Part shown: in pieces, positions 1 through 64,000 of the stretch
Position numbering within the stretch: the stretch's first letter is position 1
Layout of the letters: each line of letters begins with the position of its first letter
NCBI RefSeq assembly: GCF_001263415.1
Contig: NZ_LGTE01000002.1
Location: forward strand, 124,001-188,000
DNA length: 64,000 nucleotides
From: Thermincola ferriacetica
Lineage (GTDB): Bacteria > Bacillota > Thermincolia > Thermincolales > Thermincolaceae
Direction of reading: 5' to 3'
The notes under the pieces: generated by a model
What the model was told of the DNA's origin: nothing
The model's input: the letters and a program-made list of their open reading frames with translations, nothing else
Database searches by the model: none
Program-made: the position numbers and the translations under genes

Positions 1-325
1 CGGCGATTTAGCCAGTATAGGCCATTCTTTAACTATACAACTGGTAAAACAGGCCGGCTATGATATGTCGAAGAATTTTACCGATTGCGGTATATTGATT
101 TTTGACCCATCCCAGGATACCCATGCCGGAGGCAGCGGTTGCGGTTGTTCGGCGGTAGTTCTTAGTTCCTATATACTGGGGCAAATGAAGGCAGGGAAGT
201 ATAAGAGAGTACTGGCAATTGGTACCGGCGCTTTATTAAGCCCTACTGCCACGCTACAGGGTGAATCGATTCCCGGAGTGGCCCATGCCGTGGTGATGGA
301 TGCATATAGTTTGTCAGGAGGTTGA
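1..325 (+). CDS. spoVAD: Stage V sporulation protein AD, C-terminal part (5' end outside window)
   Basis: Reading frame 2 is open from the window edge to a TGA at 323-325, so only about the last 107 residues are present. The residues match the conserved C-terminal half of SpoVAD: a DCG-ILIFDPSQDTHAGGSG segment, a Gly/Cys-rich GCGCSA stretch and a final PGVAHAVVMDA. SpoVAD has a thiolase-like fold and belongs to the spore inner-membrane SpoVA channel complex that moves calcium-dipicolinate into the forespore and out at germination; direct dipicolinate binding is known from Bacillus. The next gene starts 4 nt after the stop and its ribosome site lies inside this gene, as expected for translational coupling in a spoVA operon. 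Confidence 0.93.
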   Translation, partial: GDLASIGHSLTIQLVKQAGYDMSKNFTDCGILIFDPSQDTHAGGSGCGCSAVVLSSYILGQMKAGKYKRVLAIGTGALLSPTATLQGESIPGVAHAVVMDAYSLSGG

Positions 326-329
326 GCTT

Positions 330-689
330 ATGGAGTATTTTAAAGCATTTATAATCGGGGGCGGAATTTGTGTTATCGGTCAATTACTCATCGATTTGAC
401 CAGTTACCGGATAACTCCCTCCCATATACTGGTTAGCTTTGTAACGGCCGGCGCCATACTAAGCGCCATGGGTTTATATCAGCCCTTGATTGATTTGGCC
501 GGCGCAGGGGCAACGGTCCCGTTGCCGGGTTTTGGTCATATTTTGGCGCAGGGTGCCATTAAGGGAGTTACGGAGAAAGGACTGCTCGGAGCATTTGGCG
601 GGGGTATCGAAGCAGCTTCTGTAGGAATTGGCGCCGCTGTAATATTTGGTTACTTGGTGGCGGTGGCATTCACTCCCAAAGGAGAATAA
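330..689 (+). CDS. spoVAE: Stage V sporulation protein AE (SpoVAE/SpoVAEb family membrane protein)
   Basis: 119 residues, almost wholly hydrophobic, with about four membrane segments (roughly residues 5-25, 30-55, 60-85 and 90-115) and the family loop rich in Gly and Pro around LAGAGATVPLPGFGH. It is a membrane subunit of the SpoVA dipicolinate channel. The ATG at 330 is chosen over an in-frame ATG at 300 because AGGAGG (315-320) stands at the right distance and the family begins with a short Met-x-Tyr-Phe-type N terminus. It follows spoVAD and precedes spoVAEA, the order seen in Bacillus and Clostridia. Expression in the forespore is expected from the family, but I did not identify a sigma-G promoter within the window. 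Confidence 0.93.
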   Translation: MEYFKAFIIGGGICVIGQLLIDLTSYRITPSHILVSFVTAGAILSAMGLYQPLIDLAGAGATVPLPGFGHILAQGAIKGVTEKGLLGAFGGGIEAASVGIGAAVIFGYLVAVAFTPKGE

Positions 690-699
690 GTGGAAATTT

Positions 700-1308
700 A
701 TGAAAAAGCAAACCAGAAAAGTTATTATTGTTACCGATGGAGACATGGTGGCAAAAAGGACTGTGGAGATTGCTGCCAGGAATGTCGGCGCCCGGTGCAT
801 TTCACTGTCTGCCGGAAACCCCACGCCAATATCGGGCCAGCAAGCTGTAGAACTGATTAAGCTGACGCCTCATGACCCGGTTGTCTTAATGGTTGACGAT
901 CGCGGAAACACGGGGTTTGGTAAAGGAGAACAAGTCCTGGATTACGTGGTCCGGCACCCCGAGATAGATGTATTAGGGGTGGTGGCCGTGGCTTCCAATA
1001 CATCTGGTATTCAGGGAACCAGGGTAGATAAGTCAATTACCAGGGACGGCGTGATAGTCGACGGGCCCGTCGATAAATATGGACAGCCAGAACCGGCTAA
1101 TCATAAATATCTGGAAGGGGATACGGTCAGCGTCTTGAATTCTCTGGATGTGAAAGTCATTATCGGACTGGGTGACATTGGCAAAATGGACATGGCAGAC
1201 GATATCTCTAATGGAGCGCCGTTAACAACACTAGCGCTACAGGAAGTAATTAACAGGAGTGGATATAAAAATGGAAGAAACGATGGCTCCAAAGACCCGG
1301 GTAAGTAA
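700..1308 (+). CDS. spoVAEA: Stage V sporulation protein AE, soluble subunit (SpoVAEa)
   Basis: 202 residues, soluble, with a Rossmann-like start (VIIVTDGD at residues 8-15) and the family stretches DPVVLMVDDRGNTGFGKGE and VVAVASNTSGIQGTRVDKS. SpoVAEa is a cytoplasm-facing accessory protein of the SpoVA complex whose biochemical role is poorly defined even in Bacillus. The start at 700 is used, not the in-frame ATG at 646 inside spoVAE, because GGAGAA (681-686) precedes it and it fits the family N terminus. Its 3' end overlaps the start of the next gene by 38 nt, another sign of a single operon. Confidence 0.9.
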   Translation: MKKQTRKVIIVTDGDMVAKRTVEIAARNVGARCISLSAGNPTPISGQQAVELIKLTPHDPVVLMVDDRGNTGFGKGEQVLDYVVRHPEIDVLGVVAVASNTSGIQGTRVDKSITRDGVIVDGPVDKYGQPEPANHKYLEGDTVSVLNSLDVKVIIGLGDIGKMDMADDISNGAPLTTLALQEVINRSGYKNGRNDGSKDPGK

Positions 1309-2815
1309 AAAGTTTGATGAAAATGCGGAAATGTTGAAAAACGTGTTGGGAATTGGCGTAAGTTATGACGTGGCCTGGCGGGAGTTTGAGATAGCCGGTA
1401 AAAAGGCCGCCATCTTGTTCGTAGACGGGTTGATAAAGGATTTGCCCATTGTTGAAATAATGCAGAATTTTGCCTTCCTGGAACGCGAGAACCTAACGCC
1501 TAACACCTTGCACAAACTGTTAGCCAAATATGTCACTTACGTTAAGGCAGCTCCTACCGATAAGCTGGAGGATGTAGTCAACAAGGTGTTGGCCGGTTTC
1601 CTGGCGCTTATAGTCGATGGTATGGAGGAAGCCATTTTGATTGAGGCCCGCCAGTATCCGGGCCGAAATCCGGAAGAGCCTGATATCGAGCGGGTAGTCA
1701 GGGGTTCCAGAGATGGGTTTACAGAAACCATACTTTTTAATACCGCCTTAATCCGGCGGCGGCTCAGAGACCCGCGCCTGAGAACGGAAATTTTGCAGGC
1801 CGGGGTCAGGTCCAAAACTGATATTTGCGTGGCTTATCTGGAGGATGTGGCCAATCCTGACCTTGTGAAAACAATCAAGCAAAGAATTATGGACATCAAA
1901 ATTGACGGTCTGCCCATGGCGGAAAAATCTGTAGAAGAGTATATTACCACCGGCAACTGGAACCCTTTACCACAGGTGCGTTATACCGAGCGGCCCGACG
2001 TGGCGGCGGACCACTTACTGGAAGGGCATGTTTTAGTGATAGTGGATACGTCTCCCAGCGTAATTATTGCACCCGCTACTTATTTTCACCATTTGCAGCA
2101 TGCCGAGGAATTCAGGCAGAATGCATTTATTGGTGTATATCTCAGGTGGGTAAGGTTTATTGCGGTATTTGCTTCTTTGTTTGTATTGCCGTTATGGTAT
2201 TTATTCAGCATTGAGCCGCAGCTTTTACCGGCATCGCTAAAATTTATAGGGGTGGAAAAACCTGGCGAAGTCCCGCTGCTACTGCAGTTAATTATAGCCG
2301 AAATTGGTCTTGACATGATCAGGCAGTCAACTATCCATACCCCTACGCCCCTGGCAACGGCTCTGGGTTTGATTGCTGCATTTATGATTGGGGATGTGGC
2401 AATCAATGTGGGATTGTTTACTGCCGAGGTAATACTTTACTTGGCAGTAGCGGCTGTCGGTACTTTTGCCACTCCCAGCTATGAGTTGGGGATGGCCAAT
2501 CGGATTTTCCGGCTGTTCCTGCTATTGATGGTGGGAGCTTTAAAACTACCGGGGTTAATTATCGGAATTGGCGCAATTTTAATTTTAGTTGCCCGGACCA
2601 AACCTTTTGGAGTGCCGTATTTATGGCCGTTAATTCCCTTTAACTGGGCGGCTCTGAAGCACTTACTGGTTCGGCCCACGTTACCGATGAAAAACATCCG
2701 TCCGAGTATATTAAGACCAATTGATACTACCAGGCAGCCTTCTGCCGCTCCGGTCAAAAAAAGGTTGCCCCGGAAGGTTAGAAATCAAAACCGTTTATCC
2801 GGAAAGAAAAATTAA
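1271..2815 (+). CDS. spoVAF: GerA-family spore germination protein (SpoVAF type)
   Basis: 514 residues with the GerA-A layout: a soluble N-terminal half (residues 1 to about 280, including the conserved LFVDGLIKD and RGSRDGFTE segments) and a C-terminal half with five to six membrane segments (about 290-470), followed by a basic tail rich in Arg and Lys. The place after spoVAEa identifies it as SpoVAF, a GerA paralogue linked to the SpoVA channel, not a subunit of a free-standing tricistronic receptor. In Bacillus SpoVAF forms an ion channel with its partner OafB that speeds germination; that role is transferred by family. The ATG at 1271 is preferred to a GTG at 1259 because AGGAGTG (1256-1262) is well spaced from it. 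Confidence 0.9.
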   Translation: MEETMAPKTRVSKKFDENAEMLKNVLGIGVSYDVAWREFEIAGKKAAILFVDGLIKDLPIVEIMQNFAFLERENLTPNTLHKLLAKYVTYVKAAPTDKLEDVVNKVLAGFLALIVDGMEEAILIEARQYPGRNPEEPDIERVVRGSRDGFTETILFNTALIRRRLRDPRLRTEILQAGVRSKTDICVAYLEDVANPDLVKTIKQRIMDIKIDGLPMAEKSVEEYITTGNWNPLPQVRYTERPDVAADHLLEGHVLVIVDTSPSVIIAPATYFHHLQHAEEFRQNAFIGVYLRWVRFIAVFASLFVLPLWYLFSIEPQLLPASLKFIGVEKPGEVPLLLQLIIAEIGLDMIRQSTIHTPTPLATALGLIAAFMIGDVAINVGLFTAEVILYLAVAAVGTFATPSYELGMANRIFRLFLLLMVGALKLPGLIIGIGAILILVARTKPFGVPYLWPLIPFNWAALKHLLVRPTLPMKNIRPSILRPIDTTRQPSAAPVKKRLPRKVRNQNRLSGKKN

Positions 2816-2912
2816 TTTGGCAAGCGATGAGTGGGGGAACTTAAATATTTTCGGCGCTCGCAAAACCGGAAACAAAAAGGCAGGAGGTTCCCGCATGTTT
2901 GAAGATGGTGAA

Positions 2913-2978
2913 GGCCGCCGGGAAGTCCGGTACTCAACTTAAGTTGAGTGCCTATGGACGGGAGGCGGCCTGACTTTT
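2913..2978 (+). terminator. Large hairpin ending the spoVA operon
   Basis: Arms GGCCGCC (2913-2919) and GGCGGCC (2964-2970) enclose GTCC/GGAC and, at the centre, a perfect 16-bp palindrome CTCAACTTAAGTTGAG (2933-2948). The tail TGACTTTT is only weakly T-rich. A 15-codon ORF with a good ribosome site (CAGGAGG at 2881-2887, ATG at 2895, stop 2940-2942) runs into the hairpin. It could be a leader peptide or chance. Probably a terminator; the palindrome could also be a protein-binding site. Confidence 0.6.
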
Positions 2979-3094
2979 AAGGAAAGCAATTTGTGCCGAA
3001 ATTGCGCATTACCATTTTGTTGGTTTCGAGGAATAAAAAGAGAAAAAATGCTAATAATAAAAATTGTTATGTATGAAAGGAGGATAATATTTCC

Positions 3095-4102
3095 ATGCCA
3101 GTTAAAGTTGGAATACCCCGCGCATTGCTCTACTACAGTTATTTTCCTATGTGGAAAGCCTTTTTTGAGGAGTTGGGAGCGGAGGTAATAGTATCGGGTA
3201 AAACCACGAAAAGAATTCTGGACAATGGCGTAAAAGAAGCGGTTGACGAAGTATGTTTGCCTGTTAAGGTCTTTTACGGACATGTTATCGAATTATGCGA
3301 TCAGGTAGATTATATTTTTGTACCCCGGTTAGTCAGTGTGGAAAAAAAGGCATTTATCTGCCCGAAGTTCCTGGGTTTACCTGATATGATCCGGCATAAC
3401 ATTAAAAACCTGCCCAAACTTATTGATATTACTGTCAACCTTAGTAAAAAGCCCGCCAATATATACAAGGCAATATATGAAGCAGGGAAAATATTCACGT
3501 CCAACCCGGCTAAAATCTGGCTTGCTTATAGAAAAGGAATGGAACAGTTAAATAATTTTATCAAGTTAACGGAGGCGGGCTATATGCCTGATAAAGCCAT
3601 TGAAGAGATGGCCAGGGGGTTGGTGGCGCAAGATTATGCGTCCCCCGCCGCAGGAGATTTAAAAATTGCATTGATTGGTCATGGCTATAACATTTATGAC
3701 CGGTATATCAGTATGAACCTGATAACTAAGCTCATAAACCTGGGCGTGCAGGTGTTAACGGCTGATAATATTCCCCATGATGAAGTTGAGAACAAGGCAT
3801 CATTATTGCCAAAAAGGCTTTTTTGGACTATGGGAAGGAAAATGGTGGGGGCCAGCTTCCACTTCATGCAGAGGGAAGACATTGACGGTATAATTCATGT
3901 GGCGGCATTCGGGTGTGGTCCGGATTCTTTTACCGGTGAACTCATTGAGAGAAAAATAAAACGCAATAAAAGCAAACCCTTTCTCAATCTTACTATTGAC
4001 GAGCATACAGGCGAAGCCGGTATAGTGACGAGGTTGGAAGCCTTTGTAGATATGATCAGATGGAGGAAGTCTAATGAAAGTAACCTTTCCGCACATGGGT
4101 AA
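3095..4102 (+). CDS. Acyl-CoA dehydratase activase-related protein (DUF2229 family), paralogue 1
   Basis: 335 residues. The N terminus (VGIPRALLYY, then FFEELGAEV and a Cys in DEVCLPVK) is the signature of DUF2229, a family tied to ATP-dependent activators of 2-hydroxyacyl-CoA dehydratases. The C-terminal part carries CGPDSFTGELIERK and the IDEHTGEAGIVTRLEAF motif that is shared with the next gene, so the two are paralogous there. The start at 3095 follows GGAGGATAA (3080-3088) closely. It overlaps the next gene by 29 nt; that gene in turn overlaps the activase gene. In other Firmicutes these domains are found fused into one very long protein, which suggests that the three form one complex. 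The substrate is unknown and no dehydratase subunit genes are present in the window. Confidence 0.82.
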   Translation: MPVKVGIPRALLYYSYFPMWKAFFEELGAEVIVSGKTTKRILDNGVKEAVDEVCLPVKVFYGHVIELCDQVDYIFVPRLVSVEKKAFICPKFLGLPDMIRHNIKNLPKLIDITVNLSKKPANIYKAIYEAGKIFTSNPAKIWLAYRKGMEQLNNFIKLTEAGYMPDKAIEEMARGLVAQDYASPAAGDLKIALIGHGYNIYDRYISMNLITKLINLGVQVLTADNIPHDEVENKASLLPKRLFWTMGRKMVGASFHFMQREDIDGIIHVAAFGCGPDSFTGELIERKIKRNKSKPFLNLTIDEHTGEAGIVTRLEAFVDMIRWRKSNESNLSAHG

Positions 4103-5189
4103 TATGTATATATGTTTAAAAGCCATGCTTAATTACCTGGGGGTGGAGGTAGTCGTACCGCCGCGGACCAGCAAAAAAACCATGGTATTAGGGGTACAAA
4201 ACAGTCCCGAATTTGCCTGCCTGCCTATGAAGGTTAATCTGGGTAATTTTATTGAGGCTTATGAGCAGGGAGCCGACACCATCTTAATGGCAGGGGGAGT
4301 AGGACCATGCCGGTTTGGTTATTATGCTCAGGTGCAGAAGGAAATAATAGAAGACCTGGGATTGAATTATAAAATGATTGTTCTTGAACCACCTCAAAAG
4401 CATATTTCAGAGCTCCTGGCCAAGATTAAGGAAGTGGCCGATAACCAGTCCTGGCTCAGAATTATTAAAGCAATACGCTTCGGCTGGTTAAAAGCCGTGG
4501 TCGCTGACCGGCTGGAGCAAAGTATACATTACTTACGACCCCGTGAACTGGAACAGGGCCATGCCGACCAGGTTTATCAAAAGGCTTTGCATTGGATTGA
4601 CCGGGCAGAGAGCCCGCAAGAGCTGGCAGATGTGGAGAAGAAAATCGGTGAAGCTCTGAAAAAAGTGGAGGTGAACAGGAACAGGGACATCATCAGAATC
4701 GGTCTGGTAGGGGAAATATATGTTCTCCTGGAACCCTTTGTCAACCTGGAAATCGAAAGAAACCTCGGCAAGCTCGGGGTGGAAGTGGAAAGGTCCATCT
4801 ACCTGAGCCAGTGGATCAACGACCATTTGTTTATGGGATTATTAAAGATGAAAAGCAGTAAAGAATCGAAATTAATGGCTTTGCCTTATGTTAACCATAC
4901 TGTAGGCGGGCACGGACAAGAAAGTATAGGAAGCGCTGTAATATTTTCACAGCAGGGTTACGACGGAGTTATACAGGTTGCGCCATTTACCTGTATGCCG
5001 GAAATTATAGCTGAAAGTATTTTGCCTACGGTGAGCAGGGATAAAGATATACCTACCTATACCTTAATTGTGGACGAACATTCCGGTGACGCCGGGATAG
5101 TTACCAGACTGGAAGCCTTTGTGGATTTACTGCGGCGCAGGAAAAATTATAAGGAGGGTACAAAAAAATGTATGGATTTCTTGGGATAG
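4074..5189 (+). CDS. Acyl-CoA dehydratase activase-related protein, paralogue 2
   Basis: 371 residues. The N-terminal half has conserved Cys in NSPEFACLPMKVN and GGVGPCRFGYY, typical of the 2-hydroxyglutaryl-CoA dehydratase D-component superfamily, where such Cys bind Fe-S clusters. The C-terminal half contains PYVNHTVGGHGQES, APFTCMPEIIAES and VDEHSGDAGIVTRLEAF, matching the same motif in the upstream protein. It starts inside the upstream gene (29-nt overlap) and overlaps the next by 22 nt, so the three are translationally coupled. Probable role: partner or scaffold of the activase encoded next, in an electron-activation reaction. The target enzyme is not identifiable from the window. Confidence 0.82.
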   Translation: MKVTFPHMGNMYICLKAMLNYLGVEVVVPPRTSKKTMVLGVQNSPEFACLPMKVNLGNFIEAYEQGADTILMAGGVGPCRFGYYAQVQKEIIEDLGLNYKMIVLEPPQKHISELLAKIKEVADNQSWLRIIKAIRFGWLKAVVADRLEQSIHYLRPRELEQGHADQVYQKALHWIDRAESPQELADVEKKIGEALKKVEVNRNRDIIRIGLVGEIYVLLEPFVNLEIERNLGKLGVEVERSIYLSQWINDHLFMGLLKMKSSKESKLMALPYVNHTVGGHGQESIGSAVIFSQQGYDGVIQVAPFTCMPEIIAESILPTVSRDKDIPTYTLIVDEHSGDAGIVTRLEAFVDLLRRRKNYKEGTKKCMDFLG

Positions 5190-6148
5190 ATGTTGGTTCA
5201 GTAAGCACAAATATTGTTTTACTTGATCATGAAGGCAAGGTTCTAAAAAAATTATATCTGCGAACGCAGGGACAACCAATTGCAGCTTTACAAAGAGGAT
5301 TGGCGCTGTTCAGGGATGAATTTGGTGACGCTGTGGAAATCTGTGCGGTAGGTACGACAGGCAGCGGACGGCATCTGGCCGGGGTAATCGTCGGCGCCGA
5401 TTCGGTGAAAAACGAAATTACGGCCCATGCTGTAGCTGCTTCAATCGAGGTGCCGGGAGTACAGACAATACTGGAAATAGGTGGGCAGGATTCAAAAATT
5501 ATCATCCTGCGGGACGGAATTGTTACAGACTTTGCCATGAATACGGTTTGCGCAGCCGGTACAGGATCTTTTTTGGACCAGCAGGCAGCCAGGTTAAACC
5601 TACCTATTCAGGATTTCGGCGCCATTGCCCTTAGGGCCAAAAACCCGGTTCGCATTGCCGGCCGGTGTTCGGTATTTGCCGAATCGGATATGATTCATAA
5701 ACAACAGATGGGCCATTCCCTGCCCGATATATTGGCGGGGTTATGTGAAGCCTTGGTGCGGAATTATCTGAATAACGTCGGTAAAGGGAAAGAAATCAAT
5801 AGCCCCATTATCTTCCAGGGTGGCGTTGCCGCAAATATAGGTATCAAAAAGGCTTTTGAAAAAGCTTTGCAGCAGGAAATCTTGATTCCTGAACATTTTG
5901 ACGTCATGGGGGCCATAGGGGCGGCACACCTGGCCAAAGAAGCTGTGGCCGCAAAAGGCGGCAAGACCAATTTTCGCGGTTTTTCGGCAGTCCTGGATGA
6001 ATACCAGGCATCGAGTTTTGAATGTAAAGACTGTCCTAACCTGTGTGAGGTTATTGAAATCGGAGCACGCAGCAACTTGTTGGCCCGTTGGGGAGACAAA
6101 TGCGGGAAGTGGAGTAATTCCGTGGCTGCCCAACAGAATGCCGTATAG
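5168..6148 (+). CDS. BadF/BadG/HgdC-family CoA-dehydratase activase ATPase
   Basis: 326 residues of the acetate-kinase/actin-like ATPase fold: GIDVGSVSTN at residues 6-15 (phosphate 1), GTTGSGR near 62-68, GGQDSK near 104 (phosphate 2 region), then the cluster-binding Cys in NTVCAAGTGSF near residue 127 and GRCSVFAESD near 166. In the HgdC family these two Cys from each monomer hold one [4Fe-4S] cluster at the dimer interface, and ATP hydrolysis drives an electron into a dehydratase. Unusual here is a C-terminal extension with CKDC, NLC and a further Cys (about residues 281-312), which could bind another metal. The gene overlaps its upstream partner and is followed by a terminator at 6221-6248. 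Confidence 0.88.
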   Translation: MYGFLGIDVGSVSTNIVLLDHEGKVLKKLYLRTQGQPIAALQRGLALFRDEFGDAVEICAVGTTGSGRHLAGVIVGADSVKNEITAHAVAASIEVPGVQTILEIGGQDSKIIILRDGIVTDFAMNTVCAAGTGSFLDQQAARLNLPIQDFGAIALRAKNPVRIAGRCSVFAESDMIHKQQMGHSLPDILAGLCEALVRNYLNNVGKGKEINSPIIFQGGVAANIGIKKAFEKALQQEILIPEHFDVMGAIGAAHLAKEAVAAKGGKTNFRGFSAVLDEYQASSFECKDCPNLCEVIEIGARSNLLARWGDKCGKWSNSVAAQQNAV

Positions 6149-6165
6149 GCTTCAGAGTTTGCGTC

Positions 6166-6194
6166 TTGCATAATAAAAAAACCTAAGTTAAAAT
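6166..6194 (+). promoter_or_regulatory. Probable sigma-A promoter before the DUF3786 gene
   Basis: TTGCAT (6166-6171), a 17-nt spacer and TAAAAT (6189-6194). The predicted transcript would begin near 6201 and meet the terminator at 6221-6248 before reaching the coding sequence. Confidence 0.5.
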
Positions 6195-6220
6195 TAGTAT
6201 AACTGGCAATTCTTGTTGGA

Positions 6221-6248
6221 TGGGTATCTTGAATGATACCCATTTTTT
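6221..6248 (+). terminator. Terminator/attenuator immediately upstream of the DUF3786 gene
   Basis: TGGGTATC (6221-6228) and GATACCCA (6235-6242) form a perfect 8-bp stem with a 6-nt loop, followed by TTTTTT. It ends the activase operon. The ribosome site of the next gene (GGGGAGGG, 6251-6258) begins 3 nt after the T-run, so it could also act as an attenuator of that gene. Confidence 0.75.
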
Positions 6249-6263
6249 CAGGGGAGGGAGCAT

Positions 6264-6875
6264 ATGTGTAATATTAATGCTTATGGGGAAGCTATTAAGG
6301 TTTTTAAAGAAAAAGACCCGGCAGAGATGGCCGGCAATGCCGGAGCGGTCTATGACAAAGAGAATAAAAAAATATTTTTAAAATATCTTCATGCCAGTAT
6401 AGAGGTTGATTTCCCTTCGGGCGAAATAATATCTGACGCTAAATGGGAGCTGGTGAAAAACGATAAAGTATTAATTCTGCAATACCTGATCGGCGCTACG
6501 GGAGCCATGCCGAGGAATACCTGGATAGCATTTATACAATTACCGGGCGGCCCTCATCATCATCAACCTTTCGTCCTGGAGGCAATTAACCCACTGGCGG
6601 AGGAATTTGGCAATAAAATCGACGAATTCCGGAAAATAGCTCCACTCTTTGGCGCCACAGAAATAAAAATGGGGGACTATGGAGTGAGTATACCCGTATT
6701 TGCCAAGCTGCCTATGGCTGTCTGCCTACGACAGGGAGATGATGAATTCCCACCCAGTGCCAATATTTTGTTTGACGCCGGGGCGCCCTTACATTTAACT
6801 ACTGCGGCGTTATGGGTGTTGGGAGTTGAACTTTCCCGCAAATTAAGGGGAGTTAACGGACAGCAGTACTCTTAA
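6264..6875 (+). CDS. DUF3786 domain protein
   Basis: 203 residues, soluble, no signal peptide. Recognised by the DUF3786 pattern: an N-terminal Asn-Ala-Tyr-Gly-Glu-Ala helix, a segment YLIGATGAMP..TWIAF near residues 73-90, and a C-terminal PLHLTTAALWVLGVEL. The family is found in anaerobes, sometimes fused to Fe-S or corrinoid-protein domains, but has no proven function. The N-terminal Cys2 and Cys153 are the only cysteines. It has its own promoter/terminator leader (6166-6248), so it is probably regulated apart from the activase operon. I make no functional claim. Confidence 0.75.
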   Translation: MCNINAYGEAIKVFKEKDPAEMAGNAGAVYDKENKKIFLKYLHASIEVDFPSGEIISDAKWELVKNDKVLILQYLIGATGAMPRNTWIAFIQLPGGPHHHQPFVLEAINPLAEEFGNKIDEFRKIAPLFGATEIKMGDYGVSIPVFAKLPMAVCLRQGDDEFPPSANILFDAGAPLHLTTAALWVLGVELSRKLRGVNGQQYS

Positions 6876-6915
6876 TGCCTCTTCATTAATGATCAGAAAG
6901 GTAGGGGTCATAGTT

Positions 6916-7305
6916 TTGCAAAGAGTAACGGCTGCAATATTAATGAGAGATGATAAAGTTTTTATTGCCAAAAGAAAAGCAAACGGCCTGTTGGCCGGCA
7001 AATGGGAGTTTCCGGGCGGGAAAATAGAAAAAGGAGAAAGCCCGGAAGAGTGCCTGAAACGGGAGATGAAGGAGGAATTTCACATTGAAGTAAGTGTGGG
7101 CGCTTTTTTCGGTGAGAGTATTTATCACTACGAACATGGCGCTATTCATTTGTTAGCTTATTATGTACAATGGGAAAAGGGAGAGTTCAGGCCTCTCGTA
7201 CATGACGAATTTAAATGGGTACCGGTTGCTGAATTAAAGGAATACGGTTTTGCGCCGGCTGATATACCATTGGCAGAAAAACTGATGAAAGTACTGGGAG
7301 GTTAG
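6916..7305 (+). CDS. Nudix hydrolase, MutT type (8-oxo-dGTP diphosphatase-like)
   Basis: About 129 residues. A complete Nudix box is visible: GGKIEKGESPEECLKREMKE continuing into EFHIEV fits the pattern G-x5-E-x7-RE-U-x-EE-x-G-U, except that the penultimate Gly is His. The protein is short and starts directly with strand one of the fold (VTAAILMRDDKVFIAKR), as in MutT. The product would hydrolyse oxidised or non-canonical nucleoside triphosphates to monophosphates. A TTG at 6916 is chosen as start because AGGTAGGGG (6899-6907) lies upstream; an ATG at 6889 would add nine residues without a ribosome site. The stop is 3 nt before the next start. Confidence 0.85.
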   Translation: MQRVTAAILMRDDKVFIAKRKANGLLAGKWEFPGGKIEKGESPEECLKREMKEEFHIEVSVGAFFGESIYHYEHGAIHLLAYYVQWEKGEFRPLVHDEFKWVPVAELKEYGFAPADIPLAEKLMKVLGG

Positions 7306-7308
7306 AAA

Positions 7309-7629
7309 ATGGCTTGGGTATATTTGTTTATTGCGGGAATCTTTGAAACGGTTTGGGCTGCAAGCATGAAATATACCGAGGGGTTTACAAAGCTGTGGCC
7401 CAGCCTTGTAACTATTGGCGCTATGCTAATCAGCGTAAGTTTATTGTCGGTAGCCTTAAAAACCATTCCTATCGGGATGGGGTATGCAGTATGGACAGGT
7501 ATAGGGGCTGCCGGTACAGTTGTGGTAGGTATTTTGCTGTTTAAAGAACCTGTCCAGATGTTCAGAATTATCTGTTTGGTACTGATCATTGCCGGAATTG
7601 TTGGTTTAAAATTTACATCGGAACATTGA
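7309..7629 (+). CDS. sugE: SMR-family guanidinium exporter (Gdx/SugE type)
   Basis: 106 residues with four transmembrane helices, the size and layout of the small multidrug resistance family. The essential Glu sits in helix 1 (FETVWAASMKYTEGF, Glu13), and YAVWTGIGAAG (around 62-72) is the helix-3 packing motif. The WAxSxKYTxGF version of helix 1 marks the SugE/Gdx branch, which in characterised members exports guanidinium in exchange for protons as an antiparallel dimer. A guanidine riboswitch commonly precedes such genes; none is visible here, since the gene follows the Nudix gene by 3 nt and is probably cotranscribed with it. A strong terminator follows at 7715. Confidence 0.87.
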   Translation: MAWVYLFIAGIFETVWAASMKYTEGFTKLWPSLVTIGAMLISVSLLSVALKTIPIGMGYAVWTGIGAAGTVVVGILLFKEPVQMFRIICLVLIIAGIVGLKFTSEH

Positions 7630-7714
7630 TTTGTAAACACATCTTTGATAAAAACATTTAATTTGCAAAAAAAGTCCTTTACATAAACGAGAATAACTTG
7701 GCTAAATATACCTA

Positions 7715-7760
7715 TTATCCTCCGGATAAAGCAAAGAAAAATCCGGAGGATAAAATTTTT
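7715..7760 (+). terminator. Intrinsic terminator after the SMR gene
   Basis: Perfect 13-bp inverted repeat TTATCCTCCGGAT (7715-7727) / ATCCGGAGGATAA (7741-7753), 13-nt loop, then a run ending TTTTTT. The A-run on the loop side is not a good tail for the minus strand, so plus-strand termination is favoured. Confidence 0.85.
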
Positions 7761-8063
7761 TGTGCAAGTACCGGTTTGGGGTATGAAATCAAACGTTAAT
7801 ATTAGACGGAGGTTTGCGATGTGATTGGTAAAGGGTATCAACTGAGGAAGGGCTTACCATAATTTACATGAAGGATTGTCCCAAATTATGTGGTAACATT
7901 AATGCGTACAAGTCGATACCATATTTTTTCACTGTTCAACAGCCACGGACTTCAAGAATTTTATTGTTAAGTTATCAGTAAGCTTACTTTAAAATTATTT
8001 GAGGGAGGTGACTTTGTTAATTTTTGGGATTCTATAACCTTTATTAAGAAAGGGGTTTTTGTT
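7761..8063 (+). other. Intergenic region upstream of the CAP-domain gene
   Basis: About 300 nt without a supported gene. There is a short stem CGGTTTG...CAAACG and several good ribosome-site-like runs (for example GAGGGAGGTGA near 8002), but the ORFs behind them are under 20 codons. It must hold the promoter for the secreted protein that follows; I could not pick it out with confidence. I looked for a c-di-AMP riboswitch, common before wall-related genes, and did not see its conserved blocks. Confidence 0.4.
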
Positions 8064-8774
8064 ATGAAGCGTATCAAAAAATGGTTATCCTTAGTTACCG
8101 TTACAATGTTTATTGCATCAATTGCTGTAACTCCTGTTTTTGCCGCTACAACTAAAGTTTACACTACAACCTCATACTCGTCTGTTCTCAGCATGATAAA
8201 AACAATGTTCCCCAATTTTAAAGTACCGACGGTGCCAGCGCCAGTGCCTGCACCGGCGCCAGCGTCTGCACCGGCGCCTGCACCTGCACCAACGCCTGCA
8301 CCGGCGCCAGCGCCTGCACCGGCGCCTGCACCTGCACCAACGCCTGCACCAGCGCCAGCGCCTGTACCGTCAAGTGACTTTAAATTTACTGCCTTTGAAC
8401 AACGAGTATTGGAGTTAGTAAATATAGAGCGTAAAAAAGCAGGTTTGCAGCCGGTGGTGCTTGATAAAAAGTTAACCCTGGCTGCCCGGGCAAAAGCGCA
8501 AGATATGGTTAACAAAAGGTATTTCGGCCACACTTCGCCAACTTACGGCACCTTCGGTCAACAGTTGAAATATTTCGGCATATCCTATCGCAGTGCGGGT
8601 GAAAATATTGCTTCCGGCCAGAAAACTCCGGAAGCAGTAATGAAATCGTGGATGAACAGTCCGGGACACCGGGCCAATATACTGAGCCCTAAGTTTAACA
8701 AAATGGGTGTTGGCTATGCTTATACCAGCGCCGGAAATTATCATCATTACTGGGCCCAGTGGTTCACTAACTAA
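8064..8774 (+). CDS. Secreted CAP/SCP-domain protein with Pro-Ala linker (YkwD type)
   Basis: 236 residues in three parts. Residues 1-28 are a Sec signal peptide (Lys/Arg start, hydrophobic core, AXA-like cleavage after VFA). Residues about 55-105 are a linker of Pro-Ala repeats encoded by GC-rich repetitive DNA (8229-8365). Residues about 112-236 are a CAP domain with LNVIERKKAGLQP-like helix 1 (here LVNIERKKAGLQP), RYFGHTSP, GENIASGQ, MNSPGHRANIL and YWAQWF, giving the paired His/Glu cavity of the family. The linker probably spans the cell wall or spore coat. CAP proteins of this type occur on spores and cell surfaces of Firmicutes with no agreed activity. A terminator follows at 8781. Confidence 0.9.
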   Translation: MKRIKKWLSLVTVTMFIASIAVTPVFAATTKVYTTTSYSSVLSMIKTMFPNFKVPTVPAPVPAPAPASAPAPAPAPTPAPAPAPAPAPAPAPTPAPAPAPVPSSDFKFTAFEQRVLELVNIERKKAGLQPVVLDKKLTLAARAKAQDMVNKRYFGHTSPTYGTFGQQLKYFGISYRSAGENIASGQKTPEAVMKSWMNSPGHRANILSPKFNKMGVGYAYTSAGNYHHYWAQWFTN

Positions 8775-8780
8775 ATATTT

Positions 8781-8808
8781 AGAGGCGAGGGCAAACCCCT
8801 CGCCTTTA
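8781..8808 (+). terminator. Intrinsic terminator after the CAP-domain gene
   Basis: GAGGCGAGGG and CCCCTCGCCTT pair over about 10 bp with a short AAA-type loop, followed by TTT then AATATT. Located 7 nt after the stop codon. Confidence 0.75.
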
Positions 8809-8881
8809 ATATTACCTTAAGAAACAATAAAACACTGTGTTTAAAATCACATCCGTACTGTCGCTATTATACTTTACTTTA

Positions 8882-9196
8882 TTACTCTACTATAACAGCG
8901 GTGCCGCTGACGGTGACCATGAGCATACCGTCCCTGATCACTTCATAATCGAGGTCAACGCCTACAATGGCGTTAGCGCCAAGCCGTCTGGCTTTTTCAG
9001 CCATTTCGGCCATAGCTATTTCCCGGGCATCAACCAGTTTGCTTTCGTAGGCACCTGATCTGCCGCCTACGATGTCAGTAATACTTGCAAAAAGGTCCCT
9101 GACCACATTGGCGCCCATAATAGCTTCCCCTGCAATTACCTGCAGGTACTGAGTGATTTTTTTTCCCTCAATATTCGGTGTAGTAGTGATAATCAT
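8882..9196 (-). CDS. YbjQ/UPF0145 family protein
   Basis: 104 residues. The family is recognised from [10 protein letters not shown] at the N terminus, [17 protein letters not shown] (about 23-39), the helix [29 protein letters not shown] and the end VSGTAVIVE. These small proteins form pentameric rings and are annotated as putative heavy-metal-binding; the in vivo role is unsettled. ATG at 9196 follows a good minus-strand ribosome site (GGGGGAAT, about 9201-9208). It lies alone between the converging CAP gene and the divergent lysA gene. Confidence 0.9.
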
Positions 9197-9264
9197 TCAT
9201 ATTCCCCCTTTTAAAACGGTATTGTTATTGTATTCCATAAATAGTCAGTTCATTCCTTCATTAA

Positions 9265-9293
9265 TTGACTTGAAATTGAATGTATGTTAATAT
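9265..9293 (+). promoter_or_regulatory. Sigma-A promoter of lysA
   Basis: TTGACT (9265-9270), a 17-nt spacer, TAATAT (9288-9293). Transcription would begin near 9300 and leave an 80-nt leader. The leader is too short for a lysine riboswitch and lacks its conserved blocks. Confidence 0.65.
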
Positions 9294-9380
9294 ATGAGGA
9301 AAAGTTTCTTATACGGTCGGTTCAACCGTAGCAACGGTTTAAAGACAAGGCATATAATACTTTGGGGAGGGGTTAGGGCT

Positions 9381-10721
9381 TTGAAACTGCAAGGCACTAT
9401 GACAGTGAATGAAAAGGGACATTTGGTTATCGGTGGATGTGATACTGTAGAATTGGCCAGGGAATTCGGTACTCCTCTATACGTAATGGACGAGGAATTT
9501 ATCCGCCAGAACTGTAAGGCTTATTATGAATCTTTTACAGGCGCTTATCCAAACAGTGAAGTTATATATGCCAGTAAGGCTTTTCTGGCTATAGCCATGT
9601 GTAATATTATTGAAGAAGAAGGATTAGGGCTTGACGTGGTGTCGGGAGGAGAGTTATATACAGCTCTGAAAGCCAAATTCCCGACAGGACGGATTTATTT
9701 CCACGGCAACAACAAATCCCCCGAGGAAATCAGGATGGCTCTTGAAGCGAACATAGGCCGGTTTGTGGTAGACAATACTTATGAAATGGATCTTTTGAAC
9801 AGTATAGCGGGGGAAATGAATAAAAAAGCGAATATTTTAATCCGGATTACCCCCGGTATTGAAGCGCACACTCATGAATACATCCAGACCGGACAGATTG
9901 ATTCCAAGTTTGGCCTGGTGTTAAGCAACGGGCAGGCTATGGAAGGCATTAAAAAAGCCCTTGGGTTGGAAAACCTGATTCTGAAGGGCTTGCACTGCCA
10001 TATAGGTTCACAGATTTTTGAACTGCAGTCATACCAGCACGCGGCCGAAGTTATGATGGAGTACATTCAAAAAGTAACAGCCGAAACAGGTGTCGAGATA
10101 ACGGAGCTGAACTTGGGCGGCGGTTTCGGAATATATTATTCTGCCGGAGACAGACCCGCCAGTATTAAGACTTATGCAACGATCGTCATGGAGACGGTGC
10201 AAAGAAAAGCCAGAGAATTTAATATCAATGTTCCGAAAGTGATAGTGGAACCGGGAAGGTCTATTGTCGGGGCCGCCGGAACCACACTTTATACAATTGG
10301 CTCTGTCAAAGACATTCCGGGCGTTCGTAAATATGTAGCTGTTGACGGCGGTATGGCTGATAACCCCCGGCCCGCCCTTTACCAGGCCCGGTATGAAGCG
10401 TTAGTGGCCAATAAAGCAGATGAGCCGAAAAAGGACGAAGTTTCCATCGCCGGTAAATGCTGTGAGTCTGGCGACATGCTGATTTGGGACCTGGCTGTTC
10501 CGGAGGTTGAGCCGGGAGACATTTTGGCTGTGTCCTGTACCGGCGCTTACAATTATTCGATGGCCAGCAACTATAACAGGTTGACAAAACCGGCTGTAGT
10601 GCTTGTCAACAGGGGAAATGCCGAGTTAATTGTACGGCGCGAAACCTATGAAGATTTGGTACAAAACGATATTGTACCGGAAAGGTTTAAGAAAAACAAA
10701 AAACTTACAATAGCCAAATAA
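9381..10721 (+). CDS. lysA: Diaminopimelate decarboxylase
   Basis: About 446 residues, the usual LysA length. PLP enzyme of the alanine-racemase fold III: YASKAF (Lys that binds PLP, near residue 62), HGNNKS, GLHCHIGSQI (near 205), LNLGGGFGI (phosphate loop), EPGRSIVG, and in the C-terminal domain CCESGDML and the substrate-site AYNYSMASNYN. It decarboxylates meso-diaminopimelate to L-lysine, the final step of the DAP pathway. TTG at 9381 is taken as start because GGGGAGGGG (9364-9372) precedes it. An in-frame ATG at 9294 overlaps the promoter, and an ATG at 9399 is also possible. It forms a single-gene unit between its own promoter and terminator. Confidence 0.95.
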   Translation: MKLQGTMTVNEKGHLVIGGCDTVELAREFGTPLYVMDEEFIRQNCKAYYESFTGAYPNSEVIYASKAFLAIAMCNIIEEEGLGLDVVSGGELYTALKAKFPTGRIYFHGNNKSPEEIRMALEANIGRFVVDNTYEMDLLNSIAGEMNKKANILIRITPGIEAHTHEYIQTGQIDSKFGLVLSNGQAMEGIKKALGLENLILKGLHCHIGSQIFELQSYQHAAEVMMEYIQKVTAETGVEITELNLGGGFGIYYSAGDRPASIKTYATIVMETVQRKAREFNINVPKVIVEPGRSIVGAAGTTLYTIGSVKDIPGVRKYVAVDGGMADNPRPALYQARYEALVANKADEPKKDEVSIAGKCCESGDMLIWDLAVPEVEPGDILAVSCTGAYNYSMASNYNRLTKPAVVLVNRGNAELIVRRETYEDLVQNDIVPERFKKNKKLTIAK

Positions 10722-10730
10722 CTGGGTAGT

Positions 10731-10782
10731 TAAGGCCATAGGGAAATTAATTTTGCAAAAACCTTATGGCCTTAGGTTTTTT
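10731..10782 (+). terminator. Intrinsic terminator of lysA
   Basis: TAAGGCCATA (from 10731) pairs with TATGGCCTTA (ending 10774) around a 24-nt loop containing further pairing, followed by GGTTTTTT. Confidence 0.8.
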
Positions 10783-10897
10783 CGGAGAGGTTTTTAATAT
10801 TACTATGGCTTTTGCCTGATTCCAGGACAGTGTTTACCAGCTTTAACCTTTTACCGGTTTATGATATAATATTTCGGTACAGGAGGAGACAGGATGC

Positions 10898-13528
10898 ATG
10901 GAAATCATTGTCAGCCACAATAATACTGATCTTGACGGACTGGCTTCCATGGTTGCGGCAAAAAAACTGTATCCGGAAGCGGAGCTGGTTTATGGCGGTA
11001 AACTTCACCGCAATGTTAGGGAATTTATGGCTTTACATAAAGATACTTTAAATGTGCGGCTGGCCAGAGATATACCTGTTGACCAGGTAGAGCGGCTTAT
11101 CTTGGTGGATACCAAATCGCCCACGCGCATTGGCGAAATAAAAGAAGCTTTAAAGAACAAAAATATTGACATCCATATATACGACCACCACCCTGAGCAA
11201 GAAGATGACATTCGGGGAAATATTGTTGTCAATGAACTGGTTGGCGCTACCACTACATTACTGGTTGAACAGATCCAGCGGCGGAAGATTCCTATTAATT
11301 CCCTGGAAGCGACCATATTTGCCCTGGGTATTTACGAAGATACGGGATGTCTGACTTTTTCCACTACTACAGCCCGTGATGCTCAGGCTGTAGCATATTT
11401 GCTGGCGCAGGGCGCTAAGCTGTCTGTTGTGGCTGATTTTATTGGCCGGCCTCTTACGGAAGCACAAAAAAACCTGCTAAACCGGCTCATTCTTTCGGCT
11501 GAAACAAAGGTGATTAATGGGGTTAAAGTTCTTATCGCCACGGCAGAAGAAGATGAATATATAGGCGGATTATCTCTGTTAACCCATAAACTGCTTGATA
11601 TCATAAGCATAGATGTGGTTTTTACTGTTGTACTTATGGATGACCGGGTGCACATGGTGGCCCGCAGCAGGATTGAATCGGTAGATGTAGGCGAAATTTT
11701 GGAGAACTTCGGAGGCGGCGGACATTCTACTGCGGCCTCGGCTACGGTACGCAGCTCCAATGTGGCTGAGCTGACAGCGGAGTTAAATGAAATTCTGCAT
11801 AAAAAGATAAAACCGGAAGCTGTAGCCCGTGATGTTATGTCCGCTCCGGTAAAGACTATTCCCATGCAGACGACTATAGAAGAGGCAGGTAAAATCATGC
11901 TGCGGTACGGACATACAGGGATGCCCGTTGTTGACGGAGATAAAATGGTAGGCATTATTTCCCGCCGGGACTTGGATAAAGCAAGGCACCACGGGCTGGG
12001 TCATGCTCCGGTAAAAGGATTTATGTCCCGCAAGGTTATCACTGTCAATGAGGATACGCCTTTATCCGATATTCAGCACCTGATGATAGAGAATAATATT
12101 GGCCGGCTGCCTGTAGTTAGAGACTCTAAACTGGTGGGCATTGTTTCCCGGACAGATGTGCTAAAGAACCTGCATGGTGACAATTACCCGGAACGCTACC
12201 GCCGGGTCTATGCCCAGCACCAGGCTAACGGCGACCAAAACGTAACTTCGCTGATGATAAAGAACCTGCCTGACAGGCTGCGCCAGTTGCTGGGCCAGAT
12301 AAGTTACCTGGCCGACCAAAAAGGCTATTCAGTATTTATAGTAGGTGGGTTTGTACGGGACCTCCTATTGGGTGTGGAAAACCTGGACTTCGATTTGGTT
12401 GTGGAAGGTGATGGGATAGCTTTTGCTAAAGACTTGGCCGAGTTTTTATGCGGTAGGGTGAGGGTGCATGATAAATTCGGTACGGCTATAGTTATCCTGT
12501 CTGATGAGTTCAAAATAGATGTGGCCACGGCTAGGACCGAATACTACGAATACCCGGCAGCTTTGCCGAAGGTTGAAATTTCTTCCCTGAAACAGGATTT
12601 GTATAGGCGGGATTTTACCATCAATGCTATGGCTATTGCCCTAAGCCAAAAGAATTTCGGCGAGTTGATCGATTTTTTTGGCGGTAAAAGAGATTTAGAG
12701 GAAAAGGTGGTCAGAGTTTTATACAACCTTAGTTTTGTTGAGGACCCGACCAGGATTTTAAGGGCTGTCAGGTTTGAACAGCGTTATGGTTTTACCATCG
12801 AACCGCAGACCCTGGCTTTAGCGAAAGGGGCCATCAAGGCCCAAATACTGAATAAGCTTTCCGCAGACAGGGTCAGGGAAGAATTGAAGCACATCCTGGA
12901 GGAAACATCTCCCCTCGGAGCTGTTATCAGGATGAAAGAACTGGGTATTTGGCAGTTTGTGTTACCACAGGCCATGGTCGATGAGGAAATAATTTCTCTT
13001 ATAGAGAGAGCGCCTAAGGAAACAACTCACATTAAAGAACTTGGTTTTTTGGACATCAAGGTTTGGCTTATACATTTGGCGCTCTTGGTACATAAGAGCG
13101 GCGCCACAATAGAAGAAATTGATACCCACCTGCGTTTGAACAAGGAAGAACAGTTAATTTTAAAGAATATATTAGCCTGTTGGGAAGTAATTGTGCGTTT
13201 ATGCGCCGTACCTGGGGCCAAGGTCAGTGAAATAGCCCGGTACCTGAATGAAATGCCGGCGGAAGGGTATGTCTTTTTGCTGCTTAAGTTAGGGGATCAA
13301 AGGTCAGTCAATTATTTAGTGAAGTGTCTAAAAAGAATGAAAAGAAATAAACTATTAATTACCGGGGACGATATTAAAAGGCTTGGCCATCAGCCTGGCC
13401 CGTTATTTAAGGAAGCTCTGCAGGCAGCCTGGGAAGCCAAGCTTGACGGGTTGCTAAAATCCCGTGAAGAAGAGCTGGGTTTTGTGGACAGGTATATCAA
13501 GGAGAGAGAAGGGAGTATCAACCATTGA
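10898..13528 (+). CDS. DHH phosphoesterase - CBS pair - tRNA nucleotidyltransferase fusion
   Basis: 876 residues with three modules. Residues 1 to about 300 are a DHH/DHHA1 phosphoesterase: HNNTDLDGLASM at 6-17, VDTKSP near 66, YDHHPEQ near 95, and GGGGHSTAAS near 272 in DHHA1. Residues about 310-430 are two CBS motifs (VMSAPVKTIP..., FMSRKVITVNE...), which normally bind adenine nucleotides. Residues about 455-876 are a class II tRNA nucleotidyltransferase: GGFVRDLLLG followed by DFDLVVEGD, and RRDFTINAMA. The last module adds C or A residues to tRNA 3' ends; in bacteria with such fusions the work may be split between CC-adding and A-adding enzymes. The DHH module suggests oligoribonucleotide or c-di-nucleotide cleavage. 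Start by AGGAGGAG (10881-10888). Confidence 0.92.
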   Translation: MEIIVSHNNTDLDGLASMVAAKKLYPEAELVYGGKLHRNVREFMALHKDTLNVRLARDIPVDQVERLILVDTKSPTRIGEIKEALKNKNIDIHIYDHHPEQEDDIRGNIVVNELVGATTTLLVEQIQRRKIPINSLEATIFALGIYEDTGCLTFSTTTARDAQAVAYLLAQGAKLSVVADFIGRPLTEAQKNLLNRLILSAETKVINGVKVLIATAEEDEYIGGLSLLTHKLLDIISIDVVFTVVLMDDRVHMVARSRIESVDVGEILENFGGGGHSTAASATVRSSNVAELTAELNEILHKKIKPEAVARDVMSAPVKTIPMQTTIEEAGKIMLRYGHTGMPVVDGDKMVGIISRRDLDKARHHGLGHAPVKGFMSRKVITVNEDTPLSDIQHLMIENNIGRLPVVRDSKLVGIVSRTDVLKNLHGDNYPERYRRVYAQHQANGDQNVTSLMIKNLPDRLRQLLGQISYLADQKGYSVFIVGGFVRDLLLGVENLDFDLVVEGDGIAFAKDLAEFLCGRVRVHDKFGTAIVILSDEFKIDVATARTEYYEYPAALPKVEISSLKQDLYRRDFTINAMAIALSQKNFGELIDFFGGKRDLEEKVVRVLYNLSFVEDPTRILRAVRFEQRYGFTIEPQTLALAKGAIKAQILNKLSADRVREELKHILEETSPLGAVIRMKELGIWQFVLPQAMVDEEIISLIERAPKETTHIKELGFLDIKVWLIHLALLVHKSGATIEEIDTHLRLNKEEQLILKNILACWEVIVRLCAVPGAKVSEIARYLNEMPAEGYVFLLLKLGDQRSVNYLVKCLKRMKRNKLLITGDDIKRLGHQPGPLFKEALQAAWEAKLDGLLKSREEELGFVDRYIKEREGSINH

Positions 13529-14154
13529 CATCGATTGATATATTAACTAAAACCATCGAGGTGTTGGCCATTATACCTGCATTGACCGTACATGAATATA
13601 GTCATGCCCGGGTCGCTTATGCATTTGGTGACCCAACGGCAAAATTTCAGGGTCGGCTTACCCTCAATCCCATCAAGCATTTAGACCCATTAGGTACGTT
13701 GCTGTTGATTCTATACAGGTTTGGATGGGCCAAACCGGTGCCAGTCAATCCCTATAACATGCAGGGAGACCGGCGTAAGAATATGATGTGGGTTTCCCTG
13801 GCGGGACCTGCTTCCAACTTGTTGTTTGCTGTTGTTGCTGCTTTTTTATGGGGGATATTTGCAGATATATGGTACCTGGCGGTTTTCTTTAATACTTTGT
13901 TTCAAATTAACCTGGTGTTGGCCGTATTTAATTTGGTACCGGTACCTCCACTGGACGGTTCGAAAATTTTGGCGGGTCTCTTGCCGGCCCGGCAAAGCTA
14001 TATTATTTACAATCTGGAACGATATGGGCCTGTCATTTTACTGCTCCTGGTAGTTTTTAACTTTGTTGGCGCTATTATCGGTCCGCCGATTAATCTTCTT
14101 TATAACCTGATTACCAGTTTTGTCGGATTATTTTTTCCGGGGGTATTTTATTAG
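13525..14154 (+). CDS. Site-2 protease family membrane metallopeptidase (M50, short type)
   Basis: 209 residues with about five membrane segments. The zinc motif HEYSH lies at residues 22-26 (HExxH class) in helix 1, and the third metal ligand is in PLDGSK (about residue 135). NPIKHLDPLGT and NPYNMQ are the conserved Asn-Pro loops of the short soluble-domain-free M50 group. Intramembrane proteases of this branch act on membrane-bound substrates that are unknown here. The TTG start overlaps the preceding stop (TTGA), so it is coupled to the upstream fusion gene. Confidence 0.88.
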   Translation: MTSIDILTKTIEVLAIIPALTVHEYSHARVAYAFGDPTAKFQGRLTLNPIKHLDPLGTLLLILYRFGWAKPVPVNPYNMQGDRRKNMMWVSLAGPASNLLFAVVAAFLWGIFADIWYLAVFFNTLFQINLVLAVFNLVPVPPLDGSKILAGLLPARQSYIIYNLERYGPVILLLLVVFNFVGAIIGPPINLLYNLITSFVGLFFPGVFY

Positions 14155-14297
14155 AAATTCGACTTTCTCATTTTGCAGAGCATCACTTAGTGCCAAGTGA
14201 CTACCATTGTGATGGTGAAATAAACAGTGAATCAGAAAAATTTGTATTTATTATACCGAAAAAAGAAGAGGAGTTAAAAAGAAGAGGAGTTGAACAA
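14155..14297 (+). promoter_or_regulatory. Leader of trpS with two competing inverted repeats
   Basis: Within 14181-14218, TCACTT/AAGTGA form one short hairpin, while CATCAC pairs with the later GTGATG to form an alternative. Downstream are tandem GAAGAGGAGTT repeats, the second of which is the trpS ribosome site. No T-box consensus (specifier loop, antiterminator GGTGGNACCGCG) is present. Function is not established. Confidence 0.35.
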
Positions 14298-15284
14298 ATG
14301 AGTAAAGGCAGAATTTTAAGCGGGATGCGCTCAACCGGTAGATTACACATTGGACATTTAAGTGTGTTGGAAAACTGGGTGAAACTACAGGATGAGTATG
14401 AATGTTTTTTTATGGTTGCCGATTGGCATGCCTTAACATCTAATTATGCGGACACTCATGACATGCAGCGAAACATACGGGACCTGGTGATTGATTGGAT
14501 GGCAGCCGGCCTGGACCCAGGCAAGTCGACCATTTTCGTACAGTCTCATGTAAAGGAGCATGCTGAACTTCATTTACTGTTGTCCATGATTACTCCTCTT
14601 TCGTGGCTGGAACGGGTACCCACCTATAAAGATCAGATTGCACAGTTGGGAAAACAGGGAAAAGACCTCAATACTTACGGTTTTCTGGGATATCCACTGC
14701 TACAGGCGGCTGATATACTGGTTTACAAAGCTAATGCTGTGCCGGTGGGTGAAGACCAGCTTCCGCACCTTGAATTTACAAGGGAAGTGGCCAGGCGTTT
14801 TAACTTTATGTATAAGGCGGAAATTTTTCCAGAACCCCAGCCCATTATCGGACAGGTGGCTCTTTTACCCGGTATTGACGGACGAAAAATGAGCAAGAGT
14901 TACAATAACTTCATTAATATTTCCTCTGAATCAAAGGATTTAGTTGCCAAAGTTAATGCCATGATTACTGACCCGGCGCGTATTAAAAAGACAGATCCGG
15001 GACATCCGGAGATCTGTACAGTGCATACGTATCATACCATTTACAGCGCTGCAGAACTGGAAGATATACGGACCAAATGCCGGGCCGGTGATATCGGCTG
15101 TGTGGCCTGCAAAAAAATGTTAGGGGCCAAGCTGGATGAACTCCTGAATCCCATACGGGAAAAGCGCGCAGCATTAGAAAAAAACCCTGATTATGTAAAT
15201 AAGGTTTTGGCTGAAGGGGCCGAAAAGGCAAGAAGTGTTGCCGGTGAAGTACTCAAAGAGGTTCGCAAGGTTATGAACATGTAA
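14298..15284 (+). CDS. trpS: Tryptophanyl-tRNA synthetase
   Basis: 328 residues, the standard bacterial TrpS length. Class I signatures are present: RLHIGHLSVLENW (HIGH box, residues about 13-25) and DGRKMSKSYNN (KMSKS box, about 195-205). YPLLQAADIL and PVGEDQLPHLE line the tryptophan/ATP site. It charges tRNA-Trp. The ATG at 14298 is chosen because GAGGAGTTGAAC stands directly before it; an upstream in-frame ATG at 14190 would add a non-homologous tail. A CxxC pair (GCVACKK, about 273-279) near the C terminus is common in the clostridial form. The scpA gene follows after 24 nt. Confidence 0.97.
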   Translation: MSKGRILSGMRSTGRLHIGHLSVLENWVKLQDEYECFFMVADWHALTSNYADTHDMQRNIRDLVIDWMAAGLDPGKSTIFVQSHVKEHAELHLLLSMITPLSWLERVPTYKDQIAQLGKQGKDLNTYGFLGYPLLQAADILVYKANAVPVGEDQLPHLEFTREVARRFNFMYKAEIFPEPQPIIGQVALLPGIDGRKMSKSYNNFINISSESKDLVAKVNAMITDPARIKKTDPGHPEICTVHTYHTIYSAAELEDIRTKCRAGDIGCVACKKMLGAKLDELLNPIREKRAALEKNPDYVNKVLAEGAEKARSVAGEVLKEVRKVMNM

Positions 15285-15308
15285 TATTGACAAACTGAGG
15301 TGAACCTG

Positions 15309-16100
15309 TTGGCTTATCAAATAAAACTGCCCGTTTTTGAGGGACCTTTTGACCTGTTGTTTCACCTTATCGAAAAAAATGAGGTGGATATTTATGATAT
15401 TCCCATTGCCACCATTACTGAGCAGTACCTGGAATACCTTGCCCAAATGCAGATGCTGGACCTGGAAATAGCCAGTGAGTTTTTGGTGATGGCTGCCCGC
15501 CTGCTGCATATCAAGGCCAGAATGCTGTTGCCCAAACCGCCCAGGGAACCGGCTGACGATGAAGAAGAAGTTGAATTGGAAGACCCGCGTGATGAACTGG
15601 TCGAAAGGCTGCTTGAATACAAAAAGTTTAAACAGGTGGCGGATTTCTTGAAACAGCGGGAAGAAGAGCAGGAAAAGATCTATGTTCGTCCGAATGAGGA
15701 AGAGATGTTCATCCATCTTTTCAGTGAGGAAAACCCCCTGGAAGGGATAGACCTGTCCAAGTTGCTGAAGGCGTTAAAAGAAGTCTTTCAAAGGGCTGAG
15801 CAGGTTGAGACAACCGGAGAAATACCCAGAGATGAAGTATCCATCCGGGACAAGATGCGTGAGATTAGGAGACGCCTGTTTTTCTTGCCCCGGGGGATTT
15901 CCTTTAAAGACCTTCTTGCTTCCCAGGCCTCGAAAGTGGAAATTATCGTTACATTTCTGGCCCTGCTGGAACTGATTAAATTAAAACAGGTCAAGGTTTC
16001 ACAGCCTAAGGTATTTGGCGAGATAATGATTTTCAGTTGTTTTGACACTTTAGAGCCGGACGAATGGGACGCCGATGCGGAAGGGAGTGACCTGAATTGA
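15309..16100 (+). CDS. scpA: Segregation and condensation protein A
   Basis: 263 residues. The kleisin N terminus AYQIKLPVFEGPFDLLFHLIEKNEVDIYDI is diagnostic, followed by a middle acidic stretch (DDEEEVELEDPRDELVERL) and a C-terminal winged-helix domain (VEIIVTFLALLELIKLKQV). ScpA bridges the SMC heads and, with ScpB, forms the condensin that compacts and separates chromosomes. TTG at 15309 is preferred, since GAGGTGA (15297-15303) is spaced 5 nt before it. A GTG at 15300 lies within that ribosome site. It overlaps scpB by 4 nt. Confidence 0.95.
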   Translation: MAYQIKLPVFEGPFDLLFHLIEKNEVDIYDIPIATITEQYLEYLAQMQMLDLEIASEFLVMAARLLHIKARMLLPKPPREPADDEEEVELEDPRDELVERLLEYKKFKQVADFLKQREEEQEKIYVRPNEEEMFIHLFSEENPLEGIDLSKLLKALKEVFQRAEQVETTGEIPRDEVSIRDKMREIRRRLFFLPRGISFKDLLASQASKVEIIVTFLALLELIKLKQVKVSQPKVFGEIMIFSCFDTLEPDEWDADAEGSDLN

Positions 16101-16690
16101 CGGTTATGTTTCCGGCAGATAACAAAGCGGCTATTGAATGCCTGCTTTTTGTCGCCAAGGAGCCTTTAACGCCAAAGAATATAAGCCAAATTATCGGCAT
16201 TCCGGAAGAAGATGTAAAGGATCTGGTGTTTCAGTTAATGAAGGAATACGAACGGGAAGATAGGGGCATTCAGGTTGTGGAAGTGGCGCATGGTTACCAG
16301 ATGTGTACCAAAAAGCAGTATGCTGATTATATAGAAAAATTATACAAGCCGCAAACCCATTATGGCCTGTCCAGAGCCGCTTTGGAAACCCTGGCCATCA
16401 TCGCCTACAAACAGCCTATTACCAGGGCGGAAGTAGAAGCCATCCGCGGTGTGAAAATAGACAGTTCTCTAGGAACTCTGTTGGACAAGAATTTAGTGCG
16501 GGAGGTTGGGCGCAGGGAGGGGCCCGGACGCCCTATTCTTTTTGGTACTACTCCCAGTTTTTTGCGGTACTTTGGCTTGAAAGATCTGAGCGAACTGCCT
16601 GCACCGGAAGAATTTCTCACCCAGAATACCGTGGAGGACTTTTCGGAGGACCATTCGAAGGAAGGAGCAAACACAGGAGGGATTGGCTAA
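16097..16690 (+). CDS. scpB: Segregation and condensation protein B
   Basis: 197 residues made of two winged-helix domains. Conserved segments include AAIECLLFVAKEPLT at the N terminus, LSRAALETLAIIAYKQPITRAEVEAIRGV (about 93-121) and GRREGPGRPILFGTTPSFLRYFGLKDLSELP (about 134-164). It dimerises and binds ScpA in the SMC-ScpAB condensin. The TTG start is contained in TTGA shared with the scpA stop, so the two are translationally coupled. The terminator hairpin begins inside the last codons. Confidence 0.96.
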   Translation: MTVMFPADNKAAIECLLFVAKEPLTPKNISQIIGIPEEDVKDLVFQLMKEYEREDRGIQVVEVAHGYQMCTKKQYADYIEKLYKPQTHYGLSRAALETLAIIAYKQPITRAEVEAIRGVKIDSSLGTLLDKNLVREVGRREGPGRPILFGTTPSFLRYFGLKDLSELPAPEEFLTQNTVEDFSEDHSKEGANTGGIG

Positions 16691-16703
16691 ACCAATCCCT
16701 TTT
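16679..16703 (+). terminator. Intrinsic terminator overlapping the end of scpB
   Basis: GGGATTGG (16679-16686) and CCAATCCC (16692-16699) with loop CTAAA, then TTTT. The left arm encodes the last residues and the stop codon of scpB. Confidence 0.85.
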
Positions 16704-16730
16704 CTATGTTTTTAAAGGGATATAATCGGG

Positions 16731-17417
16731 TTAAACCGTTTCTTTGCGGCATTTGCGTTCTAATTGACTATACCAGATACTGTGCCGGTGCCGGCAATAA
16801 TCGATATCCACTTTACCAGAGAACATGGCCGGCAACAAAGCGCGGTTTTGTTTGAATACAAAGGCAAACAGGTGGGCAACGATACCAAATAGGATTAATA
16901 CCGCTGCCAGGTTATGCAGATTGGTTACGACTGCCAGGAAGGTTTCTGAGAAATCAACGCTGGGCAGGTTTTTCAGGACTTTGATCATTCCCGTGAAGAT
17001 AACCAGCAGCAGGTTGCCACCAATAAAGGCATAAGCCAGGCGTTGTTCAGCCAGATACTTGTCTGACGGAGGTTCTTCGCAGAGACCACACATTGCTCCG
17101 ATGATTAAAGCCGATTGCTTAAAGTCACCCCGGCGGGGAAAAATGGAAAACTCCTTCATGAAAATGGCCTTGAAAATATGATAAGTAACGGCAAAAATCA
17201 AAATTACGGCTGCAATGTAGTGCCAGTACAGGGTGATGCTGAAATCGGCCGACCAACCCAGCCCGGGTATATCAGCAATCTTATACCTCTTATAAAGAGG
17301 CATCTGGCCAAAGCCGGTAAAGAGTAAAATAAAGGTTGAAACGGCTACTGACCAATGAATAATGCGATTGGCCAGACATTGGCGCAGTACTTTATTTTCG
17401 TCATGTAAAATCTTCAC
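16731..17417 (-). CDS. Cytochrome b subunit, formate-dehydrogenase gamma (FdnI) type
   Basis: 228 residues with four membrane helices and the histidines expected for two b hemes: RIIHWS (about 19-23), YWHYIAAV (about 66) with TYHIFK (about 82), and LHNLAAV (about 171) with VAHLFAF (about 184). It would carry electrons between the periplasm-side ferredoxin encoded just upstream and menaquinone. Three extra Cys (CGLC at about 112-115 and C-terminal CRHR) are unusual for the family. A GTG start at 17417 follows the upstream stop by 1 nt with GGGAGAAG as ribosome site. No molybdopterin catalytic subunit is adjacent on either side, so the reaction served is unknown. Confidence 0.85.
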   Translation of the reverse strand: MKILHDENKVLRQCLANRIIHWSVAVSTFILLFTGFGQMPLYKRYKIADIPGLGWSADFSITLYWHYIAAVILIFAVTYHIFKAIFMKEFSIFPRRGDFKQSALIIGAMCGLCEEPPSDKYLAEQRLAYAFIGGNLLLVIFTGMIKVLKNLPSVDFSETFLAVVTNLHNLAAVLILFGIVAHLFAFVFKQNRALLPAMFSGKVDIDYCRHRHSIWYSQLERKCRKETV

Positions 17418-17418
17418 T

Positions 17419-18417
17419 TTACTCTTCTCCCTTCATAGTTTTTATTGCCGTTATCCCTGCCGCAAAGGCACCGGCAACAGGCGCTATCAAATAACCGGCA
17501 AGAGTACCGTTAGCAGAATCAAGGTAGTTTTCTACTGCAGGTTTCATACCCGGTATTCCTATGCGCTCAGGTTTAGGCGCCTGTTTCTTTTTGGCCATGA
17601 TGGATTTATGAATCTTATCAAAGGGTACGGGAGACACATAAAAGGTGGAAGTTCCTCCGTTTTCTTTCTCACCGTAAATGTAACCGCTGATTTCTTTGGC
17701 CCTGCGGTGAGCCAGTTTACGCATTTCTTCTTTTTCCCCAAATATAAGGGCTTTCTGCGGGCAAGCTTGCACGCAGGACGGCTCCTGGCCTTTTTTGACC
17801 AGATCGATGCATAGGTCACATTTGTACATTACACCGCCGCCGGCCAGTTTAGGAGCCATTTTTAGGTATATGCCTACTCCGGCCTGGCGCTGGGGGATAT
17901 CCCAGGGGCAGACGTCGCGGCATTTAGCGCCGCCCATACAATAGTTCCTATCGATTACCACCGCGCCCTCCTTGGTCTTATTATGCACACCAAATGGACA
18001 CAGATTGGCGCATGGCGGATTATCACAATGCATACACCTACGAGGTATATTCAGTTTGAATGTTTTACCGTTATGTTTGACTTCTACGGGTTGGACATAA
18101 GTCCAGTTATAGGGTGTTAACTTATCAGTAAGGTGTTTTTTCCTGGACCAATCCTCAAATTTGGTTTGGGGCCAGTAAGGTTGAATGGGTTCCTGAGGTT
18201 GAGGAAAATTATGCTGGTTCTTTTCCCTACATGCGTTTACACATGCGGGAACGTCTTTTCCGGCACATCCGTCACACCTGGTTAAATCAATAAAAGTTCC
18301 GTACTGTACAGTGTCACCGGCTTCTACGGTTTTATTTCCGGATGCCAGAACCAGGGTGCTTGCCGCTATTGATGCCAGTGTTCTTTTAAAAAATGTACGC
18401 CGGGAAATTTCATTCAT
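17419..18417 (-). CDS. Tat-exported four-cluster ferredoxin subunit (FdnH/HybA/DmsB type)
   Basis: 332 residues. A twin-arginine signal SRRTFFKRTL begins at residue 5 with a hydrophobic region ending near 33. Cys groups typical of four [4Fe-4S] clusters follow: CDGCAGKDVPAC..C, CMHCDNPPCANLC, CMGGAKCRDVC and CDLCIDLVKKGQEPSCVQAC. A single membrane helix near the C terminus (LAGYLIAPVAGAFAAGITAI) would anchor the exported domain. This is the architecture of the electron-transfer subunit of membrane oxidoreductases facing outward. It is transcribed with the downstream cytochrome b from a consensus promoter containing an operator-like palindrome, so expression is probably held off until a signal arrives. 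Confidence 0.9.
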   Translation of the reverse strand: MNEISRRTFFKRTLASIAASTLVLASGNKTVEAGDTVQYGTFIDLTRCDGCAGKDVPACVNACREKNQHNFPQPQEPIQPYWPQTKFEDWSRKKHLTDKLTPYNWTYVQPVEVKHNGKTFKLNIPRRCMHCDNPPCANLCPFGVHNKTKEGAVVIDRNYCMGGAKCRDVCPWDIPQRQAGVGIYLKMAPKLAGGGVMYKCDLCIDLVKKGQEPSCVQACPQKALIFGEKEEMRKLAHRRAKEISGYIYGEKENGGTSTFYVSPVPFDKIHKSIMAKKKQAPKPERIGIPGMKPAVENYLDSANGTLAGYLIAPVAGAFAAGITAIKTMKGEE

Positions 18418-18440
18418 CTTTGTCTATTACCTCCTTACAT

Positions 18441-18457
18441 ATACCCCTAGGGGGTAT
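18441..18457. promoter_or_regulatory. CsoR/CstR-like operator palindrome
   Basis: A near-perfect palindrome with arms ATACCCC and GGGGTAT lies 12 nt downstream of the -10 box of the minus-strand promoter. The form ATACCC-centre-GGGTAT is that of operators bound by the CsoR/RcnR/CstR repressor family (copper, nickel or persulfide sensors). A second, weaker GGGG/CCCC dyad (ACCCCTTCTGGGGGA on the minus strand, about 18477-18491) occupies the promoter spacer. No repressor gene of this family is in the window. Confidence 0.6.
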
Positions 18458-18468
18458 TTTTGGTTGTA

Positions 18469-18497
18469 ATTATACTGTCCCCCAGAAGGGGTGTCAA
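18469..18497 (-). promoter_or_regulatory. Consensus sigma-A promoter of the ferredoxin-cytochrome b operon
   Basis: On the minus strand TTGACA (18497-18492), exactly 17 nt, TATAAT (18474-18469). A perfect consensus pair is rare in this window and implies strong, repressor-controlled transcription. Confidence 0.9.
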
Positions 18498-18617
18498 GTA
18501 CTTGGAGACAGATTTAATAATTTTTTAGATTTGAGGGAGCTATGAAGCCTGTTGCATATAATTGCGGCGCTGTGAGAGACTAAAATAGTATCTATTGCCT
18601 CAAAGGATGATTTTTCC

Positions 18618-19292
18618 ATGGCCTGGTTGATGGGTTTGGGCATATTGTCAGTGATTTTACTGGCTGTTTTGTCCAGAATAAAATTTCACATTGAATATCA
18701 CCGTAATCAACAGGATGACCGTTTTCTTGTTAATATAGCTTTGGTCCGTGGCCTTTTGAATTTTAAAACAGAATTCACCAGTTTAGATCTGAAAAAAAGG
18801 TTTTGGCGGATGAATCTGGAATTACAGTCAGAAGTAGAGGCGGAGATGGGCAAAGCGAGTGCCGGATTGGACCAGAAAACGGAAGCGCCTATAACTTATC
18901 AAAACGTCAGGCTGGGCTATAACATTTTGCGGGCTCTTATGGAACTGGTCGGCAAATATAAAGACGTTTTTCTGAGGATTGTTCGTTTAATCAGGGTCCT
19001 GGAACTGAACTGGAAAACCCAAATAGGTATGGGTGATGCTGCTGCTACCGGAGTGATTACCGGTGTGGTCTGGGGGATTAAAGGGGTAGTGGTGCAGACA
19101 ATATATCGTTACGCCGGTTCTGTACAGGCTACTGCAGATATAAAAGTATGGCCAGATTTTTCTAAGAAATCTATAAAGACTGATTTGCGCTGCATATTTG
19201 ATATTAGAATAGGTCATATTATTATTGCCGGATTTAAATTGTTGATTATAGGACTGCGAAGGGGGTTTAATCATGGCGGAACACCCCATTGA
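18618..19292 (+). CDS. ytfI: DUF2953 family protein (YtfI-like)
   Basis: 224 residues: one N-terminal membrane helix (about 2-20) followed by a soluble domain, with a hydrophobic patch near residues 130-160 (TQIGMGDAAATGVITGVVWGIKGVV, the family's best conserved stretch). DUF2953 genes stand next to ytfJ in Bacillus and in most spore formers, as here, where the two overlap by 20 nt. The role is presumed to be in sporulation; no activity is known. Confidence 0.85.
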   Translation: MAWLMGLGILSVILLAVLSRIKFHIEYHRNQQDDRFLVNIALVRGLLNFKTEFTSLDLKKRFWRMNLELQSEVEAEMGKASAGLDQKTEAPITYQNVRLGYNILRALMELVGKYKDVFLRIVRLIRVLELNWKTQIGMGDAAATGVITGVVWGIKGVVVQTIYRYAGSVQATADIKVWPDFSKKSIKTDLRCIFDIRIGHIIIAGFKLLIIGLRRGFNHGGTPH

Positions 19293-19707
19293 GGGATTAA
19301 TGAAAACTGCAATGGAAAGTATAAAAGAGATGGTTGATGTGAATACCATAGTCGGCGACCCGGTGGAGACTCCTGATGGAAGCGTGATAATCCCGGTAAG
19401 TCGTGTGGCTTGTGGCTTCGCGGCGGGTGGCGGAGAATTTGAGAGCGGGTCGGACCGTAACCAGCAGAAACAGGACCAACAGCAGGATGGAACATCTATT
19501 CCTTTTGGTGGAGGCAGTGGAGCGGGGGTTTCGGTACAGCCGGTAGGATTTCTGGTAGTAGGGCAGGGACAGATCCGCCTGTTGCCTGTTGACGGAAACG
19601 CTATGGTTGATCGCTTAATAGACGTAGCACCGCAGATACTGTCCCAAATACAGGGTATGTTTCAAAGAGGCAATAAAAAACGTGAGGAAGAAAAAATACA
19701 GTGTTAA
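19273..19707 (+). CDS. ytfJ: Sporulation protein YtfJ (GerW family)
   Basis: 144 residues. Characteristic segments are MAEHPIEGLMKTAMESIKEMVDVNTIVGDPVE at the N terminus, IPVSRVACGFAAGGGEF (about 41-57), a Gly-rich GGGSGAGVSV and PVGFLVVGQGQIRLLPV. GerW is needed for normal germination responses in Bacillus, and its expression is sigma-F dependent there. The middle Gln-rich stretch (RNQQKQDQQQDG) is species-specific. It overlaps the DUF2953 gene, and a terminator follows directly after the stop. Confidence 0.93.
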   Translation: MAEHPIEGLMKTAMESIKEMVDVNTIVGDPVETPDGSVIIPVSRVACGFAAGGGEFESGSDRNQQKQDQQQDGTSIPFGGGSGAGVSVQPVGFLVVGQGQIRLLPVDGNAMVDRLIDVAPQILSQIQGMFQRGNKKREEEKIQC

Positions 19708-19736
19708 AGAGCGGTTATCCCGCTCTTTTCAATTTT
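19706..19736 (+). terminator. Intrinsic terminator of ytfJ
   Basis: AAAGAGCGG / CCGCTCTTTT arms with a short TTATC loop, followed by CAATTTTT. It begins at the stop codon. Confidence 0.8.
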
Positions 19737-19841
19737 TGCCAAATCACAAAAGAAACACTCCGGGAATAAGATATTTCAAAACGTGTCTTAAAAATATTTC
19801 GTGCCTTGCATACCTTTTCGGGAATGAAAGGATGAATTAAC

Positions 19842-21116
19842 ATGAAGGTTGTGGTTATCGGTGGCGGTTGGGCTGGATGCTCTGCCGCCTATTTTGCCAA
19901 AAAAGCCGGAGCGGAAGTGGCTTTAATTGAAAGAACCGATCTGTTGCTAGGTACTGGTCTGGTCGGGGGAATAATGCGCAATAACGGGCGACTGGCGGCG
20001 GCGGAAGAAGCAAGAGTATTGGCCGGTGATGATTTTTCCAGAATAATCGACAGTGTAACCAGGCATAGGGATGTTGATTTTCCGGGACACCGGCATGCCG
20101 ATTTATATGACGTAACCAGGATTGAACGGGCGGTAAAAAATGCTCTGGAACAGTCTGGAGTACAGATTTATTTAAAGACATTGATTAGCTCCGTCCTTGT
20201 GCAGGGTACGAGGATTTTTTCGGTAAGCGACCAGGGGGGTAATGAGTTTCCGGGAGATGTTTTTATCGATACGACGGGCACGGCCGGACCCATGAAAAAC
20301 TGTATTAAATATGGTACGGGCTGCGCCATGTGTATATTACGTTGTCCTACCTTTGGCCCCAGGATCAGTGTTACAGCGAAAGCGGGAATTAAGGAAATAC
20401 AGGCAGGCGACGGGCTCTCCCAGTTTGAGGCCATTAGCGGTTCGTGCAAACTGGCCAAAGAATCGCTGGATAAGACTATTGTACAGGAATTAAACAAAAA
20501 GGGAGTCGTAATCATTCCTTTGCCCGAACAATACCATAAACACGATATTTTGCGGAAAAAAGCCTGCCAGCAGTATGCGCTGGAGGAATATGCCACCAAC
20601 CTGATTTTATTGGACACGGGCCATGCAAAACTGATGACCCCCTTTTTCCCGCTGGAGAGCCTGCGTTCTATAGACGGGTTCCATGAAGCCAAATATGCAG
20701 ACCCCTATAGCGGTGGGCAGGGAAATTCGGTACGGTTTATGGCCATGGCCCCCTGTAAACCTTCCCTACAGGTAGAGGGCCTGGAAAACCTCTTCTGCGC
20801 CGGGGAAAAGATTGGACCTGTCGTGGGGCACACGGAAGCCATTATTACGGGTATGTTGGCCGGCCATAATGCTGTAAGAAAGGCTAAAAACATGCCGTTA
20901 ATAGTTTTGCCTGGAGAATTGGTTATAGGTGATTTTATTGCCTTTGTGCTCGAACATATGAAAAACGCCGGGGGTCTGAAATATAAGTTCACTTTTTCAG
21001 GTTCTGTATATTTTGAACGAATGCAAAAGCTCGGTTTCTATCCCGTTGATCGGGAGAAAATCAGGCGGAAAATAGAGGATTTGGGCCTGACCAATATTTT
21101 TAGCAAATTCTTGTAG
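19842..21116 (+). CDS. FAD-dependent oxidoreductase of the GidA-like type
   Basis: 424 residues. The dinucleotide-binding motif VVIGGGWAGCSAAYFAKKAGAEVALIE occupies residues 4-30, and a second FAD contact, GLENLFCAGEKIGPVVGHTEAIITGMLAG, lies near 325-353, as in MnmG/TrmFO and related enzymes. It lacks the tRNA-binding C-terminal domains of MnmG and is shorter than TrmFO. A Cys cluster (GTGCAMCILRC, about residues 160-170) is unusual and may be redox-active or bind metal. The substrate is unknown. It is separated from neighbours by a terminator upstream and a 63-nt gap before spmA. Confidence 0.8.
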   Translation: MKVVVIGGGWAGCSAAYFAKKAGAEVALIERTDLLLGTGLVGGIMRNNGRLAAAEEARVLAGDDFSRIIDSVTRHRDVDFPGHRHADLYDVTRIERAVKNALEQSGVQIYLKTLISSVLVQGTRIFSVSDQGGNEFPGDVFIDTTGTAGPMKNCIKYGTGCAMCILRCPTFGPRISVTAKAGIKEIQAGDGLSQFEAISGSCKLAKESLDKTIVQELNKKGVVIIPLPEQYHKHDILRKKACQQYALEEYATNLILLDTGHAKLMTPFFPLESLRSIDGFHEAKYADPYSGGQGNSVRFMAMAPCKPSLQVEGLENLFCAGEKIGPVVGHTEAIITGMLAGHNAVRKAKNMPLIVLPGELVIGDFIAFVLEHMKNAGGLKYKFTFSGSVYFERMQKLGFYPVDREKIRRKIEDLGLTNIFSKFL

Positions 21117-21179
21117 GTTCTAAAATTGTATTTGTCCTCATATTAGTAATTCCAAAAACAGGTATGGAGGACAAAACAA

Positions 21180-21773
21180 ATGGTCAATATAATCTGGCTA
21201 TTCATGATTGTAACAGGAATACTGGTAGCTGCCTGGAACGGAAAAGTGGAAACAGTAACATCGGCTGCGCTGGAATCAGCCAGGTCCGCAGTGAATGTTT
21301 CCCTGGGGCTGATTGCCATTATGACCTTTTGGCTGGGCATCATGAGGTTGGCGGAAAAAGCCGGGTTAATTCGCATATTGGCAAGAGTGGTCAAACCGTT
21401 GACCTCTTTTTTGTTTCCTAGTGTGCCGAAAAACCACCCAGCTATCGGCGCCATTATCATGAACCTGAGCGCCAATATTTTAGGTTTAGGCAACGCGGCT
21501 ACACCGATGGGCTTAATAGCCATGCAAGAACTGCAGAAACTTAACACCCGGCATCCGGATACGGCTTCTGATGCCATGTGCACTTTTCTGGCCTTAAATA
21601 CGTCCTGTATCACCCTGATTCCGGCTACGGTAGTCGGCATCAGGATGCAGGCAGGTTCAGCAAATCCTACTGAAATAGTCGGTACCACATTATTTGCCAC
21701 TGGCTGCGGGACGATCGTTGCAGTTATTGCTGATCGGTTCTTCCGGAGCTTGTATTACCGGTACAGGAGGTAG
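21180..21773 (+). CDS. spmA: Spore maturation protein A
   Basis: 197 residues, about four to five membrane segments, belonging to the nucleoside-recognition (Gate) domain family. Conserved stretches are WNGKVETVTSAALESA near the start, HPAIGAIIMNLSANILGLGNAATPMGLIAM and FLALNTSCITLIPATVVGIR. SpmA and SpmB act together in spore core dehydration in Bacillus. ATG at 21180 follows TATGGAGGAC. The gene ends 7 nt before the spmB start, with spmB's ribosome site inside it. Confidence 0.95.
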   Translation: MVNIIWLFMIVTGILVAAWNGKVETVTSAALESARSAVNVSLGLIAIMTFWLGIMRLAEKAGLIRILARVVKPLTSFLFPSVPKNHPAIGAIIMNLSANILGLGNAATPMGLIAMQELQKLNTRHPDTASDAMCTFLALNTSCITLIPATVVGIRMQAGSANPTEIVGTTLFATGCGTIVAVIADRFFRSLYYRYRR

Positions 21774-21780
21774 ATGGTCT

Positions 21781-22317
21781 TTGGGTTTCCAGGCAATTTC
21801 CACCATATCCAAATGGGCTATTCCTATGCTGTTGCTGGTTATTCCGTTTATTGCCCAGGCCAGGGGCGTCAAGGTATTTGAAACCTTTGTCGAGGGTGCG
21901 GAAAAAGGCTTTGAGACGGCTATAAAAACTATTCCTTATTTGGTAGCCATGATGGTGGCCATAGGGGTGTTCCGGGCTTCCGGCGCCATGGATTTGTTTA
22001 TTGAATTTGTAAAACCGGCCACCGATTTAATCGGTGTCCCGCCGGAAGTCCTGCCATTGGGGTTGATGCGGCCCTTATCCGGCGGGGGAGCGCTGGGGAT
22101 TACGGCGGAACTTATCAAAACTTACGGCCCGGACAGTTTTATCGGACGTCTGGCTTCAACCCTGCAGGGTAGCACCGATACCACATTTTTTGTACTAACT
22201 CTTTATTTCGGATCAGTGGGTGTCAGGAAATACAGGTATTCGGTTATGGCCGGTCTGGCTGCCGACATTACAGGATTTCTGGCCTCAGTTTATATTTGTT
22301 ACAAAGTGTTTGGCTAA
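21781..22317 (+). CDS. spmB: Spore maturation protein B
   Basis: 178 residues with several membrane helices. Family stretches include STISKWAIPMLLLVIPFIAQARGVKVFETFVEGAEKGF at the N terminus and PLGLMRPLSGGGALGIT, followed by LQGSTDTTFFVLTLYFGSVG near 134-154. It is the paralogous partner of SpmA in spore core dehydration. TTG at 21781 is chosen because CAGGAGG (21764-21770) is spaced 10 nt before it and the protein then begins as the family does. The more attractive ATG at 21774 is out of frame. Confidence 0.95.
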   Translation: MGFQAISTISKWAIPMLLLVIPFIAQARGVKVFETFVEGAEKGFETAIKTIPYLVAMMVAIGVFRASGAMDLFIEFVKPATDLIGVPPEVLPLGLMRPLSGGGALGITAELIKTYGPDSFIGRLASTLQGSTDTTFFVLTLYFGSVGVRKYRYSVMAGLAADITGFLASVYICYKVFG

Positions 22318-22374
22318 TTCCAAATTTGTATTTGGCTCCTGTTTTACGTATAATAGGGCTGAGGAGCTGAGAAT

Positions 22375-23109
22375 ATGGAACGCCAAAGGTTACAGAAGTT
22401 TATGGCCCATGCGGGAGTAGCTTCCCGCCGGAAATGCGAGGAATTGATAGCAGCCGGCAAGGTGAAGGTAAATGGAAAAGTAGTAACGGAAATGGGCTAT
22501 ACGGTAGATCCTTCCGTAGACAGGGTGGAAGTTGCCGGCCTGGGTATAATTGTTCATGAGAAAAAGGAGTATATTTTACTGTATAAACCTGCCGGTGTAT
22601 TAAGCTCAGCAAGCGATGACCGGGGTAGAAAAACGGTTGTGGATTTAATAAAGAACGCCCAAACGCGGTTATACCCTGTTGGGCGCCTGGATTATGATAC
22701 CGAAGGTCTCATTTTACTGACCAACGATGGCAGGCTGACTAACCTTTTAATCCATCCCAGGTATAAAGTTGATAAGACTTATCGGGCAGTTGTACAAGGG
22801 ATACCCGGAGAGGACAAGCTTGCGGCCCTGAGGAATGGAATAATGCTGGAAGACGGTCCCACCTACCCGGCCCGGGTAAAAATGTTGAAACAAATAAACG
22901 GCAACGGCCTTGTGGAAATCACCATCCACGAAGGCCGCAACCGCCAGGTACGCAGGATGTTTGACGCCATTGGCCACCCTGTTCTGAAATTGAAGCGAAC
23001 AAGGTTTGGTTTCCTGGAACTGGGAAACCTCCAACCGGGACAGTACAGAGCGTTGTCGTCGGCGGAGGTGGCCAAGCTGTATGATTTAGTCACCGTTCCA
23101 GGGGTATAG
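22375..23109 (+). CDS. rluB: 23S rRNA pseudouridine synthase, RluB/RsuA family
   Basis: 244 residues. An S4 RNA-binding domain (RLQKFMAHAGVASRRKCEELI, residues 4-24) is followed by the catalytic domain with GRLDYDTEGLILLTNDG (catalytic Asp near residue 104) and the C-terminal IHEGRNRQVRRMF. It isomerises a uridine of 23S rRNA (position 2605 in Escherichia coli numbering for RluB). Placement after spmA-spmB is the same in Bacillus and related genera. Its 3' end overlaps the convergent stress-protein gene by 24 nt. Confidence 0.94.
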   Translation: MERQRLQKFMAHAGVASRRKCEELIAAGKVKVNGKVVTEMGYTVDPSVDRVEVAGLGIIVHEKKEYILLYKPAGVLSSASDDRGRKTVVDLIKNAQTRLYPVGRLDYDTEGLILLTNDGRLTNLLIHPRYKVDKTYRAVVQGIPGEDKLAALRNGIMLEDGPTYPARVKMLKQINGNGLVEITIHEGRNRQVRRMFDAIGHPVLKLKRTRFGFLELGNLQPGQYRALSSAEVAKLYDLVTVPGV

Positions 23110-23589
23110 TGGTTTGTCGATGGTTTTACTCCATTTTTCCACGGAAAAAGCGCCATATCCGGAAAGAATATTAGCCACATTACTGGCTTTAGAGTTATCG
23201 GTCTGAATAACGGTCAACACATGACCTCCCGCAACCTTGCTTTCCAGTTCCCGGGCCTTCTCCGGAGAGACTCCGTAGTAGGTAAGGACTTCGCTGATCC
23301 GTCTGTTATCGTTGATCAGGGGCTCAGCAAAAGGGCCTGCTGCTGATACAGGACCGACGAAGGGCACCTCTTTTGCGGGGGCCTGGACTAAAAAGGAATC
23401 AACATCATGCGGCATACCGGAAGCCGGACTGCCATAGACCTCTTCAGTGTAAGCTGCCCTGTATTCATCGGCAGTGTTTTGGGCTACAATTGATATATCG
23501 GAATTGGCATATCCCGCGCCCTCGATTTCCTTGAGGGCATTTTCTGCCTGCTCTAAAGATTTAAACAAGCCAACTATAGTCCGCCGCAT
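23086..23589 (-). CDS. General-stress-protein-17M-like domain protein
   Basis: 167 residues. The start RRTIVGLFKSLEQAENALKEIEGAGYANSDISIVAQ is the YflT/GSP17M ferredoxin-like repeat fold, and a second half (FAEPLINDNRRISEVLTYYGVSPEKARELESKVAGGHVLTVI) looks like the tail of a related repeat with a short intervening Gly/Ala-rich segment. Proteins of this type are stress or sporulation linked in Firmicutes, without defined activity. The ribosome site is AAAGGAGGT (about 23595-23603 read on the minus strand), right behind a poly-A/T tract. Confidence 0.8.
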   Translation of the reverse strand: MRRTIVGLFKSLEQAENALKEIEGAGYANSDISIVAQNTADEYRAAYTEEVYGSPASGMPHDVDSFLVQAPAKEVPFVGPVSAAGPFAEPLINDNRRISEVLTYYGVSPEKARELESKVAGGHVLTVIQTDNSKASNVANILSGYGAFSVEKWSKTIDKPLYPWNGD

Positions 23590-23751
23590 ATTTTACCTCC
23601 TTTTTTTTTTAAGTAGTTTTTAATATCTTTGGCAAAAATACGTTTTTTATACTGTGGCTGGCGTAACGGACCAAAAACTCAGTGAAACTTCCCGGAAGTA
23701 ACGTTTAACTTGCCCGGTTCAGGTTAAACTATTTATGAGGAGTTGATATTT

Positions 23752-23994
23752 GTGCCAAAATGCAATATATGCGGTAATCGGGTAAGTTTTGGCAGCAGCC
23801 GGATTCCGCCGGCAGCGCCTACGGCTAACGGACCGATATCCGGTTTGGTTGCCAATTTTGACGGTGAAGGGTCTATCTCTGAGATGGAATGTATGGGGGC
23901 GGATTTGGACACTGCCCAGGAGGCGTGGGAAAATCCCAGGACATACTTCGATACATGTTTGGAATGTGCAAGTAATGACATTTCTTGGGTATAA
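23752..23994 (+). CDS. Small CxxC...CxxC protein, possible zinc ribbon
   Basis: 80 residues. Two cysteine pairs, CNIC at residues 4-7 and CLEC near the C terminus, frame a Gly/Asp-rich middle that includes MECMG. The spacing is wider than in a classic zinc ribbon, yet the paired knuckles make metal binding likely. GTG at 23752 is used since AGGAGTTG (23738-23745) precedes it. I do not recognise the family. It is flanked by the stress protein and a hairpin terminator at 24031. Confidence 0.65.
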   Translation: MPKCNICGNRVSFGSSRIPPAAPTANGPISGLVANFDGEGSISEMECMGADLDTAQEAWENPRTYFDTCLECASNDISWV

Positions 23995-24030
23995 TCCTGC
24001 CGGCAGTCTAAAATGATGAAAACTTTGACG

Positions 24031-24083
24031 AAATCCTGCATAAAGGGAAGTTTTTCCCACTGTTTGAGCAGGATTTTCCTTTA
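24031..24083 (+). terminator. Two-tier hairpin terminator
   Basis: Outer arms AAATCCTGC (24031-24039) and GCAGGATTT (24068-24076) with an inner GGGAA/TTCCC stem (24046-24057), then TTTCCTTT. Confidence 0.65.
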
Positions 24084-24138
24084 AGTATGGCGAAAACTAC
24101 ACTTAAATTTTGCCTGGCAGTAAAGGGAGGTTTAGGAA

Positions 24139-24603
24139 ATGGTAAACACGATCATAGGAAATGAAATACAAAAATCAATATTAAAGGCTAAAATACGCTT
24201 GGACTATAAAGGTATAACCAAACCTGCCAAGTTTTTATTCGGTGGTAAGTCCACTGACCAGGCGGCAGAAGAAATGAGGGACCAACAGGTTGCTCTCTTA
24301 AGAAATGTCCCGCTTCAGGGCATTAAGGTTGAAGATGTGGATATGAGTTTGGATGTATATACCGTATATGACGAGATACAAAATACCCACGTGGCTTATG
24401 CACCCGTAGTGTTGACCGTGGTTGCCGACAGTTTGGAAGACATAGTCAGGTTTGTTGCCCGGGATGAATTCAGGAAGATTGAAATATTGGAACCGGATAA
24501 CATGGTTCTTTCACGTATGGATACAGAACGGATTCTTTTCCGGCTTAGTGAGGAAATGCGTACATACAGGATGCAACTGGAAAGAAGGCTCAGTACCAGG
24601 TAA
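24139..24603 (+). CDS. Conserved hypothetical protein
   Basis: 154 residues, soluble, charged, with no signal, no membrane segment and no cysteine. The first 60 residues are rich in Lys; residues about 70-125 alternate strands and helices (PVVLTVVADSLEDIVRFVARDEFRKIEIL), and the last 30 form an Arg-rich helix. I do not recognise a family. A clean ribosome site (AAAGGGAGG, 24122-24130) and strong coding bias support that it is real. The HDOD gene starts 22 nt downstream, so the two are probably cotranscribed. Confidence 0.7.
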   Translation: MVNTIIGNEIQKSILKAKIRLDYKGITKPAKFLFGGKSTDQAAEEMRDQQVALLRNVPLQGIKVEDVDMSLDVYTVYDEIQNTHVAYAPVVLTVVADSLEDIVRFVARDEFRKIEILEPDNMVLSRMDTERILFRLSEEMRTYRMQLERRLSTR

Positions 24604-24625
24604 AGTATTTGGTTTAGGGGGAGGG

Positions 24626-25483
24626 ATGCAGGTGTCGCCCACATTAGAAGATATAATAAAAAAATCGGAGGAATTGCCTGCCCTTCCAAAGGTAGTGCAT
24701 AAGGCTCTGGCTCTGATTGATGATCCCGATTCCACGCTGGAGAGTATCAGCAGCCTTATTAGCAGGGACCCTGTCCTGACATTCAGGGTGTTGAAGTTGG
24801 CCAATTCGGCCTATTACGGCTATTCAAGGAAGATTGCCACTATTCAGGAAGCGGTGCTTATCTTGGGCTTGGCAGCAGTCAAAAACCTACTTCTGACCGT
24901 ATCGGTTTATAAAATAATGAACAAAAAAGTTGCCGGGTACATCCTGGAAAAAGGTGAATTATGGAAACATTCCATGGTCAGCGCCTTAATAGCCAGACAA
25001 CTGGCCCAAAGGTTTTCCTGTTGTGATCCGGAAAAAGCCTTTATGGCAGCCCTGACGCATGATATTGGGAAAATTGTCATGAATCACTATATTGCCCCTC
25101 AATTGAAAGAGGTAATTGCTGTTTCGGAGCGGGAACGGATTCCCTTTCAAAAGGCGGAAGAAATGATACTTGGTTTTAATCACGCTCAGGTTGGAGGAGG
25201 TATAGCCAGGCAGTGGAATCTGCCGGAAGAGTTGGTGGAGGCCATACAATTTCACCATGAACCGTTGTCGGCGCAAATTAATCCCAAGCTGACCGCTATT
25301 ACCCATGTGGCTGATGTAACCTGCATGTCCATGGGAGTCGGCCTGGGCGGCGACGGCCTGCTCTACCCGATAGAAGAACAGGCCCTGCAACTACTGCAAT
25401 TGGCGCCGGCTGATATTGAAAACCTGATCGCGGAAGTTGTTGATTCAATTCAGGAAAATGAAGAAATGCTGATGGTAAATTGA
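24626..25483 (+). CDS. HDOD-domain signal-transduction protein
   Basis: 285 residues with an HDOD domain over about 10-210: LPALPKVVHKALALIDDPDSTLESISSLISRDPVLTFRVLKLANSAYYG, then LGLAAVKNLLLT and LTHDIGKIVMNHY, which retains the His-Asp pair of HD domains. HDOD proteins act as protein-interaction hubs in regulation of motility, phosphodiester signalling or development; they usually do not hydrolyse substrates. The ATG at 24626 lies behind GGGGGAGGG (24617-24625), very tight. A GTG at 24632 is the alternative and has better spacing. No output domain is attached. Confidence 0.88.
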   Translation: MQVSPTLEDIIKKSEELPALPKVVHKALALIDDPDSTLESISSLISRDPVLTFRVLKLANSAYYGYSRKIATIQEAVLILGLAAVKNLLLTVSVYKIMNKKVAGYILEKGELWKHSMVSALIARQLAQRFSCCDPEKAFMAALTHDIGKIVMNHYIAPQLKEVIAVSERERIPFQKAEEMILGFNHAQVGGGIARQWNLPEELVEAIQFHHEPLSAQINPKLTAITHVADVTCMSMGVGLGGDGLLYPIEEQALQLLQLAPADIENLIAEVVDSIQENEEMLMVN

Positions 25484-25507
25484 ATAAGTTTCTCAGTAAA
25501 CAGTTAA

Positions 25508-25726
25508 TCAGTGAGTTTCATCATAAGAAAGGGTAGTAACCTTGGTATAATCTTTGTTTGCAATTTCCTTAGGGCTTGCTTCTTCCTCAAGGAAATCTCT
25601 CATACCAGGTGCCACGGTGGGCCTTACTCCGGTATATTCGTCCCGTACTCCGGAGTACCTGTCGTGGACACCCTCGTACATGTCATGCACGCCTTTATAC
25701 TTTGCCGAGCCCTTTTTTCCAGGCAT
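25508..25726 (-). CDS. Small repeat protein with YxGVxD heptads
   Basis: 72 residues. Four consecutive seven-residue repeats begin near residue 10 (YKGVHDM, YEGVHDR, YSGVRDE, YTGVRPT), followed by an acidic helix and a polar tail. There is no membrane segment or cysteine. ATG at 25726 has an excellent ribosome site (CGGAGGTGGT, 25740-25731 on the minus strand). An upstream extension to 25831 would cross tandem repeats and is rejected. I do not know the family; the regular aromatic repeats suggest a small spore or surface structural protein, but this is a guess. Confidence 0.65.
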   Translation of the reverse strand: MPGKKGSAKYKGVHDMYEGVHDRYSGVRDEYTGVRPTVAPGMRDFLEEEASPKEIANKDYTKVTTLSYDETH

Positions 25727-25808
25727 ATCAACCACCTCCGTTCCAATAGCCCATGGCCGGTAAACAAGCGGCAGTAACCGGATTTGTTCAGGGTCATTAT
25801 TGAAACCT

Positions 25809-25846
25809 ACATTTATTTTACCCCTATACATTTATTTTACCCCTGT
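25809..25846. repeat. Two tandem 19-bp repeats upstream of the small repeat protein
   Basis: Two adjoining 19-nt copies, 25809-25827 and 25828-25846, differ at a single base (ACCCCTAT versus ACCCCTGT at the ends). On the minus strand each contains GGGGTAAAAT, so the array duplicates a -10-like element and lies 80-120 nt upstream of the gene at 25726. Confidence 0.8.
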
Positions 25847-25866
25847 AAAGGAAAAACGTTGTTTCA

Positions 25867-26598
25867 TTAATACATTTCATTATTTTTAATTTTTTTGATA
25901 ACGCCGTTTTTGTACAGGGCTACTACGGAATAAACGTCTTTGCGCAAACAAAAGTCTATATCAACCTTTAATCCCATGCCAATCAGGTTTTGGCCGCTGG
26001 GACTTTTATAAACCCGGTCATGGAGATTTATAGCGTTTATTTTATACAAATAATAGGCATCCATCGATATCTTGGAAAAGGAATAGCCAAAATAATTTTG
26101 CCTGAGGTATTCCGCAAAAGCGCCGGCACATAAGCTGTCTTCTTCGGCCGGGCCGTTTTTTCTTCCGGCGCATACCAATACAATGTCCTTCTTTAATCGG
26201 CCTGCATAATCAAGACAAGCGCTCCTATTAAGCAGGGAGCCGATCAATACATAATCGGCTCCGGAACATTTTAAGATAGTTTTGGTACCGTTAGTGGTAC
26301 AATGAGCAATTACTTTGTTTTTAACTTTGGCCGGCGTAAACTCAAGGGGGGAGTTACCCAGTCGAAAGCCCTTAATTTTAATGCCCTCTTTTTCACCCGC
26401 AAGAATTATGCTCCTGTCTGTGAAAGCCAACTGCTCCGCATCGGTAGGTGTTTCTACCGGTATAACATAAGCAGCCCCGTTCTCCAGCGCAGATATAATT
26501 GTACTGGTAGCTCTCAGAATATCTATGACTACCGCCGTTTTTCCCTTCAGGTCCTCGCTGTCAATCAGTCCATGGTGAGGGATCAAATCAACACGCAC
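25867..26598 (-). CDS. comB: 2-phosphosulfolactate phosphatase
   Basis: 243 residues, the usual length. Family signatures: VVIDILRATSTIISALENGA (about 23-42), LAGEKEGIKIKGFRLGNSPLEF (about 66-87), CTTNGTKTI (about 99-107), VCAGRKNGPAEEDSLCAGAFAEYL. The enzyme dephosphorylates (R)-2-phospho-3-sulfolactate to sulfolactate with Mg2+. In methanogens this leads to coenzyme M; in spore-forming Firmicutes it makes the sulfolactate that accumulates in spores, which fits this window better. GTG at 26598 overlaps comA by 16 nt. Confidence 0.93.
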   Translation of the reverse strand: MRVDLIPHHGLIDSEDLKGKTAVVIDILRATSTIISALENGAAYVIPVETPTDAEQLAFTDRSIILAGEKEGIKIKGFRLGNSPLEFTPAKVKNKVIAHCTTNGTKTILKCSGADYVLIGSLLNRSACLDYAGRLKKDIVLVCAGRKNGPAEEDSLCAGAFAEYLRQNYFGYSFSKISMDAYYLYKINAINLHDRVYKSPSGQNLIGMGLKVDIDFCLRKDVYSVVALYKNGVIKKIKNNEMY

Positions 26599-27416
26599 TG
26601 CAAAAACTCCCCGGCAGATAATGTGTTTTTTAGAGTATCTCCTCTCATACCTACCCTTAAAGCCTCCAGCGCCAGAATTTCATTAATGGCCACATTGCCT
26701 AGGTTTACATTCGGCCCGAACAACGTGATAAACTCCTGCTGCTGTTTCTTTAAAGGCGCTTCCCACATTATTTTTTCCATTTTGTAGGTGTTTAATAGAA
26801 GTTCTGCAAAATCATCTTTTCTGATATTCCCCCTGGCATCGTACAAGCCGATACCTTTGCCCGATTCCCGGCCTTCGATTATGACCAAATCAGCTTCTGA
26901 ATCCAACTCTTTTTTAACCTGGCGAATAAATTTATTCAAGTCTGGCATGTCGCGGAGATCTTTTTTACCCACCTCGGTGATAACTTTAAATCCCATGTCT
27001 TTAGCCATAACGATAAAATTCCGCTTGACTTCGTATCCCATATCCACTGTACCGTCGCTGATTTCTATGGCGGAAAAACCAAGATGCCAGGCATATTTCA
27101 GGTAATCTTTCACTTTGTTCTGCAGCCAGGCTACTTCAAAAAAGGTCCCGCCAGGGTAAATATCAGCTCCGCAGGATCGGACAAGAGATATCTTTTTCAC
27201 CAGGACATCCTCATCGTACAAAGCGGACGTGCCAAAACCCAATTTCAAGTAATCAATATAATCCCCGGCAACATTTAATAACTCCTCGGTAGAAACCAGT
27301 CCCAATCCTTTGTCGATAACCATGGTCAGACCTTTTATACGGGGCTTGTTTGTACGGCCAGGTATAGGAAAATCAACTACTTCACTCCACGCTTTCTTTT
27401 TTTCAGGCCCATCCAA
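26583..27416 (-). CDS. comA: Phosphosulfolactate synthase
   Basis: 277 residues of the ComA TIM-barrel family: TMVIDKGLGLVSTEELLNVAGDYIDYLKLGFGTSALY (residues about 31-67), YPGGTFFEVAW, GFSAIEISDGTVDM, FKVITEVGKKD and ARGNIRKDD. It adds sulfite to phosphoenolpyruvate to give (R)-2-phospho-3-sulfolactate, the substrate of the downstream ComB. TTG at 27416 is the start, with GGGAGGTAAC directly behind it on the minus strand. No coenzyme M genes (comC, comDE) are visible, so the pathway probably ends at sulfolactate, perhaps for the spore. Confidence 0.93.
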   Translation of the reverse strand: MDGPEKKKAWSEVVDFPIPGRTNKPRIKGLTMVIDKGLGLVSTEELLNVAGDYIDYLKLGFGTSALYDEDVLVKKISLVRSCGADIYPGGTFFEVAWLQNKVKDYLKYAWHLGFSAIEISDGTVDMGYEVKRNFIVMAKDMGFKVITEVGKKDLRDMPDLNKFIRQVKKELDSEADLVIIEGRESGKGIGLYDARGNIRKDDFAELLLNTYKMEKIMWEAPLKKQQQEFITLFGPNVNLGNVAINEILALEALRVGMRGDTLKNTLSAGEFLQCVLI

Positions 27417-27657
27417 TTTTGTTACCTCCCTTTTTTAATAATGAATTCCAGGCGTTATTACCCATAAAAAATATCATATAAAGCAGGTCTTCATAGATTA
27501 GTTTATTCCCACCGGTTTTCATGGGTTACTAATAAACATCCTGTCCAGCCAACATTTCCATGCAAGAGGACAAAACGACTGGGTGTCAAATTGCCCGGCA
27601 AACGCATATAAAGGAAGAGGGGAAACAAAAGGATTAAATTAAGGAGTGACTGATGAA

Positions 27658-27948
27658 ATGTCAAAATTGATTCCGTCCCATGGTGGAAGAGTGGTTAACA
27701 GAATGGCAAAAGTTGCCAAAACAACATTAGCAGATTACCGGACCAACGTGCCCAGCATTACCTTAAACGCATGGAATATCACCGATTTAAAGTTAATTGC
27801 CAACGGGGCTTATAGTCCAAGTCATCCGATCACCCTGTCCGTAGATGAAGATACCGCCAGGGAACTAATTCTGGGCAAAAAAGCATTGTTAAAGGATGAA
27901 GAGGAAAGTCCACTGGGCCTGATAGAAGTGGAAGATATCTATACATAA
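27658..27948 (+). CDS. Stand-alone ATP-sulfurylase N-terminal (PUA-like) domain, internally shortened
   Basis: 96 residues. The start SKLIPSHGGRVVNRM and the segment SITLNAWNITDLKLIANGAYSP match the N terminus of ATP sulfurylase (Sat); the end ITLSVDEDTAREL...SPLGLIEVEDIY matches the later part of the same PUA-like domain. The roughly 25-30 residues that normally lie between (the GFM-type loop) are missing, and the catalytic domain is absent altogether. The deletion is clean and in frame, with a good ribosome site (AAGGAGTG, 27640-27647), so it may be a kept regulator or binding protein, not decay. It is 33 nt upstream of the ABC transporter genes and lies divergent from comA/comB. Confidence 0.75.
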   Translation: MSKLIPSHGGRVVNRMAKVAKTTLADYRTNVPSITLNAWNITDLKLIANGAYSPSHPITLSVDEDTARELILGKKALLKDEEESPLGLIEVEDIYT

Positions 27949-27981
27949 CGGCAGTGCCGTTTAACAGGGTGGTGTAAAATT

Positions 27982-28824
27982 TTGAAGGTTGAAATTGAAG
28001 GTATTTCCAAATCCTTTAAACAGAATGTCAATTTCCGCATTTCCGCGATCAAGAGCATTGACCTGCAAATTTCCGAAGGTGAATTCTTATGTATACTGGG
28101 CCCTTCAGGATGTGGTAAATCAACACTGCTAAACATTATAGCCGGCCTAGAATTTCCCGATACAGGCCAGGTGAAGGTAGACGGCAAAGTTGTCCGTGAA
28201 GCCGGCCCCGACAGGGGAGTGGTATTCCAGGATGCAGCGCTGTTCCCCTGGCTAACGGTCCAGGAAAATGTGGAATTCAGCCTAAAAATGATGGGTATGG
28301 AAAAGCAAAAGAGAAAGGAAATTGCTGACAAGTATATACAGATGGTACACCTGACACCTTTTGCTCATTGCTACCCGCATGAACTGTCGGGTGGCATGAA
28401 GCAGAGAGTAGCCCTGGCCCGGACTTTGGCCATGGACCCCACCATACTGTTAATGGACGAACCTTTTTCAGCCCTGGATGCTCAAACGAGAACGATGTTA
28501 CACAAGGAACTGCAGGAGATATGGCAAAAAACAGGCAAGGCTATTATATTTATAACTCATAACGTAGAAGAATCGTTGATACTGGCAGACCGGATAATTT
28601 TGATGACAGCCAGGCCGGGGCAAATAAAAAGGCAATTTGTGGTTAATCACTCCAGGCCAAGGGACCTGACAAATCCAAAATTAATAATGCTGCAAAGGAA
28701 AATAAAATTTTTTTTGCAAGAAGAGATTGAAAAAGTCGCAAAGGAGCAGTCGGCCTATGAACGCACGCATACGCAGGTTTCTGTTTTATCTACTGCTCAT
28801 AATAATATGGGAACTGGTTTATAA
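27982..28824 (+). CDS. ABC transporter ATPase, nitrate/sulfonate/taurine type (SsuB/TauB-like)
   Basis: 280 residues. Walker A GPSGCGKST (about 40-48), Q-loop VVFQDAALFPWLTV, signature LSGGMKQRVALARTLAMDP (about 136) and Walker B LLMDEPFSALD, then the H-loop ITHNVEES. The FPWLTVQENV form is typical of the SsuB/TauB/NrtD group importing aliphatic sulfonates, taurine or nitrate. TTG at 27982 is the only start giving the full N-terminal strand. It overlaps the permease gene by 68 nt. Given the sulfonate genes nearby, a sulfonate substrate is the best guess. Confidence 0.92.
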   Translation: MKVEIEGISKSFKQNVNFRISAIKSIDLQISEGEFLCILGPSGCGKSTLLNIIAGLEFPDTGQVKVDGKVVREAGPDRGVVFQDAALFPWLTVQENVEFSLKMMGMEKQKRKEIADKYIQMVHLTPFAHCYPHELSGGMKQRVALARTLAMDPTILLMDEPFSALDAQTRTMLHKELQEIWQKTGKAIIFITHNVEESLILADRIILMTARPGQIKRQFVVNHSRPRDLTNPKLIMLQRKIKFFLQEEIEKVAKEQSAYERTHTQVSVLSTAHNNMGTGL

Positions 28825-29515
28825 AGCAGGAATCTGGTCCCCAATATTGTTTCCGTCACCCTTTACCGTAGGTAAAACCCTTTATAACGGGTTTGTGGAC
28901 AATTCCTTTGTTCTGGCTATAACTTGCAGTTTGCAAAGGCTGTTGATCAGTTATGCCATAGCCGTTGTGATAGGTGTAGCTGTCGGTATTTTAATGGGCA
29001 AGTATAAAGTTATAGACGAAACTGTCGGTTCCTTAATCGTCGGATTGCAGTCCATTCCCAGTGTTGTATGGCTGCCGTTGGCCCTGTTATGGTTTGGTAT
29101 GAATGAGAAGGCCATCATTTTCATTACCAGTCTCGGTGGAACATGGACAATGATTGTCAACACGGACACCGGCGTAAAAAGCGTACCACCCATCATCCTG
29201 CGGGCCGCAAGAACAATGGGTGCAAAAGGTACCAAGCTTTTCTGGCATGTGGTTATACCGGCCGCAGTACCGTCGATTATCACCGGCATGAGACTGGCCT
29301 GGGCGTTTGCTTGGCGGGCCCTTATGGCCGGAGAACTCCTGTCCAGCGGTACTGGGCTTGGCCAAATTCTTATGATGGGACGAAATCTCAGTGACATGAG
29401 CCAGATTGTCGCTGTGATGATAATTATAGGTATGATTGGTTGCCTGGTTGATAACTTGATGTTTAAAAAAGTAGAACTAAATATCAGAAGAAGATGGGGT
29501 TTACTCATAGTGTAA
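28757..29515 (+). CDS. ABC transporter permease, nitrate/sulfonate/taurine type (SsuC/TauC-like)
   Basis: 252 residues with six membrane helices and the cytoplasmic EAA-like loop TMGAKGTKLFWHVVIPAAVPSIITGMRLAWAFAWRALMAGE (about 148-188). Residues VGLQSIPSVVWLPLALLWFG are typical of the BPD_transp_1 sulfonate/nitrate branch. ATG at 28757 has AAGGAGC 10 nt before it and removes a hydrophilic extension that a start at 28727 would add. It pairs with the ATPase and binding protein on either side. Confidence 0.92.
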   Translation: MNARIRRFLFYLLLIIIWELVYKAGIWSPILFPSPFTVGKTLYNGFVDNSFVLAITCSLQRLLISYAIAVVIGVAVGILMGKYKVIDETVGSLIVGLQSIPSVVWLPLALLWFGMNEKAIIFITSLGGTWTMIVNTDTGVKSVPPIILRAARTMGAKGTKLFWHVVIPAAVPSIITGMRLAWAFAWRALMAGELLSSGTGLGQILMMGRNLSDMSQIVAVMIIIGMIGCLVDNLMFKKVELNIRRRWGLLIV

Positions 29516-29530
29516 CAGGAGGGGAAAACC

Positions 29531-30517
29531 ATTAAAAATAAGTTTTATGTATTGCTGGTTTTTGTTACCTTGATTGCACTTTGTTTAACAGGCTGCGGAA
29601 AAACCGCCGGCCACAAACAAGTTGTCCGGGTAGGTTATTTTCCAAATATTACACACGGTCCTGCACTGATAGGGTTTGCGGAAAAAAGATTTGCAAAAGA
29701 ACTGGGGTCTTCCGTTGAACTACAGGAAAAGACCTTTGTAGCGGGGCCGGCTTTAATGGAAGCGCTGATAGCAGGGGAGGTTGACATAGGGTACATAGGA
29801 CCCATACCGGCTATCAACGGTTATGTCCAAGGCGCAGATATTTCTATTATTTCGGGAGCTAATAACGGTGGCGCAGTTTTAGTAGCCGGGGAAAACAGCG
29901 GGATAAAAAAAGTAGCCGATTTAGCAGGTAAAAAAGTGGCTGTTCCCCAATTTGCCAATACTCAGGATATTTCCCTGCGACATATTCTGAAAGAGCACAA
30001 TTTAAAAGATGTCTCCAAAGGAGGAACTGTAGAAATTCTTCAGGTTGCTCCCGCTGATATGCAACTGTTGTTTAGCCGCAACCAGATAGATGCTGCCCTT
30101 GTTCCGGAACCGTGGGGAACTCAGTTGGTCAAAGATGCCAAGGCCCGTATTATTCTGGAATGGAACGAGGTATGGAATAACGGCAATTATCCTACCACGG
30201 TTATTATTGCCCGCAACGAATTTATCATGAATAAGCCTGAAATAATCAAAAAATGGCTTGAGGTACACCGTGAAATTGTAAAATATGCGGCTGCGGAGCC
30301 CGAAAAAGCCCGTAACTCCATGTCAAGACAGCTTAAAAAACTCACCGGAAAAGAACTTAAAGCGGAAACTTTAAAAAGCGCTGTAGAAAGATGTAAATTC
30401 ACAGCAGAAATTGACCCGGCCACAATCAGGGAGTTTGCCACACTTTCCTACGAAGCAGGTTACTTAAAGTTCAAACCAAATCTGACCGGGTTACTGTCTT
30501 ACCCAAAAGAAAAATAG
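29531..30517 (+). CDS. ABC transporter substrate-binding lipoprotein (NrtA/SsuA-like) with apparent ATT start
   Basis: About 328 residues. With the ATT codon at 29531 as start the N terminus is Met-Lys-Asn-Lys followed by a hydrophobic core and the lipobox LTGC, a textbook lipoprotein signal. ATT lies 6 nt behind AGGAGGGG (29517-29524). The first ordinary start, TTG at 29552, would delete the positive residues and leaves no ribosome site. The mature part has the NMT1/SsuA-like fold: RVGYFPNITHGPALIGF, VDIGYIGPIPAINGY, VADLAGKKVAVPQFANTQD and ALVPEPWGTQL. The Asn/His-rich first loop and the PEPWG motif fit anionic substrates such as nitrate, sulfonates or bicarbonate. It closes the transporter operon. 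Confidence 0.85.
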   Translation: MKNKFYVLLVFVTLIALCLTGCGKTAGHKQVVRVGYFPNITHGPALIGFAEKRFAKELGSSVELQEKTFVAGPALMEALIAGEVDIGYIGPIPAINGYVQGADISIISGANNGGAVLVAGENSGIKKVADLAGKKVAVPQFANTQDISLRHILKEHNLKDVSKGGTVEILQVAPADMQLLFSRNQIDAALVPEPWGTQLVKDAKARIILEWNEVWNNGNYPTTVIIARNEFIMNKPEIIKKWLEVHREIVKYAAAEPEKARNSMSRQLKKLTGKELKAETLKSAVERCKFTAEIDPATIREFATLSYEAGYLKFKPNLTGLLSYPKEK

Positions 30518-30540
30518 ACCAATTTACCAGGCAACCAGCA

Positions 30541-30575
30541 AGGGTAAAAATGAAGGAATCATTTTTACCCTTTTG
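30541..30575. terminator. Bidirectional terminator between the ABC operon and the MFS gene
   Basis: AGGGTAAAAATGA (30541-30553) and TCATTTTTACCCT (30559-30571), loop AGGAA, then TTTTG on the plus strand. The minus-strand MFS gene ends inside the hairpin (stop at 30565-30567), so the same structure may serve both. Confidence 0.85.
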
Positions 30576-31857
30576 TTTTGTTTTCACGCCTCGGTAGCGT
30601 TTTTCGCGCCGGGGTCAATCCAGCCATGTTTGCCTGTATAGATTTTAGATTTTTTGTATCTGTTTCTTTCTTTTCTTTGCCGGGCAAAAAGACAATTGTC
30701 AGTACTGCGGCTATGAACGCCGTAACAGCCGGCGCCCAAAACATAAACAAGGTGCTGATATCCATCATCCAGCCAAATAGAGGAGGTCCTATGGCCACTC
30801 CGATAAACCGTACGCCACCATAAAGAGAAGTAACCATGCCCCGTTCATCTATAGTACAGGCGCTGGTGATAAGGGTATTCAAACACGGTAAAACCAAGCC
30901 GACGCCTATGCCGGCAACGGCAATTCCTCCTACAAAAAGATAGATGTTTTTCAAATAAGGCAATATGCCCAGCGAAGCGCCCAAAATCAATAACCCTGCA
31001 GCCGTTAAAATTTTCATCAATTTAACTTTTTTCTGAATAAAGCTGCCGGTAATCAGGGAAGTGGAACTCATGGCCAGAACAGGAATCGCCAGTATGAACC
31101 CCTTTTTTACGGCAAATATTTTATGAGTGTTTTCCAGGAAATCAGAAAGGTAAAACAAAATGCCAAACAGTACCAAAAGGGCCAATGAACCCGCAAAAAA
31201 AGATGTTAATAAAAGGCCTGCTTTATTGGAAAAAATGTTTTTTAAAGAGCTTATATAATTGGCTACATTTTCCTGCCTTTTGGCTACCTTTGGTTCTTTC
31301 ACGGTCAACCATATAGCAGCAGCAACCGGAACAGTCAGGATAGGGAATACCCAAAAGGTAGCATACCAAGCTATCAGCCCGATTAAAGATCCCAATATAG
31401 GACTGACGACTTTTCCCAGCCCATTGGCTGCCTCAATGGAACCCAGGGCTTTACCTCTTTGTTGGTTGGTAAAAATATCCCCGGCCAGAGCCATTGCAAC
31501 AGGCGCAGTTCCTGCCGCCCCAATACCCTGAATTACCCGGCCGGCAAGAAGAGCAGTAAAGGGGTTTTTCATCAAAACGGCAGCTAGCCCGGCAATTACC
31601 CCGCCGATACCGTAAATCAGCAAGGATGGGATAATTACAGTCTTTCTTCCTAACCGGTCAGATAAGAACCCGGCGAGGGGAATGATAATACCTGCCGGGA
31701 TGGAAAACAACGTTATAATTAAACTCACTTTAAACTGGCTTATTTGGAGAACACTTTTTATTTTGGGAAGTACCGGAATTAACATGGAATTGCCCAAAAC
31801 CATAACAAAGGGCACGCCGCCCAATGCAAGAATCGTAGCTATTTTGTTACCCTTCAA
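30565..31857 (-). CDS. Major facilitator superfamily transporter (DHA1-type drug/metabolite efflux)
   Basis: 430 residues with 12 predicted membrane helices. Motif A GFLSDRLGRKTV (about 63-74) between helices 2 and 3, motif C-like GIGAAGTAPVAMALAGD (about 112-128) in helix 5, and a second-half motif at GGVRFIGVAIGPPLFGWMMD. The N-terminal half resembles the Bmr/TetA DHA1 group, exporters driven by protons, and no substrate can be read from sequence. The last 40 residues are a charged tail. TTG at 31857 follows AGGAAAGG on the minus strand. It is a single gene with no regulator next to it. Confidence 0.85.
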   Translation of the reverse strand: MKGNKIATILALGGVPFVMVLGNSMLIPVLPKIKSVLQISQFKVSLIITLFSIPAGIIIPLAGFLSDRLGRKTVIIPSLLIYGIGGVIAGLAAVLMKNPFTALLAGRVIQGIGAAGTAPVAMALAGDIFTNQQRGKALGSIEAANGLGKVVSPILGSLIGLIAWYATFWVFPILTVPVAAAIWLTVKEPKVAKRQENVANYISSLKNIFSNKAGLLLTSFFAGSLALLVLFGILFYLSDFLENTHKIFAVKKGFILAIPVLAMSSTSLITGSFIQKKVKLMKILTAAGLLILGASLGILPYLKNIYLFVGGIAVAGIGVGLVLPCLNTLITSACTIDERGMVTSLYGGVRFIGVAIGPPLFGWMMDISTLFMFWAPAVTAFIAAVLTIVFLPGKEKKETDTKNLKSIQANMAGLTPARKTLPRRENKTKG

Positions 31858-32019
31858 AGATCATCATTCCTTTCCTGGGATAGCATTAAAATTTTCCCCG
31901 AAAGAAATAGGGTTAATACAAAAATCCTAAAATATGTTTTCTTCTAAAATCAGGATTTATCGCATAAATACAACTAGTAAGCTGCATTCAAAATATGTTG
32001 GGAAGGACGGTTATATATT

Positions 32020-32298
32020 TTGTTTTTGGTAAAAGACAAGATTGTTTTTGGTATGGCCATGATGAGATGCTTATCCAGCCTAATAGAACTTACAGCTGCT
32101 CTACTTATGTTAAAATTTGACTCAGTAGGAAAAGCTTTAAAAATTAATGCGGCTTTGGCCTTTGTAGGGCCGACAATAATGCTAACCGTAACTACCCTTG
32201 GGTTGATAGGCTTAAGCGGTAAGCTGCCTTTACACAGATTCATTCTCATTTTTTGCGGTGTCATCCTGATTTTTGCAGGTATAGGTAAAGCCAGATAG
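32020..32298 (+). CDS. DUF2619 family membrane protein (YqhV-like)
   Basis: 92 residues with three membrane helices. MRCLSSLIELTAALLMLKFDSVGKALKINAALAFVGPTIML (about 15-55) is the conserved core of YqhV/DUF2619, which stands near the spoIIIA cluster in Bacillus. The function is unknown; a sporulation link is likely from distribution. TTG at 32020 lies 10 nt behind GGAAGGACGG; TTG at 32026 would serve as well. The gene following starts 45 nt downstream. Confidence 0.75.
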   Translation: MFLVKDKIVFGMAMMRCLSSLIELTAALLMLKFDSVGKALKINAALAFVGPTIMLTVTTLGLIGLSGKLPLHRFILIFCGVILIFAGIGKAR

Positions 32299-32342
32299 CA
32301 CAAAATATTTTACAAGAAACCTTAGCAGGGGAGGCGGCAAAA

Positions 32343-32564
32343 GTGGTTGATAATGTTGATTCGCCCGAAGTTTCTTATGACCGGCAGCAACTCAGCAAGA
32401 TATCCGGCATTATCATAAACGAAGACATTTTTCAGGATTCCTTTATGGAAGCGGAAGTAGGAAATTCGGTCAAAGCAGCAAATTTCCAGTACAATTATCT
32501 GGGCGCTTCGCTAGAAAAAACTGATAATCAAAGTCCGGAAATAACAAAACCTGTGCTTCCTTAG
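32343..32564 (+). CDS. Small acidic hypothetical protein
   Basis: 73 residues, acidic, without cysteine or membrane segment. GTG at 32343 follows a strong ribosome site (AGGGGAGGCGG, 32328-32338). The last codons form the left arm of the following terminator, a compact arrangement that supports a real gene. No family recognised. Confidence 0.6.
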   Translation: MVDNVDSPEVSYDRQQLSKISGIIINEDIFQDSFMEAEVGNSVKAANFQYNYLGASLEKTDNQSPEITKPVLP

Positions 32565-32574
32565 CACAGGTTTT
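32548..32574 (+). terminator. Intrinsic terminator overlapping the preceding stop codon
   Basis: AACCTGTGC (32548-32556) / GCACAGGTT (32564-32572), loop TTCCTTA, then TTTT overlapping the right arm end. The convergent gene ends 15 nt further. Confidence 0.8.
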
Positions 32575-32588
32575 ACCTTGCTTCTTAT

Positions 32589-32873
32589 TTATACAAGCTC
32601 GATGCTGCACACCCGGGCCAACGGTATCAATATAGTAGTGGCATTTTTCTTAATTGGATGGGGAAAACCGGGAACAAGCGTCACAATGGTAATGGTTCCG
32701 GTGAGTTCAATGAAATCGTCTCCAACAATGGTTAATACGCCACCGATGGCCCTTTTGCAGCAGCCATTGCATTCAAACTCCACATGAAGGTTTTTACCTA
32801 TAAAACGCTTGAGGCGCAGCTTCAGATCTTTTAAAAAAAAGCTTTGTTTTTGTGCTGATATACCGTTGGTCAC
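32589..32873 (-). CDS. Small barrel-like protein, possibly DUF2642-related
   Basis: 94 residues. After a basic N-terminal helix (LKDLKLRLKRFIGK) come strands resembling a small Sm-like barrel: GKNLHVEFEC, GGVLTIVGDDFIELTG, ATTILIPLARVCSIEL. This pattern of a strand, GVLxxVGxDFIEL and a final IPxxxxxxI is close to the DUF2642/spore-coat-associated group, but the match is by eye. CNGCC at about residues 43-47 is a possible metal or disulphide site. GTG at 32873 has GGAGGA 6 nt before it on the minus strand. Confidence 0.6.
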   Translation of the reverse strand: MTNGISAQKQSFFLKDLKLRLKRFIGKNLHVEFECNGCCKRAIGGVLTIVGDDFIELTGTITIVTLVPGFPHPIKKNATTILIPLARVCSIELV

Positions 32874-32966
32874 ATGAATTCCTCCAATCAAAAGGTTTTT
32901 TTGTTAGTAAAATATGTAATCATCTTGCCAGTTGTTACACAGAGAAGCTTTATTGCTTAGTTAGAG

Positions 32967-32995
32967 TTGACATACCTGGTAACATCTGATATCAT
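32967..32995 (+). promoter_or_regulatory. Sigma-A promoter of the terC riboswitch transcript
   Basis: TTGACA (32967-32972), 17-nt spacer, TATCAT (32990-32995). The start point near 33002 places the riboswitch at the very 5' end of the RNA. Confidence 0.8.
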
Positions 32996-33003
32996 AATCA
33001 TTA

Positions 33004-33106
33004 GTTGAAGGGGAGTAACCGGCTTCTGCTCCACAGTGTCAACAACCGACGGAAAAGCCGTCTGGCCCTGTGGTTTGGTATTATGCCAAAAGGTGAGACC
33101 TTTAAC
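33004..33106 (+). ncRNA. Manganese (yybP-ykoY) riboswitch upstream of terC
   Basis: Conserved blocks are visible: GGGGAGTAA (33010-33018) in the first internal loop, GTCAACAACC (33038-33047) in the second, a connecting stem GACGG/CCGTC, and the closing stem P1, where GTTGAAGG (33004-33011) pairs with CCTTTAAC (33099-33106). The P1 3' strand is also the left arm of the terminator, so Mn2+ binding that stabilises P1 should prevent termination: an ON switch. The gene controlled is TerC/YkoY-type, a known target of this riboswitch class and a Mn2+ exporter in characterised cases. Confidence 0.9.
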
Positions 33107-33147
33107 ACGTTACAGTTTATGGCTGTACGTGTTAAAGGTCTTTTTAT
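33097..33147 (+). terminator. Riboswitch expression-platform terminator
   Basis: GACCTTTAACACG (33097-33109) and CGTGTTAAAGGTC (33128-33140), then TTTTTATTT. It shares eight bases with riboswitch stem P1. Confidence 0.9.
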
Positions 33148-33197
33148 TTATACACCATGTGGACAAGAGGTTAAAATAGTAGGGAGGTGTGTGAAAT

Positions 33198-34058
33198 TTG
33201 ACGTTTAAGAAGGCTCTTTTTTGGACTGCATTTTGGGTGGCCGTTGCCTTAATTTTCAATGCCGGGGTCTTATATTTTGAAGGACACCAGAAAGCCCTGG
33301 AATTTTTTACCGGGTATATTATTGAGTTATCCCTTAGCATGGACAACGTATTCCTGTTTTTAATGATATTTACTATGTTCGGTATAAAAGCAGAGTATCA
33401 ACGGCGGGCATTAAATTACGGGATTATCGGCGCCATCATAATGCGTTTTATATTTATCCTGTTAGGAGTCTCCATTATTACCCGGTTTGAGTGGGTCTTG
33501 TATATTTTCGGCGGCATCCTGATCATTACTGCTCTGAAAATTATTTTTGGCAAGGAAGAAGAAATTCACCCCGAAGACAACAAATTAGTAATATTGTTCA
33601 AAAAGTTTTTTCCTGTTACAACTGAGTTGTATGGCAACAAGTTTTTCATTCGACTAAACGGTATTCTTCATGCTACGCCATTGTTTATTGTAGTACTGGT
33701 GATAGAAAGTTCCGATCTTTTGTTTGCCATAGATTCGATTCCGGCAATTTTCGCTGTTACTACAGACCCATTTATTATTTACACCTCCAATATCCTGGCT
33801 ATTCTGGGGCTTAGGTCCCTATACTTTTTTATCGAACGCATACAGCAAGCATTTGTTTTCATTAAGCAGGGTGTGGGGGTAATTCTTTTCATTACCGGTG
33901 TAAAAATGCTACTGTTAATCTTCCACATAAAGGTGCCGATTTTGGTTGCCCTGAGTCTTATTGTTGGCGTCCTGGTCATAAGCATTATTTTATCTCTGCT
34001 GGTCAGTAAAAGAGGCAGGTCATGTCCAATTGTGCAGGAAAAAGGAGGGAACAACTAA
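33198..34058 (+). CDS. terC: TerC-family membrane protein (YkoY/Alx type, probable Mn2+ exporter)
   Basis: 286 residues with about seven to eight membrane helices. Family signatures are LSLSMDNVFLFLMIF (about 43-57) and the second-half copy VLVIESSDLLFAIDSIPAIFAVT (about 165-188), each with the acidic residues that probably form the metal path. TerC/YkoY/MeeF proteins export Mn2+, in some systems to load secreted enzymes during export. The upstream manganese riboswitch supports that substrate directly. It overlaps the DUF502 gene by one base (TAATG). Confidence 0.92.
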   Translation: MTFKKALFWTAFWVAVALIFNAGVLYFEGHQKALEFFTGYIIELSLSMDNVFLFLMIFTMFGIKAEYQRRALNYGIIGAIIMRFIFILLGVSIITRFEWVLYIFGGILIITALKIIFGKEEEIHPEDNKLVILFKKFFPVTTELYGNKFFIRLNGILHATPLFIVVLVIESSDLLFAIDSIPAIFAVTTDPFIIYTSNILAILGLRSLYFFIERIQQAFVFIKQGVGVILFITGVKMLLLIFHIKVPILVALSLIVGVLVISIILSLLVSKRGRSCPIVQEKGGNN

Positions 34059-34624
34059 TGAAAACCCTGACCAAATACTTTTTAAACGGCATTTTAGTTT
34101 TATCTCCTATTATGCTGACTATCCTGATAATCAGCAAAGTGCTGGTAGCGTGGGATACTACAGCGGGTAAGTTTTTTCCATTGAAAGTACCTGGTTTACC
34201 ACTTTTGATGAGCATTGTCGTCATCGTTTTGATTGGATATATGGCATCTTGGTGGTTAAGCGGTCAGGTACTGGGCTATATTGACCGCCTTTTTACCAAA
34301 GTACCTGTTGTTCAGTTTATTTATGGCATAATTAAAGATACTGTAACCAGCCTGTTAGGAGAAAAAAAATCCTTCGGTAAAGTAGCGGTAATCACGATCC
34401 CGGGCACAGAAATGAAAGTTATAGGTTTTGTCACCTCGGAAGACCTGGAACACATTGGTTTTAAAGACTATGTGGCAGTTTACGTCATGCAGTCGATGCA
34501 GTGGGCCGGGAATACGGTCCTGGTACCGAAAAAAAACCTGGAAATCCTGGAGGGAGTAAAAATAGAAGATGTAATGAAGTTTATTGTTTCTGCAGGGGCC
34601 GTGTCATCAGTTAAAAACAACTAA
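34058..34624 (+). CDS. DUF502 family membrane protein
   Basis: 188 residues. Two membrane helices (about 10-30 and 47-67) precede a soluble domain with the family motifs PVVQFIYGIIKDTVTSLL and VAVYVMQSMQWAGNTVLVPKKNLEIL. Its function is unknown; homologues accompany envelope or transport genes. ATG at 34058 (TAATG overlap with terC) is behind AAAGGAGGG (34041-34049), so the two genes are coupled and share control by the manganese riboswitch, which is unusual for DUF502. Confidence 0.88.
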   Translation: MKTLTKYFLNGILVLSPIMLTILIISKVLVAWDTTAGKFFPLKVPGLPLLMSIVVIVLIGYMASWWLSGQVLGYIDRLFTKVPVVQFIYGIIKDTVTSLLGEKKSFGKVAVITIPGTEMKVIGFVTSEDLEHIGFKDYVAVYVMQSMQWAGNTVLVPKKNLEILEGVKIEDVMKFIVSAGAVSSVKNN

Positions 34625-34672
34625 TTAATTGAACGTTAACGTTATGCATATACATGTTTTTAATTTAAGGTT

Positions 34673-34708
34673 CCATAGTACCGGTTTTGCTAATAACCGG
34701 TACCATGG
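34673..34708. terminator. Hairpin between DUF502 and the convergent DUF421 gene
   Basis: CCAT-A-GTACCGGTT and AACCGGTAC-C-ATGG form a 13-bp stem with one mismatch. There is no clear T-run on either side, so it may act as a transcript end stabiliser instead of an intrinsic terminator. Confidence 0.5.
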
Positions 34709-34730
34709 ATTTGTGCAGTTAAATGGGTCA

Positions 34731-35438
34731 TTAATGACTTACTTTTTGCACGTTGGCAGGCTCTGCATATTTTGATACATAAAGGTCGCCTCTTGTATTC
34801 AAAAGGGCTAGGAATACTTCCCCGGGATCGGTTATGCCTAGGTTGTTAAGTTTATCAACCAGCCATGGTTCTGTGAAGCCAATACTTTGCAAACCATCAC
34901 TGTTGATTTTTCCCTCGATGATCAAAGGTGTACTGAGCCCTTTATATTCCGAAGGAAGATTGAGGTCCTTTGGTGTGACAGGCAGGTATTGGCTTTTTTT
35001 GAGAACACTTAACTTGCCGTAAGGTTCCAAAATGGCATATTCCACTTCACCAAGGTCAAAAATACCGTTCTGTCTAAGCTGGCATAAAAGGTCGTCCAGG
35101 GAATACCTTACTCTTTCCAGGTTTTTTACCACAATTTTACCGTTTTGGATAACCATTGTCGGGTCAAAGGTGAGGTATTTCCCAATCTTCCTGTTTTCAA
35201 GAATCAGTTTTGTAAATAGGACATGTAAAATTCCAATCATGAACAGGGCGAAGATGCGCGGCCCATGCGGCGCATTTATGTCTGACATATCCGCTCCGGC
35301 CACCGCTCCTAATGTTACAGCCGTAATGAAATCAAATACATTAAAGCGACCCAGATGTCTTTTGCTCAATAACAGGGCTACAATCAGGAAGACTGCTAAA
35401 ATCGTAATAACTCTGTAAAGTACAAGTAAATACTCCAC
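34731..35438 (-). CDS. DUF421 (YetF/YrbG) membrane protein
   Basis: 235 residues: three N-terminal membrane helices (to about residue 85) and a cytoplasmic domain with IQNGKIVVKNLERVRYSLDDLLCQLRQNGIFDLGEVEYAILEPYGKLSVLKK (about 97-149), the diagnostic YetF core. A variable second domain follows (about 160-235). YetF-type proteins of Bacillus spores (for example YetF and 2Duf) affect inner-membrane properties and wet-heat resistance, so a spore role is plausible. Confidence 0.9.
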   Translation of the reverse strand: MEYLLVLYRVITILAVFLIVALLLSKRHLGRFNVFDFITAVTLGAVAGADMSDINAPHGPRIFALFMIGILHVLFTKLILENRKIGKYLTFDPTMVIQNGKIVVKNLERVRYSLDDLLCQLRQNGIFDLGEVEYAILEPYGKLSVLKKSQYLPVTPKDLNLPSEYKGLSTPLIIEGKINSDGLQSIGFTEPWLVDKLNNLGITDPGEVFLALLNTRGDLYVSKYAEPANVQKVSH

Positions 35439-35537
35439 ATCTAAACCTCCAACTTACCGGTCTTCATTAAATTATTTCACAAAAGGCCAGAATATATTAA
35501 ATTAAACGATGAGACAGTGAATAAATCATATAGTACA

Positions 35538-35566
35538 TTGAAAAGCCTCGGGTTTTTCTATATAAT
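35538..35566 (+). promoter_or_regulatory. Sigma-A promoter of the selenoprotein gene
   Basis: TTGAAA (35538-35543), 17-nt spacer, TATAAT (35561-35566). It shows that transcription starts upstream of the ATG at 35620 and not within the gene, supporting the longer reading frame through TGA. Confidence 0.8.
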
Positions 35567-35619
35567 TAGATAAAAGTATACCATGTCAGGGTATTTTTGA
35601 AAAAAGAAGGTGTAAACAT

Positions 35620-36408
35620 ATGGACGAATACAAGAATAACATGAAAGCGATATCAAGTTGTTGAGGCTCTGCCGATGATGCAGGTCAGCATCAACAGAAA
35701 CCCAATACGGAAAACTGTCAGATTTGCGGAAGCAGGCTAGAATATTTTGCTCAAGGGAAGGAATTAAAATGTTTCCGTTGTAGAAAAAAAGAATTTGCCA
35801 ATATAAGTTGTCCAAACGAACATTATATATGCGATGAATGCCACGGGAAGGACGTTTTTAAGACAATAAGGGACTATTTATTAACAACAAAATCGAATAA
35901 TCCTTTGCATATTGCTGAAACTCTAATGGGTTACACCGATAAGGTCCCGATGCTGGGCTGCGAAAATGCCTGGATTGCTGCGGGGTCTTTAATGGTATCT
36001 ATTAAGAATGAAGGATCCATAAAAATAGCTGATAGCCAAATTGACGAGGCGCTGAATCGGACCCGCAGACAGGCCATTGGCGGGTATTGTGGTCTGACGG
36101 GAGTCTGCGGGATTGCGCCTGCTATCGGAGCCTGCTTTAGTATAATTCTCGGGGCTGCATGTCCAAAAGATCGTGAAACTTCAATTACTATGAAAGTTGT
36201 GGGGAAAATAGTAAATGTTATTGCTGATGAAACCGGTCCGTGCTGTTGCAAAAATTTCGTTCGAACTGCCCTTGCTGAAGCTATTAAACTTACAGATCAA
36301 TATCTAAACGTACAACTTCCAATTTCCGATGAAATACCCCTTTGTACTCACGTAGAGAGACATCCGCATGGGTGCAGAAAAGATAAATGCCGTTATTATA
36401 CTGTTTAG
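35620..36408 (+). CDS. DUF5714 family selenoprotein (in-frame TGA = selenocysteine at residue 15)
   Basis: Reading through one TGA (35662-35664), the frame runs from ATG 35620 (GAAGG ribosome site at 35606-35610) to TAG at 36408: 262 residues. The N terminus is MDEYKNNMKAISS-Cys-Sec-Gly-Ser-Ala. Then come four Cys pairs (CQIC, CFRC, CPNEHYIC, CDEC, about 34-75) that look like two zinc sites, and a DUF5714 domain from about residue 90 with LGCENAWIAAGSL, GYCGLTGVCGIAPAIGACFS, GPCCCKNFVRTALAEA and LCTHVERHPHGCRKDKC. A bacterial SECIS hairpin lies directly after the TGA. A start at the internal ATG 35926 or nearby would cut into the DUF5714 domain and lose all the zinc pairs. The Cys-Sec dyad suggests a redox or metal/arsenic-binding centre; the actual reaction is unknown. 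Insertion requires selA-selD elsewhere in the genome. Confidence 0.88.
35662..35693 (+). promoter_or_regulatory. Selenocysteine codon and bacterial SECIS element
   Basis: TGA (35662-35664) is followed after 17 nt by loop AGGTCA (35682-35687), closed by TGATGC (35676-35681) and GCATCA (35688-35693). In the SelB-binding SECIS of Escherichia coli fdhF the loop AGGUCU also begins 17 nt after UGA on a UUGC/GCA stem. The match in spacing and loop is what SelB recognises. Confidence 0.9.
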
Positions 36409-36711
36409 GATAAGTGGAAAGCCAAGTTAGAGTATATAACACCTTAACCTGCTACATCTCTGCGTTCTGGTCAGAGCAAATTCCTTATGATTATTGATGT
36501 GCTGCATCATTAATATCAGCAAGATTGATAGATACCACGAAATGGGTTATAATTAAATATGTTTAGGCTTGACTATAAGACGAGGTAGCTTGTTAAACCT
36601 ATCTTTTTTCCATGATAATACACAAGCAATACTTTGATAATGCTCAAGCAATACTTTTTGTTAAAATTGATTAAACTATATACTAATTTATGTTTCAGAG
36701 GAGAAGGAATA
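36409..36711 (+). other. Intergenic region upstream of miaB
   Basis: About 300 nt, AT-rich, with no supported gene. It contains the 22-bp tandem repeat at 36614-36657 and possible promoter pieces (TTGACT near 36572). I see no terminator after the selenoprotein gene. Confidence 0.5.
36614..36657. repeat. Two tandem 22-bp repeats upstream of miaB
   Basis: Adjoining copies 36614-36635 and 36636-36657, each GATAAT-(4 nt)-AAGCAATACTTT, differ only within the 4-nt spacer. The array ends 55 nt before the miaB start and could hold duplicated promoter or binding sites. Confidence 0.8.
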
Positions 36712-38058
36712 GTGAATCAAAATAACGACAAGCAAAAGTATTTTTTGCAAACCTTCGGCTGTCAAATGAATGAACGTGACTCGGAAACCATGGCCGGCCT
36801 GCTGGAAGGTATGGGTTATGAGCCGGTTGCCAATGCGGAAGATGCAGATATCATCATATTAAATACATGCACGGTAAGGGAAACAGCAGAAAATAAGGTT
36901 TGGGGCAGAATAGGGGAGTTAAAGGTGTTAAAGAGCAAAAAGCCCGATCTGATTATCGGCATTTGCGGGTGCATGGCTCAGCAAAAGGAAACAGCCGAGA
37001 AAATAAGGAGAAAAGCCCCGCATATAGAGCTTATTTTTGGTACCCACAACATCCACGAACTGCCCGAAATGATCAATAGACTCGTGGCGGAACGCAAACC
37101 TTTGCTTAATGTATGGAATGCTGAGGGGAGTATTGTAGAAAACCTGCCCGCCCGCCGTAAAAGTAAGGTTAAAGCTTTTGTTTCCATCATGTTCGGCTGC
37201 AATAATTTCTGTACTTACTGCATAGTTCCTTACGTAAGGGGCAGGGAACGGAGTAGGCAGATTGCTGATATCGTCAGGGAAGTCAAGTCTCTGGCTGAAC
37301 AGGGATATAAAGAGGTTACGCTGCTGGGGCAGAATGTTAATTCTTACGGAAAAGACCTCCCGGAGAAAACGGATTTCGCCGACCTGTTGGAGGTACTCAA
37401 CGAGATAGACGGTATCCGGCGCATCAGGTATATGACTTCTCACCCCCGTGATTTTACGAGTAAACTGATTGATGTTATTGCCCGTTCCGAAAAGGTATGT
37501 GAACATTTCCATCTGCCTGTCCAGTCAGGATCCAACAGCATCCTGAAAAAAATGAACAGGGGTTATACCAGGGAATACTACTTCGAACTGGTAGCGGAAA
37601 TCCGGTCCAAAATTCCACACGCCAGTATTACCACCGATATAATTGTCGGTTTTCCGGGTGAAACAAGGCAGGATTTCGAAAACACCATGGATTTACTGGA
37701 TAAAGTCCGCTATGACTCCGCATTTACCTTTGTTTATAACAAGCGCTCCGGGACTCCGGCTGCCAGCATGACCGACCAGGTTCCTGACGAAGAAAAAAGC
37801 AAACGTATTGTAGAACTGATTGAATTCCAGAATAAAATAAGTCTGGAAAAGAACCTCTGCGAAGTGGGCAGGGAGCATGAGGTCCTGGCGGAAGGCATGA
37901 AAAACAACCAAAACAAGGTGGAAGCCCGGACGCGTACCAATAAACTGGTATTATTAAACGGTGATAGTAATATGATCGGCAACATGTACAGGGTAAAGAT
38001 AGTAAAGGCAGGTCCGTGGCACTTAGATGGCGAGATTCTTTCATCTGGTAAAAATTGA
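36712..38058 (+). CDS. miaB: tRNA-2-methylthio-N6-dimethylallyladenosine synthase
   Basis: 448 residues with three domains: UPF0004 N-domain (TFGCQMNERDSE, LNTCTVRETAENK, GICGCMAQ, giving the three Cys of the auxiliary [4Fe-4S] cluster), radical-SAM domain (CNNFCTYCIVPYVRG near residue 160, CxxxCxxC) and a C-terminal TRAM domain (about 380-448). It adds a methylthio group to i6A37 of tRNAs, acting after MiaA, which is also encoded in this window (47031). GTG at 36712 is chosen because AGAGGAGAAGG precedes it; an upstream ATG at 36634 falls in the repeat array. Confidence 0.96.
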   Translation: MNQNNDKQKYFLQTFGCQMNERDSETMAGLLEGMGYEPVANAEDADIIILNTCTVRETAENKVWGRIGELKVLKSKKPDLIIGICGCMAQQKETAEKIRRKAPHIELIFGTHNIHELPEMINRLVAERKPLLNVWNAEGSIVENLPARRKSKVKAFVSIMFGCNNFCTYCIVPYVRGRERSRQIADIVREVKSLAEQGYKEVTLLGQNVNSYGKDLPEKTDFADLLEVLNEIDGIRRIRYMTSHPRDFTSKLIDVIARSEKVCEHFHLPVQSGSNSILKKMNRGYTREYYFELVAEIRSKIPHASITTDIIVGFPGETRQDFENTMDLLDKVRYDSAFTFVYNKRSGTPAASMTDQVPDEEKSKRIVELIEFQNKISLEKNLCEVGREHEVLAEGMKNNQNKVEARTRTNKLVLLNGDSNMIGNMYRVKIVKAGPWHLDGEILSSGKN

Positions 38059-38119
38059 CCATTTAGCAGGATAATAGCGCTGACCTGTCGAAGCAATATA
38101 TAAACTGGAGGTGAAACAA

Positions 38120-38515
38120 TTGACCGTACTGGAAAAGGCAAAGGAATTGGCTCAGGCAATTGCTGAATGTGATGAACTGAAAGAAGTCCGTGCTGCTGAA
38201 ACCAGAATGACCCTTGACCCTGATGCCCAGGATATTCTAAGGGAATTTCAGATCAAACAAAGGGAATTTTACAATATACAGGTGAACGGCGGAGAACTTA
38301 CAGAAGAGCAGAAGCGCGATGTGGAACGAATCGAAAACAGGATGTCACAAAATGAATATATCCGCAAATTTGTGGGCGCTCAGGAAAGGTTTGAGGCCTT
38401 GTTAAATTCAGTAAATATGATTATTGCTCAGGCTATTTCAGGTAATTCAGGTTGTGGTTGTGGGGATAATGGCGCAGCAGATTGCTGCGATTCAGGCTGC
38501 AGCGGTTGCAATTAA
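38120..38515 (+). CDS. YlbF/YmcA (Ric) family protein with Cys-rich tail
   Basis: 131 residues. The helical YlbF core (AKELAQAIAECDELKEVRAAETRMTLDPDAQDILREFQIKQREFYN, then RIENRMSQNEYIRKFVGAQERFEALLNSVNMIIAQAIS) is followed by a Gly-rich tail with six Cys in GCGC, CC, GC and GC arrangement. In Bacillus the RicA-RicF-RicT complex carries Fe-S clusters and tunes RNase Y, biofilm, competence and sporulation. The tail offers a possible cluster or metal site. The TTG at 38120 is spaced 6 nt behind GGAGGTG. Its position directly after miaB, an Fe-S enzyme, is notable since YmcA is linked to tRNA methylthiolation in Bacillus. Confidence 0.85.
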   Translation: MTVLEKAKELAQAIAECDELKEVRAAETRMTLDPDAQDILREFQIKQREFYNIQVNGGELTEEQKRDVERIENRMSQNEYIRKFVGAQERFEALLNSVNMIIAQAISGNSGCGCGDNGAADCCDSGCSGCN

Positions 38516-38523
38516 GTAGGAGG

Positions 38524-38555
38524 AAAGAGACTTGGTTTGCTGAGTCTCTTTTTCT
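38524..38555 (+). terminator. Intrinsic terminator between ylbF and mutS
   Basis: AAAGAGACT (38524-38532) / AGTCTCTTT (38543-38551) with a 10-nt loop, then TTCTT. Confidence 0.8.
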
Positions 38556-38637
38556 TAATATTTAGGAAAGTGTACTTAAGATATGCTTGTAAATAACTTT
38601 ATCCAGGGCCAACATTGATGTTTTTCAGGAGGAACAT

Positions 38638-41286
38638 ATGAGCAGCTACACGCCAATGATACAGCAGTACCTTGAAATTAAAAGTCAATACCCGGATGCC
38701 ATCTTATTTTTTCGTTTAGGCGATTTCTATGAAATGTTCTTTGAGGATGCCGAAAAAGCTTCCAAAGAACTGGAAATAACTCTCACAGCTCGGGATGGGG
38801 GTAATGATAAAAAGGTACCGATGTGTGGCGTTCCTTTTCATGCTGCCACTACATATATTGCCAAGTTAATTAATAAGGGTTATAATGTAGCCATTTGCGA
38901 ACAGGTAGAAGACCCCGGGGCTGCCAAGGGGATCGTCAAGAGAGAGGTAATCAGGGTTATTACGCCCGGGACTGTCCTCGAAGAAAATATGCTGGATGAA
39001 AAACAAAATAACTTCTTAATTGCCGTAAACAAAGATGATTTCGGTTATGGTCTGGCCGTAGCTGATGTATCCACCGGGTATTTTGCCGTTACTGAATTAA
39101 GAGGGGCCAAAGCGCTTAATCAGTTAATAGACGAAATATCCAGGCTGCAACCGGTGGAATGCCTGATACCGGATAACCTGGTTAAAAATATGGATTTAAC
39201 TACAGAGATTCTCAAACAGGTTAAACTTTCGCTACATTCTTATTCATCGGTTCATTTTTCTATAAAAAATGCCACCAGTACTCTTTTGCGCCATTTTGCT
39301 ACGGGTTCCCTGGAAGGGTTTGGTTGTTTGGAAATGTCAGTAGGTATCAGTTGCGCCGGGGCCCTCATGGCATTTCTGGCGGAAACGCAGAAAAACTCCT
39401 TAAAACATATCAACAAATTGATACCTTATACGACCACTTCATATATGCTGCTGGATCCGTCTACCAGGAGAAATCTGGAACTGACCAGGACCATCAGGGA
39501 TTCGTCCAGGAAAGGCACTTTACTGTGGGTTCTTGATTACACGCAAACAGCTATGGGGGGCAGGCTGTTAAAAACCTGGCTGGAACAGCCCCTGACTGAT
39601 ATAACGGCTATCGAAACCAGGCTGGATACCGTTGAGGAACTGGTCAATAACGTTTTTATGCGGGGTGACTTGCAGAAACTGTTTACTGAAGTTTATGACC
39701 TCGAGCGTTTGGCTGGTCGGATTGCTTTCGGTTCAGCAAATGCCAGGGACCTGATTGCCCTGAAAAAATCACTGCAGGTTCTTCCTAAAGTTAAAGAGAT
39801 ACTTGAAAGGGCCTATTCACCAGGTTTAATTCAATTGTACCGGCAGCTTGACATACTTGAAGACGTAGCCTCCTTAATCGAATCTGCTATAGACGATAAC
39901 CCGCCTATTACCTTGCGGGACGGGGGTATAATTAAGAAAGGTTATAACGAAGAAATTGACAGACTGAGAAAAGCCAGCCGGGACGGTAAGACATGGATTG
40001 CCGAACTGGAACGCAGGGAAAAGGAAAGAACGGGGATTAAATCGCTAAAAGTCGGATATAACAAGGTTTTTGGTTATTACATTGAGGTAACCAGGGCAAA
40101 TCTGGATGCAGTCCCGGATGACTATATACGCAAACAAACGCTGGCCAACGCTGAACGCTTTATTACTCCCGATTTAAAAGAATACGAATCTCTCATTCTT
40201 GGAGCGGAAGAAAAGATTACGCAACTGGAATATGAACTTTTTCAGGCCGTCAGGGAAAAAATCAGCAATTCCACGGCGAGAATTCAGCAGGCAGCTTCTA
40301 TTGTGGCCCAACTTGACGTATATATTGCTTTCGCCGAAGCTGCCATAAGGAACAACTACACCAAGCCTATTATCAATGACGACGGTATTATTAAAATAAC
40401 CGACGGCAGGCACCCTGTGGTGGAGAAGTTCATGCCTGAGGGCAGTTTTGTCCCTAACGATACCTATCTTGATTGCTCAGGTTACAGGATGGACATTATT
40501 ACCGGGCCCAATATGGCCGGAAAATCTACTTACATGCGCCAGGTAGCTCTAATTGTGTTAATGGCCCAAATCGGCAGCTACGTACCCGCTTCGGAAGCTC
40601 GGATAGGTATCGTAGACCGGATTTTTACCCGTGTCGGCGCTTCTGACGACCTGGCCACGGGGCAGAGCACCTTCATGGTTGAAATGAATGAAGTAGCCAA
40701 TATTTTAAACAATGCCACAGCTAAAAGTCTGATAATTTTGGACGAAGTAGGGCGGGGTACGAGTACCTTTGACGGATTAAGTATCGCTTGGGCCGTGGCA
40801 GAATATATTTTGGATCCCGAAAAAATCGGAGCCAAAACTCTCTTTGCCACACATTACCATGAATTGACGGAATTGGCCGATATTTATCCGGGGGTGCAAA
40901 ATCATAATATCGCAGTCAAAGAAAAAGGTGATGATATTATATTTCTGCGTAAAATCATTCCGGGCGGGGCAGACCGCAGTTACGGCATCCAGGTTGCCCG
41001 GTTGGCGGGTTTGCCGGGAGAAGTCTTGGGAAAAGCCAAGGAAATCCTCCGCACTTTGGAAGTTAACGAGGATGCAGTGAAAACGAAAAGGGAAGTAGCT
41101 GCAGCGAGGAAAAAGTGTTCTGATGGCAACAACGTCATCCAGTTAAGGATGTTTGACGAACCGGCCGCCGGCGATGCTGTGGCCAAGGAAATACTCTCGC
41201 TCGACCTTTTAAATCTCACTCCCCTGGAAGCTTTAAACTACCTTTATAAACTTCAGCAGAAATTAAGAAGCTCGTCAGGGGAATAA
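38638..41286 (+). CDS. mutS: DNA mismatch repair protein MutS
   Basis: 882 residues, full length. The mismatch-binding Phe-x-Glu is visible in FFRLGDFYEMFFEDA (FYE, about residues 29-31). The ATPase has Walker A GPNMAGKSTYMRQ (about 623-635), Walker B ILDEVGRGTSTFDG and the switch ATHYHEL. It binds base mispairs and recruits MutL (44361). Start ATG 38638 has CAGGAGGAAC just upstream. In most Firmicutes mutL follows immediately; here two unrelated genes stand between them. Confidence 0.98.
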   Translation: MSSYTPMIQQYLEIKSQYPDAILFFRLGDFYEMFFEDAEKASKELEITLTARDGGNDKKVPMCGVPFHAATTYIAKLINKGYNVAICEQVEDPGAAKGIVKREVIRVITPGTVLEENMLDEKQNNFLIAVNKDDFGYGLAVADVSTGYFAVTELRGAKALNQLIDEISRLQPVECLIPDNLVKNMDLTTEILKQVKLSLHSYSSVHFSIKNATSTLLRHFATGSLEGFGCLEMSVGISCAGALMAFLAETQKNSLKHINKLIPYTTTSYMLLDPSTRRNLELTRTIRDSSRKGTLLWVLDYTQTAMGGRLLKTWLEQPLTDITAIETRLDTVEELVNNVFMRGDLQKLFTEVYDLERLAGRIAFGSANARDLIALKKSLQVLPKVKEILERAYSPGLIQLYRQLDILEDVASLIESAIDDNPPITLRDGGIIKKGYNEEIDRLRKASRDGKTWIAELERREKERTGIKSLKVGYNKVFGYYIEVTRANLDAVPDDYIRKQTLANAERFITPDLKEYESLILGAEEKITQLEYELFQAVREKISNSTARIQQAASIVAQLDVYIAFAEAAIRNNYTKPIINDDGIIKITDGRHPVVEKFMPEGSFVPNDTYLDCSGYRMDIITGPNMAGKSTYMRQVALIVLMAQIGSYVPASEARIGIVDRIFTRVGASDDLATGQSTFMVEMNEVANILNNATAKSLIILDEVGRGTSTFDGLSIAWAVAEYILDPEKIGAKTLFATHYHELTELADIYPGVQNHNIAVKEKGDDIIFLRKIIPGGADRSYGIQVARLAGLPGEVLGKAKEILRTLEVNEDAVKTKREVAAARKKCSDGNNVIQLRMFDEPAAGDAVAKEILSLDLLNLTPLEALNYLYKLQQKLRSSSGE

Positions 41287-41302
41287 GGAAGCAGGTGATT
41301 AA

Positions 41303-42988
41303 ATGTATATCGGTATCGATGTGGGCGGCACTTTTACCGATGCCGTCTTAATCGATAAGGACCGGGTGATCAGCAAAACAAAGTTTCCAACAGTACATGA
41401 CAACTTATTGCTCAGTTTATTGGAAGCTCTCGACAGGGTAACGGACCAAGTGGATAACAGTTTGATTGAGAGAGTGGTTATCAGTACTACCCTCATAACT
41501 AACCTGATTGTCCAGAACAAATACGAACCCGTAGCCCTGGTACTGGAACCAGGACCCGGGTTAAACCCCAGGGATTACCCTTTTAAGGAAGATACCTTTA
41601 TTATCGACGGTGCCATTGATTACAGGGGCCGGCAGATTATTCCCCTGGATAAGCGGCAATTGGATTTAACCATATCAGAAATCAAAAAGAAAGGGTATAG
41701 AAAAGCAGCCATTGTCGGCAAGTTTTCCGGCCGTAATAATGCCCACGAAATAGAAGTTGGCAACATATTTAATCGAGCGGGAATAATAACCGAACTGGGC
41801 CATAAAGTTTCCGGCCGGTTGAATTTCCTGCGTCGGGCAGCTACCACCATGCTCACGGTTGCCACCCGTGATGAACATGTAAAGTTTGTGGATACAGTTA
41901 ACAAAGCATTTAGAGACAGGCAAATTACGGCGCCTATATTTATCTTAAAAGCTGACGGCGGTACATTGTCCCTGGAAGATTCCAAAAAAGCGCCAGTTGA
42001 GACTGTTTTTTCGGGACCGGCAGCCAGCACTCTCGGTGCCATGGCTTTGTCTCCGGAAGGGGAAGATACAGTAGTCATGGATATAGGCGGTACTACCACC
42101 GATTTGGCTCTAATTCTATCCGGTAAACCGGTTCTGGCCTCAAAAGGAGCCACAGTAAAAGGTTATTATACCAGCATAACATCCTACGCGGTTCGTTCCG
42201 TACCTGTTGGGGGAGACACAGCCGTTGCAGTGAAAGGAAATGACATAGACCTGCTTTACGAAAGAAAAGGCCCGGCCTATTGTTTCGGCGGACCGTATCC
42301 AACACCTACCGATGCCCTGTTGGTATTGGGATATTACAGTCACGGTAATGTGGAAGCGGCAAAAGAAGGACTGGTTAAACTGGCCGAGCCGCTGGGATGT
42401 GATGTAAAAACGGTGGCGCAAAAAATATTGGATAAATTCAGCCAAAGCATTACCGGGGCTATTGAAGATATGTTTTTATCTTGGGAACAGGAGCCTGCTT
42501 ACAGGGTTTGGGAATTATTGCACCCGACCCAGATACGTCCCCAAAACATAATCGGGGTAGGTGGCGCCGCTCCCGGCATAACTCAGGCCGTAGCCCGGTT
42601 AATAAACTGCACCCCTGTTATACCGGAACACGCCGAAGTAGCCAATGCCATAGGCGCTGCCGTTGCCCAGCCCACTTTGAAAGCAACTTTACGGATTGAT
42701 ACAGGAGAGGGGTTATATACCGTCGAAGAAAACGGCAATCAAGGGTCTGTCAGCAAGTTTTCTTCTTTTCGGGAAGAAGATGCCGTTCGACTGGCTAAAG
42801 AACAACTGCTAAAAATGGCTGACGACTTACATGTCCCGGTTGATACCGGCAGTGTAGAGGTTACTCATTCGGAAGTATTTAATGTGATCAGGGGTTTTAC
42901 CACCACTGGCAGGATTTATCACGTCACGGTGCAAACCCCCAGAAAAATCCTTACCCGTCTTTATAAACAAGGGGGCCAGGACGCATGA
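41303..42988 (+). CDS. Hydantoinase/oxoprolinase family protein (HyuA-like)
   Basis: 561 residues of the acetate/sugar-kinase-like ATPase fold. The N-terminal domain has IGIDVGGTFTDAVLI (residues 2-16) and VVISTTLITNLIVQ, and the central domain has DGGTLSLEDSKKAPVETVFSGPAASTLGAM with VMDIGGTTTDLALI. It is shorter than typical N-methylhydantoinase A (around 700). Members open cyclic amides (hydantoins, 5-oxoproline) with ATP, or carboxylate ketones, always with a partner HyuB-type subunit. No hyuB is here; instead the next gene overlaps by 4 nt and encodes a deacetylase-type hydrolase. Confidence 0.85.
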   Translation: MYIGIDVGGTFTDAVLIDKDRVISKTKFPTVHDNLLLSLLEALDRVTDQVDNSLIERVVISTTLITNLIVQNKYEPVALVLEPGPGLNPRDYPFKEDTFIIDGAIDYRGRQIIPLDKRQLDLTISEIKKKGYRKAAIVGKFSGRNNAHEIEVGNIFNRAGIITELGHKVSGRLNFLRRAATTMLTVATRDEHVKFVDTVNKAFRDRQITAPIFILKADGGTLSLEDSKKAPVETVFSGPAASTLGAMALSPEGEDTVVMDIGGTTTDLALILSGKPVLASKGATVKGYYTSITSYAVRSVPVGGDTAVAVKGNDIDLLYERKGPAYCFGGPYPTPTDALLVLGYYSHGNVEAAKEGLVKLAEPLGCDVKTVAQKILDKFSQSITGAIEDMFLSWEQEPAYRVWELLHPTQIRPQNIIGVGGAAPGITQAVARLINCTPVIPEHAEVANAIGAAVAQPTLKATLRIDTGEGLYTVEENGNQGSVSKFSSFREEDAVRLAKEQLLKMADDLHVPVDTGSVEVTHSEVFNVIRGFTTTGRIYHVTVQTPRKILTRLYKQGGQDA

Positions 42989-44334
42989 AGAAAACAGGAC
43001 TGGTTTTTTTCCCGGCCTTTGACTGGGCCATATCGCCGACTCACCCCGAAAGGGAGGAACGGCTGCTTTATACAAGAGACCAAATTTTTGAGGAAGGGCT
43101 TATGGATTTACCGCAGATAACCGAATATAAACCGCGCCTCGCCACAAAAAAGGATGTGGCCAGGACCCATTTTTGCGTGCCCAACGTGGCCGGCCAGACC
43201 ACGGAAGCGCATTTAATTGCGGCAGGTGGCGCTCTGGTAATTGCCGATGCACTTATGAAGGGGGAAATCCATAACGGATTTGCCATGGTTCGACCGCCCG
43301 GCCACCATGCCATGCGGGTGGTACATGGTAACCGCGGCTTCTGCAATATCAATAACGAAGCCATTATGGTTGATTATTTAAGGCATAAATACGGCATAAA
43401 AAAGGTGGCCATCATTGATACCGACGTGCACCACGGCGACGGCACCCAGGATATCTTTTACCATGACCCGGATGTTTTATTTATCTCATTTCACCAGGAT
43501 GGCCGGACCCTCTATCCGGGTAGTGGTTTTACCAACGAAGCAGGCGGCCCGGCAGCTTACGGTACTACCCTGAATGTTCCGCTCCCGCCGGGTACTACCG
43601 ATGAAGGTATTCATTATGTGCTGGATAATTTAATTCTGCCTGTGTTAAACGAATTCCAACCGGAAATTATTATTAACTCGGCCGGACAGGATAACCATTA
43701 TACGGACCCCCTTGCCAACATGAAGGTATCAGCCCAGGGTTATGCCCAGTTGAACCAGAAACTGGCCCCGGACATTGCTGTTTTGGAAGGCGGTTACGCT
43801 ATTGAAACGGCCCTTCCTTATGTCAATACGGGAATTATCCTGGCTATGGCGGGCCTTGATTACTCGCATGTTATTGAGCCTGATTATAATAAAAACCAAC
43901 TTGTACAATCTCCGGAAAAAACGGAGAGGATTAAGGAAACTGTTGAAGAGCTGTTGGCAGTATGGAAACAAAGAAACAAAATTGAACTTGGCGTACTGGC
44001 CCATAAATCAGATTTTTATCAGCGGCAGAAAACCATTTTCTATGATACTGATTATATTCACGAAAACCAGGTAGAAAAAGTGCGGCTTTGCTATGATTGT
44101 GCCGGATACATTACAATCATGTCCCAGGCTTTTCATCATAATGACCGGCGGAGTAAGGTTTTTTGTGTCGCTATTCCTTTTAACGCTTGCCAGAGGTGTT
44201 ACAATGACGCCCATAATGATTATATGAACGCTGTTAGGTCAGAAGCCTACGACTATGTTTACCTGCAGAACAAAGCGGAAGACGTTTACCGTATCTTTAC
44301 CAATGTGGGAACTAAAAAACTGGAAGAGTTTTAA
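42985..44334 (+). CDS. Histone-deacetylase-family amidohydrolase with C-terminal Cys extension
   Basis: 449 residues. The arginase/deacetylase domain (about 1-310) has the zinc and catalytic residues in RPPGHHAMRVVHGNRGFCNINNEA, DTDVHHGDGTQ and SFHQDGRTLYPGSG, followed by NSAGQDNHYTDPL. Bacterial relatives deacetylate acetylpolyamines, acetoin-related enzymes (AcuC) or small amides. Residues about 330-449 are extra: CYDC (about 370) and CQRC (about 405) with one further Cys look like a zinc-binding module, unusual for the family. Its start lies in ATGA shared with the hyuA stop, so the two gene products probably act in one pathway. Confidence 0.87.
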   Translation: MKKTGLVFFPAFDWAISPTHPEREERLLYTRDQIFEEGLMDLPQITEYKPRLATKKDVARTHFCVPNVAGQTTEAHLIAAGGALVIADALMKGEIHNGFAMVRPPGHHAMRVVHGNRGFCNINNEAIMVDYLRHKYGIKKVAIIDTDVHHGDGTQDIFYHDPDVLFISFHQDGRTLYPGSGFTNEAGGPAAYGTTLNVPLPPGTTDEGIHYVLDNLILPVLNEFQPEIIINSAGQDNHYTDPLANMKVSAQGYAQLNQKLAPDIAVLEGGYAIETALPYVNTGIILAMAGLDYSHVIEPDYNKNQLVQSPEKTERIKETVEELLAVWKQRNKIELGVLAHKSDFYQRQKTIFYDTDYIHENQVEKVRLCYDCAGYITIMSQAFHHNDRRSKVFCVAIPFNACQRCYNDAHNDYMNAVRSEAYDYVYLQNKAEDVYRIFTNVGTKKLEEF

Positions 44335-44360
44335 CTCATAACGACAGACAGGTGAATGAA

Positions 44361-46220
44361 GTGGGTAAAATCAAGATACTTGATGATTTTACAGCCAATA
44401 AAATAGCCGCCGGGGAAGTTGTGGAGCGACCGGCATCGGTAATCAAAGAACTGGTGGAAAATGCCCTTGATGCCGGGAGCAGTAAAATTGAGATTCAGAT
44501 TTTCCGGGGTGGACTTGATAAGATTACAGTTATTGACAACGGGGAGGGAATGGACAGAGAAGACGCTCGCCTAGCTTTTCACAGGCATGCTACCAGCAAA
44601 ATAAGAAATGATGCGGACCTTGATGCCATCGCTACCCTTGGTTTTCGGGGCGAAGCTTTACCGAGTATTGCCGCCGTATCTACAGTGGAAGTGCGAACTA
44701 GGCCACATAATGAAGTTTGCGGCGCCCGCCTCATCGTTGAGGGAGGCAAAATCGTTAAAGATGAAGATATCGGTTGCCCGGCCGGAACCACAATCACAGT
44801 ATCCAACCTTTTTGCCAATGTTCCGGCGCGCTTAAAAAATATAAAATCTGTATCCCTGGAAGCAGGGCATATCAGTGACGTGGTCGGTAAACTGGCTGTG
44901 GCTTACCCGGAAGTCAGCTTTAGTCTGCAGCATGATAACCGGTTTTTATTTAAAACTTCGGGAAACGGTGATATGCTGGACATCATTGCTTCCCTTTACG
45001 GGACAGAGACTGCCAGGGCGCTGCTGCCTATCAATGCAGAAAGGGATGGCATCGGTATCAATGGCTATATAGCCAGGCCTTCCGTGACCAGGTCCACAAG
45101 GAACCATCAAACTTTTATAGTAAACAGGAGAATAGTAAAAAGCCGCCCCTTAAGCCAGGCTCTTGAACAGGGGTATCATTCATTAATAATGACGGGCCGG
45201 TATCCGGTGGCATTTTTGAATATCCATCTGCCTTACAACCTGATTGACCCGAATGTTCATCCCGCGAAAATGGAAGTAAGGCTATTTGTTTTAGATAAAA
45301 TCAGCGATTTGCTAAGTAGCACTGTAAAAGATGCCCTGTCCAGCAACACTCTTATCCCGGAAACGAAGATTCCCGTGGAGAAACCGTCAGGTATACAAAA
45401 TAGGAACCAAGCTCAATATGTTCAGCAGTTTCTGGATGTAGATGAAGGCCATTATCACGGAAAACAGGCCGAATGTTCTCTGGTTAAAGAAGGTACTCCG
45501 GTTTTGGCTGAATTGCCGGACAGAAGCCTTGCGGACGAACCACAGAAGGAACCGCAAGACATACCACTGAATATGCTACAGGATTTACCCCGGCGGATTT
45601 CCCTGGATACACCCTATAACTATTTCCCAAAAGACAAAGTCATAGCGGGTTTGCGCCCCATAGGCCAGATTGACTGCACTTATATCGTAGCCCAGGGTAG
45701 GGAAGCAGGGCTATACCTGATTGACCAACATGCGGCTCACGAGCGAATTTTGTATGAAAAAAATATGCAGGTGCCAACAACTAACTATTCTCAGCTTTTA
45801 GCCATTCCCCAGCATATTGAATTGACCCACCTGGAAGCTCAGGTATTGATTACCAATATTCTGGAGTTCCAGGCCATAGGATTTGTTATAGAACATTTTG
45901 GAGGGGACAGTTTCTTGTTACGGGGAGTCCCAGGAGGATTCCCGCCGGGAGAGGAAAAAAAGATTTTTTTGGATTTATTGGATTATTTTTTCAATAATCA
46001 GCACAAACTAACAAATAAAGCGCTGCGGGAAGACCTTATTATCATGATGTCCTGTAAAGCCGCTATCAAAGCGGGAGACAGGCTATTACAGGGACAGATG
46101 GAAAAGTTGCTTGCTGATTTGAGCAACACGGAATTGCCATATACCTGCCCGCACGGCAGGCCGACGGTAATACATATCTCGGGCTATGAATTAGAGAAAA
46201 TGTTTAAGAGGGTATTATAA
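44361..46220 (+). CDS. mutL: DNA mismatch repair protein MutL
   Basis: About 619 residues. GHKL ATPase motifs: KIAAGEVVERPASVIKELVENALDAGS (N box), DNGEGM, ATSKI and GFRGEALPSIAAVS in the first 110 residues. The C-terminal dimerisation domain contains DQHAAHERILYE, the DQHAxxERxxYE metal/endonuclease motif of nicking MutL proteins, and ends with CPHGRPTVIHI, another endonuclease-associated motif. It thus nicks the strand directly, as in Bacillus, with no MutH. GTG at 44361 is chosen over GTG 44352, which lies in the likely ribosome site. The methyltransferase gene follows after 1 nt. Confidence 0.96.
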   Translation: MGKIKILDDFTANKIAAGEVVERPASVIKELVENALDAGSSKIEIQIFRGGLDKITVIDNGEGMDREDARLAFHRHATSKIRNDADLDAIATLGFRGEALPSIAAVSTVEVRTRPHNEVCGARLIVEGGKIVKDEDIGCPAGTTITVSNLFANVPARLKNIKSVSLEAGHISDVVGKLAVAYPEVSFSLQHDNRFLFKTSGNGDMLDIIASLYGTETARALLPINAERDGIGINGYIARPSVTRSTRNHQTFIVNRRIVKSRPLSQALEQGYHSLIMTGRYPVAFLNIHLPYNLIDPNVHPAKMEVRLFVLDKISDLLSSTVKDALSSNTLIPETKIPVEKPSGIQNRNQAQYVQQFLDVDEGHYHGKQAECSLVKEGTPVLAELPDRSLADEPQKEPQDIPLNMLQDLPRRISLDTPYNYFPKDKVIAGLRPIGQIDCTYIVAQGREAGLYLIDQHAAHERILYEKNMQVPTTNYSQLLAIPQHIELTHLEAQVLITNILEFQAIGFVIEHFGGDSFLLRGVPGGFPPGEEKKIFLDLLDYFFNNQHKLTNKALREDLIIMMSCKAAIKAGDRLLQGQMEKLLADLSNTELPYTCPHGRPTVIHISGYELEKMFKRVL

Positions 46221-46221
46221 C

Positions 46222-47034
46222 ATGTCACCAAATCTATATGTTACCAATACCCATAAGATCAATCCTGAGTCTGTGGCTATGGCCGAATCCTGCAGCAAAG
46301 TTTTAAAGGTCCCTTTTATTCCAAGGAATAAGCGCCCCTTGAATGCGCTGTGTCCGGAGGGGGAAGAGGCCGGTTTTCTGGTGGTCAGTAAGAACTTGGA
46401 ACTATCTTTAATTTATAAGGGTTTTGAATTGTTTTTTCACCCCAGTATGAGTAAGGTGCGTATCAAAGCGCTGCAAAAAGGGCAAAATGACCCCATGCTT
46501 ACCGCTATGGATGCTTGTCCAGGAGACTCAGTCTTGGACTGCACTCTGGGCCTGGGTTCCGATGCTATAGTAGCAAGCTTCGCCGTGGGAGCTTCGGGTA
46601 GGGTGGTAGGCCTCGAATCGGTACCCGTCATTGCACTGATTGTCCGGCATGGTTTGCAGCACTACCGGGACAAAAACGAGAGGATCAATGAAGCCATGCG
46701 CAGAATAGAAGTAATCAATGCTGATTATCTGAACTACTTGAAAACCCTGCCGGATAATAGCTTTGATATAGTATATTTTGACCCTATGTTCAGGAAACCC
46801 ATGCAGAAATCCAGTTCAATGAAACCGCTGCGCAGATGGGTAAACGGAGATCCGTTGTCCATGGAAGCAGTGAATGAAGCAGTCCGTGTGGCTACCAAAA
46901 GGGTGGTTATGAAAGAAGGTAGTTCCAGTGGTGAATTTGCTCGCTTAGGATTTAAAAACATAGTGGGCGGAAAACACAGCCCGATTGCTTTTGGGTTTAT
47001 AATTACAGGGAAAGGAGAGAAAGCTGCGTTGTGA
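46222..47034 (+). CDS. Class I SAM-dependent methyltransferase, RsmJ-like
   Basis: 270 residues. An N-terminal domain of about 85 residues precedes a Rossmann methyltransferase with VLDCTLGLGSDAIVASFAVG (motif I, about 104-123), GLESVP and the catalytic-loop motif FDIVYFDPMFRKP (D-P-x-F, about 175-187). This DPMFxxP form is shared with RsmJ, which methylates the exocyclic amine of G1516 in 16S rRNA. The target here is inferred only. The gene sits between mutL and miaA, overlapping miaA by 4 nt, in a DNA/RNA-maintenance operon. Confidence 0.82.
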   Translation: MSPNLYVTNTHKINPESVAMAESCSKVLKVPFIPRNKRPLNALCPEGEEAGFLVVSKNLELSLIYKGFELFFHPSMSKVRIKALQKGQNDPMLTAMDACPGDSVLDCTLGLGSDAIVASFAVGASGRVVGLESVPVIALIVRHGLQHYRDKNERINEAMRRIEVINADYLNYLKTLPDNSFDIVYFDPMFRKPMQKSSSMKPLRRWVNGDPLSMEAVNEAVRVATKRVVMKEGSSSGEFARLGFKNIVGGKHSPIAFGFIITGKGEKAAL

Positions 47035-47981
47035 AACCACCTTTCCTGATAGTTATAGTAGGTCCTACCGCCGTTGGAAAAACCGAGGTAGGTATTGAAC
47101 TGGCCAAGCTGATTAATGGAGAAGTTATTTCAGGGGATTCTATGCAGGTTTACCGCGGTATGGATATAGGTACTGCCAAGCCAACAAAAGAGGAAATGCA
47201 GGGGATTCCACATTACATGATAGATATACTTGACCCTGATGAAGAATTCAGTGTGGCGCTTTTTCAAAAAATGGTGGAAAACTACATTAAACAGATTTAT
47301 GATAAAGGAAAGGTACCTATTTTGGTGGGCGGTACAGGTTTATACATAAGATCTGTAATTGATCGTTATGATTTCACACCTGTGGCCGTTGATCCAAGTC
47401 TGCGGGAAAAGCTGAAAGAAGAAGCTGAAATGTATGGCAGTGCAAGTCTGCATCGAAAGCTTCAGCAGGTTGACCCAAAGGCCGCCGAAAAAATTCATCC
47501 CAACGATATGCGCAGAATTATCAGGGCTTTGGAAGTTTATTTAAGTTCCGGCCGGCAAATTTCTTCGTTTCACAGATTAGAGGATGAGAGTCTGCCTCCG
47601 AAATATCGGTTGGGCTATTATGGGCTGACGATGCAAAGACATAATCTTTACCGTCGTATTGAGGAAAGAGTAGATAAAATGATTGAAAAGGGGCTGATAG
47701 AAGAAGTTCGATGTCTCCTGAAAAAAGGTTATCATGAAGGCATGGTTTCCATGCAGGGCATTGGTTATAAGGAAATCATAGGCTATCTGCGGGGTGAATA
47801 TACTTTAGAAGATGCTGTGCAACTTTTAAAACGCAACACCCGACGGTTTGCCAAAAGACAACTGACCTGGTTTCGCAGGGATGCAAGGATTAAATGGTTT
47901 GATGTCGAAGCATATACCTTCAAATCAGAAATTGCGAGAGAAATTGCCATGCAATTTGAAGGACAATTTATTAAGACGTAG
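47031..47981 (+). CDS. miaA: tRNA dimethylallyltransferase
   Basis: 316 residues. P-loop IVGPTAVGKTEVGIELA (about 7-23), the substrate motif ISGDSMQVYRGMDIGTAKP (about 35-53), VGGTGLYIRS (about 98-107) and the C-terminal RNTRRFAKRQLTWFRRD. It transfers a dimethylallyl group to A37 of tRNAs that read codons starting with U, giving the substrate of MiaB (36712). GTG at 47031 overlaps the upstream stop. The order mutL-miaA-hfq is classical. Confidence 0.97.
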   Translation: MKPPFLIVIVGPTAVGKTEVGIELAKLINGEVISGDSMQVYRGMDIGTAKPTKEEMQGIPHYMIDILDPDEEFSVALFQKMVENYIKQIYDKGKVPILVGGTGLYIRSVIDRYDFTPVAVDPSLREKLKEEAEMYGSASLHRKLQQVDPKAAEKIHPNDMRRIIRALEVYLSSGRQISSFHRLEDESLPPKYRLGYYGLTMQRHNLYRRIEERVDKMIEKGLIEEVRCLLKKGYHEGMVSMQGIGYKEIIGYLRGEYTLEDAVQLLKRNTRRFAKRQLTWFRRDARIKWFDVEAYTFKSEIAREIAMQFEGQFIKT

Positions 47982-48015
47982 AATATTGTAAAAAACTAAA
48001 AATGGAGGGACAAAG

Positions 48016-48285
48016 ATGACTAAGCCGCAAATTAATCTGCAAGATGCATTTTTAAATCAGGTTAGAAAGGAGAATATTCCTGTAACCATATATTTAGTCA
48101 ATGGTTTTCAGCTAAAGGGAATGGTTAAAGGATTTGACAATTTCACTGTTATCCTGGAATTAGACGGAAAACAGCAAATGGTGTATAAACATGCAGTTTC
48201 AACCATATCTCCTCTGAAACCAATAAGCTCGTCCTATACCAGCGCAACTGCCAATGCAACTGCAGCCGAACCCAAACAGCAGTAG
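48016..48285 (+). CDS. hfq: RNA chaperone Hfq
   Basis: 89 residues. The Sm1 and Sm2 motifs are clear: [39 protein letters not shown] and [14 protein letters not shown] (YKHA). The C-terminal tail of about 15 residues is rich in Ser, Thr, Ala and Gln. It forms a hexamer binding small RNAs and mRNAs. ATG at 48016 follows ATGGAGGGA. A bidirectional terminator separates it from the convergent ablB. Confidence 0.97.
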
Positions 48286-48367
48286 CTTATATTCAGAGAT
48301 AAAATTGACATAGTATATTGTCCCAATGTCATCCGGGACAGATACGATTAACATGATGGACAAAATT

Positions 48368-48399
48368 AAGAGCCCTCTTTTTTTGAGGGCTCTTATCTA
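48368..48399. terminator. Bidirectional terminator between hfq and ablB
   Basis: AAGAGCCCTC (48368-48377) / GAGGGCTCTT (48385-48394), loop of seven T. The plus-strand tail is ATCTATTT; on the minus strand it lies just after the ablB stop (48397-48399). Confidence 0.8.
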
Positions 48400-49272
48400 T
48401 TTAATCAGATGTTTTTCCCATATGTTCATGTCTTCAAAGCCTGTGCATATCCTACAATTGTTTACCAACCGGCCCCTATATTTATACCCGCTTTTATGGA
48501 ACACGCTGTTGATACCTGCAGATTTGGCCCGAGCCAGACTGAAAACAGTTGTTATAGGCCGATTTTCCATGTCTTTTTCAAGGGCCTGAACTAATTGGAA
48601 CATCAGCCCCTGCCCCCTGTAATTATCCAGTGTTGCACAATCGGTAATTTCGGCCGCTTTATTATCCAGGTCCATTTCTGCAGAAGCAGCGCTAACTATT
48701 TGATTTTTATGTAAAATTACGTGAAAAACATAATTATTATTCATACAGTATTTTAAATAGTTCGGGTCTTTGATAGGAGTGGGATACAGGTCAAACACTT
48801 TTTGAAAAAACTCAGCCAGTTCATAGGCAGCACGAGGGCTGGCTGCCCTTATCTGAAAACCGGCAGGCAAACCGCGGCCAGATAAACTAACAGATTTCCC
48901 AAAGATTTTCTCCAAAACCCCATCCTCCTGAAGAAAATCCTTGGACAGAAACCTTTCCGGATCTAAAAACTTAGATACCAGGACAGCCGGTCTTCCCTTA
49001 TAATAGTAGTTCATAAAGCCTTCTACCATGTACCCTGCAGACACAAATTCTTTCCAACGGAATTCCCTGCAAAAAACGATTATCTTGTTCATCCAGGCAG
49101 TTTTCCTGGCTATCTTTTCTATATAATCAATTACCTGAGCGGTGGTGCCCGTGCCCTGATCTTTTACAATCAGGCGTCGGTTGAATTTGTCAAAGTTTAT
49201 GTTCAAGCCGGTAGTGGGGGTGACGGCTTCCCAACAATCTTTGTGCCCTGTGAATTTATATTGCATCATCAT
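48397..49272 (-). CDS. ablB: Beta-lysine N6-acetyltransferase
   Basis: 291 residues. A GNAT fold fills the C-terminal half: NNYVFHVILHKNQIVSAASAEMDLDNKAAEITDCATLDNYRGQGLMFQLVQALEKDM holds the acetyl-CoA loop YRGQGL. The N-terminal half carries YIEKIARKTAWMNKIIVFCREFRWKEFVSAGYMVEGFMNYYYKG, conserved in AblB. It acetylates beta-lysine made by AblA to N6-acetyl-beta-lysine, a compatible solute of methanogens and some bacteria. It overlaps ablA by 17 nt, forming a two-gene operon. Confidence 0.92.
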   Translation of the reverse strand: MMMQYKFTGHKDCWEAVTPTTGLNINFDKFNRRLIVKDQGTGTTAQVIDYIEKIARKTAWMNKIIVFCREFRWKEFVSAGYMVEGFMNYYYKGRPAVLVSKFLDPERFLSKDFLQEDGVLEKIFGKSVSLSGRGLPAGFQIRAASPRAAYELAEFFQKVFDLYPTPIKDPNYLKYCMNNNYVFHVILHKNQIVSAASAEMDLDNKAAEITDCATLDNYRGQGLMFQLVQALEKDMENRPITTVFSLARAKSAGINSVFHKSGYKYRGRLVNNCRICTGFEDMNIWEKHLIK

Positions 49273-50515
49273 AAGTACCCCTTCTTTTTTCCCGGTTGTT
49301 GCCCTTGGGAACCAGACTTATTTCCCCGTTAAATAATTTTGCGAGGCCGAAGGCTTTTTTAGGTATGCCACAGGTTTCGCAGTTTTTACACTGGCTGGTT
49401 TTATCCTCCGGCTCTGAGTAACAACATATTACTCCTTCATAATTTCGTAAAATGGTTTTATCTACAGAATGAGAGATCAGGTACTGAGGGTTTACGGGGA
49501 TTTTTCCACCACCCCCCGGGGCATCGACCACAAAGGTAGGTACTGCCAGGCCGGAAGTATGTCCACGGAGCATTTCAATAATCTCAATACCTCTGCTGAC
49601 AGGTGTTCGGAAATGCTCTATTCCCCTGGCCAGGTCACATTGATATAAATAATAGGGTCGCACCCTGATAGTCAATAGTTTTTGAAATAATCTTCTCATG
49701 ATCCCGGGGCAGTCATTTATTCCTTTTAACAATACTGTTTGGTTTCCCAGAGGTATCCCGGCATCGGCCAACATATTACAGGCGTGAATAGATTCTGGAG
49801 TAATCTCCTTCGGGTGGTTGAAGTGGGTATTTACCCATATAGGGTGGTATTTTTTCAAGATATTGCAGAGCTGAGGCGTAATTCTTTGTGGTAAAACGAC
49901 AGGAGTTCGGGTGCCAAAGCGAATTATTTCTACATGTTTAATAGCTCTTAAATTTTTCAGCAGGTATTCAATTTTTTCGTCAGGGAGCAGAAAACTATCT
50001 CCTCCGGAAATCAAAACATCTCTAATAGAAGGTGAGCTTTTAATGTACTTCAGAGCCCTTTCTATTTGCTTCATTGGCAACTGCCTGTCATTGGTTCCTG
50101 CCATCCGTCGCCGGGTACAGTGGCGGCAGTACATGGCACATTGGTCTGTGACCAGCATTAATACTCTGTCCGGATACCTATGAGTAATCCCGGGAACAGG
50201 TGAATCGATTTCTTCATGCAATGGGTCATCCATATCGCTGCATACGGAAATCAATTCATCGGAGGTTGGTACCGCCTGTTTTCTGATAGGACAGTTAGAA
50301 TCGTTTGGGTCCATAAGTGAGGCGTAATAAGGGGTAATGGCCATTCTAAGGTGAGTGAGGCAATTTCGTATTCCATCTTCCTCTTTTGGGGTAAGTTTCA
50401 GAATTTTTTTCAATTCTTCAACGGATGTAATTCTATTTCGCAATTGCCACGTCCAATCATTCCATTTTTTTTCATTATCCTTCTTCCAGTTTAAACCATT
50501 ACATTGCTTCTGCAA
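49256..50515 (-). CDS. ablA: Lysine 2,3-aminomutase
   Basis: 419 residues. N-terminal helices (WNDWTWQLRNRITSVEELKKIL) precede the radical-SAM domain with CAMYCRHCTRRR (CxxxCxxC, about 131-138), then GGDSFLLPD. PLP binding is shown by the C-terminal VDAPGGGGKIPV region (PGGGGK, Lys near 336), and CKNCETCG (about 384-391) gives the zinc-site Cys. It isomerises L-lysine to L-beta-lysine, for osmolyte synthesis judging from ablB. TTG at 50515 has AAAGGAGAG 9 nt upstream. A structured RNA with its own strong terminator lies 90 nt upstream on the same strand. Confidence 0.94.
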   Translation of the reverse strand: MQKQCNGLNWKKDNEKKWNDWTWQLRNRITSVEELKKILKLTPKEEDGIRNCLTHLRMAITPYYASLMDPNDSNCPIRKQAVPTSDELISVCSDMDDPLHEEIDSPVPGITHRYPDRVLMLVTDQCAMYCRHCTRRRMAGTNDRQLPMKQIERALKYIKSSPSIRDVLISGGDSFLLPDEKIEYLLKNLRAIKHVEIIRFGTRTPVVLPQRITPQLCNILKKYHPIWVNTHFNHPKEITPESIHACNMLADAGIPLGNQTVLLKGINDCPGIMRRLFQKLLTIRVRPYYLYQCDLARGIEHFRTPVSRGIEIIEMLRGHTSGLAVPTFVVDAPGGGGKIPVNPQYLISHSVDKTILRNYEGVICCYSEPEDKTSQCKNCETCGIPKKAFGLAKLFNGEISLVPKGNNREKRRGTYDDAI

Positions 50516-50604
50516 TATACATCACTCTCCTTTTTTTGAATTTTTTAATCCCTGGGTAAAAGACTCACTTGATCTTTACCATGCTTATAGTATGGTTGCC
50601 GGAT

Positions 50605-50674
50605 AAGAAAAACCAGGGCACTCTAACTCTCTTCTGATGTGTTTTCAGCAGAAGAGAGAGTTAGAGTGCCCTGG
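50605..50674 (-). terminator. Very long hairpin terminator of the ncRNA
   Basis: Arms 50613-50640 and 50648-50674 pair over about 26 bp with a 2-nt bulge; the minus-strand tail is TTTTTCTT (50612-50605). It is the longest intrinsic terminator in the window. Confidence 0.9.
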
Positions 50675-50897
50675 CTTCGTTAACTCGCGTAACTCACCCT
50701 AGACCACTATGCAATGACCTATCTCCAGCCCTCGTAGAACTAAGAGAAAGCCCCAGCTCCCTCGACCGGGTTTTTCAACGCTAGGTTTCGGTGGAAACCC
50801 TTCCGTTTCTTTAGGCACTTACAACAACCCACCCAAGCGTGCTGTTGCTCGAACCGCACCTACTTCCTATGTTTAATTCACCCTGAATTGTCCGTCT
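50605..50897 (-). ncRNA. Unidentified structured RNA (or leader) between hup and ablA
   Basis: A 293-nt transcript is delimited by a near-consensus promoter and the long terminator. Within it I can pair GGTGC/GTGCC closing a hairpin with GCAACA/TGTTGT (about 50860-50815), GGGTTT/AAACCC, and GCTTTC/GAGGGC. G-rich unpaired blocks suggest a compact fold. There is no convincing ORF. It lacks the conserved blocks of SRP RNA, tmRNA, RNase P and the lysine riboswitch, and the multi-hairpin plan does not suit 6S RNA. It may be a free small RNA (Hfq is encoded 2.5 kb away) or an ablA leader. Confidence 0.65.
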
Positions 50898-50903
50898 GTA
50901 ATA

Positions 50904-50932
50904 ATTTTACCATTTAACTAGTAATTGGTCAA
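50904..50932 (-). promoter_or_regulatory. Sigma-A promoter of the unidentified RNA
   Basis: Minus strand: TTGACC (50932-50927), exactly 17 nt, TAAAAT (50909-50904). Start point near 50897. Confidence 0.85.
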
Positions 50933-50992
50933 GAGAACCTTACCGCTATGTCTTTAGTTTGGACATAATCCGTGTGGCCCGGCGCATACAAA

Positions 50993-51024
50993 AAACCAGC
51001 TCTTTTACTGAGCTGGTTTTTTAT
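50993..51024. terminator. Bidirectional terminator after hup
   Basis: AAACCAGCTC (50993-51002) / GAGCTGGTTT (51010-51019), loop TTTTACT. T-runs stand on both sides (TTTTAT on plus, TTTTTTG on minus). It ends the hup transcript. Confidence 0.9.
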
Positions 51025-51057
51025 ATATCTAATCACTTTGTGAAATATTAAACAACA

Positions 51058-51342
51058 TTATTTCTTTTTAGCAACAGAATCCTTTAAAGCCTTACCAGCT
51101 TTGAACACAGGAACCTTGGAAGCCGGAATCTTGATTTCTTTTCCAGTTTGCGGGTTGCGGCCTTTCCGGGCTTTTCTCTGCTTGACTTCAAAAGTACCAA
51201 AACCAATGAACTGAGCTTTCTCACCGCGAGCCAATGCTTCCTGAATGCTTTGAAATACAGCATTTACAGCCTTTTCACAATCTTTTTTCTTTAAGTTGCT
51301 AACCTTTTCTGCCACTTGGGCAACTAAATCTGTTTTAGTCAA
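51058..51342 (-). CDS. hup: DNA-binding protein HU
   Basis: 94 residues. Classical [92 protein letters not shown], with the RNPQTG arm (about 61-66) carrying the Pro that kinks DNA. It bends and packs the nucleoid as a dimer. The TTG at 51342 is spaced 8 nt from GGAGG (51355-51351); another TTG at 51345 is possible. A cysteine (DCEKA, near residue 20) is unusual. Confidence 0.96.
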
Positions 51343-51357
51343 CAAAAATACCTCCTT

Positions 51358-51408
51358 TTAAATCTTGATTTTGGGCTTTGTTATAATTGCTCTTGAAGGA
51401 AAACTCAA
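51358..51408 (-). CDS. Possible 16-codon leader peptide upstream of hup
   Basis: TTG at 51408 follows AAAGGAGG (51421-51414) by 5 nt, and the ORF of 16 codons ends in TAA at 51358, where the stop merges with the hup ribosome site (TAAAAGGAGG). The two ribosome sites share the 11-nt string AAAGGAGGTAT. The layout suggests translational coupling or a duplicated ribosome site. Peptide coding is unproven. Confidence 0.35.
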   Translation of the reverse strand: MSFPSRAIITKPKIKI

Positions 51409-51821
51409 GAATACCTCCTTTCGGTCGGGTGGTGATTAATCATGAAATTTATTGGTTTTGGTTAATGCGGCTTAAGACCTGCTTACCCGCTAAAAATGAT
51501 CCCCACAAATCACACACTATTAAAAAACAAAATAATGTCTGCAACAACTATAACCTGCCCTCAAGATGTTCAAGGAGTGAATTCTGTTGTATTAAAAACC
51601 CTGCTGTTTATTAGTTGACCAAAAAGACTGACTCGAATGCTTTTAGAACAATGGGTTGTTCTTGTTTCTTATGTTAATGCTAATTTATTTCTACATATAT
51701 CGCAGAAATCCTGCATATTTTACCAATAAATCCACATCTTTTTAATGAATTATACATGAATTACATTTTTCCTCATAAACATATTAGGTAGAAATTATTT
51801 CTAATAAGGAGTTGACAAACC
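51409..51821. other. Intergenic region between hup and spoVK
   Basis: About 410 nt, AT-rich, separating divergent genes. No conserved ORF is seen. It should hold the hup promoter on the minus strand and the spoVK promoter on the plus strand. A sigma-E-like CATATTA motif near 51780 lies about 40 nt before the spoVK start, but its -35 partner is not clear. Confidence 0.4.
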
Positions 51822-52823
51822 ATGGAAATCAAAATTATTCGCGATCGCCATAAAGGTTTAATTACTCCTGAGAAATTGTTGAATTTGGTCGAAAAGGGCC
51901 ATCTTCCGCCAAGTAAAGCCATAAATTACTTTAATGAAAAAAACCGGAAAAAATTTAAGGATTATGCCAAAGAAGAATCGGTACAAATAGACAGAGAACA
52001 GGAAATTCTGGATGAATTGAACCAGATGGTAGGTCTGGCGCCTGTAAAAAAAATCGTTAACGAAATCCGGGCTTTTGTCAAAATACAAAAACTCAGGGAG
52101 GAAGAAAGGCTGTTGACAGAGCCTCAGGCGCTGCACATGATTTTTAAAGGAAACCCCGGTACAGGAAAAACCACCGTAGCCAGGGTCTTTGGCCGCCTCT
52201 TCAAAGAAATAGGGGTTTTGTCCAAAGGCCACCTACTTGAAATAGAACGGGCAGACTTGGTTGGCGAATACATTGGGCATACAGCGCAAAAGACTAGAGA
52301 TCAGATAAAAAAAGCCATGGGTGGCGTATTATTTATAGATGAAGCCTATTCTCTTGCCCGCGGCGGGGAAAAGGATTTTGGCAAGGAGGCTATTGACGTA
52401 ATAGTCAAAGCCATGGAAGACCATAAAGATAACCTACTGCTTATCTTGGCAGGTTATCGGGAAGAAATGGAACAGTTTATCGGGACCAATCCCGGTTTAA
52501 GGTCACGGTTTCCCATACATATCGATTTTCCCGACTACAGCATGGAAGAGCTGCTGCAGATAGGCGAATTAATGCTCAACCAACGTCAATACCGGTTATC
52601 TCCACAGGCAAGGGAAACTCTGAAAAATGTTCTAGCATGTAAAACTGCTTTGCATCACCACGAAGGAAATGCCAGAATGGTCCGCAATATTATCGAAAAA
52701 GCCATTAGGTTGCAGGCAGTCCGCCTGGTTTCCAAAACTAAAGTTACCCGTGAGGAACTAATGACTATACTTCCGGAAGATATCAAGGGGGCACGGGAAA
52801 ATTGGCTAAGGAATGTCTTGTAA
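51822..52823 (+). CDS. spoVK: Stage V sporulation protein K, AAA ATPase (CbxX/CfqX type)
   Basis: 333 residues. After a charged N-terminal region (to about 85), the AAA domain shows Walker A FKGNPGTGKTTVARVFG (about 108-124), the pore region EIERADLVGEYIGHTAQKTRDQIKKAMGGVLFIDEAYSLARG with Walker B FIDEAY, and sensor LILAGYREEMEQFI with NPGLRSRFP. SpoVK is made in the mother cell in Bacillus and is needed for spore maturation, while the CbxX relatives remodel Rubisco. ATG at 51822 follows AAGGAGTTGAC. The neighbourhood hfq, spoVK, YnbB-like gene and lexA resembles the Bacillus order, but hflX, usually between spoVK and ynbB, is missing. Confidence 0.93.
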   Translation: MEIKIIRDRHKGLITPEKLLNLVEKGHLPPSKAINYFNEKNRKKFKDYAKEESVQIDREQEILDELNQMVGLAPVKKIVNEIRAFVKIQKLREEERLLTEPQALHMIFKGNPGTGKTTVARVFGRLFKEIGVLSKGHLLEIERADLVGEYIGHTAQKTRDQIKKAMGGVLFIDEAYSLARGGEKDFGKEAIDVIVKAMEDHKDNLLLILAGYREEMEQFIGTNPGLRSRFPIHIDFPDYSMEELLQIGELMLNQRQYRLSPQARETLKNVLACKTALHHHEGNARMVRNIIEKAIRLQAVRLVSKTKVTREELMTILPEDIKGARENWLRNVL

Positions 52824-53184
52824 TTGGCAGGATGTTAAGGTTATTCCCATATCTTCCCTTTATTCATAAGCCTTAAGAAGATTAAACGAAGGTATTTTAT
52901 TTGCTCCCTTGGAACTCCGCCGCCAGTGCCCAGAGGATGGCTGGTGCCATAAATGAGGGCACCGAATTGCCGGAGAACGAAAGTTGACACATACTTAACT
53001 AGAGGATAGAATTAGGAGGGATCTATACGATAAGGTGAAACGAACAAATTAAGCACGGTTTACCGTTTCGCCAGGGTCCTATACGAAGATTACAGGAATG
53101 ATGCCAATTGCCTGGATATTGAAGCGGATGAACTGCATCTGTCCCGTTTGAAAAAAAGTTTGAAAATCGAGGAGAGATCTAAGT
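52824..53184 (+). other. Non-coding region between spoVK and the YnbB-like gene, with possible structured RNA
   Basis: Two structured blocks are visible. At about 52910-52975, CTCCG/CGGAG closes a junction holding GCCA/TGGC and a perfect GGTGCC/GGCACC stem. At 53035-53075, GGTGAAACG pairs with CGTTTCGCC (9 bp, one G-T), flanked by a direct repeat CTATACGA (53025-53032 and 53080-53087). All three forward frames are broken by stops, and no start with a ribosome site gives a credible protein. No known riboswitch consensus is recognised. Confidence 0.4.
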
Positions 53185-54411
53185 GTGAACCTTGAGAAAA
53201 TAGTCTTAAAAACTGAAGAAAAAATCCAACCTGTTTATAATTTATTGGATAAAATTGCTTTCAAAAACCATGAGAAGGTACTGCAAGCTTTTAATGAAAG
53301 CCAGGTTACAGATTACCACTTAAAAGGAAGCACCGGTTACGGTTATTCAGACGCCGGGCGTACGGTAATCGAAAAGATTTTCAGTATTATTTTCCGTACC
53401 GAGGCGGCTTTAGTCAGAGGGCAGATTACTACGGGAACTCATGCCATAGCTGTAGGGCTTTTTGGGAACCTGCGGCCGGGAGATGAATTGTTATCTGTCA
53501 CCGGCGCTCCTTATGATACGCTACAGGAAGTTATCGGTATAAGAGGGGAGTCGCCTAACAGCCTGAAGAACTGGGGAGTAACCTATCGCCAGGTTGATTT
53601 GACAGAAGACGGACAGATTGACCTGGATGCTGTTAAAAAGGCCATAAGCCCTAAAACTAAAATAGTTTTTATCCAGCGGTCCCGGGGGTACGCATGGCGA
53701 AACGCGCTGAGAATCCAAGACATTGGCTCTGCCTGTAAATTTGTGAAAGAAATTAATCCCTCAATAGTCATCTTTGTGGATAACTGTTACGGTGAACTGG
53801 TAGAGGTTCAGGAACCCACGGAAGTTGGAGCTGACCTTGTGGCGGGTTCTTTGATTAAAAATTTGGGCGGCGGTCTTGCTCCCACGGGCGGTTATCTGGC
53901 CGGACGAGAAAGTTTGATCAAAAACGCCGCCGAACGATTGACTGCTCCCGGCATTGGTGCTGCCGTCGGCGCAACATCCGACTGGAATCGCTGGTTTTTG
54001 CAAGGAGTTTTCCTTGCTCCGCATGTTGTCTGTGAAGCCCTGAAGGGCGCTGTGTTTACGGCTGCATTGTTTGAGGAACTAGGTTATGACGTACTGCCCA
54101 AATGGAATGATTACCGCTCTGATTTAATCCAAAGCATTCGGCTTGGCTCCGCAGAAACAATGGTATCTTTTTGCGAAGCTTTGCAGCAGGCATCTCCGAT
54201 TGACAGTCACGTATTACCCCAACCATGGGATATGCCCGGATATGACTGTCAGGTAATAATGGCCGGCGGCACTTTTGTACAGGGAGCTACTATTGAATTA
54301 AGTGCAGACGGGCCAATCAGGGAACCTTATGCAATATATTTACAGGGCGGCCTGTCAAAAGATTACGTGAAGATTGCAGCCATTAAGGCAGCCAGGAAAA
54401 TAACTTCTTAA
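53185..54411 (+). CDS. PLP-dependent enzyme of the methionine gamma-lyase/aluminium-resistance family (YnbB-like)
   Basis: 408 residues. A fold-type I PLP enzyme with GSTGYGYSDAGRTVIEKIF (about 49-67), RGQITTGTHAIAVGLFG (about 77-93), NCYGELVE, and the Schiff-base region GSLIKNLGGGLAPTGGYLAG (Lys near 229). This COG4100 family is annotated as aluminium resistance or methionine gamma-lyase, neither well proven; a Cys/Met-type sulfur amino-acid substrate is likely. GTG at 53185 follows GGAGAGA. Position after spoVK matches ynbB of Bacillus. Confidence 0.88.
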   Translation: MNLEKIVLKTEEKIQPVYNLLDKIAFKNHEKVLQAFNESQVTDYHLKGSTGYGYSDAGRTVIEKIFSIIFRTEAALVRGQITTGTHAIAVGLFGNLRPGDELLSVTGAPYDTLQEVIGIRGESPNSLKNWGVTYRQVDLTEDGQIDLDAVKKAISPKTKIVFIQRSRGYAWRNALRIQDIGSACKFVKEINPSIVIFVDNCYGELVEVQEPTEVGADLVAGSLIKNLGGGLAPTGGYLAGRESLIKNAAERLTAPGIGAAVGATSDWNRWFLQGVFLAPHVVCEALKGAVFTAALFEELGYDVLPKWNDYRSDLIQSIRLGSAETMVSFCEALQQASPIDSHVLPQPWDMPGYDCQVIMAGGTFVQGATIELSADGPIREPYAIYLQGGLSKDYVKIAAIKAARKITS

Positions 54412-54506
54412 AGTAAATATATTATTAAGGTGCAGGAATTAGAAGAATTTGGTCGAATAACCTATATGTTAAGGACAATTTAGCCACTGTTAAAGGGGGG
54501 TGGGCA

Positions 54507-55451
54507 GTGCAAGAGACGGCACAACAAAGAATTCTCGTTATAGATGACGATAAATTCATGGTGCGTATTATTAAAGACTGTTTGGAAAAAGTAGGTTTTA
54601 TTGTTTATGGCGCAGAAGATTTTAGTTCTGCCATGGAATTGATTTACCAGATGACTCCTGACCTTATCTTGCTAGATGTGGTACTGCCCAAAATGAACGG
54701 CTTTGAAATATGCAGGCTCCTGAGAAATGATACTAGAACGAGCCACGTTCCCATTATCATGATTACATCCAAGGCAATGACTGAAGACAAGGTGGCCGGA
54801 CTTGAAGCAGGGGCCGATGATTATATAACAAAACCTTTTGACCCCCTGGAGCTGGTGGCTCGGGTTAAGACCCACCTGCGCCGCGCAAAACAGGAAAAAG
54901 CTTTTAACCCACTTACCGGGCTTCCCGGAAATATTGTAATAGAAGAAGAAATTAAACAAAGGGTTGAGGTAAGCAACCGGAAATTTGCCGTTTTATATCT
55001 AGACCTGGATAATTTCAAGGCTTATAATGATGTTTACGGATTTTTGAAAGGTGACGAAGTCATAAAATTTGTTGCCCACATTTTGGATAAAAACGTAAAG
55101 GAATTTGGCAACCCCGACGACTTTATCGGTCACATCGGTGGTGATGACTTTATCTGTATTACTACGCCTGATAAGGTAGATGATATTTGTACAAACATTA
55201 TTGAGCAATTTGATTCAACCATCCAACTTTTTTATTCTTCGGAAGACCGGAGAAGGGGACATATAATAACAAAGGATCGTACCAATCAGGACGTTACTTA
55301 TCCCTTCATGTCTATCTCAATTGCTGTTGTGAGCAATGAAAACAGGCAGATTGAGAACCACTGGCGTGTGGCGGAAATTGCGGCTGAAATGAAAAAATAT
55401 GCCAAATCCAAACCGGGCAGCATCTATGTTAAAGACCGAAGATCCCGGTAA
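54507..55451 (+). CDS. Response regulator with degenerate GGDEF domain
   Basis: 314 residues. Receiver domain (about 7-128): acidic pair DDDK (10-13), phospho-acceptor Asp in LILLDVVLPKMNGFE (about 56), and Lys in YITKPFDP (about 109). A diguanylate-cyclase-like domain follows (about 140-310) with LTGLPGN, YLDLDNFKAYNDVYGFLKGDEV and GGDDF in place of the GG(D/E)EF signature, so catalysis is doubtful. No RxxD inhibitory site is visible upstream of it. It might bind GTP or c-di-GMP as a receptor or be inactive. No histidine kinase gene is adjacent. GTG at 54507 is behind GGGGGGTGGG. Confidence 0.88.
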   Translation: MQETAQQRILVIDDDKFMVRIIKDCLEKVGFIVYGAEDFSSAMELIYQMTPDLILLDVVLPKMNGFEICRLLRNDTRTSHVPIIMITSKAMTEDKVAGLEAGADDYITKPFDPLELVARVKTHLRRAKQEKAFNPLTGLPGNIVIEEEIKQRVEVSNRKFAVLYLDLDNFKAYNDVYGFLKGDEVIKFVAHILDKNVKEFGNPDDFIGHIGGDDFICITTPDKVDDICTNIIEQFDSTIQLFYSSEDRRRGHIITKDRTNQDVTYPFMSISIAVVSNENRQIENHWRVAEIAAEMKKYAKSKPGSIYVKDRRSR

Positions 55452-55505
55452 ATTCCGCGTGATTTGACAAAAGTTGTTTGCTGAAGTTTTGTTGGGGGTT
55501 ATCGT

Positions 55506-55988
55506 TTGGAACAGGTAATACTTTGGATTTCCGTTATCATTGTTATTATCGGCGCCCTGGGAACCATCCTTCCGGTTTTACCCGGCGCACCCTTAATATT
55601 TGTTACTGCCATTTTATACGGTTGGTACGAAGAGTTTAACAAAATTACCCCTCTGACGCTGGTTGCCTTGTTCCTATTAATGGCGCTGGTTATGGTAATA
55701 GATTATGTATCCGGAAGTCTGGGTGCCAAAAAATACGGCGCTACCAAATCAGGTATATGGGGTTCTCTCATTGGCGGGGTTATTGGTTTTATGCTTTTTA
55801 ACGTGCCCGGTATTATACTGGGTCCCTTGGTAGGAGCAGTTATCGGAGAGATAATAGCCGGCAAGAACATTGCTGAGGCATCCAAAGTTGGTATTGGCAC
55901 CTTACTTGGTATGGCCGTCGGCTCTGCCGTCAAGTTCTCATTTGCCATAGCTATGGCAGTTCTTTATATAACTAAAGTTCTTAGTTAA
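55506..55988 (+). CDS. DUF456 family membrane protein
   Basis: 160 residues with four to five membrane segments and Gly-rich helices: LGTILPVLPGAPLIFVTAILYGWYEEF (about 20-46) and SGSLGAKKYGATKSGIWGSLIGGVIGFMLFNVPGIILGPLVGAVIGEIIAG (about 70-120) are typical of DUF456, a family with a glycine-zipper look and unknown function. The TTG start lies behind GGGGGTTATCG. A terminator follows. Confidence 0.88.
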   Translation: MEQVILWISVIIVIIGALGTILPVLPGAPLIFVTAILYGWYEEFNKITPLTLVALFLLMALVMVIDYVSGSLGAKKYGATKSGIWGSLIGGVIGFMLFNVPGIILGPLVGAVIGEIIAGKNIAEASKVGIGTLLGMAVGSAVKFSFAIAMAVLYITKVLS

Positions 55989-56002
55989 CCAACTACGGCA
56001 TT

Positions 56003-56039
56003 AGACTGTCGATAAAGTAGTGTCGGCAGTCTTTTTTTA
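56003..56039 (+). terminator. Intrinsic terminator after DUF456
   Basis: AGACTGTCGA / TCGGCAGTCT (one mismatch) with a 10-nt loop, followed by seven T. Confidence 0.8.
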
Positions 56040-56101
56040 TGTCCGAACAGCTTTGTTTTTAGGTTAAGGCGTAGACTTAATTATTGTCAAATCGCATTAA
56101 T

Positions 56102-56139
56102 AAAGGAAAAGGGAATAAGACCGGAATAGTCCCATTCCC
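56102..56139 (-). terminator. Terminator of lexA
   Basis: On the minus strand GGGAAT (56139-56134) pairs with ATTCCC (56116-56111), followed by TTTTCCTTT. Located 16 nt after the lexA stop. Confidence 0.6.
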
Positions 56140-56154
56140 AGACAAAATTGGCTA

Positions 56155-56769
56155 TCAGTGAATGCGCCTGAAAACACCAATAACTTTGCCGATTATTTGT
56201 GCTTCATTAGTAATAATGGGTTCAAGGCGAGGGTTCTCAGGCTGCAACCTGATATAGTCTTTTTCTTTATAAAAAGTTTTTACCGTGGCTTCATCACCTA
56301 AAAGAGCTACGACTATATCGCCGTTTTTGGCGTTTGACTGCTGCCTTACCAGAATGTAATCCCCGTCCAAAATACCTGCTTCAACCATACTGTCGCCCCG
56401 TACTGACAGCATAAATACATTGTCATTCTTTACAAAATCCAGAGGCAGCGGAAAGGTATCTTCAATATTTTCAACGGCTAAAATCGGCTCCCCGGCCGTA
56501 ACTTTTCCGACAATGGGCACATTTACCATTTCCTTTTTGATGACCGGCGAATCAGGATCAAGTATTTCTATAGTCCTGGGCTTAGTCGGGTCACGGCGAA
56601 TATATCCTTTTTCCTCGAGCTGAGCTAAATGTCCATGTACCGTAGAACTGGAACTTAACCCTACAGCCTTACCAATTTCTCGTACCGAAGGGGGATAACC
56701 CTTTTTTCTGATTTCACGTTTTATAAACTCCAAAATTGCAATTTGCCTTGCATTAAGATCAGGGTACAT
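56155..56769 (-). CDS. lexA: SOS repressor LexA
   Basis: 204 residues. The N-terminal winged helix ([53 protein letters not shown]) is followed by the Ala-Gly cleavage site in VTAGEP (about residue 90), catalytic Ser in RGDSMVEAG (about 127) and Lys in GDEATVKTF (about 164). RecA filaments stimulate self-cleavage, which lifts repression of the SOS genes. ATG at 56769 follows AGGAGGTGAA on the minus strand. Its promoter carries an SOS box at 56813-56826, so it represses itself. Confidence 0.97.
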
Positions 56770-56788
56770 ATATTCACCTCCTAGTTTA

Positions 56789-56815
56789 TTATAGCATAAT
56801 TATCCAGATATGCAA
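56789..56815 (-). promoter_or_regulatory. Promoter of lexA
   Basis: Minus strand: TTGCAT (56815-56810), 16 nt, TATAAT (56794-56789). The -35 box touches the SOS box at 56813. Confidence 0.6.
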
Positions 56816-56826
56816 ACATTAGTTCG
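56813..56826. promoter_or_regulatory. SOS box 1 (lexA side)
   Basis: Reads CGAACTAATGTTTG on the minus strand, a close match to the Gram-positive LexA site CGAACRNRYGTTYC, with both CGAAC and GTTY halves intact. Confidence 0.85.
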
Positions 56827-56856
56827 GTAATATCGCCAATTTTTTCTGAAAATGCA

Positions 56857-56886
56857 TTGACACAGAACACCAGTTCGTGGTAAACT
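56857..56886 (+). promoter_or_regulatory. Promoter of the yneA-like gene
   Basis: TTGACA (56857-56862), 18 nt, TAAACT (56881-56886). SOS box 2 fills the spacer. Confidence 0.6.
56863..56877. promoter_or_regulatory. SOS box 2
   Basis: GAAC-ACCA-GTTCG with both half-sites; minus strand CGAACTGGTGTTC. It lies between the -35 and -10 of the yneA-side promoter. Confidence 0.8.
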
Positions 56887-56897
56887 TTTTCTCAGAA

Positions 56898-56911
56898 CAA
56901 ACACTTGTTCG
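56898..56911. promoter_or_regulatory. SOS box 3
   Basis: Minus strand CGAACAAGTGTTTG. It lies just downstream of the predicted start point, 16 nt before the yneA-like coding sequence, where LexA would block elongation. Confidence 0.8.
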
Positions 56912-56926
56912 AGGAAAGGGGTAAGA

Positions 56927-57232
56927 ATGATGGTAAAAAAGGTAAAAAGATGGAAAATCAATAAAAAAGTATTTCTGCATAGAATTCTGACTTTAATACT
57001 CAGCGTTTTGATGGTATTAATTATAACCAATACTGTTATAGCCGCCAATTTGCTACCGGAGTATAAAGAAGTTACCATTAAGTCCGGTGATACTTTGTGG
57101 GATTTGGTAAAATCAGCCTATGGCAGTAATGTAAATATTGAAAAAGTCATTTATGAAATCCGTAAATTAAATCATAAAACTACTTCTGATATTTATCCCG
57201 GGGAAAAATTAAAAATCCCTTTAAATTTATAG
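56927..57232 (+). CDS. yneA: SOS-induced cell-division inhibitor, YneA-like (membrane anchor plus LysM)
   Basis: 101 residues: a basic N terminus, one membrane helix (about 18-42), and a LysM domain (YKEVTIKSGDTLWDLVKSAYGSNVNIEKVIYEIRKLNH...IYPGEKLKIPL, about 50-99). This is the architecture of YneA, which delays septation when DNA is damaged. The divergent arrangement with lexA and two SOS boxes over its promoter matches Bacillus and is the main support for the name, since sequence identity outside LysM is low. ATG 56930 is an equal alternative start. Confidence 0.85.
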   Translation: MMVKKVKRWKINKKVFLHRILTLILSVLMVLIITNTVIAANLLPEYKEVTIKSGDTLWDLVKSAYGSNVNIEKVIYEIRKLNHKTTSDIYPGEKLKIPLNL

Positions 57233-57283
57233 CATTTTTTACCTTAACCTCGAAGGATATTTCCGCCATTTGTCAAATAATAT

Positions 57284-57304
57284 ACAATATTAAGACAATA
57301 TTAA
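57284..57304. repeat. Two ACAATATTAA direct repeats before the PAS regulator
   Basis: Copies at 57284-57293 and 57295-57304, period 11 nt (one helical turn), 41 nt upstream of the regulator start. A possible autoregulatory binding site. Confidence 0.6.
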
Positions 57305-57344
57305 AATAAATACACCATAAAATATCCGAGGGGCTGAGGTAAAT

Positions 57345-58250
57345 TTGAGGAAGATTCGTATTGTAATCATTGGCGCAGGAAGAGAAGGCAGTTCTCTGTA
57401 CCATTGTTTTCGAATGAAGCCTAACGTGGAAATAGTAGGAATTGCTGACGTGACAAAACAGGGCCTTGGTTTAGACGAGGTACAAAAGGTCGGTGTTATA
57501 GTATCGCAAAACTTAAAGGATGTTGTTACACTTCCCAATATTGATGTCATCGTGGAAACTACAAAAGACCCTGTTATTAGGCGGGAAATTTACGAATTAA
57601 AAAGCGAAGATACCCAGATGATTGAAGCTAATGGCTTGGATCTTCTTATGACACTGGGCAATAAAAAAGAAAAAGCCGAAGCAGAATTACTGTCAGTGCT
57701 CAATTCTATTCAGGATGCTGTAGAAATTGCTAATAATGACGGCATTATTACATATGTTAATCCAACTTTTGAAAAAATAACGGGGATTCCAAGGGAAAAG
57801 AGAATTGGCGCCAACATTTTCGAAGTTTGCCCAGAAAGTCCGTTGGCCATAGCTTTAAAAACTCAACAACCTGTGCATGCGGAAAAAGAGTATATAATAA
57901 ACTACGGAAAAGAACTTATGTTTCACGCTTCACCAATAATGGTCAGGGATGAGCTACACGGTGCAGTTGCTGTTTTCAGGCCCCTGACTAACGTGATTAA
58001 ATTGATGGAAGAACTGCAAAAATCTACTTCGATAATCGAAAGTCTTTATGATAAGTTCAGCCAGCTTAATGGTTTGGCAGAACTAAATGTTTCTGATGTA
58101 ATGCCCATTGATAAAATGGAGCAGTTGCTCCTGCGGCAGGCCTTAACCAAATTTGGTTACTCTGTAGAAGGAAAGAAAAAAGCTGCAAAAGCCTTGAATA
58201 TCTCACTGGCAACGTTGTATAATAAACTTAAAAAGTACCAGATAAGTTAA
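57345..58250 (+). CDS. Regulator with Rossmann, PAS and Fis-type HTH domains (no AAA+ module)
   Basis: 301 residues. Residues 1-110 form an NAD(P)-type Rossmann domain (IRIVIIGAGREGSSLYHCF, then IADVTKQG, IDVIVETTKDP). Residues about 120-225 are a PAS domain (LNSIQDAVEIANNDGIITYVNPTFEKITGIPREKRIG). Residues about 258-301 are a Fis-like helix-turn-helix (LLLRQALTKFGYSVEGKKKAAKALNISLATLYNKLKKY). Sigma-54 activators of Firmicutes often have PAS-AAA-Fis, but here the AAA+ domain is missing and a Rossmann sensor is added. It may sense a redox cofactor or metabolite and control the fumarase-malic enzyme genes that follow. TTG at 57345 is behind GAGGTAAAT. Confidence 0.82.
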   Translation: MRKIRIVIIGAGREGSSLYHCFRMKPNVEIVGIADVTKQGLGLDEVQKVGVIVSQNLKDVVTLPNIDVIVETTKDPVIRREIYELKSEDTQMIEANGLDLLMTLGNKKEKAEAELLSVLNSIQDAVEIANNDGIITYVNPTFEKITGIPREKRIGANIFEVCPESPLAIALKTQQPVHAEKEYIINYGKELMFHASPIMVRDELHGAVAVFRPLTNVIKLMEELQKSTSIIESLYDKFSQLNGLAELNVSDVMPIDKMEQLLLRQALTKFGYSVEGKKKAAKALNISLATLYNKLKKYQIS

Positions 58251-58275
58251 AGGGGTTTTCGACCCCCTTTTTTTC
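58249..58275 (+). terminator. Terminator between the regulator and fumarase genes
   Basis: GGGGT / ACCCC (58252-58256 and 58262-58266, extended by A-T pairs), loop TTTCG, then seven T. The fumarase ribosome site begins only 12 nt after the T-run, so no separate promoter fits in between and conditional read-through is likely. Confidence 0.75.
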
Positions 58276-58282
58276 TTAATGT

Positions 58283-59140
58283 TTGCAGGGGGTGTTTGCG
58301 ATAAGGTACATAGAGACTGATACGATAACCAATGTAGTTGCCAAGCTTTGTATTGAGGCTAACTATTACCTGCCCGAGGATGTACTGCAGGCCATTCAAA
58401 CTTTTAAAGAAAAAGAGATTTCCGAAATAGGCCGGGATATTCTGGCCCAACTTATTCAAAATCAGGAAATCGCCCGGGCCCAAAAAGTCCCTATTTGTCA
58501 GGATACGGGCATGGCAGTGGTTTTTGTAGAATTGGGACAAGATGTGCACATCAATGGAGACCTTTACCAGGCCCTAAATGACGGCGTGGCTAAAGGTTAT
58601 AAGGAAGGCTATCTTAGAAAATCCATAGTAGCAGACCCTTTTTTACGTGCAAACACGGGCTCTAACACTCCTGCCGTTATTCATATAAAATTGGTACCTG
58701 GAGATAAGTTGAAAATAACTGTTGCGCCAAAAGGTGGCGGAAGCGAAAATATGAGTGCAGTAAAAATGCTGAAACCTGCCGATGGCATGGAAGGAGTCGA
58801 GGACTTCATTTTAAAAACGGTTGAAGAAGCAGGTCCCAATCCTTGTCCGCCAATAGTTATAGGCGTTGGTATAGGCGGAACTATGGAAAAGGCCGCCTTG
58901 CTGGCAAAGGAAGCGCTGCTCAGGCCGCTGGGGTCAAGAAGTCCCCATCAGCATATTGCTGCAATGGAAGAAAGGCTGTTAGAGAAAATTAACAAACTCG
59001 GCATAGGGCCACAAGGTTTTGGTGGTAGTGTCACTGCGCTGGGCGTTAACATAGAAGTGTTTCCTTGCCATATAGCCAGTCTGCCCGTAGCGGTTAATAT
59101 CAACTGCCATGTCAGCCGCCATATGTCAGCGGAAATTTAA
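58283..59140 (+). CDS. Fumarate hydratase alpha subunit (class I, Fe-S)
   Basis: Up to 285 residues. Conserved: NVVAKLCIEANYYLPEDV, QNQEIARAQKVPICQDTGMAVVFVELGQDV, RANTGSNTPAVIHI, PKGGGSENMSA and IGVGIGGTMEKAALLAKEALLR. Cys in PICQDTG and NPCPPIVIG and one further Cys bind the [4Fe-4S] cluster. With the beta subunit it hydrates fumarate to malate. The start is uncertain: TTG 58283 and GTG 58292 lack spaced ribosome sites, while AGGGGG (58287-58292) would fit an ATA codon at 58301, which gives exactly the family N terminus (Ile/Met-Arg-Tyr-Ile). Confidence 0.93.
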   Translation: MQGVFAIRYIETDTITNVVAKLCIEANYYLPEDVLQAIQTFKEKEISEIGRDILAQLIQNQEIARAQKVPICQDTGMAVVFVELGQDVHINGDLYQALNDGVAKGYKEGYLRKSIVADPFLRANTGSNTPAVIHIKLVPGDKLKITVAPKGGGSENMSAVKMLKPADGMEGVEDFILKTVEEAGPNPCPPIVIGVGIGGTMEKAALLAKEALLRPLGSRSPHQHIAAMEERLLEKINKLGIGPQGFGGSVTALGVNIEVFPCHIASLPVAVNINCHVSRHMSAEI

Positions 59141-59166
59141 CTTTATATATGTGAGGGTAAGTGAAA

Positions 59167-59736
59167 ATGGGAACTATCTATTTGTCAACTCCTTTGACTA
59201 CGGAAAAAGTGGAAAAACTTAGAGCCGGCGACAGGGTATACATATCCGGTACAATTATTACCGGTCGTGACGCAGCCCATAAACGACTTATTGAAACCAT
59301 CCAATCCGGCTCTGAGCTGCCCATTAACCTGGCGTCTCAGATAATTTATTACGTTGGACCCACACCGGCCAGACCGGGCGAGGTTATTGGGTCTGCCGGG
59401 CCCACCACCAGCGGGCGTATGGACCCGTATACACCTATACTGCTGGAGAAGGGCCTTAAGGGAATGATTGGTAAAGGCAGCCGAAGCAAAGAAGTTAAAG
59501 ATGCCATCAGAAAGTACAAGGCCGTTTACTTTGCCTCTATCGGTGGAGCAGCAGCCCTGGCTGCCCAGCAAATAAAAAATGCGCGGGTTTTATTATATCC
59601 CGAGCTAGGACCGGAAGCTATCTATGAATTTGAAGTGGAAGACTTTCCGGTAATTGTTGTCAACGATTGCTATGGAGGCGACTTGTATATAGACGGTATA
59701 AAAAAATATCACAGGATACTGAATGCAGATATTTAA
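59167..59736 (+). CDS. Fumarate hydratase beta subunit (class I, Fe-S)
   Basis: 189 residues. Typical stretches: LRAGDRVYISGTIITGRDAAHKRLIE, YYVGPTPARPGEVIGSAGPTTSGRMDPYTPILLEKGLKGMIGKG, YFASIGGAAALAAQQIKNA and FEVEDFPVIVVNDCYGGDLY. It completes the two-subunit class I fumarase. ATG at 59167 has GAGGGT 8 nt before it; a GTG at 59161 is too close. The malic enzyme gene follows immediately. Confidence 0.95.
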   Translation: MGTIYLSTPLTTEKVEKLRAGDRVYISGTIITGRDAAHKRLIETIQSGSELPINLASQIIYYVGPTPARPGEVIGSAGPTTSGRMDPYTPILLEKGLKGMIGKGSRSKEVKDAIRKYKAVYFASIGGAAALAAQQIKNARVLLYPELGPEAIYEFEVEDFPVIVVNDCYGGDLYIDGIKKYHRILNADI

Positions 59737-59754
59737 GTGGAGGTGCAGTTCAAC

Positions 59755-60999
59755 TTGTCATCAATAAGAGAAGAAGCTTTAGCCTTGCATAAAAACCATG
59801 CCGGTAAAGTGGAGGTTATATCTAAGGTTGCTGTGGATAATGCCAGAATGCTTAGTTTGGCTTACACACCAGGTGTAGCCGAACCTTGCAAGGAAATTGC
59901 CCAAAATCCCGATAATGTGTATACATATACTGCCAAGGGAAATTTGGTAGCCGTTGTAACTGACGGAACGGCTGTACTTGGTTTAGGCGATATCGGGCCT
60001 CAAGCGGCTTTGCCAGTTATGGAGGGCAAGGCAGTGTTGTTCAAAAGTTTTGCCGGAGTAGATGCATTCCCTATTTGTGTTGATAGCAAAGACCCGGAAG
60101 AAATTATTAGGGTTGTTAAATGTCTTGCTCCAACCTTTGGCGGTATTAACCTGGAAGACATTTCTGCTCCCAGGTGCTTTGAAATTGAGAAAAGGTTGAA
60201 AGAGGAGTTGGATATTCCCGTCTTTCATGACGACCAGCATGGAACCGCTATTGTTGTTCTGGCGGGCTTGATTAATGCCCTGAAACTCATTAAAAAACCT
60301 TTGGATGAAATAAAACTTGTTGTAAACGGTAGCGGTTCCGCAGGTATTGCCATTACAAAATTATTGATGGATGCAGGTTTGAGAAACGTAATAATGTGCG
60401 ATATTGAAGGTGTAATTCATAAAGATGCCGATTGGCTCAATACTGCCCAAAGGGAAATGGCGCAAGTTACTAATTTGCAAGGTCTTAAGGGGACTTTAGC
60501 CGATGCTTTGCGCGGAGCAGATGTGTTTATTGGCGTATCTGCTGCCGGCGTATTGAAAAAGGAAATGGTATGTACCATGAATGACAAACCTATTGTCTTT
60601 GCTATGGCTAATCCGGTACCCGAAATACTTCCTGATGAAGCAAGGGAAGCCGGCGCGTATATAGTGGCTACAGGTAGATCCGACTTTCCGAACCAAATTA
60701 ACAACGTGCTTGCTTTTCCAGGCATTTTCCGCGGAGCCCTGGACGTCAGGGCAAAAGAAATCAGTAACAAAATGAAACTGGCTGCCGCATTTGCTATAGC
60801 CGAGTTAATAGATGAAGCCGATTTAAGGCCCGATTACATAATCCCGGAACCTTTCGATTTACGGGTAGCGCCTGCTGTAGCCGGAGCCGTAGCCAAAGCT
60901 GCCCTTGAAGAAGGTATTGCCAGGGAAGAAGTAGAACCTGACGAAATTATCCAAAAGACAAAAGCGCTGGTAGCAAAAGCCAACCGTTTAAACCGTTAG
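59755..60999 (+). CDS. NAD(P)-dependent malic enzyme
   Basis: 414 residues of the short bacterial malic enzyme type. Motifs: LAYTPGVAEPCKEIA (about 42-56), VTDGTAVLGLGDIGPQAALPVMEGKA, NLEDISAPRCFEIE, PVFHDDQHGTAIVVLAGLINAL (metal and substrate site) and VVNGSGSAGIAITKLL (Rossmann loop). It decarboxylates malate to pyruvate, or the reverse with CO2. With the fumarase upstream it links fumarate to pyruvate. TTG at 59755 follows GGAGGTG by 9 nt and gives the family start Ser-Ile-Arg-Glu-Glu-Ala. Confidence 0.95.
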   Translation: MSSIREEALALHKNHAGKVEVISKVAVDNARMLSLAYTPGVAEPCKEIAQNPDNVYTYTAKGNLVAVVTDGTAVLGLGDIGPQAALPVMEGKAVLFKSFAGVDAFPICVDSKDPEEIIRVVKCLAPTFGGINLEDISAPRCFEIEKRLKEELDIPVFHDDQHGTAIVVLAGLINALKLIKKPLDEIKLVVNGSGSAGIAITKLLMDAGLRNVIMCDIEGVIHKDADWLNTAQREMAQVTNLQGLKGTLADALRGADVFIGVSAAGVLKKEMVCTMNDKPIVFAMANPVPEILPDEAREAGAYIVATGRSDFPNQINNVLAFPGIFRGALDVRAKEISNKMKLAAAFAIAELIDEADLRPDYIIPEPFDLRVAPAVAGAVAKAALEEGIAREEVEPDEIIQKTKALVAKANRLNR

Positions 61000-61166
61000 C
61001 GAACCGGTCGGTATAGTTTTTTAGCTTTTTAAGGCACATTTAATGCAGTAATGTTTAAACCAGTATAGAATAAGAGTAAAAAAAATGTAAAGCGCGAATT
61101 CCTGCAGTATCATCCTGGCATCGTTCGGTGCAATATATAAAACCTGCAAAGGTGGGTGCGATTAAT

Positions 61167-61433
61167 ATGACAAAGATCCAGGGCCGGAAAAAAAACAAAT
61201 ATTGTATGTTGGAAGACGACAAAGTTTGTGATAATTGCTTGGAATGCAATACGTGCGACCTTGACCCTGGGAAAATATGTGATAACTGCGCTAAATGTAT
61301 TGATACTGATATTGATTATAAAGTAATTGAAATTGATGATATTATTATCGAAAAAGATTTAAAAAGAAAACTAGCTATCGTTGATAAGAAAAAAACAGAG
61401 AAAAATAAAAACCACGGACAAAACGAAACATAA
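61167..61433 (+). CDS. Small cysteine-rich protein
   Basis: 88 residues. Eight Cys lie between about 14 and 46 after a Lys-rich start: single C, then CDNCLECNTC, then CDNCAKC, arranged as CxxCxxCxxC and CxxCxxC around a Leu-Asp-Pro-Gly turn. The tail is acidic and then Lys-rich. It could bind zinc or an Fe-S cluster. No family recognised by name. ATG at 61167 follows AGGTGGGTG; a terminator follows 9 nt after the stop. Confidence 0.7.
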   Translation: MTKIQGRKKNKYCMLEDDKVCDNCLECNTCDLDPGKICDNCAKCIDTDIDYKVIEIDDIIIEKDLKRKLAIVDKKKTEKNKNHGQNET

Positions 61434-61444
61434 TTTAATGTTTT

Positions 61445-61469
61445 GCTTCTCGTGAGAGAAGCCATTTTT
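61445..61469 (+). terminator. Intrinsic terminator after the Cys-rich gene
   Basis: GCTTCTC (61445-61451) / GAGAAGC (61456-61462), loop GTGA, then CATTTTT. Confidence 0.85.
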
Positions 61470-61531
61470 GTATCATTTTTTTATATATTGATAACTTCCT
61501 ATAATAATAATTATGTTAACTAACAAAAAAT

Positions 61532-62071
61532 TTAGTAAGGTTGTTTCGTCAAAATATTAATTACTTCGTTGATATCGCCATTCACCGGTAAAATAAAATC
61601 CCCTCGCTGGAATTTGCGCTGAGCATTCTGAGCCTGAACTGCTTGGCGAAAGGCTTCTTTATCAGCTATAACACCGGCACTAAGCAGCAAATCTGCTATC
61701 TTGTCTGAACCGAAACCATCGGGGATATGGACCCTCGCTGTTTTCATGGCGGGCCGCGGCATATTCGGCTGTTGTTTCACTATTTCTTGGTCATAGGAAG
61801 CATATGTTTCTGGCTGGGCCTCCTCATTTTTATCTTTATTGGCCCGTTTTGCATCATTACCCGATTCTTTGGTCGGGTTTTTCCGGATATATTCCGCCAA
61901 TACCCGCTCATGCTGTTCTTTGGTAATCATGCCCAGTTTTTGGGCCTGTTCAATAACTTCTTTATTGGAAAGTTGCTGATTCGGCTGAAAAAAGCCCACC
62001 AAAACAGCGCTTAATATAAAACCTATACCTATGCCCAGAACGGTATCCGTCTTCAGCCATTTAAATACCAT
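61532..62071 (-). CDS. Membrane-anchored protein related to the MltG/YceG N-terminal region
   Basis: 179 residues: membrane helix (about 10-28), a charged linker, and a C-terminal domain with HIPDGFGSDKIADLLLSAGVIADKEAFRQAVQAQNAQRKFQRGDFILPVNGDINEVINIL (about 114-174), the LysM-like region that precedes the catalytic domain in the endolytic transglycosylase MltG. The catalytic domain (with its YPxxG-type Glu motif) is absent. The ATG overlaps the upstream gene by 11 nt. It is the last of four minus-strand genes headed by fapA. Confidence 0.75.
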   Translation of the reverse strand: MVFKWLKTDTVLGIGIGFILSAVLVGFFQPNQQLSNKEVIEQAQKLGMITKEQHERVLAEYIRKNPTKESGNDAKRANKDKNEEAQPETYASYDQEIVKQQPNMPRPAMKTARVHIPDGFGSDKIADLLLSAGVIADKEAFRQAVQAQNAQRKFQRGDFILPVNGDINEVINILTKQPY

Positions 62072-62636
62072 TTATTTCTTCCCCTTTGTTTTTCAGTTCC
62101 AGTATCAAAGCTACTTCTCCTTTCCCGATGGACATTTGTTTGGCTATCTGATCTACTGTATATCCCATTTCCGCCAGAGAATACACCGCTTGGTGCTTGG
62201 CCGGAACAGCCTGGGGCAACTTTTCCTGTGGATATTCTGAAGAGGAATCCTTTGTTACTGCCGGTTTTTGTACAACTTCTTTTTTGGCCAACTGCAGCTT
62301 AATATCCCGTTCCTTTTCTTTTGACCGAGTCTCATACAGGCTGATAATTTTCCCGGTTTTGTTTTCCTCTTCGGCGCGCGTACATTGGTCAGGGTTAATA
62401 ACCGGCATGTTTTGTACTGTGACCTGGGCTTCTTTTATCTTTTCGCTGATCGTTTCTACCACCTGCTCGGAAACACCTATCAGTTCTTTCATTAGACTCC
62501 CTACATCTTCTTTGGCCTGAACAATTTCTGCCTTTATTTTTTGTAAGTCCTTAATTTCCTGCTCATTGAACCGGCGCCTAGACCAAAAACTGCCTATTAC
62601 TAAAATCAAGCCAATTAACAAAAGTAAATCCGACAA
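62061..62636 (-). CDS. DUF6115-like membrane protein with C-terminal HTH
   Basis: 191 residues: one membrane helix (about 3-18), a long coiled-coil (about 22-75), a variable linker, and a C-terminal helix-turn-helix-like segment (AVYSLAEMGYTVDQIAKQMSIGKGEVALILELKNK, about 148-182). This layout of anchor, coil and HTH is found next to fapA in motile Firmicutes. The TTG start at 62636 is behind GGGGAGA on the minus strand. Confidence 0.75.
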   Translation of the reverse strand: MSDLLLLIGLILVIGSFWSRRRFNEQEIKDLQKIKAEIVQAKEDVGSLMKELIGVSEQVVETISEKIKEAQVTVQNMPVINPDQCTRAEEENKTGKIISLYETRSKEKERDIKLQLAKKEVVQKPAVTKDSSSEYPQEKLPQAVPAKHQAVYSLAEMGYTVDQIAKQMSIGKGEVALILELKNKGEEINGI

Positions 62637-62657
62637 TCTAAATCTCCCCTCATGGAA

Positions 62658-62981
62658 TTAAACTTTTATGTCTAATAGGTTGCCTTTATTAGGTTCTTTG
62701 AAATCCTGCGGAGAATCTTCTTCTTGTGCATTATACCTTTGTTTCTTGCCATCTCCGGACTGCTGCCGATATTTTTCCTTTTCATTCTCTTTCTTTATCT
62801 TGCCACCTTCTGATTTGGGGGAATTGGTCACCTGTTTCTGCTGTAATTCAGCCTGCTTCTGGAGTTGAGCCGCAAACTGCTGTTGTTGAAATTCCTCATG
62901 CTGGTTTTGAATCTGGTGGCTTTTGGCTACTTCGTCTATCTTGGGTATCAACACTTGCATATCCACTGGACGCAACGACAT
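62658..62981 (-). CDS. Gln-rich coiled-coil protein of the fapA cluster
   Basis: 107 residues. A conserved N terminus (SLRPVDMQVLIPKIDEVAK) is followed by a Gln/Glu/Lys-rich coil (about 25-80). No membrane segment. Such short proteins are found between fapA and the DUF6115 gene in related genomes; the role is unknown. ATG at 62981 is chosen since AGGTGG precedes it on the minus strand, removing an extension to 63005. Confidence 0.7.
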   Translation of the reverse strand: MSLRPVDMQVLIPKIDEVAKSHQIQNQHEEFQQQQFAAQLQKQAELQQKQVTNSPKSEGGKIKKENEKEKYRQQSGDGKKQRYNAQEEDSPQDFKEPNKGNLLDIKV

Positions 62982-63022
62982 ACCCAACCACCACCTTTTT
63001 ACCACTTACTTTTATCTAACTT

Positions 63023-64000
63023 TTATCTATATGAAGAAATTTTGATTTCCGAGCCATCCTTGGTCAAACAAGCAAAGTGAATATCATCATGTACATGCAG
63101 AGAGGCCATGCCTATGGTTACCCTAACCCCGGAATGAATAACACCCTCGACCAGTATCCTTCCTCGTTCAGATTGCGCTATCTGATACTCCATGTTTTCC
63201 AGGTCATTTTTTAATGCTTCCATATCCTTGACCAACTGGGCCTGGGTCTGGGCCACTTTAACCACGATAGCCTTTTTATCAGTGGGTAGTTCCCCTAACG
63301 ACTGCTGCATTTGTTTCAGGAGAGTTAATGCTTTTGTAGCCTTTTCCAACTCATTCTCTTTGGCTACCAGCTCTGTTTTGGCCTTGGCATATTCCAGCCG
63401 TAAATAGGGGTTTACACCTGCTTCCAGTTCAGTAAGCGTAGCCAGGTTAGAACCAACTATCTTGGCCTGGATTTCTTCTCCGGCCCGGATAACTCCTCCG
63501 ACTATCACTCCCTTGCCACCGACCGTTACCGTTTTGCCGGCTGATACATGTGAATGCATGATTGCTTCACCGACTACTATATCTTGTCCTGCCGTGACAC
63601 TGGCGTTTTCAATAAACTGGGTATACACGCTTCCGCGGCAGACAATCATCCCTTTGCTTCTACCCACTATGCCGCTCTTTATTTTTAAATTTCCGCCACA
63701 ATGCACAAAACCGCCGGATACGGAACCCTGGATTTCAATATCAGCTTCCGCCTTGACCGTAAAACCGTCGTTTACCGATCCTTTAACAATTACACTGCCG
63801 TTAAAATCGATGTTACCGGTACTGAAATCAACGTCGCCTTTTACTTCCAGAATGTTGGAAACAGTTATTTTATTTCCCTGCAGAACTACATGGCCGTTAA
63901 TGGTAGAAACAGCCACCAAGCCATCATTTGTAAGCTCTACGTTCTTTCCTGCCGCCAGAATAACATCCTTACCTTGCCTGGGCGGCAATTCTTCTCCCGT
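63023..64000 (-). CDS. fapA: FapA (DUF342) family protein, C-terminal part (5' end outside window)
   Basis: At least 325 residues remain and the frame is open to the window edge. The DUF342 beta-helix is visible as repeated short strands (VKGDVDFSTGNIDFNGSVIVKGSVNDGFTVKAEADIEIQGSVSGGFVHCGGNLKIKSGIVG), then a coiled-coil (about residues 205-275 of the visible part) and a final strand region. FapA-type polymerising proteins resemble bactofilins and occur at motility and chemotaxis loci. With the three genes downstream it suggests that a flagellar cluster lies beyond the right edge. Confidence 0.88.
   Translation of the reverse strand, partial: TGEELPPRQGKDVILAAGKNVELTNDGLVAVSTINGHVVLQGNKITVSNILEVKGDVDFSTGNIDFNGSVIVKGSVNDGFTVKAEADIEIQGSVSGGFVHCGGNLKIKSGIVGRSKGMIVCRGSVYTQFIENASVTAGQDIVVGEAIMHSHVSAGKTVTVGGKGVIVGGVIRAGEEIQAKIVGSNLATLTELEAGVNPYLRLEYAKAKTELVAKENELEKATKALTLLKQMQQSLGELPTDKKAIVVKVAQTQAQLVKDMEALKNDLENMEYQIAQSERGRILVEGVIHSGVRVTIGMASLHVHDDIHFACLTKDGSEIKISSYR

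Follow-up and report, generated by a model that had tools for sequence, protein, structure and literature searches.

The closest described relatives of the protein considered here are the MbdU proteins, which are modelled in NCBIfam as NF045648 with a curated cut-off of 600 bits. The name stands for 'metal-binding double selenoprotein', a family with the motif CU (Cys-Sec) and two selenocysteine (Sec) residues that is credited in a 2026 review (PMC13188914) to Haft & Tolstoy 2025 (mSystems 10:e01417-24). MbdU is composed of an N-terminal CU, a Cys-rich zinc-ribbon-like segment, and a DUF5714 domain (profile positions 2-267), followed by a C-terminal DUF2284 half that bears the second Sec (about 268-468). 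Two other selenoprotein models, NF041536 (ArsM/DUF2284) and NF041537 (ArsM/AhpD), have the same kinds of Sec-bearing C-terminal domains as some relatives of the present protein, but their N-terminal part is a methyltransferase and not DUF5714. No mention of DUF5714 by name was found in the literature searched.

Within the window (the whole 64-kb stretch of DNA that was analysed), a single 262-codon frame on the forward strand at 35620-36408 has the first three of the MbdU elements: an N-terminal CU, the Cys-rich segment, and DUF5714. The NCBIfam scan of its product returned one match, NF045648, with 395.7 bits over positions 2-267 of the 468 in the profile. Because this score is below the 600-bit cut-off that applies to the full profile, the protein would not be named by the model. 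In contrast to MbdU, it has neither a C-terminal DUF2284 half nor a second Sec, since the frame stops at TAG 36406-36408, and it likewise has neither of the C-terminal domains of the two ArsM selenoproteins. Judged by these comparisons, it is best described as a stand-alone, single-Sec member of the MbdU/DUF5714 group, i.e., a close relative of MbdU but not MbdU as defined.

This kind of selenoprotein is thus already known and named, contrary to the initial annotation, which did not regard DUF5714 as an established selenoprotein family. As far as could be checked, what is new is that the stand-alone single-Sec form predominates and lies below the model cut-off, together with a SECIS element supported by covariation, a three-Sec fusion to AhpD, and a link to arsenic, although some of these points may already have been noted by Haft & Tolstoy 2025. 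Stand-alone copies of the MbdU N-terminal module that fall under the cut-off are probably being missed or mis-called in annotation.

Reading of the in-frame UGA

The frame begins at ATG 35620 and, exactly as first described, contains one in-frame TGA, at codon 15 (35662-35664) in the context Ser-Ser-Cys-TGA-Gly-Ser, and no other stop before the terminal TAG. It is preceded by a likely ribosome-binding site, GAAGGTG (35607-35613, forward strand), and by the sigma-70-type promoter-like site TTGAAA-17-TATAAT that had also been pointed out; the latter was located at 35538-35566 on the forward strand and agrees with 11 of 12 consensus positions, as a consensus match only. Read through the TGA, the product would comprise the conserved CU motif Cys14-Sec15 (TGT TGA, 35659-35664), a Cys-rich zinc-ribbon-like segment (residues 33-75, 35716-35844), and the helical DUF5714 domain (PF18978; residues 83-260, 35866-36399), all on the forward strand. 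The last of these matches the whole PF18978 profile with 174 bits, above the gathering cut-off of 26.2 bits. In the AlphaFold2 model (mean pLDDT 82), the helical domain comes after a zinc-ribbon-like segment of beta strands, and residues 1-29, which include Cys14-Sec15, are disordered, with a pLDDT below 50.

Every sequence in an alignment of homologues (A2) has Cys14, and conservation at position 15 is 90% or higher. The Cys-rich segment, which is inferred to bind metal, contains the CxxC pairs C33/C36, C51/C54, and C71/C74 as well as C64, H68, and H75, all of them invariant. Of the four Cys pairs that had been proposed between the TGA and DUF5714, these three are present, and a fourth exists only if Cys14-Sec15 is itself counted. 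Within the DUF5714 domain the motifs MLGC, GLTGxCG, and CCK are invariant and HPHGCR is nearly so. The mechanical list of open reading frames holds only a 167-aa frame from TTG 35905, which loses the entire Cys-rich N terminus; the expectation that standard annotation would truncate the gene was therefore sound.

Downstream of the UGA lies a candidate bacterial SECIS hairpin, TGATGC-AGGTCA-GCATCA (35676-35693, forward strand). As initially reported, exactly 17 nt (35665-35681) separate the TGA from the loop AGGTCA (35682-35687), which has G in its first positions and is closed by a 6-bp stem (TGATGC/GCATCA). The apical loop of the Escherichia coli fdhF SECIS is AGGTCT, at the same position after the UGA, although fdhF encodes formate dehydrogenase, a protein unrelated to the one studied here. 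Among the 1966 TGA trinucleotides of the 64-kb window (both strands, any frame), only two have, at the spacing of a bacterial SECIS, a downstream hairpin with a GGTC loop and a stem of at least 6 bp. However, when any GG or GT loop was allowed, 40 of the 1966 had one, so the hairpin by itself is suggestive and not proof, and its conservation is decisive. An Rfam scan of the window at the gathering threshold gave no matches.

Comparative analyses of the hairpin provide this evidence. Its loop is mostly GGTC among homologues (39/54), and its stem occurs in compensatory variants, namely GATGC/GCATC, GATAC/GTATC, AGTGC/GCACT, GGCGT/ACGCC, GGTGT/ACACC, and GGTAT/ATACC. In a covariation test on 53 distinct sequences, two-sided changes were seen at all six stem pairs, each in some sequence. 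The number of two-sided-change cells was 56, compared to a mean of 15.7 after shuffling, and none of 500 shuffles reached as high a value; paired cells made up 90.9% at the hairpin, compared to 18-53% in slid controls. The hairpin is also coding sequence, and part of its conservation is due to the protein. Paired changes that alter the protein, for instance Asp-Ala-Gly-Gln-His to Asp-Thr-Gly-Arg-Tyr, are nevertheless consistent with selection on RNA pairing.

The TGA itself is conserved as well. A genome scan recovered 55 homologues with 45 to 73% identity, 52 of which had an alignable N terminus and were used for counting; these derive from Bacillota, plus one metagenome-assembled genome (MAG) labelled Pseudomonadota. 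TGA is found at this codon in 51 of the 52 and is preceded by Cys in 50, while one homologue (L066) has Trp-Sec in place of Cys-Sec. Purifying selection acts on the codons between the UGA and DUF5714, where dN is 0.18-0.31 and synonymous sites are saturated or nearly so. Two loci depart from the pattern. A Pelotomaculum MAG (L059:5977-6744) has Ser (TCA) at the Sec codon with the hairpin still intact, and so has either lost Sec recently or contains an error. In another MAG (L031:310-400), the stretch with the CU codons and SECIS is missing and the frame changes into the zinc ribbon, possibly through faulty assembly.

The initial annotation had made its proposal dependent on the presence of selA, selB, selC, and selD, and all four were found in the genome: selA at C18:6682, just upstream of selD; selB at C2:14245; and the tRNA-Sec gene selC, which was also called by ARAGORN. 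The selD gene (C18:8136-9062) carries an in-frame TGA of its own, and SelD is therefore probably a selenoprotein as well. Across the phylum, selA was present in 257 of 399 sampled genomes but in every one of the 15 with a CU-type DUF5714 gene, and several genomes with only the non-Sec DUF5714 type are without it.

Considering the conserved TGA, the covarying hairpin, the purifying selection, and the sel genes together, the hidden selenoprotein first proposed here is well supported, and SelB almost certainly brings Sec-tRNA to this UGA such that the 262-aa protein is made. Reassignment of the code, a true stop, and a sequencing error were each rejected on conservation, the last because the Cys-Sec pair is kept across dozens of independent genomes. 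That the gene encodes no selenoprotein, with the TGA a stop or an error and the product either starting downstream (as in the 167-aa frame) or belonging to a pseudogene, is extremely improbable in view of the 51 conserved TGA codons, their covarying SECIS, and the selection acting beyond the TGA, despite the deviant loci L059 and L031.

Fused relatives and the non-Sec branch

Most of the copies found share the short single-Sec form of the window protein, and a Sec-type copy is also present in Acetoanaerobium noterae. Fusion to DUF2284 was seen at three loci (L039, L041, and L070). One of these, L039 from Desulfosporosinus acididurans, is a full-length MbdU with the second Sec in a terminal DUF2284 and scores 789.3 bits to NF045648 and 254.6 bits to NF041536. 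A search for a second MbdU copy in the window genome gave none, only partial matches of the DUF2284 type. On contig C33 of that genome, a methyltransferase/DUF2284 fusion without Sec (L077:1498-3033) lies between CobT-like and B12-type radical SAM genes.

A further arrangement joins DUF5714 to an AhpD-type domain with a CEPU motif and a C-terminal CKTU, giving three Sec in total. It occurs at four loci (L017:5962-7104, L023:1561-2691, L040:5974-7107, and L057:6001-7131), and each of its TGA codons precedes a plausible hairpin. The two of these proteins that were scanned, L017 and L057, reached the cut-off of none of the NCBIfam models that they matched (L057, for instance, has 119 bits to NF041537). 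Among the models checked, the three-Sec AhpD fusion is thus apparently covered by none, and the outcome of the analysis includes this apparently unmodelled form in addition to a well-supported set of covarying SECIS elements. At one locus (L020), a CKTU tail is found without AhpD.

Other members of DUF5714 have no Sec. They share the helical domain and the zinc-ribbon-like N terminus of the window protein, but they begin at the zinc ribbon without CU, and they carry MHGPEHH and GGPRCCK where MLGCE[NH] and GPCCCK stand in the CU branch. In a DUF5714 tree the CU type forms one side of a branch with support of 100/100, in a grouping that counts L116 and L121 as non-Sec from a reading by eye, against their automatic labels. 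The initial annotation had suggested looking for Cys-Cys at the CU position in homologues. Close homologues carry Sec there, and Cys-Cys was encountered only as a weak match in a few distant DUF5714 proteins: three non-Sec members (L127, L128, and L131) start with MECC or MGCC just ahead of the zinc ribbon, perhaps as a counterpart of Cys-Sec, though the likeness is weak. A recurrent gene set at non-Sec loci (L124, L127, L128, L129, L130, and L131, and in part L125) consists of an ArsM-like methyltransferase, a radical SAM/SPASM protein, a thioredoxin/thioredoxin-reductase fusion, and DUF5714; its radical SAM/SPASM protein resembles peptide maturases.

Gene neighbourhoods and possible function

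Taken as a whole, the window gene is best explained as encoding a stand-alone, single-Sec selenoprotein of the MbdU/DUF5714 group that probably aids anaerobic bacteria in dealing with arsenic or a similar metal(loid). As for what that role is, the chances appear evenly balanced that it is the binding or relay of a soft metalloid, in which case arsenic would be the most likely one. Clustering of neighbourhoods across all Sec-type loci revealed no single dominant partner, and none of the marker genes was nearby at about 45 of the 56; the arsenic reading therefore draws on a minority of loci, on the fusions, and on the non-Sec branch. The window copy is itself without an adjoining arsenic gene, being flanked by yetF on one side and by miaB-mutS on the other, with the miaB-like gene beginning about 220 bp beyond the TAG. 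Structural comparison also does not speak for arsenic: no Foldseek match of the model in the PDB had an E value under 0.001, and those from a profile search of PDB sequences were all weak and at the level of chance.

Several neighbourhoods do point to arsenic. The closest named relative of the window protein (L017, 71-73% identical), one of the three-Sec fusions, sits in an island of genes for ArsR, a thioredoxin-like CxxC protein, ArsP permease, DUF2703, ArsR, ACR3, and a phosphoesterase, between the ArsR/Trx/ArsP and the ArsR/ACR3/phosphoesterase groups. The window genome has a matching arsenic island on a different contig, C16 (ArsM, 339.5 bits; ACR3, 470.4 bits and 89% identical to that of L017), without this DUF5714 gene. 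ACR3 also adjoins three other Sec-type loci (L029, L047, and L060). In the non-Sec branch, an ArsM-like methyltransferase is close to 7 of 27 loci, mostly with radical SAM/SPASM and Trx/TrxR fusion genes. Additionally, a DUF5714 gene adjoins annotated arsM and ArsR genes on a Paraclostridium plasmid, and ArsR and low-molecular-weight phosphatase-family genes on a Eubacterium eligens plasmid. The L017 island, the ACR3 neighbours, the ArsM links of the non-Sec branch, and the DUF2284 and AhpD partners held in common with ArsM selenoproteins are the grounds on which arsenic is favoured.

In the mechanism envisaged, Cys14-Sec15 would be carried on a flexible N-terminal arm beside the zinc-ribbon-like Cys-rich segment and the Cys-rich helical domain. 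The selenothiol pair could catch a soft metalloid, with trivalent arsenic or a methylated arsenical as the likeliest candidates, and either hold it or relay it between a methyltransferase, of the ArsM or the corrinoid type, and a partner for efflux or redox chemistry. The fused DUF2284 and AhpD domains, which ArsM selenoproteins carry too, would be optional partners. A bolder version is tentative and may well prove wrong: the Cys-Sec/DUF5714 module might be a new kind of As(III)/methylarsenical carrier or a demethylase or methyl-relay unit, used alone or fused to the DUF2284 and AhpD selenodomains that also partner ArsM, with the three-Sec DUF5714-AhpD-CKTU protein as its most elaborate form. 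The analysis connects DUF5714, a family of unknown function, in a testable manner with the chemistry of arsenic and of methyl groups in anaerobes.

A different role would be in corrinoid-dependent methyl transfer or in cobalamin or cobalt metabolism, where the module would take up or hand on cobalt or a methyl group. UroD-type methyltransferases and DUF4445-type reductive activators are encoded next to five loci of the Sec type (L038, L058, L061, L062, and L063), and one of these loci (L058) also has CbiMNQO-like cobalt transport genes and a cobalamin adenosyltransferase-like gene; in the window genome, DUF2284 proteins are encoded beside a CobT-like gene, a gene for a B12-type radical SAM protein, and one for a UroD-type methyltransferase. 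These five loci count against arsenic as well. However, they amount to only about one tenth of the Sec-type total, the window copy has its nearest relative (L017) within an ars island, and the non-Sec branch is linked to ArsM-like rather than corrinoid genes, so a corrinoid role is considered unlikely.

A general thiol-redox function, in which thioredoxin would reduce a Cys-Sec selenenylsulfide for the purposes of redox repair or signalling and the substrate would be neither a metal nor a metalloid, is slightly less likely again. The CU pair is capable of redox chemistry, a thioredoxin/thioredoxin-reductase fusion is encoded beside non-Sec DUF5714, and the AhpD-fused relatives have the CxxC-like CEPU motif. 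Yet an adjacent Cys-Sec with many invariant Cys residues suits the binding of a metal or metalloid as well as or better than redox chemistry of the CxxC type, and such neighbours as do recur are ArsR, ACR3, and ArsM-like genes and metal P-type ATPases.

Elsewhere in the window, positions 38111-38515 encode a YlbF/YmcA-like protein that has a tail rich in Cys (SGCGCGDNGAADCCDSGCSGCN) and matches the model for 'halo-CC-star protein HcsL' with 77 bits, below its cut-off.
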